Part shown: piece by piece, positions 1 to 64,000 of the stretch
How the letters are laid out: each line of letters begins with the position of its first letter
Numbering within the stretch: the first letter of the stretch is position 1
Origin: Muscardinus avellanarius
Lineage: Eukaryota > Chordata > Mammalia > Rodentia > Gliridae
Reading direction: 5' to 3'
Length of the DNA: 64,000 bases
Assembly (NCBI GenBank): GCA_963383645.1
Contig: OY726572.1
Location: forward strand, 23,691,292 to 23,755,291
The notes under the pieces: model-generated
What the model was told of the DNA's origin: nothing
The model's input: the letters and a program-made list of their open reading frames with translations, nothing else
The model's database searches: none
Translations under genes and position numbers: made by a program

Positions 1-2496
1 TGATGCAAGCTGGGGCTGGAATGGTTTCTAAATAGAAGAGTTTCTAAAGTGTTCTGCGAGGCAATGGCAATGGTGGTGGCAGCTGCTGTTTCAAAGGGTT
101 TGACTGACACTGGGAATTGCATATATTTTGAGTTGGGAGCGCTCAGAACAATCAGGAAAGACTCGATGGGATGGAGACATGAGAACAGGCTATGCTGCCT
201 CTATACCCTGGGGGTACACTGCCAACCCTTCCCCATTGCCCCAGATTCCAGAGGCTCAGGGAAGGGTCAGGTGAGGTGAAGGCTGGACACAGACAAAAGA
301 CCTAGGGGCTCAGACCCACCTGCATATAAGCTTCACTGTTTCAGCTGGTACCTGGTCGTGTGTCCTCATCTGAAACTCAGGCAAAGAGGAGGTTGCACCT
401 GATTCTGCTTATCCCCTTTCTGCTGGAGATAGGACAGGCTTTCTTAAGACCCTCAGGGTCTTTCTGGTTCAGTCACTCTTCCACCAAAGGTATAGATACT
501 ATGTCACTCTCCAGAGCCAGCTATGGCCCTGGTATTGAGTTCTAGTACTTATGGGTGGACCAGTCACTCTGAGACGAAGGACAAGTTTTAGCACAGAGCA
601 GGTGGACCACCCTGGGGCTGAGGGAAAGCAAGGTCCGTGCCAAGACTGTAAGGGCCAGGTGGTTCTAACAAGCATGAAAATTACTCCACTGCCTTTGCCC
701 TGAAGTTTTGACTCTGGTAGGGAAAAGAAGCAGAATCTCCATGATTAGAAAACTTTCACTGTCCTCTTGGTCGAGGAGAAGGCAAAGAGAGTGCTTAGGG
801 ATTCCTCCTGCCAGCTCACCAACCTGTGCAAGTGGCAGGTGAACCCTCTCTTTTATTAGCAGTGGAGACTTTGTTCCCTGCCCGTTAATAGGTCATACCT
901 GCTCAGCTCTTTCTTCAAAGTAGGCACTTCTGATTGCATGGGTTATTATTGCTTTTTTCTCATTTTTCTTGCCAGAGGGATTTGGGGCTTGTTGCTAAAA
1001 CAGACTTGGCTGGAGATTTTGGTTGGAGCCTAGCTTTGCATAAAGAATGCATCCACTCCTCTCGGTCAGCTTTTCAGAGAGGCCTGCTGAAAACGGGTCC
1101 AGGGGGATTCTGGGAGGTGGCCATTTGGGCAGTGGGCCAACTTTTCAGGGGCAGCTTTGGAACTGAGTGCCTCACAGACTCACCGGGCCGATCTCTGCCT
1201 AGAAAATGCAATGCCACCACCAAGCAGCTCAGAAAATGCACCATCTCATTCCAGCAACAGACTGTTAATGGACAGTGAATATAAGGCCTTATTTACCACC
1301 CATCCAGTCTTAGGGACCGACAAATCTATTTAAGTTCATTTAATGATTTTAAGTAGCTGGCCAAAAGATGTGTTTCCATGTGGATGGAGGGCATATCGAT
1401 GCTTTAGAGAGAGCAGGGAAGAATGGTGGGAGAGTGGTTAGGTATTTAATGGATGTGCACCATGCCTCCGATTCCTCCTTTGGCCAGTTATTGGGCTTGG
1501 AAGGAGGGAGTGTTCTGCATCCCTCTTTGCAGCTGGGACTTGTCTGGGATCTGGATGCTTAGGATAGAACTGGCAGATACTGCTGAGAAAATACACTTTC
1601 TCCAATTTCTCACTGCGTAGTTGATTTGCTTGGCAAGATTCTTCTAAAATGGCCTGTCACCAGGCTTGGGGCGTGGTATGCATTTATATTAGAATAACAT
1701 CGGTGATGAAAGAGCTCTTCTGTGTTGTTCCATTATCTGTGTAATTGACTTCAGCTATCGGCTCAGGGGGAGGGGCTGATGGACAGCTTTGGGTTCCTGG
1801 GACTAGCCCTGCCTTAGGTTTGACGTGGCCAAAGCTAGACATGTGTGTTCTGACTCTAGAGTCTTTGGCTCCTGCATAATAAAGCAGGACAAGCCATATT
1901 CAAGGTCAGATTCAAGAGTTGGGAACATCTCTTTTAGTCCCACTCTTAGAAGTCATTTAGCACCACCTGACTTGGTTTCCCCTCTGGGCATAATACAAAG
2001 AATAGTGAGGAAAAGTCAACACAGAGACTCCAGGGCTGCCAAGGGCCATGGAGATCTTTCACAATGAGTCTGGCTTTGAGCCCTTCTGGAAATAAGAGAG
2101 AAAACGAATTTTCAGTTAGTCTGAGCAAGCATGGAGAATCACTCGGACCTTTCCACATTCTAGGGTCAAGGCTTCTAAGCATTTTCTTTCTGTGTTCACT
2201 TTTGCAGCCTGAGACCAAAAGATCTCAGCCCTTTCATGTGCCTGGGCATGCCGTCAATTGGAAAAGCCCACACAAGAAAGGTCCAGACTACAGGGTGGGT
2301 GGAAGCCGTCTCTAGCGAGTTCCTGCGTTGCTCTTTCTTCCTCTCAGTCTGAGCCACATCTACTGCGTTCTAGTGGAGGTCCTGGGCAAAAGGGGAAGAG
2401 CAAAAGAAAGGGGCTTGCTTCCTGGAGACCTGGCCCAGCAGGATGGTGCCAATGCACAAAAATACCTGATCCACAGGCTCTGATGTGCCATGTCCC

Positions 2497-2588
2497 TGGG
2501 AAAGTGAGAGTGAGAGGAAGAGATGGAGTGTAGAGGAAGGAGAAAGAAGAAAAGGGGACAGAGAGAGAAAGAGGGAGAGGGAGATGGT
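2497..2588. repeat. Purine-rich low-complexity tract
   Basis: GAGAGGAAGAG-type sequence with few pyrimidines over about 90 bp. Confidence 0.8.
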
Positions 2589-3107
2589 ATCCTTTGGCTT
2601 GGAAAATTACATACATATTATGAAGACTCAAGTTCCTTGCCTCCCAGGCCATTTTCTGCCATCTGTTGGAGAACCCCCCAACCTGTTTAATCTCATCAAA
2701 TTTCATAATACTCTACACTGTTAGAGAAGCCAGATGAGCTCTTTGGGAGCTGGTGTAGATAATTCTAAGATCTAGAAAGTCCCACATCCATTCTTTCCAG
2801 AAACCAAGCCATCCATTCCTCATTTCTCAAGATGTTCACAGACCTCCAGCACAGGCCTCTCCTCTGCCTGTCTTTGTTCTGGCTTATGGCTCAGAGAGCT
2901 GAAATGGTTCTGGGGATGGCAGCCTCTATTGGTGAGAAGATCAAGGAAAAGGGTTGAGAGTTCCCTTCTCTCAACAGAAACATCTTTTTGAGGTTAAAGG
3001 AACATGAACCTCTTATGCTTGGGGTAGGAGTTGAGTTTTATAAAGTAGAAGGGAGCAAAGATGGCTATATGCTTGGTGGGACCCTGAACAAATCTCTGAA
3101 CCTGTAT

Positions 3108-3297
3108 TAACTTTTGGTACTAGAGATTGAACCCAGGGATATTTTATTGCTGAGCTATATCCCCCGCCTTTTAAGAATAATTTTTTTAAATTTTGAAAAG
3201 CGTCTTGCTGGGTTGCTGAGCTGGCCTTGACCCTGAGAGCCTCCTATTCCAGCCTCCCAAGTGCTTGGATTATAGGAGTGCATCATCACATTCAGCC
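3108..3297 (-). mobile_element. B1-ID dimeric SINE (MEN type)
   Basis: On the minus strand: a B1 head (antisense CAAGTGCTTGGATTATAGG) followed by the ID-like half (antisense TGGTACTAGAGATTGAACCC). A diverged, old copy. Confidence 0.85.
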
Positions 3298-4796
3298 AAG
3301 TCACTAGAAGTTTATAGGTGCCATCTTGGTTTTAAAGATGGTGTCACACAGGTATTTTCACAGTGGAAAACCTCCTTTAGCATGAGATATCCTACTTTAC
3401 TGCTCCAGTTTCATATAATATTTTTATTAGGAATCTGAGCTTCCTCAGGCGGTATTACGAGTTACATATTTCCTGCTTTGCCTCGGAGCAAAGATTATGT
3501 GAGTTGAGAGAGACACTTGAGCCTGTAGGTTGCAACACAGAGATTTGTAAGACATGGACCTCGCCCTTGAGGATTTCGGTCAGTCCTATCACTCATATTA
3601 TCCATTGATTGGAGGGCTTCTAAATTCTTTTCAGTTCTTCCCCCTACAGAGCTACAATCTATACAAGCTGTAAAAACATGAGTCTGGGTCATGGAAGAGA
3701 AGAAATCAAGAAAGATGCTAAAGAACAAACTGTCTAGCAGAACGGTAGAGCAATGGACACAAGTATCCTCTGGGACTGGATGTGCTGGCTGGGGCCAAGG
3801 ATGTGGATAGGATGCCAATAAGATGGAAACCCAGGTACAGCACCCAGGTAAAAATGAAAATGTGTGAGTCATCTGTGTGGAAGAGAAGGTGGAAGTCATG
3901 ACACTGAGGGTCCTGCAGGGACTGCACATGGAGAATTGAATTCTGCTTGGCTGCAAAGTATTAGAAGGTCAATTATCTCCTAAGTTCCAGACTTTGTGCC
4001 TGGTGGGAGAAGAGGATGAGCTACATTTTCAGAGGCATTTAGAGTTACATTTAGAGTTATGAAAAACATATGCGTCTGTTGATGTATAAACCGAACTGTG
4101 GACATTACCAAGGAAATCTTGAGCAGATGGGCACATCCCTATTCTAATGGGGTTCACTCGGTGTCATTTGGAGAGGCTGCCTCTTAAGCCAGGCTCACGG
4201 CCTGATCTGTATCACTGCTTTGCACTCTTGATTGTGGAAACTTAGCAATCAAAAGCAACAGCTTGTCCCAAACGTCACAGTAAATCAGTGTTGGAAATAG
4301 GATTTAAAGCTCAGAATTGCTAATCTACTCCTTGCTCCAGTGATCTGGGATATTTTCTGAGGAAAAAAAAAAAAGCCAAAACAGGGCCAGATCCTTCTAG
4401 AGTTCTGAATATTTGATCTGTATCAGTTCCTGTGTGCACATCACATGCTGAGCCACCGGCCACATCTCTTCCTCTTCTAAGATGGCTGAATCAAGGCTGT
4501 CCGGGGCCAGTGGTGCTTTGTGGAAGGCAACAGAGGAAGGGTCCTATTCTCCAACTCCTTCCTTCCGCCTTCCTGAGCTCCACTTTGAGGCTCTGATCAT
4601 TTCACGTTGGTCCTTCACGAGGGCCGCCAATGGTCTCCATGCTCTGGCTCTCTGGCTAGTCCACTCTCCAGCCTGTCTCTGGGCTCAGTTGGGCTCCCGT
4701 TACTCACAGTCTAAAGTCCAAAACACTTGGGGAACACCCTCATTCACTCTCCTCCAAGGAGATAGCTCAGGAGTCTTTGAAACAACCTAGCGATTC

Positions 4797-5003
4797 TTTT
4801 TTTTTATTTATTTAATTTATTTTTTATTTTTTGGTGGTATTGAGATTCCTGGAAACCCTTCTACCTCCAGGCTACACTCCCAGACCTATTTTTATTTGGA
4901 GATAGGGTTTCTTAAGCCAGCGAGGCTGGCTTCGAACCTACATGATCCTCCTATCTCCGCCTCCCAAGCGTGGGGATTACAAGCATGCACCACCATGCCT
5001 GAC
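4797..5003 (-). mobile_element. B1-ID SINE, deleted subfamily
   Basis: Carries TTAAGCCAGCGAGGCTGGC, a deletion form of the B1 half, together with GGAAACCCTTCTACCTCC in the ID half. The same linked pair occurs at 12572, 28869 and 61531. An A/T-rich tail (4797-4835) marks its 3' end. Confidence 0.85.
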
Positions 5004-5210
5004 CTAGCTATTCTTGAGTTCACAGAAAACATTCATGTTTCTAAACCTTTGTTTGCTCTAATGGCCTTTTCTAGAATGCTCTGTCACTTGTTTATTTCCC
5101 TAAGCGCTAAATTTTTCTCTGGTTTGGCTTATTACTGTCACTGCACCAACTGGACACTGGCCTGGCTTTGATGAACTCTGTATAATGCTGGTGTGTTACC
5201 ATTTATCTCT

Positions 5211-5299
5211 TAGTTGCTGAGGCTGGCCTTGAACCTGTGATCCTCCTCTCTCAGCCTCCTAAATGCTGGGATTACAGGCTTGTGCCACCATGCTTGGCA
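5211..5299 (-). mobile_element. B1 monomer fragment
   Basis: Antisense B1 half only: GTTGCTGAGGCTGGCCTTGA through ATTACAGGCTTGTGCCACC. The ID half is missing. Confidence 0.8.
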
Positions 5300-5514
5300 A
5301 GCATTTGTCTCTTGATGCATGTGACCTGTGCTCTCTGAGGCATTTAGGTCCTGTGCTTTAGCAAGAGGCTGGCCACACACCTCTTTCTATCTATCCTCTT
5401 ACTTTATGGGAGCTTAACATATGTTTGTTGCCAATGTGACAATCAATAACTCTCCAGATACATCTTGATTCTTTGTCTTGCTCACAAGAGACTAAATTTG
5501 TAACTTTATGCTAG

Positions 5515-5725
5515 TGACTTCCAAATGTGGTTGCACATCAAAGTCATCTGGAGAACTTTTGGGGGAAACTTAAAAAAAACAACATGGATTCTTGAGCCTG
5601 ACACCTGACCTGCCGAGTCAGAATCTCTGTACATGGGGCCCACCCAGGTCTCTGCAGGCCAGGGGAGGGGTATTGTGTGTTCCAGCTGATTATAATGTTC
5701 AGTTAGCTTTGTGAATCACTGCCCT
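5515..5725 (+). mobile_element. MER5-type hAT relic
   Basis: CACATCAAAGTCATCTGGAG, CCGAGTCAGAATCTCTG, GGGCCCACCCAGGTCTCTGC and GTGAATCACTG follow the order of MER5A-type non-autonomous hAT elements. Confidence 0.65.
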
Positions 5726-7023
5726 ATGCTGACCTGCTAGTTTTAAGCCATTTCAAAAGCACTTTTCCCTGTTTATTTTACTTTTTGTTGTTGTTTTTAG
5801 AAAAGAAATGAGTTCAGTGAGAAAAATTCTGGGGTGATTTCTGCCAGAAAATAAGATTTTTGCCGCATCATAAAATTTTGGGAATGAAACATTCATACTT
5901 CAGAATAGATCCTGGAATTGATTTCAGCCTTGAATTATGAGGCTTTGTAGAGAGAAGCTTGATCAATGCTCAGAGTAGCTAAATGAGGAAGCGGTATTCT
6001 CAAGTGACACTCTGATAGATGCCCACAGATGGGAGCTGTATTCTTTGGCTTCTTCTATGACACAACATCTCATTTTTTTCTCATCTAACCCACTTCTCTT
6101 ATTTGGGCACATGCTAAATTCCATTTCCTGGCATCCATTGCAGTGAGTGTGGCCATGTGCTCGAGTTCCAGCCAATGAAAAGTGAGCAGAAGTGATGACT
6201 CATTAGAATCAGCCATTGACAAATCCCCGTGCTCTTTCTCCACTGGCTGGCTGAATGCAAGGGAGTCCAGGCTGGGGAGATAGGAGGAGTCACAAGGCAA
6301 AAAGAGTTTGTGTCCCTGAATTACACAAACCAATACATTCACTTTTGACTTTATATGAACAAGAAATATACTTCATTTTTGGACAGCTCTGAGGATTGGG
6401 GTTTACTGTTACTTTGCATAGTGGTACCCCAACTGGCATCCCATGTAGTTAGCACAATCTTGGGCATTCAGGTGTGTTCAAGCACCTGGCATGGTTGGGC
6501 TGATGGCTCATGAAAGCTGAGGTGATGGGTAAACTTCACCCCAGTGGCTACAAGGCTCTGCAGCACCCTGCCCTGTGGCTGCAGCTCCCCCTACCTGCTG
6601 TGTACTCCAGCACTGCTCTAGGACCAGGGCACCCTAATGAACCAGGCAGGGTGCATTAAGGAGAGTGGCCTAGTGCTTTTGAACAAGGATGTATTTTTCT
6701 TGTGCAGATGTGTTAGACACGCAGGCTTCTGGATCACTGGCCAGGTTTCTGTCATGCTATGGAGGCCTTCATTCTCATCTTGTTCCCAGCCTTGGACCTG
6801 TGTCCTGAGCACATGTCTACATCCCTGTCTGGATGACCTAGCTAGAAACCTGGTTCTCCCAAAGCCGTGCCTGGCTAGCTCCTATAGGCCAGAGTCCTTC
6901 TCTGGATCCTGCCTGAATGGTTGGGCCCTGCAGGTGCTGGTTCACCTTCACATGGCTGATAGCCTCCATGACAGGGTCTCTAGGCAGCCTAGGCCCAGGC
7001 TGCATTATAAAATTCCCTCCTAG

Positions 7024-7195
7024 CTGGCCGTGGTGGTGCATGCTTGTAATCCCAGCATTTGGGAGGCTGAGACAGGAGGACTGTGGTTCGCAGCCATCCT
7101 CAGCTACTCTGCAATTTATTGAGACCCTGTTTTAAAATAATGAAAATAAGGCTGGGATGTAGTTCAGAGGTAGAATGCCCCTGGGTTCAATCCTC

Positions 7196-7242
<47 letters not shown>
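7024..7242 (+). mobile_element. B1-ID SINE ending in (CA)n
   Basis: B1 head GTGGTGCATGCTTGTAATCC, ID half GATGTAGTTCAGAGGTAGAA, then GTAA followed at once by (CA)21 at 7201-7242 in place of poly(A). Confidence 0.9.
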
Positions 7243-7243
<1 letters not shown>

Positions 7244-8544
7244 GTTCCCTCCTATCAGCTGCTGATGCAAGATAACACCCTCTGTCTGTTATTACCCACA
7301 TTTATAGAAGAGATTTTTTGACTATGATAGCAAGCGTTTGAAAGCTTTTGAGCTAGAAAATGGTGCCTTAAATCCTGAATCTTCTGCTTTTTAATTGTGT
7401 GTCTCTGAACAGATCATTTTACTACTTGGAGCCATTTTCTCACTGATAAACTAAGGGCTCTAAAATATGAATTACAATGACGAGGATAAATGGGCAGATA
7501 TGCTTGGTTTAATGAGGATGCAATCCCTTGTCTGTTCTCCATCGCAGCCACAAGAAGCATGGCCCAATGGCTCAAGGAGGAGTTTGTGGATGCCACTGCA
7601 AGTTTCCAGCAAATACAGGGATCCTGTTCCCAACTCCTTCCCTGGAAAGGAGAATTAAGTCAAGTGTGCATAGGAAGAGTTTGAGTCCCTTGAAGAAAGA
7701 CTAAGTGGATTGAGTGGGCATAATTTACCATACATGGCCTAGAAGCAGCATATTTTTTCTTCATTAAGAGGACTAAGTATCATATTGTCCATCAGCATGT
7801 CAAGGTCTCTAGTACCTGTGGTTCTGGGGAGGGACACTAGTGTTGCCCTAGCTGGTTGGGAGTAGAGAACACCTTCCTTTTTCTTCTCTGACTGTGTGGA
7901 GGTGTCGGGTATTGCTTGTGTGTGTGGACTCAGGGAACCAGACTCACCTGGGGAGGGCAGGTGAGATACTTCCCTCCCTTCTGTCCCCACTTTCAACTTT
8001 GGAGCTAGATGGCTATTGTGGGCTGATAGTGCATAAATGAACCAATGCCTGCCCTCCTGACTCTTCTGCTTCCAGACTGTGGCCACTGGACAGTTATTTA
8101 CCTTCTCTGAGCCACGTTTCTGAGACAGACATTGCTCTCTGCTCATGTTGCCATGGGTGATCTGGCAGAGGAGCACCCTGCGCAGCCACTGGCAGGGCGT
8201 CCACTGGGAAGTGAGAAGCCCCCCAGCTGGGGCTTTATTGGGCTTCATGCTGTCCCAGCTCCCTGAGCCCCTTCCTCCAGGCCCATAAGATCTGCCATGC
8301 AACAGTCTGGTTTCCCTGACAGTCTCCCTGCTAGAGGGCACGTCTTCAGAGCTGGGATTGCACTACTCATCCAGGTACGCCCATTGCCTGTCACTGTGTA
8401 GGGCAGTTAATGTTGGCTGGATAAATAAATAGACAATGCCTAGCTGATTGTGAGGGTGGGTACCATTTCATGCTTGAGAACCTTTGCAGGGTTCTGGCTG
8501 GTGAAGGAGAAAGAGATGGAAGCAGGACCTCACCGAGAACTTCT

Positions 8545-8660
8545 GTGTTGAGTGGCCGGTGGGACCTTAGGCAAGTTATTGAACACTTCTGACTCAGTCT
8601 CCTTATCTGGAAATGGATGATATCTGCTCTAACCACTTGGCAGCGTGGGCCTGAGGGGCA
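8545..8660 (+). mobile_element. MIR relic
   Basis: ACCTTAGGCAAGTTATTGAA followed by CAGTCTCCTTATCTGGAAAT is the MIR core in sense. Confidence 0.6.
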
Positions 8661-8766
8661 CTTCATGCTTGGAAGGAGTAAAGCACCCCAGGAGGCACAT
8701 GGCTGCTGTGGGTGCCGAGATGTGGAGGTACAGGAGCTGCGGCCAGTGATGGTCACAGCAGCCTGT

Positions 8767-8780
8767 CCAGCAGAGGGCAG
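8767..8780 (+). promoter_or_regulatory. Candidate CTCF core motif
   Basis: CCAGCAGAGGGCAG fits every position of the CTCF core consensus CCASYAGRKGGCRS. It lies outside the recognised repeats, in ALK intron 9. Binding is not shown by sequence alone. Confidence 0.45.
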
Positions 8781-9519
8781 CAGGTGCTGGCTTGTGGGGG
8801 TTCATAGGACTGTGACATCTCCTCCCAGCAGACATCCCTCCTGACTGGAGAAGGACTGATGGAGGCAAAACAGTTACAAATGGAAAGTTGAAGGAGAAAA
8901 GACAGTTACAGGGTCTACTACCTTCATTCTTCTTGGGGCAGAGACGGCTATATTTAGCATGACACACCAACCCCATGGCTGGATTTTCTGCATCAGTCCT
9001 TATGACAGTAAAGTTTATTCTCAAATACAGGAATATGTGTTAAGCATACATCCTAAATGTATTTTTATCTTTATGTCTTTGTTCGAGGTGGTTGGTACTA
9101 AATTTATACATTTGCAAATAGCAAATGCCTATCGGAACCTATGCTTGGTTTTGGATTGGGAGTTATGTGGTGTGGGCATGGTCAAAGGCATGCTGGAGTT
9201 GTCACCTGAAAAGACACACAGGGAGGTGACACAGAGACCTGGAAGGAAAGGGGGAAAGCCTCCTCTTCTGTCAATGCTGCCCCTGCTGCAGACTGAAGGA
9301 AGGAAAGGCAGGCTGGGTAGGCTGGGTGTGGCCTTTGGCAGGAAGTGGGAGTGGGTATGTTGATGGATTTCAGGTGGTGCAAAGGAAAAATGGATAACTA
9401 ACTGGAAGTGAACAAAAGCCCAGGACTAAAATATATTGACAATAACAATACCATTTACCAAGCTTCCTTCTACAAGTAGCACATTATTTCCCCAGGCAGT
9501 ACAGAGGACGCAGGCCAGC

Positions 9520-9710
9520 CTAAGGGTTAAGGGGAAATCATCTAACCCCTGTAGACCTCAGATTCCTCATATAAGAAAGAGGATTACTTATGGTATCTAT
9601 CCCAAGGGGCTGTTTCAAGGATAAAATGAGATAATGCATGCTAAGTACGTGTTACAATGACGGGCACGCAGTAAGCATTTATCAAATGCTAGTTCTAGTC
9701 ATCATTGTTT
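9520..9710 (+). mobile_element. MIR relic
   Basis: CCTCAGATTCCTCATATAAG, AAAATGAGATAATGCATGCT and AGTAAGCATTTATCAAATG match MIR core and 3' end. Confidence 0.65.
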
Positions 9711-12007
9711 TGAACTCTTCAATGGTTAAGAGAAGATGCTGTGATGCCATTTACAAAAAAAAGTGAATTAAACATAACCTTTTCAGGAGTAGCAAGTCCA
9801 GAACTGCAAACTGGGGATCACCTGCAACCTCTGGATTTCCACTGACTGGCACCTACTGCTTCTCTACACAGGCAAGAATAAGTACGGAAAATGCCCCTCT
9901 CATGTCTTTCTCATCTCAGAAAGATGGGACACAAAGAGAGAGTATTGTTGTCGATAGCTCACCACATAAAACGGGGATTCTGTGGGCAATAAACGAAAGC
10001 TGAATAGGGGGAAAGAAAAGACCTTGGCACTACGGAATTTCTGGTCTAAATGCATAAAGACATAACTCTGGGTTTAACTGATCTCATTTGAAAGATGCAT
10101 TTGTGAAACACGTGGCTTGTTGCTTAGGACAAAAGATACAAAGGGAACAGGAAATCTAAATATCTCCAGAGGGAACGTTTCTTCTTGTTAGACTATGTAT
10201 ATAGCATGCAGCTAAAAGCCTTTCTAATGATAGTGCTGGGGAATCAAGCCTACACAGGTGTGATAAGTTATATACTTTATATTTGACTGTACAATTGCCG
10301 TGATTTGTGGGGCATGATTTGATCCATGGTATTTCCAAATTCATCTCCTGATGAGTTGAGCTTAATAGCTTCTGCTCTGGAAGCACATCAAAGCTTAGGA
10401 TGATGGGGTGGGGGGATGTTGTGTTTAGTAAGATATATGATTATAAAGAGGAAGACTAGGAGTGTGTCCCCCCGGAGACTGAGAAGCAGAACTAAGGGGA
10501 GACAACATGCCTTTGTCTCATTTTGAGAAAAGGTGGAATTCATTTCAGCAGCAAGAATGGCAGTTGAGTTGGGGAGGACTAAAGAAGTAAGGAGACAATG
10601 AAGAGAAATGCATTGGTTACATGAGGTGGATGCCAAGTCATGAGCCAACTCTTAAGCACACATCAGGCTAATACTTGATGTGGTGTGGTCCTTCAAAGTT
10701 ACCTTGAGAGTAAGTAGCTGCATTCCAGGGATGTTATCACTGCTCAAAACATCTTGGGCACCACTCTGGGAGATTTTTCTTGTTACTATTTATGGTATGG
10801 TTGTAAAGTTCCCATAATTCCTTCTTTGTAGAGTTTCATAATTTTGATGGTGATGGATTATTACATTATATCTATTGCTTTGCATGTTTGTAAATTATCA
10901 GAAGAAATATTACCCCATGGGTTAATGGTTTCTCATTACCAGCCTCTTTGTATTTCTCTGTTAGGAGCCTTTGCAGGACTACCATGTGGTGAGAATGGTC
11001 TGACAATATAGCTCTTTTGTCTCAAGTGCCCAGCTCTAGCTCTCTACCTACAAGGACCAGGGCACACAATTAGGATCAAAGTCTTTCTTATAAAGCAATT
11101 CTGACAGGAGAGTGACCAGAGACAAAGAAAGCACAGGTATCAGGCAAATCCCCCAAGAGGATTCCTTGTCACAAGAGTAACAAATGCTGCTTTGGTTCCC
11201 CTGACAGGACACAGGTGTTGCTTTGATATACAGAACACTCTGCAGTAGTATAGTTATAGAGTGATTTTATCTCATTTGTTAGACACAGGTTGGACAGAGG
11301 TGGAATGTTAGGTGGATTCCAACAAGAGAAAGTCTCAATTCGTTCAGCTGGGATTTTGACATCTATGTAATTTCTCTCAGTGCCTCATTCTGCCAACACA
11401 GATGTATTTGGCATACTAGGAAGCAGGGACATGTAAGATAGACATAATCCCTTCCTTGTTGATGCCTATATTCAGATACAACTCCCTCCGCAGAAACAGA
11501 TAGTAAAGACTGACATGTTATTATAGAGATGTTGTAAGAGCCATAAAAATACATTGTAGGCATACATGTAGTCTAGTGGCCTGGGGAGAGTTCTTTAAAA
11601 ATGTGAAGGAAGAGTAGTATTTAGAGATATGAAAGGTAGAGGAAGAAGATTAGAGTGAAGAGACTGGTAGATGCCCAAAGCCTGGAAGTAAAAATTTTTA
11701 TCATGATAGAACTGAGTAGAAAAAAGTTTAGTTGGTTTTTGGGTAGAGTAAAAGAAAGAGAATAGTATAAAATGGGGCTGGTGAAGTTAAAGTTGGATAG
11801 TTCACACATGGGCTTAAATAAAGGTTGTATTAAAGAGTTTGAAAGGTAACTTTAAAACCATTAGAAGCCAGGAAAATAAATTTGTGTTTAAAAAGATTAT
11901 TCACATAATGATCAGAGGTTTTTTTTTTTTTTTTTTTTTTTTACTAGTGTTTAGAGCCCAGGAACTTCTAACTCCTGACCAATGTACTTAACAAAAATAT
12001 AATGTAT

Positions 12008-12197
12008 GAGCAAGACATGGTGGTAAAAACCTATAATCCCAGTACTCAGGAGGCTGAGACAAGAAGATCACAGATTTGAGGCCAGCCTTAGCAACTGAGC
12101 AAGACCCTGTTTCAAAATAAAGAATAAAAAGGGCTAGAGGTTTGTAGCTCAGAGGTGGAATGCTCCTGGGTTCAATTTTCAGTAACACAGACACACA

Positions 12198-12242
<45 letters not shown>
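12008..12242 (+). mobile_element. B1-ID SINE ending in (CA)n
   Basis: B1 head with AATCCCAGTACTCAGGAGGC, ID half with TTGTAGCTCAGAGGTGGAA, then CAGTAACACAGACAC running into a pure CA tract (12200-12242). It forms an inverted pair with the copy at 12572. Confidence 0.9.
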
Positions 12243-12244
<2 letters not shown>

Positions 12245-12514
12245 TGTAGAGGTTGGGTTGGGAAACTGGGAGCAAAGGTGATTTGGGATAGCACAGGAGA
12301 CAAAGGTCCAGACTTCTACAAGGGCGTGGGATGGGGAGCTGTCCATGAATTAGGTGCTGAATAGCAGAAGATAGGAGCTGCCTAAAGGAGCTTTATGGGA
12401 TAAAGGCAAGTGGTGCAGATGTTAATGCCTACCTCCAGAGTGGGAGGAAGGGGAGTTGGTCTTTTTCTGCTTCTTGTCCATTTTGTTTTGTTTTATCCTT
12501 CCCTCACTTTGTCA

Positions 12515-12570
12515 TCTCCTCCTCCTCCTCCTCCTCCTCCTCCTCCTCCTCCTCCTCTTCTTCTTCTTCA
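12515..12570. repeat. (TCC)n/(TTC)n tract
   Basis: About fifteen CTC triplets then TTC triplets, purely pyrimidine on plus and purine on minus. It sits at the tail of the SINE at 12572. Confidence 0.95.
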
Positions 12571-12571
12571 G

Positions 12572-12753
12572 TGGTGGTGGTACTGGGGTTCCTTGAAACC
12601 CTTCTACCTCCGGGATACACTCCCAGACCTATTTTATATTTTTATTTGGAAACAGAGTCTCTTGAGCCAGTGAAGCTGGCTTTGAACCTGCGTGATCCTC
12701 CTGTCTCTGCCTCCCAAGCGCGGGGATTACAAGCGTGCGCCACCACGCCTGGC
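12572..12753 (-). mobile_element. B1-ID SINE, deleted subfamily
   Basis: Antisense copy with TTGAGCCAGTGAAGCTGGC and TTGAAACCCTTCTACCTCC, the linked diagnostic forms of this subfamily. Its 3' tail is replaced by the (TCC)n tract just before it. Confidence 0.9.
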
Positions 12754-13304
12754 GTTTACTTCGTCTCTTCTGCTACTTTCTGCTTTCTCCCATTTTCATT
12801 CTATGGTAATCCTGGTAGCTGTAGCTCACTCTTCCTGGAAGGAAATGTGATTCTTGCTTCAGCCCTGTCATTGACTTCTCCTTATGAGGAGTCAACAGAA
12901 CACAGATGCCCACAAATTAGTAAAGATCCCATCATCATGTCAGGTTTATATGACTCGTCCTTATTGCTAAATTTGGCATCTCAGACTTTTCTGAGGCATT
13001 GGATGGGGAGATATAGTTGGCATTAGCAGTTATTACTGATTAGGCAGTTAGTGTGGGCCAGTAATTCACTGAGCACTTTATTTGCTAAAGTTAGGCTTGG
13101 ACAGGTCACACATGGGCCTAAATAAAGAGAAGACAAGCCACGTTTAAAGAATGTGGCTTGAGTCAAAAGTTCAGTGGCTGTGATGTGCTATTTGTTCAGC
13201 AAATTATTACTGAGGCCACATATGTATAGGACAAGGATGAAAGATACAAAAAGTAAAAGTCATTGATACCTACTATGCAAAAGTTTTAGTGACAATAGTT
13301 TGAT

Positions 13305-13480
13305 GTCATCTTATAACAATCTTGTGAAGTTGTATGGTTATTATCCTAATTTTAAAGAGGAGAATGCCAAAGGCCAAGAGGCTTAATTAATTAGATGAGA
13401 TCAAACAACTAGTGCTTCCTGAGCCAATGTTTAAATTTGGGACTATCTGACCCTAAAGCCTCTGCACTTTCAGCCACAGG
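13305..13480 (-). mobile_element. MIR relic
   Basis: AATCTTGTGAAGTTGTATGG, TTTTAAAGAGGAGAATGCC and the TCTGCACTTTCAGCCAC end fit an antisense MIR. Confidence 0.6.
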
Positions 13481-14734
13481 GCTTCTTTAGTTTATGGGCC
13501 AGTAACATCTACTATCCATTTTATTTCAGCAGGTGAAAACTGCTTGCCTGGTCCTCCTGTAGTCCCATTTTCTTTGGATATCAATGCCTTCTACATAACC
13601 ACTAGTCCTGGAGGACCATTTCCAGCCCTTTGCCAGTGGCATGCAAGCTCCCCATGAGGGAAGACACTCGTGTTTTCTGTATTTGCATACTTATTGGGTC
13701 ACGAGGTATCATCAAACCAAGCTGGCCTTTGTCTAAATTCCCACTGGACAGTTTGGTCTCAGTATCAATATTGGAAATGTCAATCTTGTAAATAGCCTTT
13801 TACAGGGAGGAGGGAGCTGAGAACAAAGTTTCTTTCAGAGGAAACTTTAGTGTATGGGAGTGAACATACTCAACATCTTACTTGCTTCCAATTCCCTGAA
13901 GTGGCTTTGAAAGAGAGAGAAATTGCTGGATCAAGGAGAAAAAATTTCTTTGATTCATCTGAATTAATTTCACATCTCCCAGGAGGGAGGGCCCTGGCAT
14001 TACCCTCAAGCTCTTATGCCCTGTGCACAGCCCCACGATCCCCAAGAGCAAAATGTGAGGAGTGCCCACACGTCCTTCATCCCCCTTTTTAATTAAATCC
14101 ATTTGTCCTGGTCTCCTTGAGCCTTTGGGTGTCCATGGATTTGATATTTAACCCACACGTATCTGAAGGAGAAGGTGGCTGGTGCCCAGGCTAAGGACAG
14201 TGCCTTTTTGCTGTGACAGCAGAACTCCAGTTATGAGCTCCAGGGATCAGAGACTGTGAGGTTTGGGTGAAGAGTCTGAAACCTGGCTTCCTACTCACAG
14301 AGCTGTAGCTGACTGGTACCCTCTACCTCACCTTGAGCCCTTTGTCCTCACTTTTCATTAAGGACCAGATGATAATTTGACTATGTTTTAGGAGACTAAT
14401 ACAGAGGCTGCTCCAGATTGTAGGGGTTGTGATTTAGGCTATGAAAGATGGCATTTCCTCTTCAGGTTCACGGATCTATCCCCTTTATAGGAGTGACCCC
14501 TGTCGCCTTGTTGGTCTGAAGCAGGTCAACACCAACCACTGAGTGTTCAGTATGACACAGCAGAGCGTCACGAGAGCTGTGGTGGTGCCGGGCCTTTTTA
14601 GGCAAGCACTGCTTGCTGCAGGCTGACTGCAGGTGGCAGAGTAGTGCTGTCCTGGGGAGACAAGTGGCAGCTGAGCTCTGCAGGGTACTGATCCATTCCA
14701 GGGTCATGCGGGGTTAACCATTTTCCAGCCCAGT

Positions 14735-14800
14735 CCTCTCCATTTAAAGGTGAAGAAAGTGGTAAAGAGTCTTGCTCAAGGTCACAGCGATCATGAGTGA
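14735..14800 (-). mobile_element. MIR relic, partial
   Basis: AAAGGTGAAGAAAGTGGTAA then CTTGCTCAAGGTCACAGCGA is an antisense MIR core. Confidence 0.55.
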
Positions 14801-15157
14801 GACTCCAGATAGAAACCAGGACCTCTGGGAGAAGCTGTTTCCTGAAGAATTTGTCATCCACCTTCATCAACTTTCTCTGGGACCTGACTCAGCAAAGTCA
14901 TGGACTTGGGTTTGGGCCTGGGTGCCTGTCCTGACTCTGATGCCTACCTCACTGGTAGTTAACTTCCTCCCCTTGCAAAAGAACAGGAGTGTGGATCCAT
15001 GATAAGGTCTGTCCTACCTATCTCAACGGGTTTGATGTTAAATAAAGAAAAAATAAATAAAGAAAATGTCAAATGGGGAGAAAGTAAGAAAAAATCTAAG
15101 AAAAAAATGCCATATACTTAGGAATGTGAGTTGCTCAGGTTCTTTTTCTTTTCCTTG

Positions 15158-15366
15158 TGTGTGTGTGGTACTGGGGATTGAACCCAAGGGCATTCTACCT
15201 CTGAGCTACACCCACAGTCTTCTTAATTTTTGTTGTTGTTTAGAAACAGGGCCTTGCTAGGGTGCCGAGAGTCTTGCTAGGTTGCTGAGGCTGGTCTCAA
15301 AACTGTGATCCTCTTGTCTCAGCCTCCCAAGTACTGGGAATACAAGCATGTGCCACCATGTCCAGC
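15158..15366 (-). mobile_element. B1-ID SINE
   Basis: Antisense: a short GT run, GGTACTGGGGATTGAACCC (ID half), and AGTACTGGGAATACAAGCAT (B1 half). It contains an extra internal duplication of GTCTTGCTAGG-type sequence. Confidence 0.9.
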
Positions 15367-15508
15367 TTCTCAGTTTTATTTTTTTTTCTATAGATGATAT
15401 TGGAGGCAGCCAGTCAGGCCAGGTAAGATGCTGGAGACGAGTGTTCAATAGCACCAGATTCCCATGGAGAGCCCTGTGCACCTGGTATCCTGCAGAAAGT
15501 GTACATGT

Positions 15509-15912
<404 letters not shown>

Positions 15913-16500
15913 TTAACATTGAAACGGAACCTTAGGTACTCTTGTTGGAATTCTCAACTGAAGCCCGCAGGATGTTGCCGGAGACTCAGGTGATGGTGGC
16001 CAGGTAAGGTCGTGCACACCTGATCTCTCTCCTTTCCCACCACATGGCTTCTGTGAAGTCCAAGGACCGGGGTGGGGGGACAAGCAGTGGGTAAGCCTGG
16101 AGCTCTATTTGGCTTTATGATATTATTCTGTATTCTCAATATTCTGTATCTGAGGACGATCATTGGGGTATTCAATGAATTTCCTAGAGAAGTACCAAAT
16201 AGTTTTGTCTACAGTCCCAATTTACTTTGTTACCTAAGGGAAATGATTTTTCTTCTACTCAAAAATTTTTAATTGATTTAGATATAATAGGGTTTTCTCC
16301 TTTGGTAAAGACTCTAGTAGTATTATTTGAACAGTAGTACCACATGGAGTGTTAGCTGAGACTCTATGACTTGGTAGACAAAGATCACGTAAAGATCACA
16401 TATAGGATCTTTTTAAAGCAATTGTGTTCTGGAATGAGGATGCCCACACTCCCAAAAGAAGGGAGGTGACTTCATCCCACGTCATAAAAGAGTGGTCTTT

Positions 16501-17275
16501 CTACTTAGAATGGTAATCATCAAGAATGCAGACAATAATAAATGCTGGCAAGGATGTGGGAAATAGGAACCCTTATATACTGTTGGTGGGATTGTACAGC
16601 TTCCATGGAGATCAGTGTAGAGGTTTCTCAGGAAACTGGGAATGGAACTACCATACAACCCAGTGATAGCTTTCCTGGGTATCTTTCCAAAGAAATCGCA
16701 GTCAGAATATTAGAGTGATACATGCATATCCATGTTTATAGCAGCACAATTTACAATAGCCAAATGATGGAACCAGCCTAGGTGTCCATCAACAGATAAA
16801 TGGATGGCAAAACTGTGGTGGAGACACACAATGGGATTTCACTCAGCCATTAAGAAGAAAGAAATGTATCATTTTCAGGAAAATGGATAGAATTAGAGAA
16901 TGTTATGCTAAGTGAGATTAGCTAGTCTCAGAAAGTGAAGGGTTATATATTTTCTATCATTTGTGGAAGCTAGAGAAAAATCGGGAAACAAAAGGGATAA
17001 ATGAGGAGAGAGAGCCTCAGGAGGAGAGTGGAAAGGGATTCGGGGAAAGAGTGGGGAGAGGTAAAAGGAGACGTGATGAAGGAAACTATAAATAATGCTA
17101 TGTACATATATGGAGTTATCCATACTAATCTCAATAATATGCATAGAGACAGGGAGGTAGTAGGATGGGATCTGGAGGAAAACACACCACACGCTGTGTG
17201 CATGAATATTTCTATCACTCTGAACCTCGTTATGATATATAACTATGATATACCAATCAAAGTATATTAAAAAAG
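16501..17275 (+). mobile_element. L1 3' end (ORF2 tail and 3'UTR)
   Basis: Typical L1 ORF2 tail motifs on the plus strand: AATGCTGGCAAGGATGTGG, ACTGTTGGTGGGATTGTA, TTATAGCAGCACAATT and AGGTGTCCATCAACAGATAA. A purine-rich 3'UTR and an A-rich tail follow. Flanks AAAGAGTGGTCTT and AAAGAGTAGTTTT may be a decayed target-site duplication. Confidence 0.85.
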
Positions 17276-17880
17276 GAAAGAGTAGTTTTATGATACCACT
17301 TAATACTTATCTCCTGCAGTTAGGGGAGCACAGAAGGCTACTGTTTATCTGCTACCTAGAAAATCTAGAAAAAGTTTGAACAAGAGGTTGATTAGCTGCT
17401 CTGAGGGCAGAACAAGATGAGATGGCGGTGTAGGATGGCCTGCATTTGCTGGAGCAGTAAATAAATAAATTAAATGAAAGAAAATGCATATGACATAAAT
17501 AAATAAAAAAAAAGAAAAAAAATGGGTGTTGCACATGGTTTAGAGGTGAGCCAAGCATAAGGAAGCCATGTGGGGTCATCTTAGATCTTGCCTAGGAGGG
17601 CTGCGTGGAGGGTTGGACCTACCATAGCAGAAAGAAGTTGCTGGTATCTTGAGATGCTCAAGAGCAGAGGGAGGAGGAAGTGATCATCTATATTAGATAC
17701 ACGGATACTGGGAGGTGAAAGGCTCCCAGAATAGTAGAGGTGACTGGAAGAAAGGTTGATCTCCAAAGAAACCAGTGTTTCTGTGAGAATCAGCAAGTCT
17801 CAAAAGATTTGTCATATCCAGGGAACACAATTCCTGACACCAAAGCAGTCCCAGGCAGGTGAGAACTCCCTTGCTCACTC

Positions 17881-18070
17881 TTTTTTTGTGGTACTGAGGA
17901 TTAAACCCAGGGCATTCTGAGCTACACTCCCAGATCTTTTTATTTTGAAACAGGGTCTTGCTAAGTTGCTGAGGGTTTTGCTTTGTTGCTGTGGCTGGCC
18001 TTAAACTTGCAATCTTCTTGTTTCAGCCTCCTAAGTACTGGTATTACAGGCGTGGGCCACCACACCTACC
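17881..18070 (-). mobile_element. B1-ID SINE
   Basis: Antisense copy with a T-run tail, GTGGTACTGAGGATTAAACC and AGTACTGGTATTACAGGCG. It makes an inverted pair with the plus copy at 18424. Confidence 0.88.
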
Positions 18071-18423
18071 TGCCTCATTCTTCTTATGCTTACAACCTTG
18101 AAGAGTCAGAGGTCAGCAAGATGATAGGAAAGGAAAGCCCGGGTAGAGAACCTGATAATCACTGACCACACATTTTTCTTGATTTCAGGCTGTTCATATG
18201 CAATATGTCTAATGGTGGCGGTAGAGATAAGAGTGGGCAAAAAAGCCCAGACTTTAAAGCAAGATTGAAATTTTGACTGGCTGAGAATTTTGGTTACCAA
18301 ATAAGCTAGTGTTTCATGCTGTGAAGTGCCATTATTTTTTCATCCACTCAGTGTTCAGTAAGGTGATGTACTCCCAATCAAATATTCTTTTTCCTTAAGA
18401 CATTAAGACATGATAAGTTCTAA

Positions 18424-18607
18424 CCAGGCATAGTGGTGCACACCTGTAATCCCAGTACTTGGGAGGCTGAGACAGGAGGAGTGCAGGTTTGAATCCAGCC
18501 TTAACAATTTAGTGCCACCCTCAACAACTTAGTGAGACCCTTTTTAAGAAATAAAGAATAAAATAGGACTGGGGGTGTAGCTCAAAGGTAGAATGCCGTA
18601 GGGTTCA

Positions 18608-18655
<48 letters not shown>
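18424..18655 (+). mobile_element. B1-ID SINE ending in (CA)n
   Basis: B1 head GTGGTGCACACCTGTAATCC and ID half GGGTGTAGCTCAAAGGTAGA, then TTCAATA directly followed by a CA tract (18610-18655). Confidence 0.9.
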
Positions 18656-18658
<3 letters not shown>

Positions 18659-18754
18659 AAGTCCAGACCCTACTGTCTTTCCCTTGGTCCATTTCTCACT
18701 TGCAGATAACATCCCTATGACTTCCAGATTCTGCATCTGAGAGCCAGCCCATGC

Positions 18755-18872
18755 TGTGGTGCTCAGAGTGTGCTCCTCATATCAGTATCTTCAGTTTTTT
18801 TTCTGAGAGCCTGTTAAAATTGCAGAATCTCAGACCTGACCCTCGACCTACCAAATTAGAATCTGCAAAGAA
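18755..18872 (+). mobile_element. MER5-type hAT relic, partial
   Basis: AGCCTGTTAAAATTGCAGAA, TCTCAGACCTGACCC and CAAATTAGAATCTGCAAAG match the middle of MER5-type elements. Confidence 0.55.
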
Positions 18873-19204
18873 GCACTGAGTTAGAGAGTGGCCCCTGGGG
18901 CCTCCCCTCATGCTCCTGTGACTCACCCACTACCTTTCCAGAATCGGAAGCAGCTGCCCTTCACATCAGCACTCATTCTCCAGAGGCTCGTCCCAGCATC
19001 CTCATTTCCTGGCCTGTTGACTATGGCGGAACCGGGAGTTTTTGACCTTAAGATTACTGCTTCGTCTTCTCTGAGCCTCTATTTTGTTACAGGCAAACTT
19101 GTGATTCTAACCATACCTAACCTACCTACTTTAAAAGATGGTTATAAATACTGAGTGAGATAACGACTGTGGAAGTAGAGCCCAGGTGATGTTGTGAACG
19201 GCAT

Positions 19205-19388
19205 GGTAAAACCAGGGGTTTTCAACCTGGGCTGCAAAATAGGAGTCACCTGGGGAGCATTCCAAACTGCTGATGTCTGGCTCCACCCTAGAGATTCCGA
19301 CTTGAGTAGTCTTGGTTAGGTTCCGGGCATCAGAGGCTTTAAAATCCACCCAGGTGATTTTAAAGCGCAGCCTGGGTTGAGACCACTG
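19205..19388 (+). mobile_element. MER5-type hAT relic
   Basis: Starts ACCAGGGGTTTTCAACCTGG and ends TTGAGACCACTGG, with AGTCACCTGGGGAGCATT and TCCACCCAGGTGATTTTAAA inside. The complementary ends are still visible. Confidence 0.65.
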
Positions 19389-20329
19389 GGGAGATGGGGC
19401 TACTTAGCACAGGAAGTAGCCTGGCTCTCTCAGTGAGGGGTTTAATTTCGTCTTGGACTTTAAGGTAGAGGCTATTCTTAATCACGAAAAAAATGGCTTA
19501 AAACGTGCCCACCATGACTAAGGGGTAGAAGGGGTTATTCTTTCATGCGGGGAGGACACAGCCTCGGCGACGGGCCTTTGTGGGGCTGCTATATCAGCTC
19601 CGGGCAGTTCTGAGAACAAGCCAGTGTGAGAGAGACCCCCTGGGCTGAGGGGGGACAGGAGTGACCTAAGCCAGAACTCTTCTCTCCTCACCAGCTTCTT
19701 AATTAGAGAACCGGAGGACCAACATCCTGCAGGTCTTACTTAATATTCCTTATAAATCACTATGTCCAAGCACCGTGGTTCCTAAAGCAGATTGTAGCCA
19801 TCAGTTCCTCTCAAAGATTTCCATTTCCTTTATCCGGCCCTAGGTTACAGAACCACTCTGATAGCACTGTAGGTAGATACTCACACCAAGGACACCTGGT
19901 TTGATCGACCGTGAGGTTTCAGTGCCCAGAATAGGCCAAAAAACACCCCCGGGGTTTGCTCTGAACACTCATTACTATCTGTGTGGCCTATGGGATATGA
20001 AGTCATTTGTTAGCTGACTTGTGATCCTAACCACACCTCACTAGGCACTTACACCTGCTCCAGGACTTACACATAGGCTGTTTCATTTCACAGTCACAGC
20101 CTCCCTTCATGCAGGTATTATTACTCCCATTGTTCAGAGTAAGAATCAGAGGAATGCGTGGGGAACGCCAGTCACCCCTGAGCACCAAGTCCGTATGCTG
20201 TGTACCTGGAGCGCACACTCTTCGCTTTGCTTTTTTACCATACCTGGGGTGTTGTATACATGTGACTACACGTATACATCCTTAATGCTTAATCCCTAAT
20301 GCTTTGCGGATCTCTTGTGAAGATATTCT

Positions 20330-20440
20330 CAAGCACTGTTGCTCAAAACGATCTGCGGGCTAGCATATTCTCATCACCTGGGAGTTTGTTAGAACTTCAG
20401 GGCCTCAGACCGCAGTCCAGCCCTACTGAATTAGTATGCA
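20330..20440 (+). mobile_element. MER5-type hAT relic, partial
   Basis: CTCATCACCTGGGAGTTTGT, TAGAACTTCAGGGCCTCAGA and CCCTACTGAATTAG match the first half of MER5-type elements. Confidence 0.6.
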
Positions 20441-20452
20441 TGTATGCATGAA

Positions 20453-20484
20453 TCTATCTATCTATCCTCTATCATCTATCTATC
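20453..20484. repeat. (TCTA)n microsatellite, interrupted
   Basis: Several TCTA units with a short interruption, adjoining a SINE tail. Confidence 0.85.
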
Positions 20485-20681
20485 TTTGGCCTCAGGGATT
20501 GGACCCATGGATATTCTACTTCTGAGCGACACCTCTAACACTTCATCGTTATTATTATTTTTAATTTTGAGAGAGGGTATTGCTAGGTAGCCCAAGGGGT
20601 CCTGCTAATTTCATGAGGCTGGCTTCGAAACTGTGAACCTCCTGTCTGTCTCCCAAGAACTGAGATTATTGTGCTTGGCTT
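20484..20681 (-). mobile_element. B1-ID SINE, old copy
   Basis: Antisense, diverged: CCTCAGGGATTGGACCCATG, GAGGCTGGCTTCGAAACTG and AACTGAGATTATTGTGC. A (TCTA)n tract sits at its tail (20453-20484). Confidence 0.75.
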
Positions 20682-20789
20682 AGAATTTCTATTTTAACAA
20701 GATCTTATCTGAGAAATACTCTCATAATGGAGGGACTGGGGAGATAGTAGATTTTAAGACATTTACAACCGTTGTTCCTGCCATTTCAC

Positions 20790-20791
<2 letters not shown>

Positions 20792-20828
<37 letters not shown>
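20792..20828. repeat. (GT)n microsatellite
   Basis: About 18 GT units in intron 8, not attached to a recognised SINE. Confidence 0.95.
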
Positions 20829-21750
20829 CACACGGAATCATATATGAATCTGAAATTATCTTTATGGCAAATAACACTTGTTGGAACCTGTAACAATAAA
20901 ATTTTTGACCTTTCTGGACATGTCCTAATAGAGAGAGGTTATAAACGGCAGCTTTTGACTAATAAACTCTTTTATATGCAGACAGCAAGTGATACAAGTG
21001 AAAAGAAACAACACCAGGAGTGCGCCACCAGCAATTACATCTCCTGGCTCCAGCTGGCCCTTTCACAAGGGCCTCTTTTTCCCTGCCTCTCGGTGGGGCC
21101 TGATAGACTTTCCAATTACGAGGGGCCAGTGTTTGTCATTTTATTAATTAAAGTCCTGTATGTAAAGCAGGCACAGCATTGTGGCTAGGCCTAATGCTAT
21201 TATTTCTCTCATGGCCCTTTCCTCCTCCAGAGGTAATTACTGCAATTTTATGTCTAGAATGTGCCCCGCGTTTGTTATGCATATCTCGTGGCAGCTTCAG
21301 AACAGTTTCTTGAACCCATAAGAAAATATCATAATGGAATTTAGGCCGAAAAGAGATTCAGTGGTACCAAATAATGTCCATACTCCAGGCAATACCTTCA
21401 AATGTCGGGAAAGCAATGGTGTGTGTGGGGGGTGGGGAGGAAGGTTGCTATCTTTTTTCAGATTTCTGATGGGCCACAGGAATTTCAAGAATAAAGGAAA
21501 AAGGAAAAACAACAAGAAAAATAGAGATGGATATGCCAAGTTTGTATTTCACTTAAACAGAAACAGGTTTTGGAAGACAGAGATGTGCTGAGACAAGTAT
21601 CCTCAAGGGCCCCTACACTGGGGGTCATTTAGCAGAGACTGGATGACCAGAGTTGGAATTACAGGGCATCCAAGCAAGCTTTAGATGGAGGTCAAATTTC
21701 TTCTCCAACCTCAGAGGCCACAGGGTGTGGTTCTGGGTGTGTGAACTTGT

Positions 21751-21825
21751 TTTGGTGCTGGGGATTGAAGCTAGGGCCTTGCACCTAGGCAATCACTCCA
21801 CCACTGAGCTATACCCCCACAGCCG
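21751..21825 (-). mobile_element. Single ID element
   Basis: Antisense tRNA-Ala-derived ID core: GGTGCTGGGGATTGAAGC, GGGCCTTGCACCTAGGCAA, CCACTGAGCTATACCCCC. No B1 half is attached. Confidence 0.75.
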
Positions 21826-22089
21826 TGGACTTGGTATCTTATTAACTTCAGCTAAGGATATCAGCTCACTGCAAAATCCAGTGTTTTTGTTCACCATCTT
21901 TTAATTCACCTGGAAAAAATAAATACCAACTCTCGAGCTATAAATAGCCTAATGAAAAATCAACTGAACGCAGCAAGAAGCTGGCCAGATGCAGATTTTT
22001 GGATAACAGGCAAATAAAATGTGATGCTGGCAGGCATTTGCAATCATAGAAGCTTAAGAAATGCTGGATTCCTGATACTTTTATTGATG

Positions 22090-22400
22090 TATTATAGTCT
22101 CACATCAAATGTAGTCCACGATGATCGTGACAGACAAATACAAAAATATAAAATTAAGTAAAGACACAAAATGCTTATACAGCATGATACCAAAAGTCTA
22201 TAAACCCTATGTATAATTATGCTCAACTTTTTATCTGCCTGTCTGGAAAGAAATGTGCCAACATGGTAAATCGGGGTTATCTTTGGATAGTAGTATTGTG
22301 GGTAATTTCACTTTTTTTTTTTTTTTTTGCTCATACTTCAGTGTATTTTCCTAATATTCTACAATGAACACAGAACTTTTATCATCAGAAAAAATGCTAT
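22090..22400 (+). mobile_element. Old L1-type 3'UTR relic
   Basis: Contains TTATCTTTGGATAGTAG, a poly(T) run and ATATTCTACAATGAACACAG before ATCAGAAAAAA, the usual ending of L1M-type 3'UTRs. The sequence at 37860-38084 looks like the same type. Confidence 0.45.
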
Positions 22401-22559
22401 ACTCCAAAAGGCAGAAAGGGAGGATTCTGATGTTGGAAAGTAGGAAAAGAGAGTGCTATCTTTTTTCCCTTCTTGGGAGAGGATCAAGTTCTCTCGCCCA
22501 AGCTGAGATCTGAGGAATCCAGGGCAGCCTGGAGCTCCTAAGGGATGGGAAGGCACAGT

Positions 22560-22740
22560 GCTGTGGGCTTTGGGGTCAGAGAGGGGTTGCTTTTACTTAT
22601 TACAGAGTATCCCAGAGCCTCAGTATCTTCATCTGTCAACGGGGGCCAGGAGCACTCTTCTTAGGATCTACTGTAGGGCTTTACTCAGATCATATGAGCC
22701 CAGCGCCCAGCTTAGCAAAGACGCTTGATGAAGCCAGTTT
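22560..22740 (+). mobile_element. MIR relic
   Basis: GGGCTTTGGGGTCAGAGAGG, CCTCAGTATCTTCATCTGTC and GAGCCCAGCGCCCAGCTTAG follow MIR order. Confidence 0.6.
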
Positions 22741-22934
22741 CATTCTCTTGTATTGGAAAGGGTGGTCAGGGAACACTGTGCTAGAGATAAACAGCTCATG
22801 AACCAACAGAACAGGATGATGCTATATTCAAACATTTCAGTCTATATTTTAAATCTTCTGGTTTTTTTTTTTTTTAGTGAATTTCCTTTCCAGTCTTATG
22901 GAAAGTAAAAGGTGACCTTTTTCTCTGAATCACA

Positions 22935-23020
22935 ATGGGATGGTGTGATCTTGGGCAAACAGCCTCCTCCCTGCCTCAGTTTCTCTATGTGTGTTGGAGA
23001 TGACACTGAGGAATAACTCT
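22935..23020 (+). mobile_element. MIR relic, partial
   Basis: GTGATCTTGGGCAAACAGCC and CTGCCTCAGTTTCTCTATGT mark a sense MIR core. Confidence 0.6.
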
Positions 23021-23894
23021 GCACTCCTCTTGCTAGGGAGAGTGACCCACTCTATATACTGAAACTTCAGTAGTTTAATGGACAGTCACTGGAAAGAGCA
23101 TGGACTCAGAGATATGCCAGGGGTCTGCAGGGGCTCAGGCCCCTCCTAGGAGCATTAATCCGCTGATAGCTGGGGAGAATCTGAGCTCTCACCAGGGCGT
23201 GCCTCTGTACATGGGACACATGAATGTGTTCTAATGACCACCAGTGGGAGCTCCAAGGGCTTGTGACTAACATACCACTTTTGAATGGGATCCAAGTGGC
23301 TGCCAAGGACCGGAGAAGGTTTTTTTTTTTTTTCACACCCTAAGCTTGACAGTAATTCTTCATATCCCTCGGTTTCATCATGTAATGGGAGAAGTATTAA
23401 TTTTGAATAGCTGAGAGGTGTTAAATTAATTATGTCCAACTGCAATTACAATTGCTGTTGATTACTGCAGCCCATTAGCATGTACCCTGGCAGAGTTATC
23501 ATACCACCATGAGTATGATATCACCATGAGTACTCATATCACCATGAGTAGCTAGGCTCAGGGCCCTCCCAGCTCTAGAAGCTGGGGGAAGGATTATTTT
23601 GGCTTGGAAATCCCAGCGGGACATTTGTTGGATCCTTGAGACTGAATGAGGAATCTTCTTGCTAGCCTTTATCCTTGAGGGCCTGCACAATTAATTAATT
23701 AGTTATTGATTAAGTTGGCTTATTGGGCACATTCTCCTGGGGCTACTGCTAGTAAAATAATGCCCCAACCTGCCCACACACTGCTAATTGAGAGAGAAAA
23801 TGGAACACAAAATGTCTGCAGCCACGACTTTCTCATGTCTGAGCAAGGCAAGAAGAGAGATAATCATAATAATTGCTGCCATTCATAAAGTATC

Positions 23895-24075
23895 GTGAAG
23901 GTTACAAAGGGTTTTCACATTTTCATCTGATGCTGGTAACAGCCTCACACAGCAAGTAAAAAAAAAAAAAAAAAGCAGGTATTTTTATCTCCAATTAGGG
24001 GATGTGGCTTGCTTGTGGTCGGATGGCTCCTCTCTAAGTGGGGCAGAGCTAGGAATTAAACTCAGGTGACCTAAG
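23895..24075 (-). mobile_element. MIR relic
   Basis: ACAAAGGGTTTTCACATTTT, TATTTTTATCTCCAATTAGG and GCAGAGCTAGGAATTAAACT fit an antisense MIR. A poly(A) run (23958-23974) interrupts it. Confidence 0.6.
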
Positions 24076-24094
24076 TCGAGTCCAGGGATGTTAG

Positions 24095-24295
24095 AGTGTT
24101 TGTGGACTTGGCTTTGGAGTTGGACAGACCTGGTTTAAGTAGTGATTGTGCCACTTACCAGCAGGTTGACCTCAGGCAAAATAGAAAGCTCTCTAAAACC
24201 CGGTATGTGCATCAGTAAAGGGGGGTTATGAGTCCTCACAACTCTGTCTTGATAGTGAGAGAATGAAGATGAAATTCTTAGCATAGTGTCAGGGG
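24095..24295 (+). mobile_element. MIR relic
   Basis: GGACTTGGCTTTGGAGTTGG, GTGCCACTTACCAGCAGGTT and GACCTCAGGCAAAATAG keep MIR head and core order. Confidence 0.65.
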
Positions 24296-24319
24296 ATCAA
24301 TATTTTAAAAATGCATCCT

Positions 24320-24408
24320 TAGGCCAGGGAAGAGCGCAGTGGTGGGGCACTGCGCTGGCCTGTGTGAGGTCCTGGGCTTGATCCTCAGCACTGCAGAACA
24401 AACAGACA
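24320..24408 (+). mobile_element. Single ID element
   Basis: Plus-strand ID core with GTGGGGCACTGCGCTGGCCT and GGTCCTGGGCTTGATCCTCA, then an A-rich tail. The tRNA B box is still visible as GGCTTGATCC. Confidence 0.7.
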
Positions 24409-25987
24409 GAAACCTTAGTTGGCTTTAGAGATAGCAGGGGTCCTCTCCCTCAGCTCTGGGCTAAGGGAAGATTTCTTTCTCCTGTGCTCTAATTAAGACA
24501 TTTGGCTTAATTCTTAGTGTAATGCAGCGGAGTGATCTGTAAGCGACCCAAAGACCATAGCCCTTCACATTGAAAATAAGTTTGCTTAACTCTTCTGTTG
24601 AATAAGCACCAGGCTAGAGTCTGGCTTCCTGTGGCCTGTCCTCTGGAGTGGCTGGCCGTGAGGTAGGTTTAAAGTCAGTTCTTCTTGGCTCATCATCCAC
24701 CCTCCTACCTCTCTCGCTCTCCCTGGTTTCTGTGAGCTCATCCGAGCCAGTGAAGTGCACGCTGCTCCGCTTCCTCATTTGTGGAATGGGGGAGATTTCA
24801 CGGGGGCAATTGCAAAGAGGCTTTGCAACCCTCAACATACGGGGGATTCTTATTACAGTGATGCTAGTTTAGGTATATGAGATGATTGCTGATAGGCTGT
24901 AGGCTGCTGCCAGAGCTAGGGTCCTCCTGGGCTTTCAGATGTACTGTCAACCTCAGGGGGACTCACAGGGTGGGCGACAGTGTCATCTCCTCTCAAGGGG
25001 CCTGGGAAAGCCCCTCTATAGACACATTGAAGCTATATAGAGGTAAGTGGTTATTGATCTGTTTGGAAGGGCAGCAGGGCAAAGGGGCTTTGGGTGGATT
25101 GGAAGAGGGTGTTCCAAGGTCCATGCAGGGAGGGGAGAGGAGAAACAGCATCTGCTTACTTAGACCCCAGCCACTGAGCAGGGCAATGGCTCGGGTGGAG
25201 CAGAGGCCAAGTTCTCTAGATTCAGGATCCTTGGTCTTGGTCTTGGAATCATCACACAAATCCAATAATGGTCCTAGCAGCCACAGTGTAGTAGAAATTG
25301 CATATGGTGTTCACCGAGCACCTAGGCATGTCTAGACCCAGGAGGGGCAGTTTTTAATCCCTCATCTCACTTGTTTCTCCCTACAGTCCTGTAGAGGAGT
25401 CTGAAGCTGAGAAGAGCAAGGTGGCCTTCTCAGGGTCCCTGACCCCAAGCTCCTGCTCTTCCCACTGACCCTCACTGCCTGCTGAGGCTCCTTTTGCCCC
25501 ATGCTGCTCTGACTTGTGTCAGGTGTCAGTGTCACCCTGCAGGAGCTAGAGGGTTACTTTGCTTCCTGCTGGGCCCCAAATTATGTCCTTCTGAGCAGAG
25601 AGGGGACAACCCACATGGATGTCATACATCCTGCATGAGGTCCTGACCGTGGTCGGGGTGTAGGAGGAAGGCATTTCCTGGAGACTCACTGTATGTGCAG
25701 AGAACAGTGAATGTGAAAATAATCCCTGGCAAGACCAGCAGGGTTTGCTCTTAATTTAGGCAAGCAGCAAAGTCTGGTCTGGGGCTGGGCTTCCTTTCTT
25801 CTGAATGAGGAACATTGTGTCGCTGCATAAATATTCAAGCATCATATGAGATGGGGACTGGACATCTACGGGAACTCTGCCTGATGGGTATCTTGGTTCT
25901 TAAATACCTGACCAAAGCTGCTTGGGCTTGGTGAGAGGGATGATGCTACCCTGGAATTCCCTGTCGCTTGGCACTGATCCTCAGTTA

Positions 25988-26164
25988 TTGATTTTTATTT
26001 TTTACTCTTGAGGATTGAACCTAGCGGTGTTTCTACCTCCAAGCTACACCCTCAGCCATTTATTTGTTTGGTCTTGCTAAGTTGCTGAGGCTGGCCTCAA
26101 ACCTGTGGTCCTCTGTCTCAGCCTCTCAAGTACTAGGATTACAGGTGTGCACCACTGCTCTCGG
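25988..26164 (-). mobile_element. B1-ID SINE
   Basis: Antisense: TTGAGGATTGAACCTAGCGG, GTTGCTGAGGCTGGCCTCAA and AGTACTAGGATTACAGGTGT. The ID half is shortened. Confidence 0.85.
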
Positions 26165-28868
26165 CTTCCGCAGCTCTGTATCCAGAGCGTTTCCACAACC
26201 ACCACAGTGCTTGTGCAGCACTGCTGGGTTATATGAGGGCAGAGGTGGTCCCAGGTTGACCCTGACATGTTCTTCTACTGGTCAGCAGCTAGCTGAAGAA
26301 TGGTTAGTAGAGAGAAGGGAAGGGCGCAGCCTTTGATGACTCCCAAGTCTCCACATCCCTCTCTGACTTCTCACCTTCGCTCCAGTCGGAGCATCCCAGG
26401 GGCCTGGAGAATGTCATGATATGTGACATTCTTTTGCAAAAGGTAGACTGAACCCGGGAAATAACCTTATTTAGGTCCAAGCCTACGAAGCCTTGGAGTA
26501 GCTTCTCCTTCCTGATTAGCTGGCATTAGTTAGCTCACGTGGGGTCACACACGTTGGAAAAATGACACTTAAGTCTCACAGCAATGCTCCTTGGTCACAA
26601 ATGGGGCGATTTGCTACAACTGCCTTCAGTGGGGAGGGATGCATGGTGGTGCCTGATGTTGACCAGTGTTAATCCCCTAACCCCTGAAATAAAAAGGAAC
26701 CATCTGTCCCTGTCCCAACAGGGTGGTGTGATAGAACATGAAGTTCAGAGCCCAGATCCGGGTTTGGTCTTGATTTGTATCTGCTGGTTTGGGTCTGGGG
26801 TGCATTTCTTTCCTGTTCTGCTAAGATGGATTGCTTGAGGCCCCTGACATGTAGGATTTTCTCTGTATAGTGACCTGAATCAAATGCTGAATCGAATCTT
26901 CTTGCTCCCCCCACCTCCCAGCCACCCTGCTGAGGTTCTGGCAGGGGCTGTGGAGGGCACAGCCCTTCTGTTTTAATTTTTTCCTCTACCCCAAGCCATC
27001 TTACAATTACGATTACTCTTATCCTTCTTTTTTTACCCTTCAACAGGGGATTTTGCCATTGAGTTTATGATAAAGTTTAAAAACACACCAGTTACAGAAA
27101 TTCCTCTCCTCTTCCCATCCTGAAAGTCCTATTTGTCCACCCCGGGGGAAGCAGATTGAGCTTGAATAAGCCCCATCGATACAGCCAGGACTCTCACCCT
27201 GTCTTGTTTCTGAGTCGCACTGGGAGGCTGGAGGGAAAGGAAGGGCCTCATTTCCAGGAATGATCAGCTGCACCCTCAAAAGTGTCACAGAGTCAACCAG
27301 AGAGCAGTTTGCTGAAGACTTCCCTGGCCTCTAGCCTTCAAGGCCCTGTCTCCATAGGGGACTCCTCAGTGGGATTTCATGCAGGGCTTAATGGATGGCA
27401 AAGGCCAATTCCAGATACAGGTCTCCTCCTCTCCATGTCCCTCTGGGCCACATTTGCTGGCTCCCCCCACCCCGCCCCAGGGCTAGCAGACCCTAGGAGC
27501 CCCATGGTTGCCTTCTACACTGAACTCTGTGGCCCCCAGCAGTGAATCAAAGCTACTCCTGTTACCACTGGGCTGACTGAAGGTCTGGAAGGTCTGGGCT
27601 GTGTTTCTTGAGGCTGGCATGCGTGTATTCACATGTGGAGGGAAGGTAAGAAAACCGACCATCACAAAAATGGGTGGGTCACACCCCGCTTTCTGGGTCC
27701 CTTGCATCTTTGCAGCTCACAGAAAAGAAAAAAAAAAAACAGCTTCCATGATTAGGAGGGGAAAGAAAGCAAGGGACCCCCCCTCTCCTGGCCCCTGCCC
27801 AGGCCTTGTTCTGGCTTGAGAACACAGTTTAAATTATTCTAGTCACAAGCCGGCTATTCAAATAAAACAGACTTTCAAACCACACGGGGCTTGTAGAGAC
27901 AGTCGGGCTTCCAGGAGTGTGAAAGGCAGGGGGAGGGGCGGAGACAGCCCCCCGCTACTCTTCATCCTCTTTATTACCAGCAGCTGCGATGCTAGACACA
28001 TCGGAGGGTGTCTCAAAGCCCAGGCGGACTGGAGCAGGTCTGACAACAAGCAAGTGCATGAAAGCCACCGCAAGGGTCCCCTCCCTGGCGGCAACTTTAA
28101 TTATTTGAGCTAGAGCTTGGTGAAATAAAAATAAAAATAAAATCAGAATATGTGGTAAGTGGCTCTCCGGTTTCCTGTAGAGAATAGCTTGCGGGGAGGG
28201 GGAAACCCAAAACCTGCACAATGTTCGCTCTGTTTGCGGCTGGCCGAGGCAGAGGTCTTTAAATATTCATGCCTCGTGTGCAACTGTGCAGAGACAGGGA
28301 GGAGGCAGCGCCTGCAGCAGCGGCTGGCCAGGGAGAGGTGGCAGCGGTGGCTGCAAGCTGGCGACTGGAGAAAGGAGGTGGGAGCTGGTGAGCTTCTGGA
28401 ATGCCCTGGAAGTTGGGTTGGGCACAGGTGCCCTCTGTCTCCTTTGTGGGTGGGGGTCTGTCTTGGCTCCATGCTCTCCCAGCCCCTCTGTCTCCTCCAT
28501 TTCCACTCCATCTTTTCTAACCTGTTTCCTGACCCATCTGCCTAAAAGGCAAGTTAAGTCACACTATTTGGAGCCGCAGGGAAGGAGGGAAACTTTCTGA
28601 GTGGGCTCAGAATGAATTTTGGGCACAGTTGACGAGCAAACCTACAGCTGAGGGATCTCAAGTTCCAGCGCTCAACCAAACCAGCAAGGGCTGGAAATAC
28701 AGAGTCCTGGCCCCACTCAGTGATGTATTTCAAGGGGTCAGGGCCAGGGCTCAAGGATCCCTATTTATCACATTTCTCTAGTGATTGCAGGTGGGTACAC
28801 AGACTCACTAGGTAAGCTCGCGCCTAGGTTTTATTTATTTATTTATTTATTCATTTATTCATTTATTT

Positions 28869-29033
28869 AGGTGGTGGAAACCTTCTACCTCTGGGTTACA
28901 CTCCCAGACCTATTTTATATTTTATTTGGAAACAGGGACTCTTAAGCCAGCGAGGCTGGCTTCGAACCTGTGTGATCCTCCTGTCTCCGCCTCCCAAGCA
29001 TGGGGATTACAAGCGTGCGCCACCACACCCGGC
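28869..29033 (-). mobile_element. B1-ID SINE, deleted subfamily
   Basis: Antisense: GGTGGTGGAAACCTTCTACC and TTAAGCCAGCGAGGCTGGC, the linked subfamily marks. A (TTTA)n tail occupies about 28828-28868. Confidence 0.9.
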
Positions 29034-30789
29034 ATTGCTCCTAGGTTTTAAAGGATATTCTTTGAAGACAATACCAGTTCTCCTATGGGAAGCCACTGAT
29101 GATTGTGGGGTTTCTTAAAGGAGCATTTTGAGATGATCTGCCACAAATTAATTTTCTAGAGACCAGGAATGGTCTGAGTTTAGAGAAAGATGCTCTCTGG
29201 TGGGCATCAGCCCTGGAGCTCAGTCCCTGAAGGCAGGGACTCTCACCAGGGACCTTTCCCCAAAGCTCTACGTAGCATTCAAGCTTCCTACCTTTAGTCC
29301 ACAAAGCCCACAGAGGCCACTGGAGGGTTGGTGGGGCTCGAGGTCCCTGAGTTAACCTCACACAGTGTCTTTACCACTTGAGTTTGGCCAACCTGAGAGA
29401 AGAAAATCAACTTCTCGCTTCTGTCTTTAGGATTTGGATAAAATAAATGGTGGGGCTTACAAACCTGGAAACATATTTCTATTTCATTTCATTTTGTTTT
29501 GTTTTTCTTTCTAATCAAACCATTGAACCCAACATTAGAAATTCACAGGCCCATCAGCATTAGACGAATGATCTGAAAACCTGAATGTAAAATAATGTAA
29601 CTATATCTAAATATAAGTAATGTAAATGCAGGAGGGACTCCTTCCCTCCTTTCATTTTGCTTGCTGAGCCGAGTTCTAGAAAAGGGCAGGAAATAGCAGA
29701 AATAGCCTAAAGCAAATTTGACTCGAGGAAAAATAAAGCAGGCCAGTAAAAGAACACACCTGTTACAGCTATTGATCAACTCAAAGGTTATCAGAGAAGT
29801 GATGGAGTATTAGAAAAATATCACTTTTACCTTGACATTTCTTTTTCTGAAATTAGGCTCATATTAAATCCAGTGAAGAATACATTTAAAGACCAAATGC
29901 TTTTAAGGATCCTCCTGTCCTCTCAGGTGGGCCAACCATCTGTCCTCATTCAGATTTCCTCTTAAGAAGCCTCCTTGTCTGGGTACCTGCTCTGAGGCAG
30001 CCAAGAAATATCAACAATGACTGTTCTCCCACCATCTGCATGAGATAACAGGGTTCCTCAAATACAATTTAATTTAACGAATCTATTTATTTCTGGCTAG
30101 ACTTCTTCCAAAAAGGATTAAAGGTGGCTGAGCAATACATAAAATATAAACTAGAACAGAGTGAGAAAGAAGGGAAACGCAGAGTTATAAAATCAAACCA
30201 GGAGCGAGGCGGCTGCCAGCTGTATAGCATGAAGTCTTGTTTGCTTAGACAAGGGGGAGCCTCAGCTTTAATTTAACCATTCCTCTAATTTAAAAAATTC
30301 ATTTGTACGCTTTGCCATTCTTCTCTCTTTTATGCCTGTGAGTTTTTATTTCACAAGACACCTGGAAGGCTTGACTCTCGCCCCTTAGCAGGAGGGCTGC
30401 TATCTCTACCTCTGCAGGCTGAAGTCTCTCCTCCCAGCCCAAGAAGAGAAGTGAGGGGCTCAGTTTCACTGTGTCCACAGCTTGAAAGGAAACACATTGC
30501 TCAGAGGTGCCCAGCTATTACTGAAGCTAGGCCGGGTAAGAATTGCTCCTGTGAGCTTCCAAAGAGAGGACTTGCCAGGTCTGATCTACGCGTTGGCTCT
30601 CTACTGTGTGCGAGGTGTGGGTATGGATGCCGTGGAGTGTGTAGAGATGCCCAAGGCAAGGCTTGTCCTCCAAGAGCCAACAGTACGACTTTTTGCTAAC
30701 TTCCTTTCCTCCCCCCATTCATTTATACAGGTTTCCAGGCACTGTTAGCTGTTTATCTTAGTGCCCACTCTGTGCCAGATTTTCTTCTA

Positions 30790-30960
30790 TGCCTTTATGT
30801 ATATGAAACTAATGAATTTTACCTCTTTGCGGACGCTATTAATGTCTCCTCCACTTTGCAGTTGGGAAAACTAAGGTGCTGGGAAATAAATGAACTATCC
30901 TTGTTTGGATAGTTCATACTATGCAGTCAATCAGGGTAGAACCTGCTTTGGACTCAGGTC
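30790..30960 (-). mobile_element. MIR relic
   Basis: TCCACTTTGCAGTTGGGAAA and ACTAAGGTGCTGGGAAATAA, then AGAACCTGCTTTGGACTCAG, fit an antisense MIR. Confidence 0.5.
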
Positions 30961-31198
30961 ATTGATTCCAGAGTTCAGGAGCTTAATTGTTGGGTCATGT
31001 TGGGGTCCAAAGTGTATTTCATGGGCCCTAAAGAATATGATCATCTGCAAAGAAACTTGAATCCAGGCCTCTGGTCCCCATGCCAAAGAGATAACAGCTC
31101 TAGGAACTCTTTGGAGGAGTGGCTTTGGAGTGCCTGATAGAATGCCATTGATGTCTTTGAGAAATTTATGTAAATAAAAGTTTCCACGACTTATAATT

Positions 31199-31405
31199 AT
31201 TTTTGTGGTACTGAGAATGGAACCCAGGGGACTTCTACCTCTGAGCTATACCCCCAGACCTATTATTTTTATTCTTTATTTTTAAACAGGGTCTTACTGA
31301 GTTGCAAAGGGCCTCATTAAGTATCTAAGGCTAGCTGTGAACCACAATCCTCTTATCTCAGCCTCCCAAATGCTGGGATTACAAGCGTGTGCCACCACAC
31401 CTGGC
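31199..31405 (-). mobile_element. B1-ID SINE
   Basis: Antisense: TGGTACTGAGAATGGAACCC, AGTTGCAAAGGGCCTCATTA and AATGCTGGGATTACAAGCGT. It carries the fuller B1 linker (TTGCAAAGGGCCTC form). Confidence 0.9.
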
Positions 31406-31484
31406 TCATTACTTATAATACTTAAAATGCATTATAAGATCTTGGTATTTTCAAAAAGGATTCTGTAGAAAGTCTTTTGTAAAT

Positions 31485-32009
31485 TGTCGGGGCCCACTCG
31501 GCAGGACCGAGGTGGCACCCAGGCTTGTTGCCAGCATGGACTCAAGATGGCGCCTGGGCTTGCAGCCAAGTCACGAGGCTCACGAGGCTGGCGGTGCCCT
31601 GAGCCTGCGCAGTGAGCCCTATCAGGCGCCTTACGGATGATTAGTGACGCAGCGCCTCGTGCTACCACCTGCCCGCCCAGGAGAAGGTTAAAAAGCGCGC
31701 ATGCCCTAGCGGGCAGAGAGAAGAGGGTTGGTGGACAGGAAGAGCAGTTCCTTGGCGGACTGCTCCGGGCTCCGAGCTGGGACGGACATGTTCACAAAGC
31801 CACCACTGTGACCGGTGTGTGCTGCAGCAGAGATGTAGAGTGCCAGAAGGAGGGTTGGTGAAGTGATGAGGGAGAGGATAGAAGACTGATGTTGTTTTTA
31901 CCTGAGAGGGCGTTGAGAGAGCATTAAAGAGGAATGGAAACTGTATAAGAACCTGGGGTAATAAAACTGCTTGAGGAAGATCGAGTAAGAGTTGTCACTG
32001 CGACCGACA
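31485..32009 (+). mobile_element. Solo LTR of an ERV2 (IAP/ERVK-like) endogenous retrovirus
   Basis: A 525-bp unit beginning TGTCGGGGCCC and ending CGACCGACA, flanked by a perfect 6-bp duplication GTAAAT (31479-31484 and 32010-32015). TG...CA ends with 6-bp duplications are the hallmark of class II (ERVK/IAP-type) proviruses. Inside are AAGATGGCG (31544, YY1-like), a GC-rich promoter-like part, a TATA-like TTAAAAAG near 31688 and AATAAAA at 31960. No internal retroviral genes are present, so it is a recombined solo LTR. It points plus, antisense to ALK, and occupies intron 8 positions +306 to +830. Confidence 0.9.
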
Positions 32010-32287
32010 GTAAATCATTGTTATTCTCCCAGTTATGCCTTGGGAAGTATTTTGGGGCTGGCATAAAATAAGGCCCTACTGCAAATCATTCAGTGTGCCC
32101 GAGTATGAGTGTTTAAGGTAAGATTCTCTGAAGATGAGGCTTTACCATATTGGTGGATGCCATCTGCCTGAAACATGGCAAAAATGGCCCTCTTGTCCCG
32201 CCAGGAGATCAATGGACCCAGCCATCCATGTGATGTTCATAATTGCGTGGGTTTATTTGGAAGTACCAAGGGTGTGAGTAGCAGTCA

Positions 32288-34816
<2,529 letters not shown>

Positions 34817-35090
34817 TCATTTCCAGGACTGCTGGAGGCAAAACGCCAAAGTCGAGTCAAATTAGCTGGCGTAACCAAATGATCTTCGCTTGTAACAGCT
34901 CCCCAGCTAGAACACTGCATGTCTAATGATACTGACCCCCGCGAGGAGAAGCCCCCGAGTCCCAGCTCGGGCACGTGCTGGCTTACCGTCTTCTGATCTT
35001 CAGAAGACGAAACAGCAATAATATTAGCAATTTCAAAGGATGGTTATTATTAGTCCAGTTTTGTAGATTAAAAAAGAGCAGCTCAGGATT

Positions 35091-35256
35091 TTTATTTGTG
35101 TATGTGGTTCTGGGAATGGAACCCAAGGACATTCTACCTCTGAGCTACACCCCTAATCTTCTCTTTCTTTTTTTATTTAAACAGGGCTTCACTAAGTTGC
35201 TGGCCTCGAACCTGTGATCCTCCTGTCTCAGCCTTCCAAATACAATGATTATAGGC
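35091..35256 (-). mobile_element. B1-ID SINE
   Basis: Antisense: GTTCTGGGAATGGAACCCAA, CTACCTCTGAGCTACACCCC, TTGCTGGCCTCGAACCTGTG. It is shortened at its B1 head. Confidence 0.85.
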
Positions 35257-36659
35257 AGAAATGTTAAACCACATGAACCTGAGCTGCACAAGGTCAGACA
35301 GCTGGCAGGTAGCCCAGCTTGGACTCAAACCCAGATGACTGCTTCTCAACTCTGACCTTAATCCACCACAATTGTGACCGCAGAAGAAGGCAAGGTATAA
35401 CTCGCCAGAACCCGTTTCTAATAGCTGGCACAATGACCAGAGCGTGGAGGGCAGGGGTAGTGTCAGCGGGGTTGATTTGGGTCTCTCTGATCACCCCGCC
35501 TGCAGAGACAAGTACTAGAACTTAACACCTTCCACATTCACTCTTTCATTTCTCTTGCAGGTAAGCGAAGCTCCGTGGCTGGTCCTGGCAGTGGAATGTG
35601 AGTGGAAGCGGTGCGTGACTCCTCTGGATCAGTCTCTCTTGCCCTGCGTTAGTGAGCGAGGCATTCTTGCTCCTGTGTTCTTGTTCCGCTGTGATGGTGG
35701 TGGGCACTGGACAGGGCCTGCCAATGTTATGTGAAGCTACTGAGGGTAAGATAGCTTGTCACTGCAGCATCACCTGGCCTGCTTAGACACTGCCAGTCGC
35801 CGTGGACTCTAAACCACCTGCAGGCTCTGCAGAAAGGGCCCATGATCCTTTGCTCCACACCAGACTGGCCCGAGTTGTCATTGAAGAGACCACATTTGGC
35901 TGTCAGGCCCGTGTTATCCCCAGCTGTCCAAAGAAGGAGGAGAGAAGGAGAAGGGGGCTAGATGCTCACTCTCTGCTGCATCCTCTGAGATCAGCTCTGG
36001 CGGGGAGCGGGGATATCAGCTGCAGGAGTTAGCGGGCCATTCTGGGCTATTCTGACAGCACCCAGGGGCTGCAGGCCACGCTGTGAAGAAGCAGCCGGCC
36101 TCCATCTCCACACAGGGGAAGGAAATCTCTAGCTGAGACCCGCACGCCATGTCCTTCCTCTGTCTCAGCCTCTTGGCAGCAGGTAGGCTGCCAAAGAGGG
36201 CCTTAACGCTTCCTGGTGGTGACAGCACCTTAGTGAATTATTACTCATTTCCCCCTGATTCTCTGTGCATTTCACACAGAGGCAGAATTATAAATTAAAA
36301 CAGGCTGTCACTGACTTTGAGCATCTCTTCCCATTTATACCCCCCTGAAGAAATCATTTCGCCCCAAGTCCCGCATGTTCCTCTGATTAAAAATCCAAAC
36401 GCTAAGGAGATCTTTCTGTTTTATTTTTTACTCCCCCACCCAAGGGATCCCACATCCACTTCTCCTGCAGAAACCAACTGGTGTCTGGAAGTGACCTTCC
36501 CCAACATTCTTCACAAGGGTACGTTGAAAACCAAGGACTGCGATAAAAGATGCGGGCAGGGCTGGGCTGGGGGCTGCCCAGCCCGTCACTCAGGAGGCGG
36601 AGGGAGGACTCAGCCTGACTTTGGGATGCTGGTGCCACAACAGCCCTAGGACCCTGACC

Positions 36660-36790
36660 CGCAGCCTTACTGCTCCCTGCTGTGTGACTTCAGCAAGTCG
36701 CCTCTTTTCTTAGAGTCTCACATCACTTAACTGTAAAATGGGGTCATATTAGTGTCTATTACAGGGTAGGTTGTAGAACAAAAATAAGGG
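36660..36790 (+). mobile_element. MIR relic
   Basis: GCTGTGTGACTTCAGCAAGT and ACTGTAAAATGGGGTCATAT are a sense MIR core. Confidence 0.6.
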
Positions 36791-37514
36791 AGTGTAGAAA
36801 CACCTTGTTACACAGCCAATAGAAAGTGGTGGTGTGGCATTAGTTATCATTCACATCTGAGCTAGGGGACCTCATTGGGAAAACTGTTCAAACAGCCAAC
36901 ACCATTTGGGGGGTGTCCCTGGGCTGCCTCTCTGGAAGGGTCTCACGGGGGCTGCCCGTGTGGCAGCTCTGCCCATGCTCCACACCAGGACAGGAATTAG
37001 GAAAGCCCTCGGTATTCTCTGTCTTCTAGAGACACATCCTTGTCCTTGCTGGGGAAGGATCTTGGGTGAGCTGGGGTTGGAAGCCCTGTTTCTTTTTGGT
37101 TGACTGAATAAAGGGAGAGGAGGCAGGCAAAAGAGCAGGACAGGTTAACAGTCACTTTATGCGACAATTAAAACCTTGAAGGGAGGAAGGAGCAAGAGGA
37201 CTATTTTAAGCCACAGGGCAGCAGTGCCCAGCAAGACCGGCCTCAGGAGGGAGCCTCCTTGCAGATTAAGTTGAATTGGGGAAATTTCTGTGAAGGTCTG
37301 CTGTGGAGGGCAAGGCAGGGCCAGGGAATAGGTCTGATGGGGTCAACCCATTCTTCTCTCATTCACTCTTAGCACCTACGGAGTGCTCGGCACACTGTAG
37401 GACTTCAGTGTTGATGCGCAGAATTAAATGGAGGCAGGTTCAATCCTCTAATTTCTTGTCCCTCAAAATGAGATCCAAAGACGAGCTGCACCCACCTTGC
37501 CCCTGAAACTATTA

Positions 37515-37622
37515 GAAGTGAGGATTCTCAGGTGACTCCCAGCCCACTGATTTAGAATGTGTGTTATTAACAAGCTCCCCAGGTAATTGCTACGCGCCTT
37601 CATATCTGAGAGGCAACGCTCT
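37515..37622 (+). mobile_element. MER5-type hAT relic, partial
   Basis: TTATTAACAAGCTCCCCAGG followed by TAATTGCTACGCG matches the second half of MER5-type elements. Confidence 0.5.
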
Positions 37623-37859
37623 AACCCGCCCCCTTCCTGGGCTGCAGCCAGGTATCTCATTGGCTGCCTGGCAAATCAGGCTGTGTGGGGGTCAATCAAT
37701 CCCGCGACATCGGGCAATTATGACACCTGATTCCCATCTAAAAGAGACAAATTGTCAGAGTCACAAAGATGTGACCTCAGCCACAGCCGCAGGAGCTGCC
37801 AAGTAGAGAAACTCTAGACCAGGAGACACTACTTCTTTTCCTTCCTGTGTGACAACTCT

Positions 37860-38082
37860 GTTTAACATTTTTGATAAATATGTGTTATACGTTTCTTTGA
37901 AAATATGGAGTCATGGAAAAAATGCTAGAAGAAATACATCAAAATGTAATGGTTGTCTCTGAATGTCTGACAGGGAAGGATTATGGGCCATAGTTACTTT
38001 CTCTTGTGTACTTTTCTAGGTTTTCCAAGTATTTAATAACCAGAATGTTTAATTTTATAATAAAGAAATAAGCTTTTTTTAA

Positions 38083-38084
<2 letters not shown>
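37860..38084 (+). mobile_element. Old L1-type 3'UTR relic
   Basis: GGTTGTCTCTGAATGTCTGAC, GTGTACTTTTCTAGGTTTTC and CAGAATGTTTAATTTTATAA resemble the same L1M-type ending as 22090-22400. A (CAA)n tract replaces the poly(A) tail. Confidence 0.45.

Positions 38085-38121
<37 letters not shown>
38085..38121. repeat. (CAA)n microsatellite
   Basis: About 12 ACA/CAA units following the poly(A)-like end of an L1-type relic. Confidence 0.93.
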
Positions 38122-38354
38122 CCACCTGTTTTTGCCTGGCAGGAAGTGTATCCCCACACTGCAGGTTATTGAGTCCAGGGAGCAGGAAGATCCCTCTGCC
38201 ATAGCCCATCAGGGAATGAAGCCGAGACCCCTGGCCCCCAAAGCCATTGTTCAGGACACACAGGGAATCTAGCAGACACCCTTCAGTGGGTCAAGGCAGC
38301 TGACATGTCTTGCTGAGACTTGGAGATGCTTTTAATTAAAAAATGCAGAGGTGT

Positions 38355-38480
38355 TGATAGGTATTATGCTACAGATGAGGAAACTGGGACCCTGACAGTA
38401 GAGGCCAATGACCTGCTCCTTTCTCCTTCCAACATGAAAAGGAGGTGGCAGAGCCCTGGACCTGCCTGGCTCTTCCCTTT
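38355..38480 (-). mobile_element. MIR relic
   Basis: ACAGATGAGGAAACTGGGAC followed by AGGTGGCAGAGCCCTGGACC fits an antisense MIR. Confidence 0.55.
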
Positions 38481-39154
38481 GTCCTGGATGAGTCTATAGC
38501 TAGGTTTAGTGCTTAGCACACAGCCAAATGCTGGAAACTCATACAACGGGTGAGTCCAGCCTGCAGTGGTCCAGGGTGTGTACTATGAAGTTACTCTGTC
38601 GGAATCTGAGCCGAGCCACTGGGCAGGGGTCCGATCACGCACCATCACCTCAGCTCCCGGCCCTCTGAGAGGGGCATGGCAGTGCCCCTAGGACTCTGGG
38701 GAGCATGAAGTTAGTACCCGAGGAGCAGTACGGGACAGCAAATACTCCATCAGTGTTAGCTGGCACGAGTGCTGATATCTTCATGGGGAGGGTTTCTGGA
38801 ATCAACAGAGTGATTGAAAGGGTAAAATGGCAAAAATGCCAGAGAGAAGGGGGCTCACAGATCAGGAAAAGGATACCTGTGAAGAGTTCTGCCAAGACCA
38901 GAGTGGGAAAAGATGGTAGCAACTCTCCTCCTGAACTGATTCCCTCCTAGCAACTGAGTTGGTGGGAGGACAGGGCCGTCCTCAGGGTGCAGTGCCATGA
39001 TGGCAGCTGGTCAGCAGTTTTTCAAGTACACCTGAAAGGCCCCTGGGTCCCAGGGTTCTGCCCTCAGTGTCCACGCTGGGCTCCCCTGAAGCTTGGACCT
39101 GGCCTGGAAATTCATGAGGGCAAGCTCTGAAGTGCTAGGAAAGTGCCCACGGTA

Positions 39155-39310
39155 AGGGCCTGGATCCCGAAGGCTCAGTGCTCTAATCATAGCTCTGCCC
39201 TGGGCATGCTGTGTGACCCGGAACAAATCAATTACCTTCTCTGCGCCTCCTTTCTCCCAGCTGTATATCAGGGCATGGCCTGCCCCACCTGTGTTCCAGC
39301 TGGGATATGG
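39155..39310 (+). mobile_element. MIR relic
   Basis: CATAGCTCTGCCCTGGGCAT, GTGTGACCCGGAACAAATCA and CCTTCTCTGCGCCTCC give a sense MIR core. Confidence 0.55.
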
Positions 39311-39600
39311 GTATCAAAAACCTTTAAACAGGTAATTGTGAAATCACACAGCTCAGAGGCACTGCTGGAATCACTGCAGACACAAATAACTAGAGTGACA
39401 CACACAGACTGTTGCCCTGGGCATTGTGGGCCAGCCGCCTGCGTTTAGGGCCACGTGTGTGGTTAGAATTCTGTGAGCAAGGCCAGGAGCAGAACAGAGC
39501 AGGACAAGCAAAGCGACTCCTGAGTTTTATCTAAAACATCTCACAATTCCACTATAATTGCAAAACTTCATTGGAAAGCTTCATATAAAATAAGATCTAT

Positions 39601-39689
39601 TATTATTTTTATTTTAATCTTTTTTTGCAGTACTGGGGATGGAACCCAGGGGCATTCTACCTCTGAGCTACACTCCCAGGCCTATTTTT
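39601..39689 (-). mobile_element. B1-ID SINE, ID half (split by the composite retroposon)
   Basis: Antisense ID half CAGTACTGGGGATGGAACCC to GAGCTACACTCCCAGGCC. The copy is interrupted here and resumes at 41287; the last 16 bases are the left target-site duplication. Confidence 0.92.
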
Positions 39690-41270
39690 TTTTTTTTTTG
39701 GCTTGAAACATGTTTTATTTATTTATTTTTTTTTAATTAATTTATTTTTTAAATTGGTGCATTGTAGTCATATATCAATCACATTGGAGTACAAGACTTG
39801 AGAGGATATACAAGCACACATCATCCAATTAGCCCTCCTCCAGCCCCCGTCCCATTCCCTCCCCCTCCCTCCATCCCACACTTCTTTGGTGATTTACTTT
39901 GATACATTTGTTTATGTACCTCCTGCATTTTAAAGAGGCTCCGTCCTCCAGTATTACATACCCTCTGATTGATCACATTAGTTGCTTCACTATAGGGCCC
40001 TTTCTATAGCTCAACCTCTTCCTGTTGCCCTTTTCCTCCTAGTTATTGCTGATTAAGAGAAGCATCTGATTTATATTTTCTGCGATATTTCTCTGTGCAT
40101 GCTGCGTTGCAAGTACCAATCCCACTCTTGATGGTCCCAGTAGTGGCCTGGCTACTCAGTGGACTGATCCAGACCTCGCTGGCTCACGCAGCGGCCTTGC
40201 CTCATGGGAGGACCCAGTTCTGGTCTCGCTGGCCCCTGAACCGGTCAAACCCCTAAGCTGGCTTTGGTCCCGACCTTGGAGGCCACAGGAGTGAACTTGC
40301 CTCACGCCAGGCTCCGATGCTGGCCATTGGCCCCTGCACCGGTCTAACCCCTTGGCAGGATTCCAATCCCGGCCTCGGAGGCCCCAACACTGGTAATGCC
40401 TCACGGCAGGCTCCGATGCCGGCCTCACTGGCCCCAGCACCGGCCTAACCCCTTGACAGGCTCTTATCCTGGCCTCAGAGGCCCCAGTACCGGCCTTGCC
40501 TCACGGCAGGCTCCGATGCCGGCCTCGCTGGCCCCAGCACCGGCCTAACCCCTCGGCAGGCTCTTATCCTGGCCTCGGAGGCCCCAGTACCGGCCTTGCC
40601 TCACGGCAGGCTCCGATGCCGGCCTCGCTGGCCCCAGCAGCGGCCTAACCCCTCGGCAGGCTCCGATCCCGGCCTCGGAGGCCCCGGCACTGGTCATGCC
40701 TCAAGGCAGGCTCCGATGCCGGCCTCGCTGGCCCCAGCACCGGCCTAGCCCCTTGGCAGGCTCTTATCCTGGCCTCGGAGGCCCCAGTACCGGCCTTGCC
40801 TCACGGCAGGCTCTGATGCCGGCCTCGCTGGCCCCAGCACCGGCCTAACCCCTCGGCATGCTCCGATCCCGGCCTCGGAGGCCCCAGGACTGGTCATGCC
40901 TCACGGCAGGCTCCGCTGCCGGCCTCGTTGGCCCCAGCACCGGCCTAACCTCTCGGCAAGCTCTTATCCTGGCCTCGGAGGCCCCAGTACCGGCCTTGCC
41001 TCACGGCAGGCTCCGATGCCGGCCTCGCTGGCCCCAGCACCGGCCTAACCCCTTGGCAGGCTCTTATCCTGGCCTAGAGGCCCCAGTACCGGCCTTGCCT
41101 CAAGGCAGGCTCCGATGCCGGCCTCGCTGGCCCCAGCACCGGCCTAACCCCTCAGCAGGCTCTTATCCTGGCCTCGGAGGCCCCAGTACCGGCCTTGCCT
41201 CACGGCAGGCTCCGATGCTGGCCTCACTGGCCCCAGCAGCGGCCTAACCCCTCGGCAGGCTCCGATCCCG
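39690..41270 (-). mobile_element. Composite retroposon: GC-rich 100-bp monomer array + unique module + poly(A)
   Basis: A 1.58-kb insertion inside a B1-ID SINE, flanked by a perfect 16-bp duplication TCCCAGGCCTATTTTT (39674-39689 and 41271-41286). On the minus strand it starts at once with GC-rich tandem monomers (41270 to about 40160). It continues with about 470 bp of non-coding sequence holding a G-rich tract, and ends in an A-rich 3' end and poly(A), seen as poly(T) from 39690. Poly(A) plus a target-site duplication shows L1-type retrotransposition. No ORF1, ORF2 or reverse transcriptase is visible. It could be an SVA-like non-autonomous element, or an internally deleted L1 that kept 5'-UTR monomers and its 3'UTR. 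I do not recognise it as a named family. Confidence 0.85.
40160..41270 (-). repeat. GC-rich VNTR, about 11 x 100 bp
   Basis: Tandem array with a 100-bp period. Monomers begin with GGCCTCGCTGG or a variant at 40221, 40321, 40421, 40521, 40621, 40721, 40821, 40921, 41021, 41120 and 41220. Each is made of two related halves of about 50 bp, one carrying GGCCTCGCTGGCCCC and the other GGCCTCGGAGGCCCC. The copies at 40160-40420 are the most diverged; those nearer 41270 are almost uniform. ORFs on both strands across the array are products of the repetition. Confidence 0.95.
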
Positions 41271-41410
41271 TCCCAGGCCTATTTTTATTCTTTATTTTGA
41301 AACAGGGTCTCACTGAGTTGCAAAGGGCCTCACTAAGTAGCTGAAGCTGGCTGCAAACCTGTGATCCTCCTGTCTCAGCCTCCCGAATGCTTGCACTACC
41401 ACGCCCAGCT
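41271..41410 (-). mobile_element. B1-ID SINE, B1 half (split by the composite retroposon)
   Basis: Continuation of the copy begun at 39601: the right target-site duplication, then GAAACAGGGTCTCACTGAGT, AGTAGCTGAAGCTGGCTGC and a B1 end at CCACGCCCAGC. The SINE is therefore older than the insertion. Confidence 0.92.
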
Positions 41411-41427
41411 TAAAAATGAGGTTTTTA

Positions 41428-41673
<246 letters not shown>

Positions 41674-41866
41674 GGGATATAACCCAAGGGCATTCTACCT
41701 TCAAGTTACACCACCAACCCTATTTTTTATTCTTTATTTTGGAATAGGGTCCCTCTAAGCTTCTGACAGCCTCGCTCAGTAGCTGAGGCTGGCTGTGAAC
41801 CTGCGATCCTCCTGTCTCAGCCTCCCACGTACTGAGATTACAAGCGGGTGCCACCACACCTGATTG
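41674..41866 (-). mobile_element. B1-ID SINE
   Basis: Antisense: ATAACCCAAGGGCATTCTAC, AGTAGCTGAGGCTGGCTGTG and GTACTGAGATTACAAGCGG. It directly abuts the L1 fragment. Confidence 0.85.
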
Positions 41867-42494
41867 AAAAAATTGATGTCTTTTTTGCTTCATTTAAATG
41901 AGTATAACTGAAACCTCCCAGGGGTGCAGATAACTTGGGGACACTGTTACATTATTTCTAAGTTATTTTGCAAAGTTCTCCTTAGTCCAGCAGCGTCTTG
42001 GGGTCTGTGTATGAGAGGCAAGGCATTTACTTCTGGTCTGGGTACCACGATCACCCAGGTATAACTCTGCCTCACAGTTTCCCAGCTGAGCCTCCCTCAC
42101 TTCAGAATCAGCACATGTCTTAGACTTTCAGTGCTTTGAAGGCAGAAACCCAGTCCTCTGCCCCTGTCCTGGAGTCTGCACATCTCCTAGTTCACTATCA
42201 CTGTTATGTAGGTGTTCATGGTTACCCTGGCAAAACAGAACATTGAATGATGGCTCCGAGGGAAGCAGCTGTTGGGAGCACTGTGTTCAAGGGGAGTGAG
42301 CACTGGCTGGAAGTTGATACTTCTCCTAACTACTGGTGTAAACGCAATTGGTTTTTCTTTATAGATGTCAAGTTTCTAAACTTATTCACTCATTTCAATC
42401 AATCAAGAGTCAGTGAACACTTAATGTTTTGCCAGGAATCAGGAAGGATTCTGGTTTGGGAAAGATAACTGTACCCAGTCTGCCTTCAAAGAGG

Positions 42495-43240
42495 AAGAAA
42501 GACACAGAAACCACCTCCATAAATTGTAATGGTGGCATGATTACTAGAATGGCTAAATTAGAAAGACATAATAATAAGTGTTGACACGGAGATGGCGAAA
42601 CTGGAGCCCTGGTGGGCATGCATGATGGTGCGGACATTTTGACAAGAGTTTGACAATTTCTCAAGATGTTAAATGTACTGTTACTATATGAGATGAGAAT
42701 TCTATTCCTAGATACATCCCCAAGAGAACGAAAAATGTATGTCCGCACAGAAACTTGTACATGAATAAATATTTGTAGCAGCATTAGTAACAGTAGCTCT
42801 GGACTGGAAGCAACCCAAATGCTAAGGAACTAATCAATGGATGAGAAAAATGTGGTCTATCTATATGATAGAAAATTATTCTGCAAAAAAAGGAATCAAA
42901 CATTGATACATGCCGCAATGTGGGCGAACCTCAAAGAGATTGTGAAAGAAATTAATCACAGAAGATCCATTATTGTATGGCTCCATTTATATAAAATGCC
43001 CAGAATAGTCATATCTATAGAAAATGGAAGGAAGATTAGTGGTTGATTAGGGCTAGGAATATTGGAAGACAAGGGGGAGAGATTCTCAAGAGTTCCTTTT
43101 GGAATGATAAAAATATCCTAACATTAGATTGTGATAATGCTTGTACAACCCTATAATTATACTAAGGAACATTTAATTTTGCACTTCAAGTCAGAGGCTA
43201 GTATGGTATATGGATTATATTTCAATAATGCCATGAATAA
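42495..43240 (+). mobile_element. Old L1 (L1M-type) 3' end
   Basis: Diverged L1 3' region on the plus strand. It has blocks such as GGAAGCAACCCAAATG, ATGGCTCCATTTATATAAA and GATTAGTGGTTGATTAGGG, and the ending GGTATATGGATTATATTTCA, as in mammalian L1M elements. Boundaries are approximate. Confidence 0.75.
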
Positions 43241-43885
43241 AAAATAATGGAAATGATTAGGAATGGGGGGGGATATACTAGAACAAGGGGGAGGGATGAG
43301 AGGAAGAAGACCCAGCCAAACGTTCAGGGGGATGGTCAGGGGCTTTCTAGAAGAGTCAACTCTTGGGGCCAGTCTTGAAAGAGTGGATATAACTGAGAAA
43401 GAAAAGGGTGTTTCGGGCAGGGGAGGCACAGGAGCAAAGCCAGGGGGTCAGGAAGGAGCTGCACAGTGTCTTGGTACTGCTGGAGTTGGGGAATGCAAAA
43501 GATGAGGAGAATGAGCGAAGCAGGTGTCTGCTGCAAGACAGGGCTCAGAAGCGAAGGATGTATGGGCAGGGGTCCGCCATCATGGTGCAGAGCGGGGCTT
43601 TCTGGCCCATGTTTCCTCTGCCTTGAGGATCATGAGAGTTTAACTTACAAGATCCTGTATGGTGTGTTTAATGTATGTGACCACAGAGCACGGAGAACTG
43701 TACTGATTCCAGACCACGCATTTCAGCTGTCTCTAGAACACTGGGTGTGGCTGGTGGAGCAGTCAGAAGGGTCAGCAGACATCAAGAAGGCTGTCCAAGC
43801 TCGTGTGCCAGGGGCCTGGGGCAATGGGGCCAGGAGAGGCATGCTGGGGCAAGGTGGGGCAGGGTGAGGCACCCCCCAAACTCAC

Positions 43886-44017
43886 CGCATAGCTGGTTCT
43901 CATCTTCTCCCTGGGCGCAGTCCCGGTAGAAGTCGCAGGCTTGCCCGAGGCGGAGGACTGTCCCATTCCAACAAGTGAAGGAACTCTGCAGGGCCATCTT
44001 GGAGCCTGGGGATGTTC
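43886..44017 (-). CDS. ALK: ALK internal exon (human exon 6), LDL-receptor class A module
   Basis: Coding exon of the receptor tyrosine kinase ALK, encoding part of the extracellular region. Read on the minus strand it starts after a TCTCCAG acceptor and ends before a GTGAGT donor. It holds two bases, 43 full codons and one base (phase 1 in, phase 1 out), with no stop. The translation contains SSFTCWNGTVLRLGQACDF and DCAQGEDENQLC, which I recognise as the ALK LDLa segment; the human protein differs at a few positions (for example Q for R and H for Y). Four cysteines and the acidic GEDE cluster typical of LDLa calcium sites are visible, plus an N-glycosylation sequon, NGT. Its length and phases equal the human exon (about residues 428-472). 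Because both ends are phase 1, skipping it would remove the module without a frameshift. The acceptor's pyrimidine tract is rather weak. Confidence 0.97.
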
Positions 44018-44500
44018 CTGGAGAGTACACAGACACATGTCCCTTGTCAGTTTGGGTGGCTCCAGACACTGGCTGTCCTGTGGCAAGGCTGCCAGGAGAG
44101 TCCCTCTTACTTTGTTCTTCAGGTACCAAGGCCCAACCAAGACACCTACCTGTCAGCCTGGCCTTGCCCAAGGTCAACCACAGCAGCTGGGAGGAAGCCA
44201 AAGCCCCTCTTGCACCCCTAAGCCTGTGGGGGACCTCGTGTTCTAGCAATGGAGAGCAGCTAGTGGTTGAGGTTTGGTCTCTGATCCTCAGACACTCTGG
44301 GGTCCTCAAATCTGGGCTTTAGCTGCCAGGCAGACAGCCCACGCACAGGTGGAGTCTCATCTGCAGGGTTAGCTCTACACTCAAGGTCAAATTTAGACAA
44401 CCAATAGGCATAACTGATCCAGTGTATCCTACCCTCTCTTCCTGTTCACAGATTCTAGCACTGGAGGGACTTACTGAGTGAGTTCTAGAGGCACACAGCA

Positions 44501-44722
44501 CCTTTTTTTTTTTTTTTTTGGTGGTATTGGGGGTGGAACCCAGGGGCTTTTCTACCTCTGGCCTATACTTCCAGACCTATTTTATATTTTATTTGGAAAC
44601 AGGGTCTCACTAAGTTGCTGAGAGCCTCACTAAGTAGCTTAGGCTGGCTTTGAACCTGTGTAATCCTCCTGTCTCAGCCTCCCAAGCATGGGTATTACAA
44701 GCGTGCACCACCATTCCCAGCT
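44501..44722 (-). mobile_element. B1-ID SINE with target-site duplication
   Basis: Antisense, nearly full length: poly(T), GGTGGTATTGGGGGTGGAAC, GAGAGCCTCACTAAGTAGC and CATGGGTATTACAAGCGTGC. It is flanked by CACACAGCA on both sides (about 44492 and 44723). It sits about 0.5 kb upstream of ALK exon 6. Confidence 0.92.
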
Positions 44723-45564
44723 CACACAGCATTTTTTATGTTGGAAAATGTGAAGTCCACCAAGGTGAGCACCAATTTCTGGGCCCTGGGCTAGCTCCTC
44801 CATGCCTGGCCATGTGAGGCCAAGCGTGATCCTTGTCCATCTGACTGCTGGGGTCTCTCCTTCTAGAAAAGGAGGGATTTTGACTGTATTCCTAAGATTT
44901 GCTCTGGTCCTGAAATTCTTAGATAAATCATAGTATCCAGAGTGGAAGGGACAGGGAGGAGTTTATCCTGAACATTTTAGCAGTTGTTAGTTTCTGCACT
45001 AAGAATGAGACATTGTAATTCTTAACTAGCTGTTTACTGGCCTCTCTGTAGGTCTTGAAGGCTGTAGGAGGAGCAGGTTACCTGGCCTCACCTATTAAAC
45101 AGACAGCTCTGCCTCAGTGCCCCTGACAGGGCCTCCTGCTGCTCGGCTCTGGTGGGTGTCAGGTGGGGGCCTCTGGCCTCTCAGGAACTGAGCTGGCAGA
45201 GCCCACCTGGACTGGCCCCCAAGGGTGGCTGCGTCTCCCTCTGCCTGGTCTTCTGTCTCTCCCCATGGTAGCTGGTGCCTCAACAGTCACTCTACCCCCA
45301 TCCCACCCACCTCAGTGCTCAGGAGGGCCCCAAACCCCAGACTCGCTGAGCCTCCATAGGGGTGGGCTTCTCCAACCCTGTCTGGAGCCAGACTCCGCCG
45401 ACTCTGAAGTCGGGCTCTCCAGGGCAGATGATCATTAATATCTAAAATTCCATGATTTTCTGCTTCACTGGCCTGTTCTCCAATCACACAGAAACTAGCA
45501 CAAGTCCAGCCTGTTTAATTGTAGGAGTCCTCTGTCTATGTTAGTGCATCGAGCGCTGAGAAGA

Positions 45565-45690
45565 ATCTAGGCAGGTCTTACCCATGCTCATTTCCTAAGT
45601 AGGGAGATGAGGTCAGAGGGGTTCGGTGACTTCTATAAGGTCACACAGTCTGTACATCAGATTCTGACTCAGCCTGTCAGACTGCAAAGC
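45565..45690 (-). mobile_element. MIR relic
   Basis: AGGGAGATGAGGTCAGAGGG and TATAAGGTCACACAGTCTGT fit an antisense MIR. Confidence 0.55.
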
Positions 45691-46225
45691 TGCTCTCTCC
45701 AACTCAAGGCAGGGACACACTGGAGGGACCTTGTGCCCTCTTTTGCTGGCTAGTCCAGATGAGGCTCAGTCTATCAGATCACACAGATAGCCAAGAGACA
45801 TTGTCAGCCTGGCCTCCAGCCTGGTTGGGAATTCGCTATACCTCCTGGGCAAGGAAAAACAGGTTCCATGTCCTTCCAGAGAATCACAGCTGAGCCCTTT
45901 AACCTGTTCTTTGAGCTCCTCTTGTCTCCTTCACCTATTTCTATGAACCCTGAGCTGTGGGGTCATGTGATGGCGTACCTCTTAACCTGATACCCATCCA
46001 GGTGTGGCCCACATATTTGCCTGTGGCAACCGTCACACCTTTCCTACACTCACTCATTCAGCCTTGGCTGTACCTAACCTTACCCTATAATATGTGGGCA
46101 AGTCCCCATCTTCTTCATCAAGCTACCTGCACCTCTGGCCCTTCCCCAGCTCAGGGGGCTTGTGACTAGGCTGCAGGGAGGTGACCTCTCTGGGCTCGGC
46201 CAACTAGTAGACTCTCGATCTCGAT

Positions 46226-46632
46226 AGCTGAGTCCTGATCCCTAGAACCTAATGTGAATCTGAATGTTGCCTGATCTGGCAAATGGGATTTTGTTGCTGT
46301 GGTTAGAGCTCTTTAGGCAGAGAGAGTCTCCTGGGTTTTCCAGGTGGGCCCAGTGGTATCACAAGAGTCCTTATCAGAGGGAGTTGAGAGAGTCGAAGCA
46401 GGAGATATGATGATAAAAGCATGAATTTGGGGTGATGGGAGGAAGGGCCAAGATGCACCAACCCCAAAGGCCCAGAAGGAACCTGCCCTGCCTGCCTGAC
46501 AGCACTCCTCGGGCCCAGTGAAAGTGATTTCAGACTTCTGCCCCCAGGACTATAAGATAATAAATTTGTGTTGTTTAAGCCATTAAGTTTGTGGTGGTTC
46601 TTTACAACAGCAATGGGAAATTAATTCACCAT
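46226..46632 (+). mobile_element. MaLR/MLT1-type LTR relic
   Basis: Contains GGTGGGCCCAGTGGTATCAC, TTATCAGAGGGAGTTGAGAG, ATTTCAGACTTCTGCCCCCA and AATAAATTTGTGTTGTTTAA, then AAGCCATTAAGTTTGTGG. These are the ordered blocks of old ERVL-MaLR LTRs. The AATAAA signal supports plus orientation. Confidence 0.75.
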
Positions 46633-47354
46633 CCAAGCCCAACTCAGCTGAAGTCCGGTGTAGGTTTAGATCAGCTTCTCAGTTCTTCTTGACTCGTTTT
46701 TGTAATCAGTTCTTTGTAGTTCCCCAGTCTGGTCTCCTCTGTGTCTCTCTTCCTCACAGAGGAAGAAAAATGCTGCCCATCTGTCCCAGTGCCTCATGAC
46801 AGTCTAAGACAGGGAATGTTCCAAATGACTTAGGGGTTCTGGGTACAGGAACACCCACAATGAAGACTCTCCTTCCTCCTATCCCACGCAGTTCCCTTAA
46901 ATACTCTCAGATAAGACATGGGATACAAATACAAAGAGAATGGCAGCAACAGATACATGCTCATTTAAGAAGGTAAGGTGTCAAGTTCATTTTGTCATTT
47001 CAGTTCTGTACACCGATGTTCCACTTGTCAATCGTGTCCTCTTGGAAGTGCCAGGCAAAATGCTTTCCCAGTGATCTGGGCCTGGGGAAATTTCAGTCTC
47101 CTGACAGAGTGGAGGAGATATGTTCCTGGGGCATTGACTGTGGGGCTTTGCTGGAGTGCTGTGGGCTGTGTCTTGGTACTCCAGGGCTCTCCAGGCACAA
47201 CACTTGCACGATCACTAAGCCTTGTAACAACCAGGCTTTATTATTTTACTGCACAGTAGGAAGTGGGAAAGTCCAGTGACATTGCCTGTCTTCTCTGGCC
47301 TTCTTTCAGGACAATGGTGCACTGTGATTTATCCTCCACCCCCATCTCATGCAG

Positions 47355-47722
47355 GCATTTAGTCCCCAAAGCCATGTGTTAATGGCATTTGAGAGTAGAC
47401 TCTTAATTCCACTATGACATTTATAGGTGAGGCCTTTGGGAAGTGATAAGATTAGGATTAGGTCATTCAGGTGGAGCCCCTATGATTGGATCCCGGTTTC
47501 TTTATAAAGAAAGGGAATGAGACCAGACAGACACACAGATGCACATGTGCTCCTGCATGAGGTGATGTAGAGCCATGGCGGGTCCTTGCACGAGCCTGCA
47601 CCGTGCTGTTTGGACTTCCATCTGTGAGCTAAATAAATGGTAAAATAAATTAACCTCCTTTCTCTATAAAGCAGCCTGCCTTAGGCATTTTGTTACAGGG
47701 ATGAAAAACTGATGAAGACAGG
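47355..47722 (+). mobile_element. MaLR (MLT1/MST-type) LTR relic
   Basis: GGCCTTTGGGAAGTGATAAG, GGTCATTCAGGTGGAGCCCC and TTTGGACTTCCATCTGTGAG are followed by AATAAATGG and a CTGATGAAGACA end. This is the order seen in MLT1/MST LTRs. No internal region is attached. Confidence 0.75.
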
Positions 47723-48039
47723 TACTTAGGATAGTAGGAAAAGCCTTCCTTCACCTTTGCCCGGAGATTTCACTTCCAAAACATTTTCTCGGGGCCTTAT
47801 CACAGGCAACAATTAAACACTGGTTGTTATTATTCACTCAGCCTTCCCATAGAGAAAGTTAAGCAAACTCAAAGCCCCAGAGAGTCTTCTCCCTCAGCCT
47901 CTGGGACAAATGTAGGCTGGGTGGCCTTTTATTCACACTGTATATTCCATTGTGCACTCTCATGAGCACACAAGTGTTTCCCATACCAAATGCTTGCCAT
48001 CCCTCAGATAGGTCTGATGGCTTCTTTTATTTTATTCTA

Positions 48040-48770
48040 AAAATGTAAACATATTACTTAAAATTTGAAAGCAGAGCAAAAAGAGACTAAAGTGATACTC
48101 AGGATCTTGCCACTCACATACCACCATTTAAGAATATTGGTTAATTCATTCTGTTTTAGTTTTTTTTTCTGCCTATGTTTCAAAAGTATGCACAGTCATG
48201 TCATAAGTATACGGGCCTTAAAATAATTATGGTTGTATCACAAGATTTTCCAAGGGCTTTAAAAATCCCCTCTACAAATATTTTTTAATGGCTACAACAC
48301 GGTATGATATGCACTGTCGTTTATTTAAACATTATTTAATGATTGGGATGCTAGTCTGTTTATAATAACACTTTGAAGAATATCTTTAAGCATAAACCTT
48401 TGCCTGCATTTCAGATTATTTTCACAGGATAGATTCCCAGAGGTGGAATTATGGAATCAAAAGGTATAAACATTTTAAAGGCCCTTGATGCATAATGCCA
48501 AATTGCTTTTTAGAAGTTAATCCAATTTCCACTCTTCACCAGCTGTGTTCATACATGCACGTCCTTCCTACCACATCCTGGCCAACCCTGAGTATTGTCA
48601 TATTTTTTATTTTTAACTAAAGGCATCTCCTCACTATTTTATTTTGATTTTTTTAGTAGTGAAGTTGAATTTCTTCACATTACCAGCATTTTTTCTTCTT
48701 TCTTTTCAACTCTGTTTTTTAAGGGCTTGGCCACTCCATTTGCCAATTTAGCTATTAGCTTCATTTTTTT
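48040..48770 (-). mobile_element. Old L1 (L1M-type) relic
   Basis: Diverged antisense L1. Blocks GCCAAATTGCTTTTTAGAAG, CACATCCTGGCCAACCCTGA and the later TAGTGAAGTTGAATTTCTTC match the usual end of L1M ORF2 and its 3'UTR. The extent at both ends is uncertain. Confidence 0.6.
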
Positions 48771-49011
48771 CCTTCTCTTTCTTTTTCTCTTGAGCCCAGA
48801 GTCTCACTCATGCTAGATAAGTGTTCTACCCTGAGTTATACCCTACCTCTTTATGGCTTTATACTGAGTGGTAATGAGACCATCAATAAGGATTGAAACT
48901 ATTTATTGTAGATGTGACATATATTTTATTTATATATATTTCATGTGCATTTTCATTCCATTGATAGTATGTTTTAGTACATGAGAATTTAAAATTTATA
49001 TGTAATCTAAG

Positions 49012-49129
49012 CTGGACACCATGGGGCACACCTGTAATCCCAGTACTTGAGAGGCTAAGATGGGAGGTTGGAGGCTAGCCTTAACAACTTAATTCAAAAT
49101 AAATTATTTTTATTCAAAATAAATAAATG
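49012..49129 (+). mobile_element. B1 half of a SINE
   Basis: Plus: CACACCTGTAATCCCAGTAC and GAGGCTAGCCTTAACAACTT, ending in A/T-rich sequence. The ID half is absent. Another copy follows head to tail. Confidence 0.8.
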
Positions 49130-49130
49130 A

Positions 49131-49458
49131 GGCCAGGCATGGTGGCGCACGCTTGTAATCCTAGCATTTGGGAGGCTAAGACTGGAGGATCGTGGTTTGC
49201 AAACAGCCTCAGCTACTTAGTGAGGTCCTCTGCAACTTAGTGAGACCCTGTTTCAAAATAAAGAATAAAAAACAGGGCAGGAGGTGTACTGGAGGTTGAA
49301 TGCCCCTGGGTTCTATCTCTAGACCCATAAAAAATAAATGAACGAATAAATAAAAAGTAAAGTAATAAAGAGGGCTGAGAGTGTAGCTCACTGGTAGAGT
49401 GCCCCTGAGTTCAATTCCCAGTAATGTGCACGTGTGCGTGCACATGCACACGTGTGCG

Positions 49459-49496
<38 letters not shown>
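49131..49496 (+). mobile_element. B1-ID-ID SINE ending in an alternating CA/CG tract
   Basis: B1 head GGTGGCGCACGCTTGTAATC, one ID half ending near 49325, an A-rich linker, then a second ID half GAGTGTAGCTCACTGGTAGA (about 49372-49423). The tail is a GT/CG/CA tract. An arrangement with two ID halves is unusual among the copies here. Confidence 0.8.
49424..49496. repeat. Alternating GT/CG/CA tract
   Basis: About 73 bp of nearly perfect purine-pyrimidine alternation, with CGCGCGCG in the middle and (CA)n at the end. Confidence 0.93.
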
Positions 49497-49498
<2 letters not shown>

Positions 49499-49821
49499 TA
49501 TAAAACTATTTATCTTTTCCGTGTTGATTTCCTCTCTCTTCCCTCCCCCTCTCCTTCTCCTCCTCCTCCCTCCCTCCTTGGCAATTGAGAGCTTGTTCCC
49601 TGGGGATTGGTAGGCAATGTGTGGGTTACTCTTCATTGCTTTGGGGTTGTCCTTCCTCTTAGAAGATGCCTTCCAACATCTGCTTGGCACACAGCAGTGG
49701 GGACCTGGACCTGCCTCCTCACCACGACATTGTTTGGGGTTCTCTCATTCTCCCTCTCCACGGATGGTCCCTTCCCATGGGCTTCTGTAGCACATCCCTT
49801 CTTGCATTTAATATAGTGGAC

Positions 49822-50034
49822 AAGCCAGGCGTGGTAACATATGCTTGTCATCCCCGCGCTTGGGAGGCTGAGACAGCAGGATCGCACAGTTCAAAGCCAG
49901 CCTCACTGCTAGTGAGGCTCTCAGCAACTTAGTGAGACCCTGTTTCCAAATAAAGCATAAAATAGTGCTGGGAGTGTAGCCCAGAGGTAGAAAGCCCCTG
50001 GATTCCACCCCCCCAATACCACCAATACATATAT
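49822..50034 (+). mobile_element. B1-ID SINE with target-site duplication
   Basis: Plus: GCCAGGCGTGGTAACATATG, AGTGAGGCTCTCAGCAACTT, GGGAGTGTAGCCCAGAGGTA, with an end at CCACCAATAC. ATATAGTGGAC flanks it at 49811-49821 and 50035-50045, so the ends are secure. Confidence 0.93.
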
Positions 50035-52835
50035 ATATAGTGGACATTCTGCCCCATATTATTATTAACTATTAGTATGCTTCTCTTCCTCACTAGACTA
50101 TAAATAACTTGAAGGGAGGTATTAAATCTTATCTTTCCAGTTGACAAGAGTGCCTAGTATACGGATCCCCCTCACCTCAATATTATTGAGCTGATCCTTC
50201 GTATCAGCCAAAGGCGGCATTTATTGGACCCATTTTAGAGTCAAGAATACAAAGACCCAGAATCATCATGTGGTTTGCAGAGAGACCGGTAGAAACTCAC
50301 ACTTTTTGGCTACTTTGTTCTCTATCCTTTGTGTTGTGTCTGACTGTGGAGGCCATCCAACTGATGGGCGTCCTCAGAAGTACTGACAGTGAGTACAGAG
50401 GGCAGGAGGTTGGCATGCCTGCCCCTGCCCACAAGCCTCAACAAAGAGGGGTTCCAGGAGTGGATGGCAGTACTTCTCTCCCTCTCTGGATGCCCTGTAT
50501 CTCATAATTTCCCCCCTAGGGCTCTCTTCCTGGGCCAAAGCACAGCAGTAGTCCGGAGAAACTGTCGCTTTCATCCCTGCCTCAGCCATCTCCTCTCAAT
50601 CTCTTTCCCCAGCTGAGAACTCCAGGCTCCCGGGCAGAGCCTCCTCCATACCCAGGGAGCTTTATGCTTACAGAGATTCAATTAGATGGACGCCTGGTAC
50701 TCTGATCTCTACTGCCAGCCCCAACTCAGAACTAATGAGGCGCAACAAAAAACAACCGCTCTGTCTTCTCAAGTTCTTTTCTTTATGGGGCCCATAAATT
50801 CCAAGGAGGAAAGTACCCTTGGTGAATGGTTTTAATCAAGGGTCTGAGCTTCCTCAATGGCATCCTCTCTGTGGTTGTGAAATGATTGTTCTGCCCTATA
50901 AAGTAGGGCTCCCTGGGGCCCTGGATGGCTGTCTCCTGCCTCCAGAGCAACCAGAAAGGGGCAGGGGTTTGGACATGAAGGGCAGCCTTTGTTTCCTGCT
51001 GGCACTTCTGATACCTTTCACTCACGGGTGCTGGTGATCCTGGTAACCACAGAAACACCAAATATCCTAATCGCAGGGAGGTAAGAGTTCTGAAATCAAG
51101 CTATTCATGGAAGAGCAAGTGTAATAAAGATTTCTTTATGTGAATTTACTTATCAGCCTTTGAAACATCAGTTCCTCCCAGGCTAACAATGCGAGTGACT
51201 GGGGGAGGTAAACTGTGGTCATCCCTTGCCTTCCTACAGGACCGTGACAGCCTGCAACGCGCTTTCCCCATCCTTCCTTATTTGCAATTCATAATAAAAA
51301 CTTAGCAGAGCAGTTATTATGCCTACTCGATTAATCAGAAGATAGAGGAGGCAAGAGGCCAAGCAATGTCCACTGCTTTTAAAACAGTGAAATACTACAA
51401 GCTATAACTAGTCACTTACTGGGTGCACCACCTGAGGTTTTACAGCTAGTGAACCACAGGTGTGGGTCCAGGACCTGGTAAGATCCTATTCTGTGAGTCA
51501 GATTAGACTGTCTTCTAGGAGCAGAGTCCTGACTGTCCACGGGAGTCACCTGAGAATCACTACTGAGGTTCCAGCTGCCCCTGGGCCACTGACATCAGTG
51601 TTCCTGGAAGAAAAGCTCTTGGCTTTGGTGGTTTGTAAAAGTTCCCATGGTGGTACATGGTCGAGTGCCATTTTCTTAAGAGGGCAGGGGGAATCTGCAG
51701 CTGAGCACCTGTGTATGTTGGGTGGGTCCTTCCACTACCCTCTGGCACAGCGAGGGTGCTGACCTCAAATCCCATCTCCTGGCCCCCTTCTATCTCTCAT
51801 GTCCTAATTCTAAGGTTCTGACAATGGCCATTTGTGGCCCTACATTTACGAAGTGGAGTTGATACAGTTAAGTTGGTCAATGTTAACCACTGGTAATGAG
51901 TCTTCCAGGAAGCCTTCTGCCCGCCTGTGCGCTAGCCAGCAGGCTCGCCTGAGTTGGCACTTCCTGTCCCAGTCATCTGCATCCTGGAACGTCTCTCCCG
52001 AAGCAGCATGTGACATTTGTTTGCCCATTTATCTTCTCTGTGAGTGCAGTAGAAATTAGTTCAGCTTTGCATCGGTGACACGTGTGGCCCAGGCCAGGCT
52101 ACACGAATCTCTGTTCTACACCACAGGTGACTTATTGGGTTCACTTGCTGGGAAGGATTCCTTTCCCATAACTGTACATTCAAAACAGACACCCACAGAT
52201 ACCTCCCTCCTTCGATTACATCTTAAAGAGTTGATGCTACAAAATCTACAGAGCTCTCCTAACTCAAATTTCTCTTTTAAACGGATGTCAAATTTTAGGG
52301 CACTTACTTTATTTTTAATTAAGGAGATTGATGTGGCATTAAAAAAAGGCACATTTGTCTCAGCTTTCTGGCCATCTCCCACCTGCTTGCTCTTGCCTGA
52401 CTGATGATACTTGTTAAGGAGGGGAGGGGGGCAGTGAATGTTGCTTCAGTGAGAAGCGTTCTTGCTCTGAAATTAAATCCAAGTGGAGATGATGTATGCT
52501 GGTCTAGATGCTGGGCCAGGTTTGGGGTTGGAGCTGGAGCCTAGGGACTGGGCCAGGCTCCCACTTGCCAGGTGGAAATTTAATATTTCCAGGACTAGAA
52601 GACTCAGGTACTCAAGGGTAAACAAGAATGGAGACACAGAAATGGATGGTGATAGGAGGAGGATGGAGTCAAATCGTGTGCACAGGCTAACAGTCGCAGC
52701 TCCCTTGCTGATGTTAACAGGGGTGTTGGGAGGCCTGAGAACTGTGCAAAGTAAGCCAGGCAGAAACCCATCCTGCTGAGGGACTTGGGCCTCATAAATT
52801 GTAGCGTGGACAACCTCATTAAAGAACTGGCATCT

Positions 52836-53000
52836 TGTTGGATGCGGTGGTGCATGCCTATAATCCCAGCTAATTGATAGGCCGAGGCAGGAAGATTGCA
52901 GGTTTGAGGCCAGCCTGACAACTTAGTGGGTTTCTGTCTTGAAAAAAAAATAAATAAAAGGGACTTAGGCAGCCCTGGGTTAAGCCCTAGTAGGAATAGA
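52836..53000 (+). mobile_element. B1-ID SINE, diverged, with purine-rich tail
   Basis: Plus: GCGGTGGTGCATGCCTATAA, GAGGCCAGCCTGACAACTTA and an A-run, then a decayed ID half with CCTGGGTTAAGCCCTAGTAG. A GGAA-rich tract grows from its tail. Confidence 0.8.
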
Positions 53001-53072
53001 AGTAAAGAAGGATGGAAGGAAGGAAAGAAGAAAGGAAGGGAAGAAGGAAGGATGGAAGGAGGGAAGGAGCAT
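52999..53072. repeat. GGAA-rich tract
   Basis: Interrupted GGAA/GAAG units over about 70 bp, purine only, at a SINE tail. The long minus-strand ORF across it is an artefact. Confidence 0.9.
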
Positions 53073-53667
53073 CTTGGGTTCCTACTTAAAGGAGAGGGCC
53101 ACCAGCAGGAGAAGCAGGTACTTCTCTGGGAAGTGAGAGAGTGGGTTGGAGGTCTAGCCTTGCCACTAACTCTCTGGGACCCTGAGTGAGTCCTGTTCCT
53201 TCTGGGCCTCAGTTTCCTTGTCTTTAGATCCCACAAAGTCAGCTATGCATATTCACCACAGGCTGAGGCCATGACATTGCCACTGAGCCTTCGGCCTGGA
53301 CTCAGTGTGCAGGGGCTTGGTGGTCCTGCTGCTCCCTGGGCCCCACTGTGGCCCAGCAGTGACAGCAAGTTTGGGAGGTGGCCCCGGACCAGTGTGTTCC
53401 ACCAGCTCTGTGGGTGATAAATGGGAACGCCCAAGTCTGGAAAGCTCTAGTTTTGGAGGAATGGACCTTTTGTTCTTTCTCCTCTTAGAGGAGTCCTAAG
53501 TCTTCCACCATCACCCACTGACCCACACTGCCACTGGGCTGAATCCCTCTGGGGTCCAGCACCTCCAGAGTACCTTTCACAGCCCGATTGCATTTCTGTG
53601 ATAACTCCAGCAGCCCAGGGTCTCACTCTGTTCAGCTTCTGTTGTGTTTAAGATAATACTAGGTCCC

Positions 53668-53885
53668 AGCCTCTTTATTCTACTACTTAAAGGGGTTAAT
53701 GCTAACCCATCTTGGTTTTCCCATATCAAAGTCAATCACTAAGCCAAACAGGAGAAGAGAGCAGGGAGAAAATGGGGTGGAAATTGGAGAAGGCTAAATG
53801 AGTGATGTGTGCACGTATGCCTCTACCATCTTGTACCCCAATAAGATGTATGACTACAGTGCACCAATAACAAAATAAAATAAAA
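53668..53885 (+). mobile_element. Relative of the 3' module of the composite retroposon (L1-like 3' end)
   Basis: On the plus strand this piece carries ATATCAAAGTCAATCAC, then a purine-rich stretch, GATGTGTGC, CTTGTACCCCAAT and TATGACTACAGTGCACCAAT before an AAATAAAATAAAAC tail. The minus strand of 39700-39920 carries the same blocks in the same order with small changes. It is therefore a diverged copy of the same 3' end without a monomer array. The left boundary is approximate. Confidence 0.7.
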
Positions 53886-56145
53886 CAAGAAAAAATCAGG
53901 GATTCTATCAAACTCTTAGGATTTTTGTGAGGGTCTCACTAAACTAGTACATGAATTCTCATTCTGAGCTCACTTTGGAGCCTATCTCAAGGACTTTGGG
54001 AGACTTAGGGATGGAGGATGGGTAGAAGCAGCCAGCAAAAGGCTGGGCAGACTGCATATGGGGAACTGATGAAACTTGTGTGTCTCTCATATCACACGGT
54101 GAAGCTGAGGCTTTATGGACCCTGTGAGTAAAACAATATATGGAAACAAAACTCAAAGTAATTTCCAAAACAAACAGCTATAAAGAACACTTGCAATGAT
54201 GAATTTCAGCATTATTTGTTTCGGGAATAGGCACACCATCAGGGCCAGCTTTCTGAACTCAGTTCTATCAGGATCGAATCCTACCACCGCCTCTGCTGGT
54301 TCCCAAGACCTTAAGCCCCTCTCAGCTCTGCCGTGTCCCTCTGAATCATGACTCCCAGCTTCTTAGAGCCTTTGTATAGCCAGGCTCCTAGGTCTAGAAC
54401 TGTCTCCCTAGGAATAGTCCCTCCACATCAAAACCCACTGCCCCGCCTGCTTGCTCTTCTTCAACAAAGGGAGACACACGCTGCTTTCTGGGCTTCATCT
54501 CTTTAACTGTGCAGATTCCCTATGGGGTGTCTATTTCTCATTGAGATCTTCTTCTACTATGTTCTGAATCCCTTGAGGCAGGGTGGGGGGGTCCTCCTTG
54601 CTCATTTTACCTGCTGGAGAGTGCCTGTGCCAATGCATGATGGCAGGGTTGCCTTGCATTCTGCTAGGAGTTTCTGATTCCTTTGGGTTACACCAGAGGA
54701 ATTCTACCCACGTTTACCCTCTCCCCCAATCCACTTCAATCTCTGGTTTACTGAACAGCTATTTTCTGAGCTTCGGCACTGGGCTGAGAGTGGTGAAGAG
54801 AGAGTAACAGGAGTGACCTATTCCGGTGAGCTGGTCACACGAGCCACCTCTGCAGAGGGGATCTTAGAGCTGATATTGAAGGATGAGGAAAACTCACTGT
54901 GCAAAAAGGCAGCAGAGGAGGTGGGGGGGCTGGAAAGGATGCTGTGATCTAGAAACAGAGCAAAGGCTGGGGGGCTCAAGAGGGTCCCAGAGGGTAGTGG
55001 GGAGCTCAGGGGAGGCAGAGGCTCTGGTTAGGGGTATGGATTTTATATAAGGAGTCTGAACAGGAGATTGAAAAAAATTGAATTTGCTATGTCTTTAGAA
55101 AGCTTATTCTGAGAAATTCAGGGAGAATAGAGAACCAGGAAGGGGAGAAGAGCAGGAGGGCTGTTATCACTGACCTCAAAGGTGGCTTGGGGGAGGCAGA
55201 TGATGGCGGAGCTGAAGGGAAGTGAGTGTCGTGCTATGGGTGAGCCCGCAGGCTCGGATGGGGCCCAGGTGAGAGTGACCAAGGGGGCCACATAAAGGAT
55301 GCCACCAGGGCAAAACCAAAGCTGCCAGCTGACATGAAAGTGCCCCAAAGGCCTTGTTCAAAACTCCAGTTCCTCGAGCAAGCCAGTCTTCCTATGAATT
55401 TACTGATAACCACGAGATTCCCATAGGCCATCGGAGAATGTGTTTCGCTTTCACGGTTGAGCTCTCCGAAGAAATTAAAAATTTCTTAGTCCTCTGTAGC
55501 TTCAAAACCCCTTTTCTTTTGTGGCATGGTCTTTTTCCTAAGGTCCTCCTATTCAACATTTATCTTCATTGCTTTTGCTGAAAAGACACGCTGATAATTT
55601 CATTTTTAATATTATAAATGACCTCCATGCACATTTTACCATTAATCTCCCTGAAAAGTGGTGATATTTAACCACCGTGTACTACAGATCCCCATAAAAT
55701 ATGTTGTTTTCTTCTCCTGTTTGTTCAGTAAACAATGAGCAATTCCAATTGTACCTTGGAGAATTAATACTAATCACAAACAATTACAGCTGCAGCAGAG
55801 ATGCCGGCGATGCCTGGGCTTGAGGGTTTGTAGCGGAGAAGGCTGCTCGGTACAGGAGACAGGGAGTGGGGCTCATTCAGCTGGAGGAATATGAGCAGGA
55901 CCACCTGGTCATGGGGTGTGGGCTCTAGGCTCCTTCAGGTAAGGAACCAGGTGGATTCAGCACTCTTGAAGGTAGGTGGAGGGGGACCATTCTGTCTCTA
56001 CTGGATTCATCTAGGGTAGCCATGGTGAAAAGGCTCTTGTTGAAGAGAGGATAGTCACTGGGTGCTGATGGAAATATCAATCATGAGAATGATAACTATT
56101 TATCTAGGGCGTAAAATGTCCTAAGTCCAATCCTAATGGCTTTCT

Positions 56146-57119
56146 TTTACATTTTATTTTTCATTTAAAACATTTAAACAGTGCTTGGTGCCCTCTCCTC
56201 TTTTCCGTTCCCCCCTCCCAACAATGAATAAACAGGTTAACCAGGCTATATTCATACCTTTACACATATTCTGAATAAGCTCCTCCATTAATCAACCTCA
56301 GCCTTCTTTCTCTCCTACCCTTCCATTCTAGCTTTGCTGAGTTTTCTCCTCCATTATCTGGAGTCCTTCTGGTATCCCCAGTGCTCCCTAGTTTGGGCAT
56401 ATTAAAGAAAACACATGTCCCTTCTTTTTTTGTGTTTGGTTGGTCTCACTTAACATAGTGTTCTCCAGATCTTCCCATCTTCTTGTGGATGCTATGATTT
56501 TGTTCTTCTTTATAGCTGAGTAGAATTCCATTGTGTGTATTTCCCATAATTTTGCAATCCATTAATCTGTTGATGAGGACCTAGGTTGGTTCCATAGTTC
56601 AGCTATTATGAATTGTGCTTCTATGAACATGGGTATGCATATGTTACTGTAGTTCTCTGATTTCAACCCCTTTGGAAAAATACCCACAAGTGGTAGAGCT
56701 GGATCATATGGTGGATCTATTCCCAGTTTTCTAAGGAATCTCCACACTTATCTCCATAGTGGCTGAACTACTCTGCACTCCCACCAAAAGTGTAAAAGAG
56801 TTCCTCTTTCCCCACATCCTTGCCAGCATTTGTTGTTATTTGACTTCTTTATGCTTGCCACTCTGATTGGGGTTAGATGGAATCTCAGTGTAGTTTTGAT
56901 TTGCATCTCCCTGATGGCTACTGATGTAGAACATCTTTTTTATGCATCTATTGGCCATTTGTATTTCTTCTTTTGTGAAGTGTCTATTCAGTTCAGTTGC
57001 CCATTTCTTGATTGGGTTGTTTATTTTGCTATTGTGGAGTCTTTTGAGCTCTTTGTATATTCAGGATATTTGCCCTCTATCAGAGTGGTGGCTGGTAAAG
57101 ATCTCCCATTCTTTAGCCT
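56146..57119 (-). mobile_element. 5'-truncated L1 with target-site duplication
   Basis: A minus-strand LINE-1 of 974 bp covering the end of ORF2 and the 3'UTR. It is flanked by a perfect 14-bp duplication CCTAATGGCTTTCT (56132-56145 and 57120-57133). Recognisable blocks include the antisense of the conserved ORF2 end, such as CCTTGCCAGCATTTGTTG and TTGATTTGCATCTCCCTGAT. The rest of the element is missing, so it cannot move by itself. Confidence 0.9.
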
Positions 57120-58514
57120 CCTAATGGCTTTCTATGTTTGATTTGAACTCTTACATAAACTAGATGAAGTAGTTTGTCATCATGTCCTTTTTTGAGAGAG
57201 AAACTGGGATCCGAGGATATGTGAAATCATTCCTCAGATGACAGAACATTGGGAGAACTAGGGTTTTATGTTTTCTGGAGTTGGAAGCCCATGTTCTTAA
57301 TGTGCTGGACCCACCAGGGTGGAAAAGGCCATTTTGGAAGCCCAGGATTAAACAAGAGGGAGGGTTGTGGGACTGAACCTACGGGGGCCAAAGAGCATCT
57401 ACAATGCTTTCAGAAGGGGCAGGACCAGAGAGGGGGAGAGGACTAGGGTTATGTGTTGGAGGCTGGGAAAAGATGCTGGTCTAAGGGCCATGGTGGGATT
57501 CCAGGGAAGCTTGGATCAGGGCAAGGCTGTAGCATGGAGAAGAGGGGACTCATGAGAGGCATTTCAAAAGTACAATTAAGGCCAGAAGTATGAGATATGT
57601 GGGAAGAAGTACAAGATGCCACAAGGTGGATGCAGCTGGCAGTGGGGCCTGTATCTGCAAAGCCAACAAAAGAAGCAGGCTGCTGCCTGCGGAGTGGCCC
57701 TGGCTACGCTTCAGGCAGCAGGTGAATCTCTCCCATTCCTTCCTCTTGCAGGACCTCGGGGCCAAGCCGGGCAGATGCTGTGGTGTCAAGAAGGCCCAGG
57801 AGGTGAGGTTGCAGCAGCAAGTTTGGGGAGTGTCAGGCAGACTCCGACTGTAGCTTGAGCATCCTGAGAAGGTGGGTTCTGAGAGGGCTGGTGCAGGGAT
57901 GCTGGGCGCATCTGTGCTCACTGGCTACAGAGAGCGAGGCCTGGAGGGACAGCTTTCTATCCTTCTGGCTCTCCCTGTGAATGTGACTCCTCCACCATGA
58001 GAGGACTCTTGCTTCTCTCCCTTGTGGCCCCCCCACCAGCTCCTCACCTGGACAGGTGGGCCTGGAGGCTTTGAAAGCCCCCCCAGGGCCAGGACTCATG
58101 GGCATCCCAACCCAGCAGTCCCTGAGGTGGTTTATGTGCAGTGCATGGCCTGAAGGTGAAGGGCTGTCCTCTCCCTCCCCTCCTCTGCGCCGAGGCCCAC
58201 CCAGCTTCAGTGCCAAGCCTACATCTCAATGGGAAAGAGGGCAGAGTAAATTCCCAGGTCCATGGGAACAAGACAACACTCTTCTCCACGTCACCTGCGC
58301 CACTTACCCACATTTTGTGGAATGAACTTTCCTAGGGTGGCTTCCCCCTGGTGTCTGGGGAGGGGCAGACAGCTCCTCCCTTTGACCTTGCTCCCTCCGG
58401 TGGCAAATGATGTGGTGGAGGTGACACTCAGGTTTTTCCTACCAGGTCAATGTTTTCCCAGCTGTAGCCCCCCTACCCCTGCCTCTGCTCAGAGTAGGGA
58501 TTAGAGAGAAGGGG

Positions 58515-58700
58515 AGTGAAAGCTTTGGAGTCTGCACACAGGGTCCAAGCCCAGCTCAGCAACTAGTTGTGTGACCGTGGATGTGTCCAGCCTCTGAGCC
58601 TCAGTTTTCTTTTCTGTGACATGGGGAGAATAGCTCTCTTTTTTTCATAAGGTAAGTGTAAGGACTAAGTAGAGTTTAGGAAGGTAGCCAGAGAGAGACT
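58515..58700 (+). mobile_element. MIR relic
   Basis: TTTGGAGTCTGCACACAGGG, CTAGTTGTGTGACCGTGGAT and GAGCCTCAGTTTTCTTTTCT keep MIR order. Confidence 0.65.
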
Positions 58701-60037
58701 GGCTCATATTTTTCACCCCCATTCTCCCTCCTGGGACTCTATCTTACCAAGGAGGATGAGGGCAAGGCCTGCCTTTTGAGCTCTTATTGACCACCACCAG
58801 TTGGCTTTGGCAGCAGAGCTTTTCTGGACAGACAAGGACTTCCCTTCCCCTTCCCTCAGCACACGCCTGCCTCTTGTTGAATGATTGTGGGCTCTGAGGG
58901 GGCTTTCTCCTTGCTGGTCTCCCTTTCATGGCTCTCTGTTGACATACTTGGCACCCCAAAGGGGAGTGAGCAGGTGCCAAGTAGGGAAGGATGCCAGCTC
59001 AGACCACAGGGGTTTGGGCAGCTCTGCATTCTGAGCCCTGAGTGAGCAGCAGCAGGGCCGTTTCAGGACCTTCCTGGACGGAGCGCTGCCAACATGCTGG
59101 TGAAAGCAGCATCCTTGCACATCGCAGACACTGGGCCAAGGACCAGCTCTGCCGATGTCAATGACTGGGAATTGTCCAAGTCATCCACAGGGTCAGGTCT
59201 GCTGGCTTGGGATGTCTCATGTTGACTAAAAGTAGTCTCTGCCAAGAAAATCCCTTTGGGGATGCCTGGACATGGGACATCTTTGGTCTAATGTTCCTGG
59301 TCCTTGCAATGGTCATATTGGATTCCTCAGGCCACCTGTCAATGGAGGCTGGGAGGCATAAGAAGGGTAGTCTTGGTGGTTGGTGAACTAGCTCAGTCTA
59401 AAGTCTCAGGTCGGAGACCTGTGTGAGTATCACTAGAAGCTCTATCAGAAAAGAACTGAAAATAAAGACCACTAGTCAGACAGCCAAGGAGAGACAGGGG
59501 ATGCAGGCACCTCCAGGTCATTACCGTGAGTAGTTTTCCTTTGGATCTTATAAATTCTGCTTTTTTATGGTAAAGCTACTTTTCTTCAACAAGAACAGAC
59601 ATGCTCAAATATTTGAAGATAACAAATAAGATATTTAACTTTTCTGCATCGTTAAAAAAAATTGAGGTGACCTGCAATTACATATAGTGTAGACATAAGA
59701 ATAAACAAATCAAAGTAATGCAAGGGTAATATTTTAGTATGAAGGTGCTGTAAGATGTCTATACAATAACTAATACTTAGTTAAAGTATATTTCTGGGTT
59801 TCTAGTAGCCTGAGTAGAAAATGGAGACAGGATCAGTTACAAGGTTCAAAATGTTCACAGGAATATGAACGTTCTTTCTGAGAGATCTCTAAGAGAAATT
59901 GGTTTATATGTCTTCCCGAGTGTGATAGCTGGCAACATCTTCACCTACATCTCTATAGTGAGTGCAATAGTATGTTCATTAGCCATGTCTTAGAATACTG
60001 TATCTGAAGCACACAAGTCAACTAAAGATTCAATTTT

Positions 60038-60242
60038 TTTTTTTATGGTACTGGGGTGGAACCCAGAGGCTTTCTACCTCTGGGCTATACTCCCAGACTT
60101 TTTAAATATTTTATTTGGAAACAGGGTCTCACTAAGTTGCTGAGAGCCTCACTAAATAGCTGAGGCTGGTTTCGAACCCGTGCGATCCTCCTGTCTCAGC
60201 CTCCCAAGCGCGGGGATTACAAGCATGTGCCACCATGCCCGG
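60038..60242 (-). mobile_element. B1-ID SINE with target-site duplication
   Basis: Antisense: poly(T), ATGGTACTGGGGTGGAACCC, GAGAGCCTCACTAAATAGCT, AAGCGCGGGGATTACAAGC. CTAAAGATTCAATTTT flanks it at 60022-60037 and 60243-60258. Confidence 0.94.
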
Positions 60243-60339
60243 CTAAAGATTCAATTTTAAAAAAGTGTTCTGCATCAAATTCACAAAAATTTTTTAAATA
60301 ATATTTATTACTAGCAAGGATGTAGTGAGTTAGGGACTT

Positions 60340-60690
60340 TTACATACAGATTCTCCTTGACTTACAATGGAGTTACATCTTGATGAGCCCGCTGCAAACT
60401 GTAAATACCATAGATTGGCCATGCGTCTCATGTTCCTAACCTACCCAACATCACGGCTTACAACACTGTAGAGTATCATTGTTTTTCTTGGTGATCACAT
60501 GGGAGCTGTGGCTCACCGCCTCTGCCCAGTATCACACGGGCATAGTATACTATATATTGCTATTCCAAGAAAAGAACGAACTCAAACTTTGAAGTATGGT
60601 TTCCACTGAATGTGTGTTGCTTTTGCACCATTGACAAAGCACTGCACCAGTTTCAACTTTGTAAAGTTGAAATATTGTGAGTCATTCCTG
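60340..60690 (+). mobile_element. Tigger-like DNA transposon relic
   Basis: Starts near TTGACTTACAATGGAGTTAC and contains CCTAACCTACCCAACATCA. It ends near TAAAGTTGAAATATTGTGAG, which roughly mirrors its beginning. This matches a known group of short TcMar/Tigger-type mammalian elements; the exact subfamily is not settled. Confidence 0.5.
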
Positions 60691-61270
60691 GCCCTTGCAA
60701 TGGCTATCAAGGTTCATGCAGACCCTCCATTCTGGTGAGAATGTGAACCAAGAGAACTTTTCTAGAAGAGTTTGGCAACATGCTTTAAGAACCTTACAGA
60801 CCTGTTCAAACTCTTAGGCTCCAAAGTTCCATGTCTAGGAAACTTGCTTAAGGAACAAGAAAGCTATACATACAGATATTTAATCCCAAAGATACTCACT
60901 CAGGATTGTAATAGCATGAAAATAAAAGCAAAAACCCAAGAAGTCCAATGACAAGAAAGTGCTCATAAAAGCTAACATTCTTCTATCATGTGGAAAGAGG
61001 CTTTGGAGGAGCTTTTACTGACATGAGAAAGTTTTCATGACCAATTACTTGGAAAAAAACAAAACAAAATAAGAAACAACCTTCCTGTATATAAAGCTAT
61101 TTGAAAAAGTCTGGCAAAAACCCATTTTTATATACACAAAAAGAAAAACTAGAAGGAATACATAAAATAACCAAAATTATCTCTGATAACTTCAGAGATA
61201 ACCAAAGTTATCTCTGAGCTGGAAGACTGAATGTTTTGAATTTCTTTTATATTTTTCCTGAATTCATGTG
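60690..61270 (+). mobile_element. Old L1-like 3' relic
   Basis: Diverged L1M-like sequence on the plus strand. TTTGGCAACATGCTTTAAGA and CCATGTCTAGGAAACTTGC lead to a TTTTCCTGAATTC end like the L1M 3'UTR. It carries a local 15-bp near-repeat (ACCAAAATTATCTCTGA / ACCAAAGTTATCTCTGA). Confidence 0.5.
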
Positions 61271-61289
61271 CCCCATAAGAGGTGTATAA

Positions 61290-61496
61290 TTTTTTTTTCA
61301 GTACTGGGGATGGAACCCAGGGGTATTCTATCTCCGAGTTACACCCTCAGTCCTATTTTTTATCCTTTATTTTGAAACAGGGTCTCACTGAGTTGCAAAG
61401 GGCCTCACTCAGTAGCTGAGGCAGGTCACAAACCGCGATCCTCCTGTGCCAGCCTCCCAAATTCTGGTATTACAAGTGTGCACCACCACATTTGGC
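61290..61496 (-). mobile_element. B1-ID SINE
   Basis: Antisense: CAGTACTGGGGATGGAACCC, GAGTTGCAAAGGGCCTCACT, ATTCTGGTATTACAAGTGTG. It is the left arm of a tight inverted SINE pair. Confidence 0.9.
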
Positions 61497-61529
61497 GTAT
61501 AAATATTTTTAATGATAAAAAGATAGGTT

Positions 61530-61718
61530 TTGCCAGGCATGGTGGCACACGCTTGTAATCCCTATGCTTGGGAGGCAGAGACAGGAGGATCGCGTAGGTT
61601 TGAAGCCAGCCGCACTCTTAAGAGACCCTGTTTCCAAATAAAAAGTATAAAATAGCTCTGGGAGTGTAGTCTGGAGGTAGAAGGGTTTCCAGGAACCCCA
61701 GTACCACCAAAAAAAAAA
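61530..61718 (+). mobile_element. B1-ID SINE, deleted subfamily, with target-site duplication
   Basis: Plus: GGCATGGTGGCACACGCTTG, AGCCAGCCGCACTCTTAAGA and GTAGAAGGGTTTCCAGGAAC, the subfamily marks seen in sense. AAGATAGGTT follows its poly(A) and also precedes it. Confidence 0.92.
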
Positions 61719-62664
61719 AAAAGATAGGTTAGTCAAAAAAGCAGGAGGAAGTCAATCCTTTGCCTCCCCCTCATCTTAGACAGATGTTTACACCTATTTG
61801 ACCCTATATTTCTATTTACAAAAGTTTCCAAAACACTTTCACAGACAGCACTTTATAATTTCTCACAATCAACTCAAGGGACAGGCAGGGTGAGGACCGA
61901 CCCCATATTTTGAGGAAAAATAATATAAGAAGGTATTGTATCATTAGAATATAATATTTGTTTTGTTTTCAGGAATTCATGCCTCATTCATACCTCTGAT
62001 CTATTCTTGAGAGCATCCTGCAGAATCCAGAATGGTACAAGTGAGGATGGATGGTGGTGAGATGCACCATGGACGGATGGACCACCACATTGTCAGCACC
62101 TCTTCAGGGCCACCACCTCCCCCAAACACCCCACTGCTGAGGCAAATTTCCTAAATGATAGCATAGACTGATACTTCTCGGGGAGGCACAAATTGCTACT
62201 TTGCAACCACAGTGAATCTCAACATCTCATTTCCATTGACAGCTAAATTAACAAATCAACTAAACACTGATATGTTTTATGTCTCATCTTATGCCAGTTT
62301 TAATGTGTTCCAGGCACAACACAATGCAGAGGAGTTTGGATTTACAGGCTCAGGGGTAAACTGTAAACTATTCATAGCATCCATTTTGCTGACTGAACTA
62401 GGAAGCAATTCCTGCATCCATCTGTCAGAGTCTCTGAACTGGGAGGAGACGCATGCAGCGGAAGCAGCTGACCTGGCCAGGCTGTCCCCAAGAGCTGCCA
62501 TTCTCTCTGCAACACACTTCCTGGGTATTTGTTCCAATCAGTGGGACGATTCCACTCATAATTTCTTGCCCTGATGGTTTCCATCTGCTTCCCTGACCTC
62601 CCTTGTCTTCCTTGAAGAGAAGTGACTCAGAATAATAAAGATCTTCATTTGCTCAGCACTTTGC

Positions 62665-62820
62665 ACTTTTTGAAATTCAACAGCATCAATGATTTCTTTT
62701 CCTTTAATTCTGATGACAGCCCCATGACATTTTATAGATGACAAAATTGGCTCAAGGTCAGATAGGTGGTAAAGGACAGAATGGAACTAGAACTGTTGTC
62801 TCCTGGCTTTCATGCCCCTC
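62665..62820 (-). mobile_element. MIR relic
   Basis: CATTTTATAGATGACAAAAT, GGCTCAAGGTCAGATAGGTG and AGAATGGAACTAGAACTG fit an antisense MIR. Confidence 0.6.
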
Positions 62821-63225
62821 TAGACCATTCAAAGGGTGGGTTCTCTGACTCTGCTTGAGCAGAGGGTCGCTGACCACTCCTCCAAGGCCCTGGAATCCTC
62901 CCTTTGCGTAGAATCTGGTTATCTAGGTGGGGCTATGCTGGTAGAGAAGACACTGACTGGATAGCATAATCCCTAGACAGCTGGTATCTGTTTCCCTTTT
63001 CAATATTTTTTGAAAAATGTAATTATGGTGAAGTTCTAGATAGGTCACATAAGCAGAATCCAACATTAGCCTTTTTGTGTCTGGCTTATTTCCTTAGCAC
63101 AATGTTTACAAAGCCTTGTCCTCTGCTTTCTGGCAGGCAGAAGGGCCTCCGAGGGATGACGAGGACAGGGGGATGTCTATGGGCTCTCTATCGTGGCTGA
63201 CACCCAACCCAAAGTTACAGGTGTC

Positions 63226-63231
63226 TGTGCG

Positions 63232-63284
<53 letters not shown>
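63226..63284. repeat. Alternating (GC)n(CA)n tract
   Basis: TGTGCGCGCGCGCGC followed by about 22 CA units, an unbroken purine-pyrimidine alternation of 59 bp. Confidence 0.95.
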
Positions 63285-63285
<1 letters not shown>

Positions 63286-64000
63286 ACATCCTCTACAGTC
63301 TTCCTGAAAACAGTTCTCGCCATACCTCTTCTCAGAGGCAGATTGAAGCTAGGGATTCTCCATACTTAGTGAGTACTGGAGACTGCCACTGGGAGCCCCA
63401 AATGTCCCTGGTTTGGGGCCCCTGAAATAGTCTCAGTTTGGAACAAATTCACATGGTGGCCCCTATTTCTCAAGCTCCCTTCCAGAGCAGGGGCGATTAT
63501 ATTATGTATATTATGAACCAAGAGACTACAGGTCTCTGACTGACCATTCCCTCCACCTCTCTGAAACTCTGCCCCAACCAATCCTATCACTGGGCAGCAA
63601 TTCCTGCTTGTTCCCGGCCAGCCTCAAGCTCCCATTAGGATTTGATTCATGCTCACCCTCACCTGCATCACCAGTCACTTCTCATCCTTCCAGGTACTGG
63701 CCTCAGCAAACCCCAGCCCTTCCAGGGATGCCACTTATCACCCACAGGGTCACAGCTTGGCACCAGCTATATTCCTTCACCCAGGCTCTGCTGATGTCAC
63801 TTTGGGGAACCCAGGGCAGATTCCTCCCGATCCCAAATGGCACCTCCATGTGCCAGACAGGACTGCAGAGAAAAACGAAACATGGCACATTCTTTGCCCC
63901 CGAGGTTCTAAAATCAGGTATGTCACTATGCGAGATGCCAGACCACACAGAAAGTGTTCCTGCTTGCTTCTGACCACACCGCAGTTATTAACAAACCTGG

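What the first reader, a model, noticed from the sequence alone, without database searches (positions are those of the whole stretch)
39690..41270. SVA-like composite retroposon: 100-bp GC-rich monomers plus unique 3' module, inserted by target-primed reverse transcription
Seen directly: a 1.58-kb block flanked by perfect 16-bp duplications of SINE sequence, with poly(A) at one end and about eleven 100-bp monomers at the other, and no ORF. Established: L1-driven insertion gives poly(A) and such duplications; rodent L1 5'UTRs are monomer arrays (often about 200 bp); ape SVA elements carry a GC-rich VNTR. Inference: this is either an unnamed non-autonomous family that works like SVA, or an L1 deleted from the 5' monomers to the 3'UTR. 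The array reaches right to the 5' end, and the monomers nearest that end are the most uniform, as in active monomer promoters. I do not recognise a named squirrel family.
Basis: partly seen in the sequence, partly recalled or inferred. Interest (0 to 1): 0.8.

Follow-up and report, generated by a model that had tools for sequence, protein, structure and literature searches.

The report
Squirrel SVA-like VNTR composite retroposon family
A rodent genome, probably a squirrel's, holds thousands of young jumping-DNA copies assembled from two different tandem-repeat blocks and the tail of a LINE-1; they look like an independent counterpart of the SVA elements known from apes.

Summary
In detail: window 39690-41270 is a retroposed insertion (minus strand) with a perfect 16-bp target-site duplication inside a SINE, a poly(A) tail, a 3' module and a GC-rich array of 50/100-bp units.

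It is not a one-off. The array|module junction occurs 5,693 times in the window's genome (<=2 mismatches; reversed control 0), and all 40 scored module matches have it. The window copy is 5'-truncated: longer copies add a 476-bp unit and, 5' of it, a second, unrelated array of 125-bp units. The 476-bp|array junction occurs 2,840 times. Long copies read [125-bp array]-[476 bp]-[50/100-bp VNTR]-[3' module]-poly(A), 4.4 to at least 9.7 kb.

The 3' module is an L1 3' end (ORF2 tail plus 3'UTR) of another, older L1 lineage. The two young L1 loci read share none of the other parts, and 20 of 20 inspected 125-bp arrays lead into the composite, not ORF1. The best module copies are 99-100% identical.

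So this is a young, non-autonomous, L1-type composite organised like SVA/LAVA, but not an SVA by descent: no hexamer array, no resident-SINE part. Papers seen in passages call VNTR composites hominoid-specific. Expression and mobility are untested.

The parts
41271..41286 (-). target-site duplication, copy at the element's 5' side
   Evidence: 16 of 16 identical to 39674-39689
40173..41270 (-). 5'-truncated VNTR: 50-bp half units in pairs (100-bp unit), GC 0.70, CpG o/e 0.58
   Evidence: TRF, offset identities and composition, half-unit order
39713..40172 (-). 3' module: L1-derived 3' end (last ORF2 codons plus 3'UTR) of an older L1 lineage, ending in an A-rich stretch with AATAAA
   Evidence: 64% identity over module positions 55-450 of 458 to an old L1 in the flank of L027, starting about 25 codons before the end of its ORF2 match; 99-100% identical in the 40 scored genome matches
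39700..39712 (-). 13 nt between the A-rich end of the module and the poly(A), missing from the other scored matches or nearly so: probable short 3' transduction
   Evidence: the other 39 matches begin at query position 11-18; tails compared
39690..39699 (-). poly(A) outside the TSD (T10 on the plus strand; T15 with the 5 shared bases at 39685-39689)
   Evidence: sequence
39674..39689 (-). target-site duplication, copy at the element's 3' side
39615..39689 (+). first half of the SINE that holds the insertion
   Evidence: empty-site BLAST: 18 of 26 hits span the join
41287..41399 (+). second half of the same SINE

Best explanation
The block is one 5'-truncated copy of a young, high-copy, non-autonomous non-LTR composite retroposon that works like SVA/LAVA. 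Shown: long copies read 125-bp GC-rich array, 476-bp unit, 50/100-bp VNTR, L1-derived 3' end, A-rich tail; most assessable copies have target-site duplications that begin at A-rich sites; some are 5'-truncated and some carry extra sequence 3' of the module. Inferred: RNA polymerase II transcribes it, probably from the CpG-rich 125-bp array; the RNA ends in the A-rich L1-derived tail; L1 proteins supplied in trans insert it by target-primed reverse transcription; the VNTR grows and shrinks in 50-bp steps at DNA level and may, as reported for SVA and LAVA, affect mobilisation.
For: Junction shared by 40 of 40 scored module matches and 5,693 places. 5' junction 2,840 places. From the 125-bp array alone, 20 of 20 inspected loci run into the 476-bp unit and the VNTR start. 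TSDs in 13 of 17 assessable copies above a mismatched-flank control; 12 of these 13 start with or within 2 nt of a run of >=3 A. Extra non-A sequence between A tracts in 6 of 21 copies. 13 of 13 complete VNTRs begin with the same units and 21 of 21 end with the same units, with a variable centre. No ORF1 match at E<=10 and no ORF2 match below E 1 in the L018 copy. A young L1 is present: 150 scored ORF1 hits of 38,950 candidates, most with one and the same score and a 329-aa open frame, and a locus with both ORFs open. 15 of 21 modules have no difference from the majority.
Against: No expression, methylation or empty-site data in relatives. Mobilisation by L1 is inferred from TSDs and tails, not tested; the module is not the 3'UTR of the young L1. 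TSDs were weak in L010, L014, L024 and L026, and one mismatched control pair reached 15.0. 9 of 28 listed 5' junctions on contig 1 had no exact 3' junction within 15 kb in the listing. Copies read in full are the best hits, biased to young ones. Origins of the 125-bp, 476-bp and 50/100-bp parts are unknown.
Confidence: 0.88

Rival explanations
1. Derivative of an L1 lineage not yet seen: the 125-bp array plus 476-bp unit are the monomers and tether of that L1's 5'UTR, the module is its 3' end, and the ORFs were replaced by a VNTR. It would still amplify in trans as a family, but its two ends would come from one L1.
For: Array plus single-copy stretch at the 5' end resembles monomers plus tether of mouse L1 (PMC9022269 passages); the 5' ends of copies fall at different points of the 125-bp array; the 3' module is an L1 3' end.
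Against: 20 of 20 inspected 125-bp arrays lead to the composite, none to ORF1. No match of the 476-bp or 125-bp unit to the L1 loci, window or flanks held (nhmmer E<=0.1). The two young L1 loci have a 5'UTR of about 1.7 kb without these monomers. Only the best array hits were inspected, so an older L1 lineage could have been missed.
Confidence: 0.2
2. One-off internally deleted L1 whose 5' monomers sit beside its 3'UTR by chance.
For: L1-like 3' end, poly(A) and TSD at this locus.
Against: The same junction in 40 of 40 scored module matches and 5,693 pattern matches.
Confidence: 0.01
3. Satellite or segmental duplication: the array spread at DNA level with neighbouring sequence.
For: The VNTR does change in 50-bp steps: 17 of 19 junction-to-junction distances lie 1-15 bp above a multiple of 50.
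Against: Different TSDs at 13 of 17 assessable loci, A-rich tails, 5' truncation at different points, and a SINE split at the window site.
Confidence: 0.03

Closest known systems
SVA (SINE-R-VNTR-Alu), great apes
   Same: Non-autonomous composite; GC-rich central VNTR with fixed ends and variable centre (compare with PMC4432496 passages); poly(A), TSDs, 5' truncation, extra 3' sequence; thousands of copies (human: about 2,700 in PMC4982230; 5,107 reference copies, 38% full length in PMC10681720; passages).
   Different: No TCTCCC hexamer array, no similarity to the resident SINE, L1-derived 3' end instead of a retrovirus-derived SINE-R; an additional 5' array of 125-bp units.
LAVA (L1-Alu-VNTR-Alu), gibbons
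   Same: VNTR followed by a 3' domain that contains L1 sequence (PMC7353768 passages).
   Different: No 5' hexamers or resident-SINE-like region; here the 3' domain is an L1 3' end running from the last ORF2 codons to the tail.
Mouse-type L1 5'UTR (monomers plus tether)
   Same: GC-rich 5' array followed by a single-copy stretch, with 5' ends at varying points of the array (PMC9022269 passages).
   Different: Followed by a VNTR instead of ORF1 in 20 of 20 loci inspected; 125-bp units.
HAL1 (half-L1; definition recalled)
   Same: L1-related, non-autonomous, L1 3' end.
   Different: HAL1 keeps ORF1; the L018 copy has no ORF1 match at E<=10.

Membership tests
Hominoid VNTR composites (SVA/LAVA/PVA/FVA), by descent | 5' TCTCCC hexamer array | tested here: not met
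   TCTCCC, CCCTCT and GGGAGA 0 times, AGAGGG 2 times, no tandem run in L018
Hominoid VNTR composites (SVA/LAVA/PVA/FVA), by descent | Alu-like region 5' of the VNTR | tested here: inconclusive
   No similarity of the resident SINE to the L018 element at E<=0.01; Alu itself was not compared
Hominoid VNTR composites (SVA/LAVA/PVA/FVA), by descent | Retrovirus-derived SINE-R (SVA) or Alu/L1-fragment (LAVA) 3' end | tested here: not met
   The 3' module aligns to an old rodent L1 3' end from the ORF2 tail on; SINE-R itself was not compared
VNTR composite retroposon, as a kind of organisation | Central GC-rich VNTR with ordered, fixed ends and variable centre | tested here: met
   13 of 13 complete arrays begin [57]bAbA and 21 of 21 arrays end bA[21][29]; end blocks 98.7-98.9% identical, inner blocks 86-97%
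VNTR composite retroposon, as a kind of organisation | TSDs and A-rich tail | tested here: met
   13 of 17 assessable copies above the mismatched-flank control; tails
VNTR composite retroposon, as a kind of organisation | No own protein; mobilised by L1 in trans | tested here: inconclusive
   No ORF1 match at E<=10 and no ORF2 match below E 1; mobilisation cannot be tested with these tools
Autonomous L1 | ORF1 and ORF2 between 5'UTR and 3'UTR | tested here: not met
   VNTR directly at the module in 40 of 40 scored matches
HAL1-type half-L1 | ORF1 retained (definition recalled) | tested here: not met
   no ORF1 match at E<=10 in L018

The most novel reading that the evidence does not exclude
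SVA-type VNTR composites arose a second time, independently, in rodents: a currently or very recently mobile family of several thousand copies that combines its own monomeric promoter (125-bp array), a separate VNTR (50/100-bp array) that helps it use L1 proteins, and a borrowed L1 tail. The VNTR design would then be a convergent way to exploit L1 rather than a quirk of ape history.
Probability: 0.6. Interest if true: 0.82.

Novelty: new variant of a known kind. Interest (0 to 1): 0.72.

Why it matters
Two papers state that VNTR composite retrotransposons are specific to hominoid primates (PMC4432496, PMC7353768; passages), and passages of the same papers treat how the VNTR affects mobilisation as partly unsettled. 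An unrelated family with the same design and thousands of copies would be an independent replicate: shared features (ordered VNTR ends, GC-rich units) can be separated from accidents of ape ancestry. Inserts of 4 to almost 10 kb, CpG-rich and in such numbers, would also be a sizeable source of recent structural variation in the species.

Tried and rejected
Rejected: one-off deleted L1; VNTR as the 5'UTR of the young L1. The 476-bp unit as a known gene found no support: no Pfam match above cut-off (PF22938 at E 0.06, 13.9 bits against a cut-off of 27), none in PDB and none in two searches of the large protein set; its longest stop-free frame is 99 codons in 11 of 13 copies. Led nowhere: Rfam on the window at gathering scores (0 matches); a 22-nt monomer pattern in IMG/VR (0). 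Ten answered paper searches listed no title or abstract start that describes such a family; I looked at the listings, and at passages of nine papers. The library lacks most subscription journals, and Repbase/Dfam could not be checked. Not obtained, because the machine did not answer: the 125-bp|476-bp junction count, the VNTR-only search, the source of the window's 13-nt 3' extra sequence and the count of the 476-bp unit without the VNTR.

Full report
WHAT IS THERE. The element lies on the minus strand. Read 5' to 3' it has: TSD AAAAATAGGCCTGGGA (41286-41271), 1,098 bp of GC-rich tandem repeats (41270-40173), a 460-bp module (40172-39713), 13 nt (39712-39700), poly(A) and the second TSD copy (39689-39674). 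The flanks joined at the TSD form a SINE: 18 of 26 BLAST hits to the rest of the window run across the join. The repeat is a 100-bp unit of two related 50-bp halves; identity is 0.67 at offset 50 and 0.74 at offset 100, against 0.20-0.40 one or two bases away. CpG o/e is 0.58 in the array and 0.22 in the whole window.

IT IS A FAMILY. A search of the window's own 2.5-Gb genome with the module scored 40 matches of 1,831 candidates, all 99-100% identical. I fetched 20 of the other 39 with up to 10 kb of context and 300 bp beside the remaining 19: 20 of 20 and 19 of 19 have the array at the module at the same point. With the window copy that is 40 of 40. These are the best hits and so biased to young copies. 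A pattern across the junction is found 5,693 times at <=2 mismatches, 0 for the reversed pattern.

THE WINDOW COPY IS TRUNCATED. In 13 of the 21 copies read at length (20 plus the window) the array has a fixed 5' start, preceded by a shared 476-bp unit and, 5' of that, a second GC-rich array with a 125-bp unit. A pattern across the 476-bp|array junction is found 2,840 times at <=2 mismatches, reversed control 0, so roughly half the copies reach it; the two patterns differ in length (24 and 29 nt), so the ratio is approximate. The 13 copies are 4.4-9.7 kb long; L025 runs off the fetched piece, so its length is a lower bound. Starting from the 125-bp array alone, I took 640 bp downstream of 20 loci (from the top of the list, leaving out the query's own locus and further rows in the same arrays): 20 of 20 lead to the 476-bp unit (98.5-100% identity) and then to the start of the 100-bp array. 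On the first 73.7 Mb of contig 1, 19 of 28 listed exact 5' junctions have a listed exact 3' junction downstream on the same strand within 15 kb (1.3-6.4 kb, median 3.46 kb), against 2 of 112 after shifting; 9 have none in the listing, which shows exact matches only.

VNTR ORGANISATION. Split into half units, 13 of 13 complete arrays (2.70-7.75 kb) begin with the same units and 21 of 21 arrays end with the same units, with a variable centre. The outermost 200 bp at the two ends are on average 98.7% and 98.9% identical between the 13 copies, and 86-97% in the blocks further in. In four copies profiled, interior units are 88-100% like another unit, while the last two units (and in the two complete copies also the first five) reach only 55-93%. 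Two 3' unit orders recur: one in L010, L014, L015, L022 and L027, another in the window copy, L012, L013, L018, L024 and L028, which suggests sub-lineages. In 17 of 19 cases the junction-to-junction distance lies 1-15 bp above a multiple of 50. This resembles the organisation described for SVA and LAVA (PMC4432496 passages).

ORIGIN OF THE PARTS. The 3' module is an L1 3' end. Positions 55-450 of 458 align at 64% to an old L1 in the flank of L027, from about 25 codons before the end of its ORF2 match through the 3'UTR to the tail. Two places in the window match its last part at 71% and 62%; the second directly follows an ORF2 C-terminus. It is not the 3'UTR of the young L1. The 476-bp, 125-bp and 50/100-bp units gave no match among the sequences held outside the family (nhmmer E<=0.1), the 476-bp unit's frames gave none in the protein sets, and the two arrays do not match each other.

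HOW IT MOVES. TSDs score >=12.5 in 13 of 17 assessable copies against a mismatched-flank mean of 6.7, 95th percentile 8.8, maximum 15.0; L010, L014, L024 and L026 scored low, and four further copies were not in that test (L013, L022, L023, L025: flank cut short, although L013 shows a 16-bp repeat). In 12 of the 13 the TSD starts with or within 2 nt of a run of at least 3 A, as expected of L1 endonuclease (consensus recalled). 6 of 21 copies, the window included, have non-A sequence between A tracts 3' of the module, and 6 of 21 share a TTACC extension. This is retroposition through RNA; that L1 is the agent is inference. A candidate helper is present: the ORF1 family search scored 150 hits of 38,950 candidates, most with the same score and a 329-aa open frame, and two loci assembled from overlapping pieces are 99.2% identical over 6.8 kb, one with both ORFs open. 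Transcription from the 125-bp array is inferred from its place and composition (GC about 0.71, CpG o/e about 0.7 in five copies) and the analogy to mouse L1 monomers (PMC9022269 passages).

AGE. 15 of 21 modules have no difference from the majority over 420 bp; mean pairwise difference is 0.2% for modules and 0.6% for 13 copies of the 476-bp unit. Even with the selection bias this points to very recent activity of at least part of the family. One review notes LINE/SINE quiescence in a ground squirrel (PMC5857283 passage, citing Platt and Ray 2012, not seen); the genome here holds young L1s.

WHAT IS KNOWN. Passages of PMC4432496 and PMC7353768 state that VNTR composites are specific to hominoid primates and that the VNTR matters for mobilisation. 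Ten answered paper searches listed no similar family outside primates; this is an absence in those listings only. The family fails SVA membership by descent (no hexamer array) but meets the organisational features.

VERDICT. A real, multi-copy, young, SVA-like VNTR composite retroposon family, of which the window holds a 5'-truncated member. The main open point is whether its 5' half descends from an unseen L1 promoter or from unrelated sequence.

Noticed in passing
L033:360-3117; L035 (reverse complement) 354-3176; 5' flank of L019: Three loci share an ORF1 (305 aa from ATG in L033, 266 aa in L035, no long frame in L019; 57-60% aa identity to the young L1 ORF1), then an ORF2 piece on the opposite strand, then an L1 tail 69-74% like the composite's module; 92-95% identical to each other. 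It looks like a HAL1-like half-L1 family with an inverted ORF2 fragment.
   Followed up: partly
L029 (C1:6710729): A composite copy lies close to an L1 ORF1 on the opposite strand, so this locus turned up in the ORF1 search without being an L1 that carries the array.
   Followed up: partly
window 16504-16970, 41467-41670, 42769-42891, 56391-57111: L1 ORF2 fragments of different ages (27-83% aa identity to the young L1); the one at 41467-41670 lies just beside the SINE that holds the insertion.
   Followed up: no
L013, L018, L019, L020, L024, L028: Six copies share a TTACC extension before the final A tract, a possible mark of a sub-lineage or an inherited 3' transduction.
   Followed up: no
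genome-wide, ORF1 hits: Most of the 150 scored L1 ORF1 hits have one identical score and a 329-aa open frame, a sign of very recent L1 activity in this genome.
   Followed up: partly
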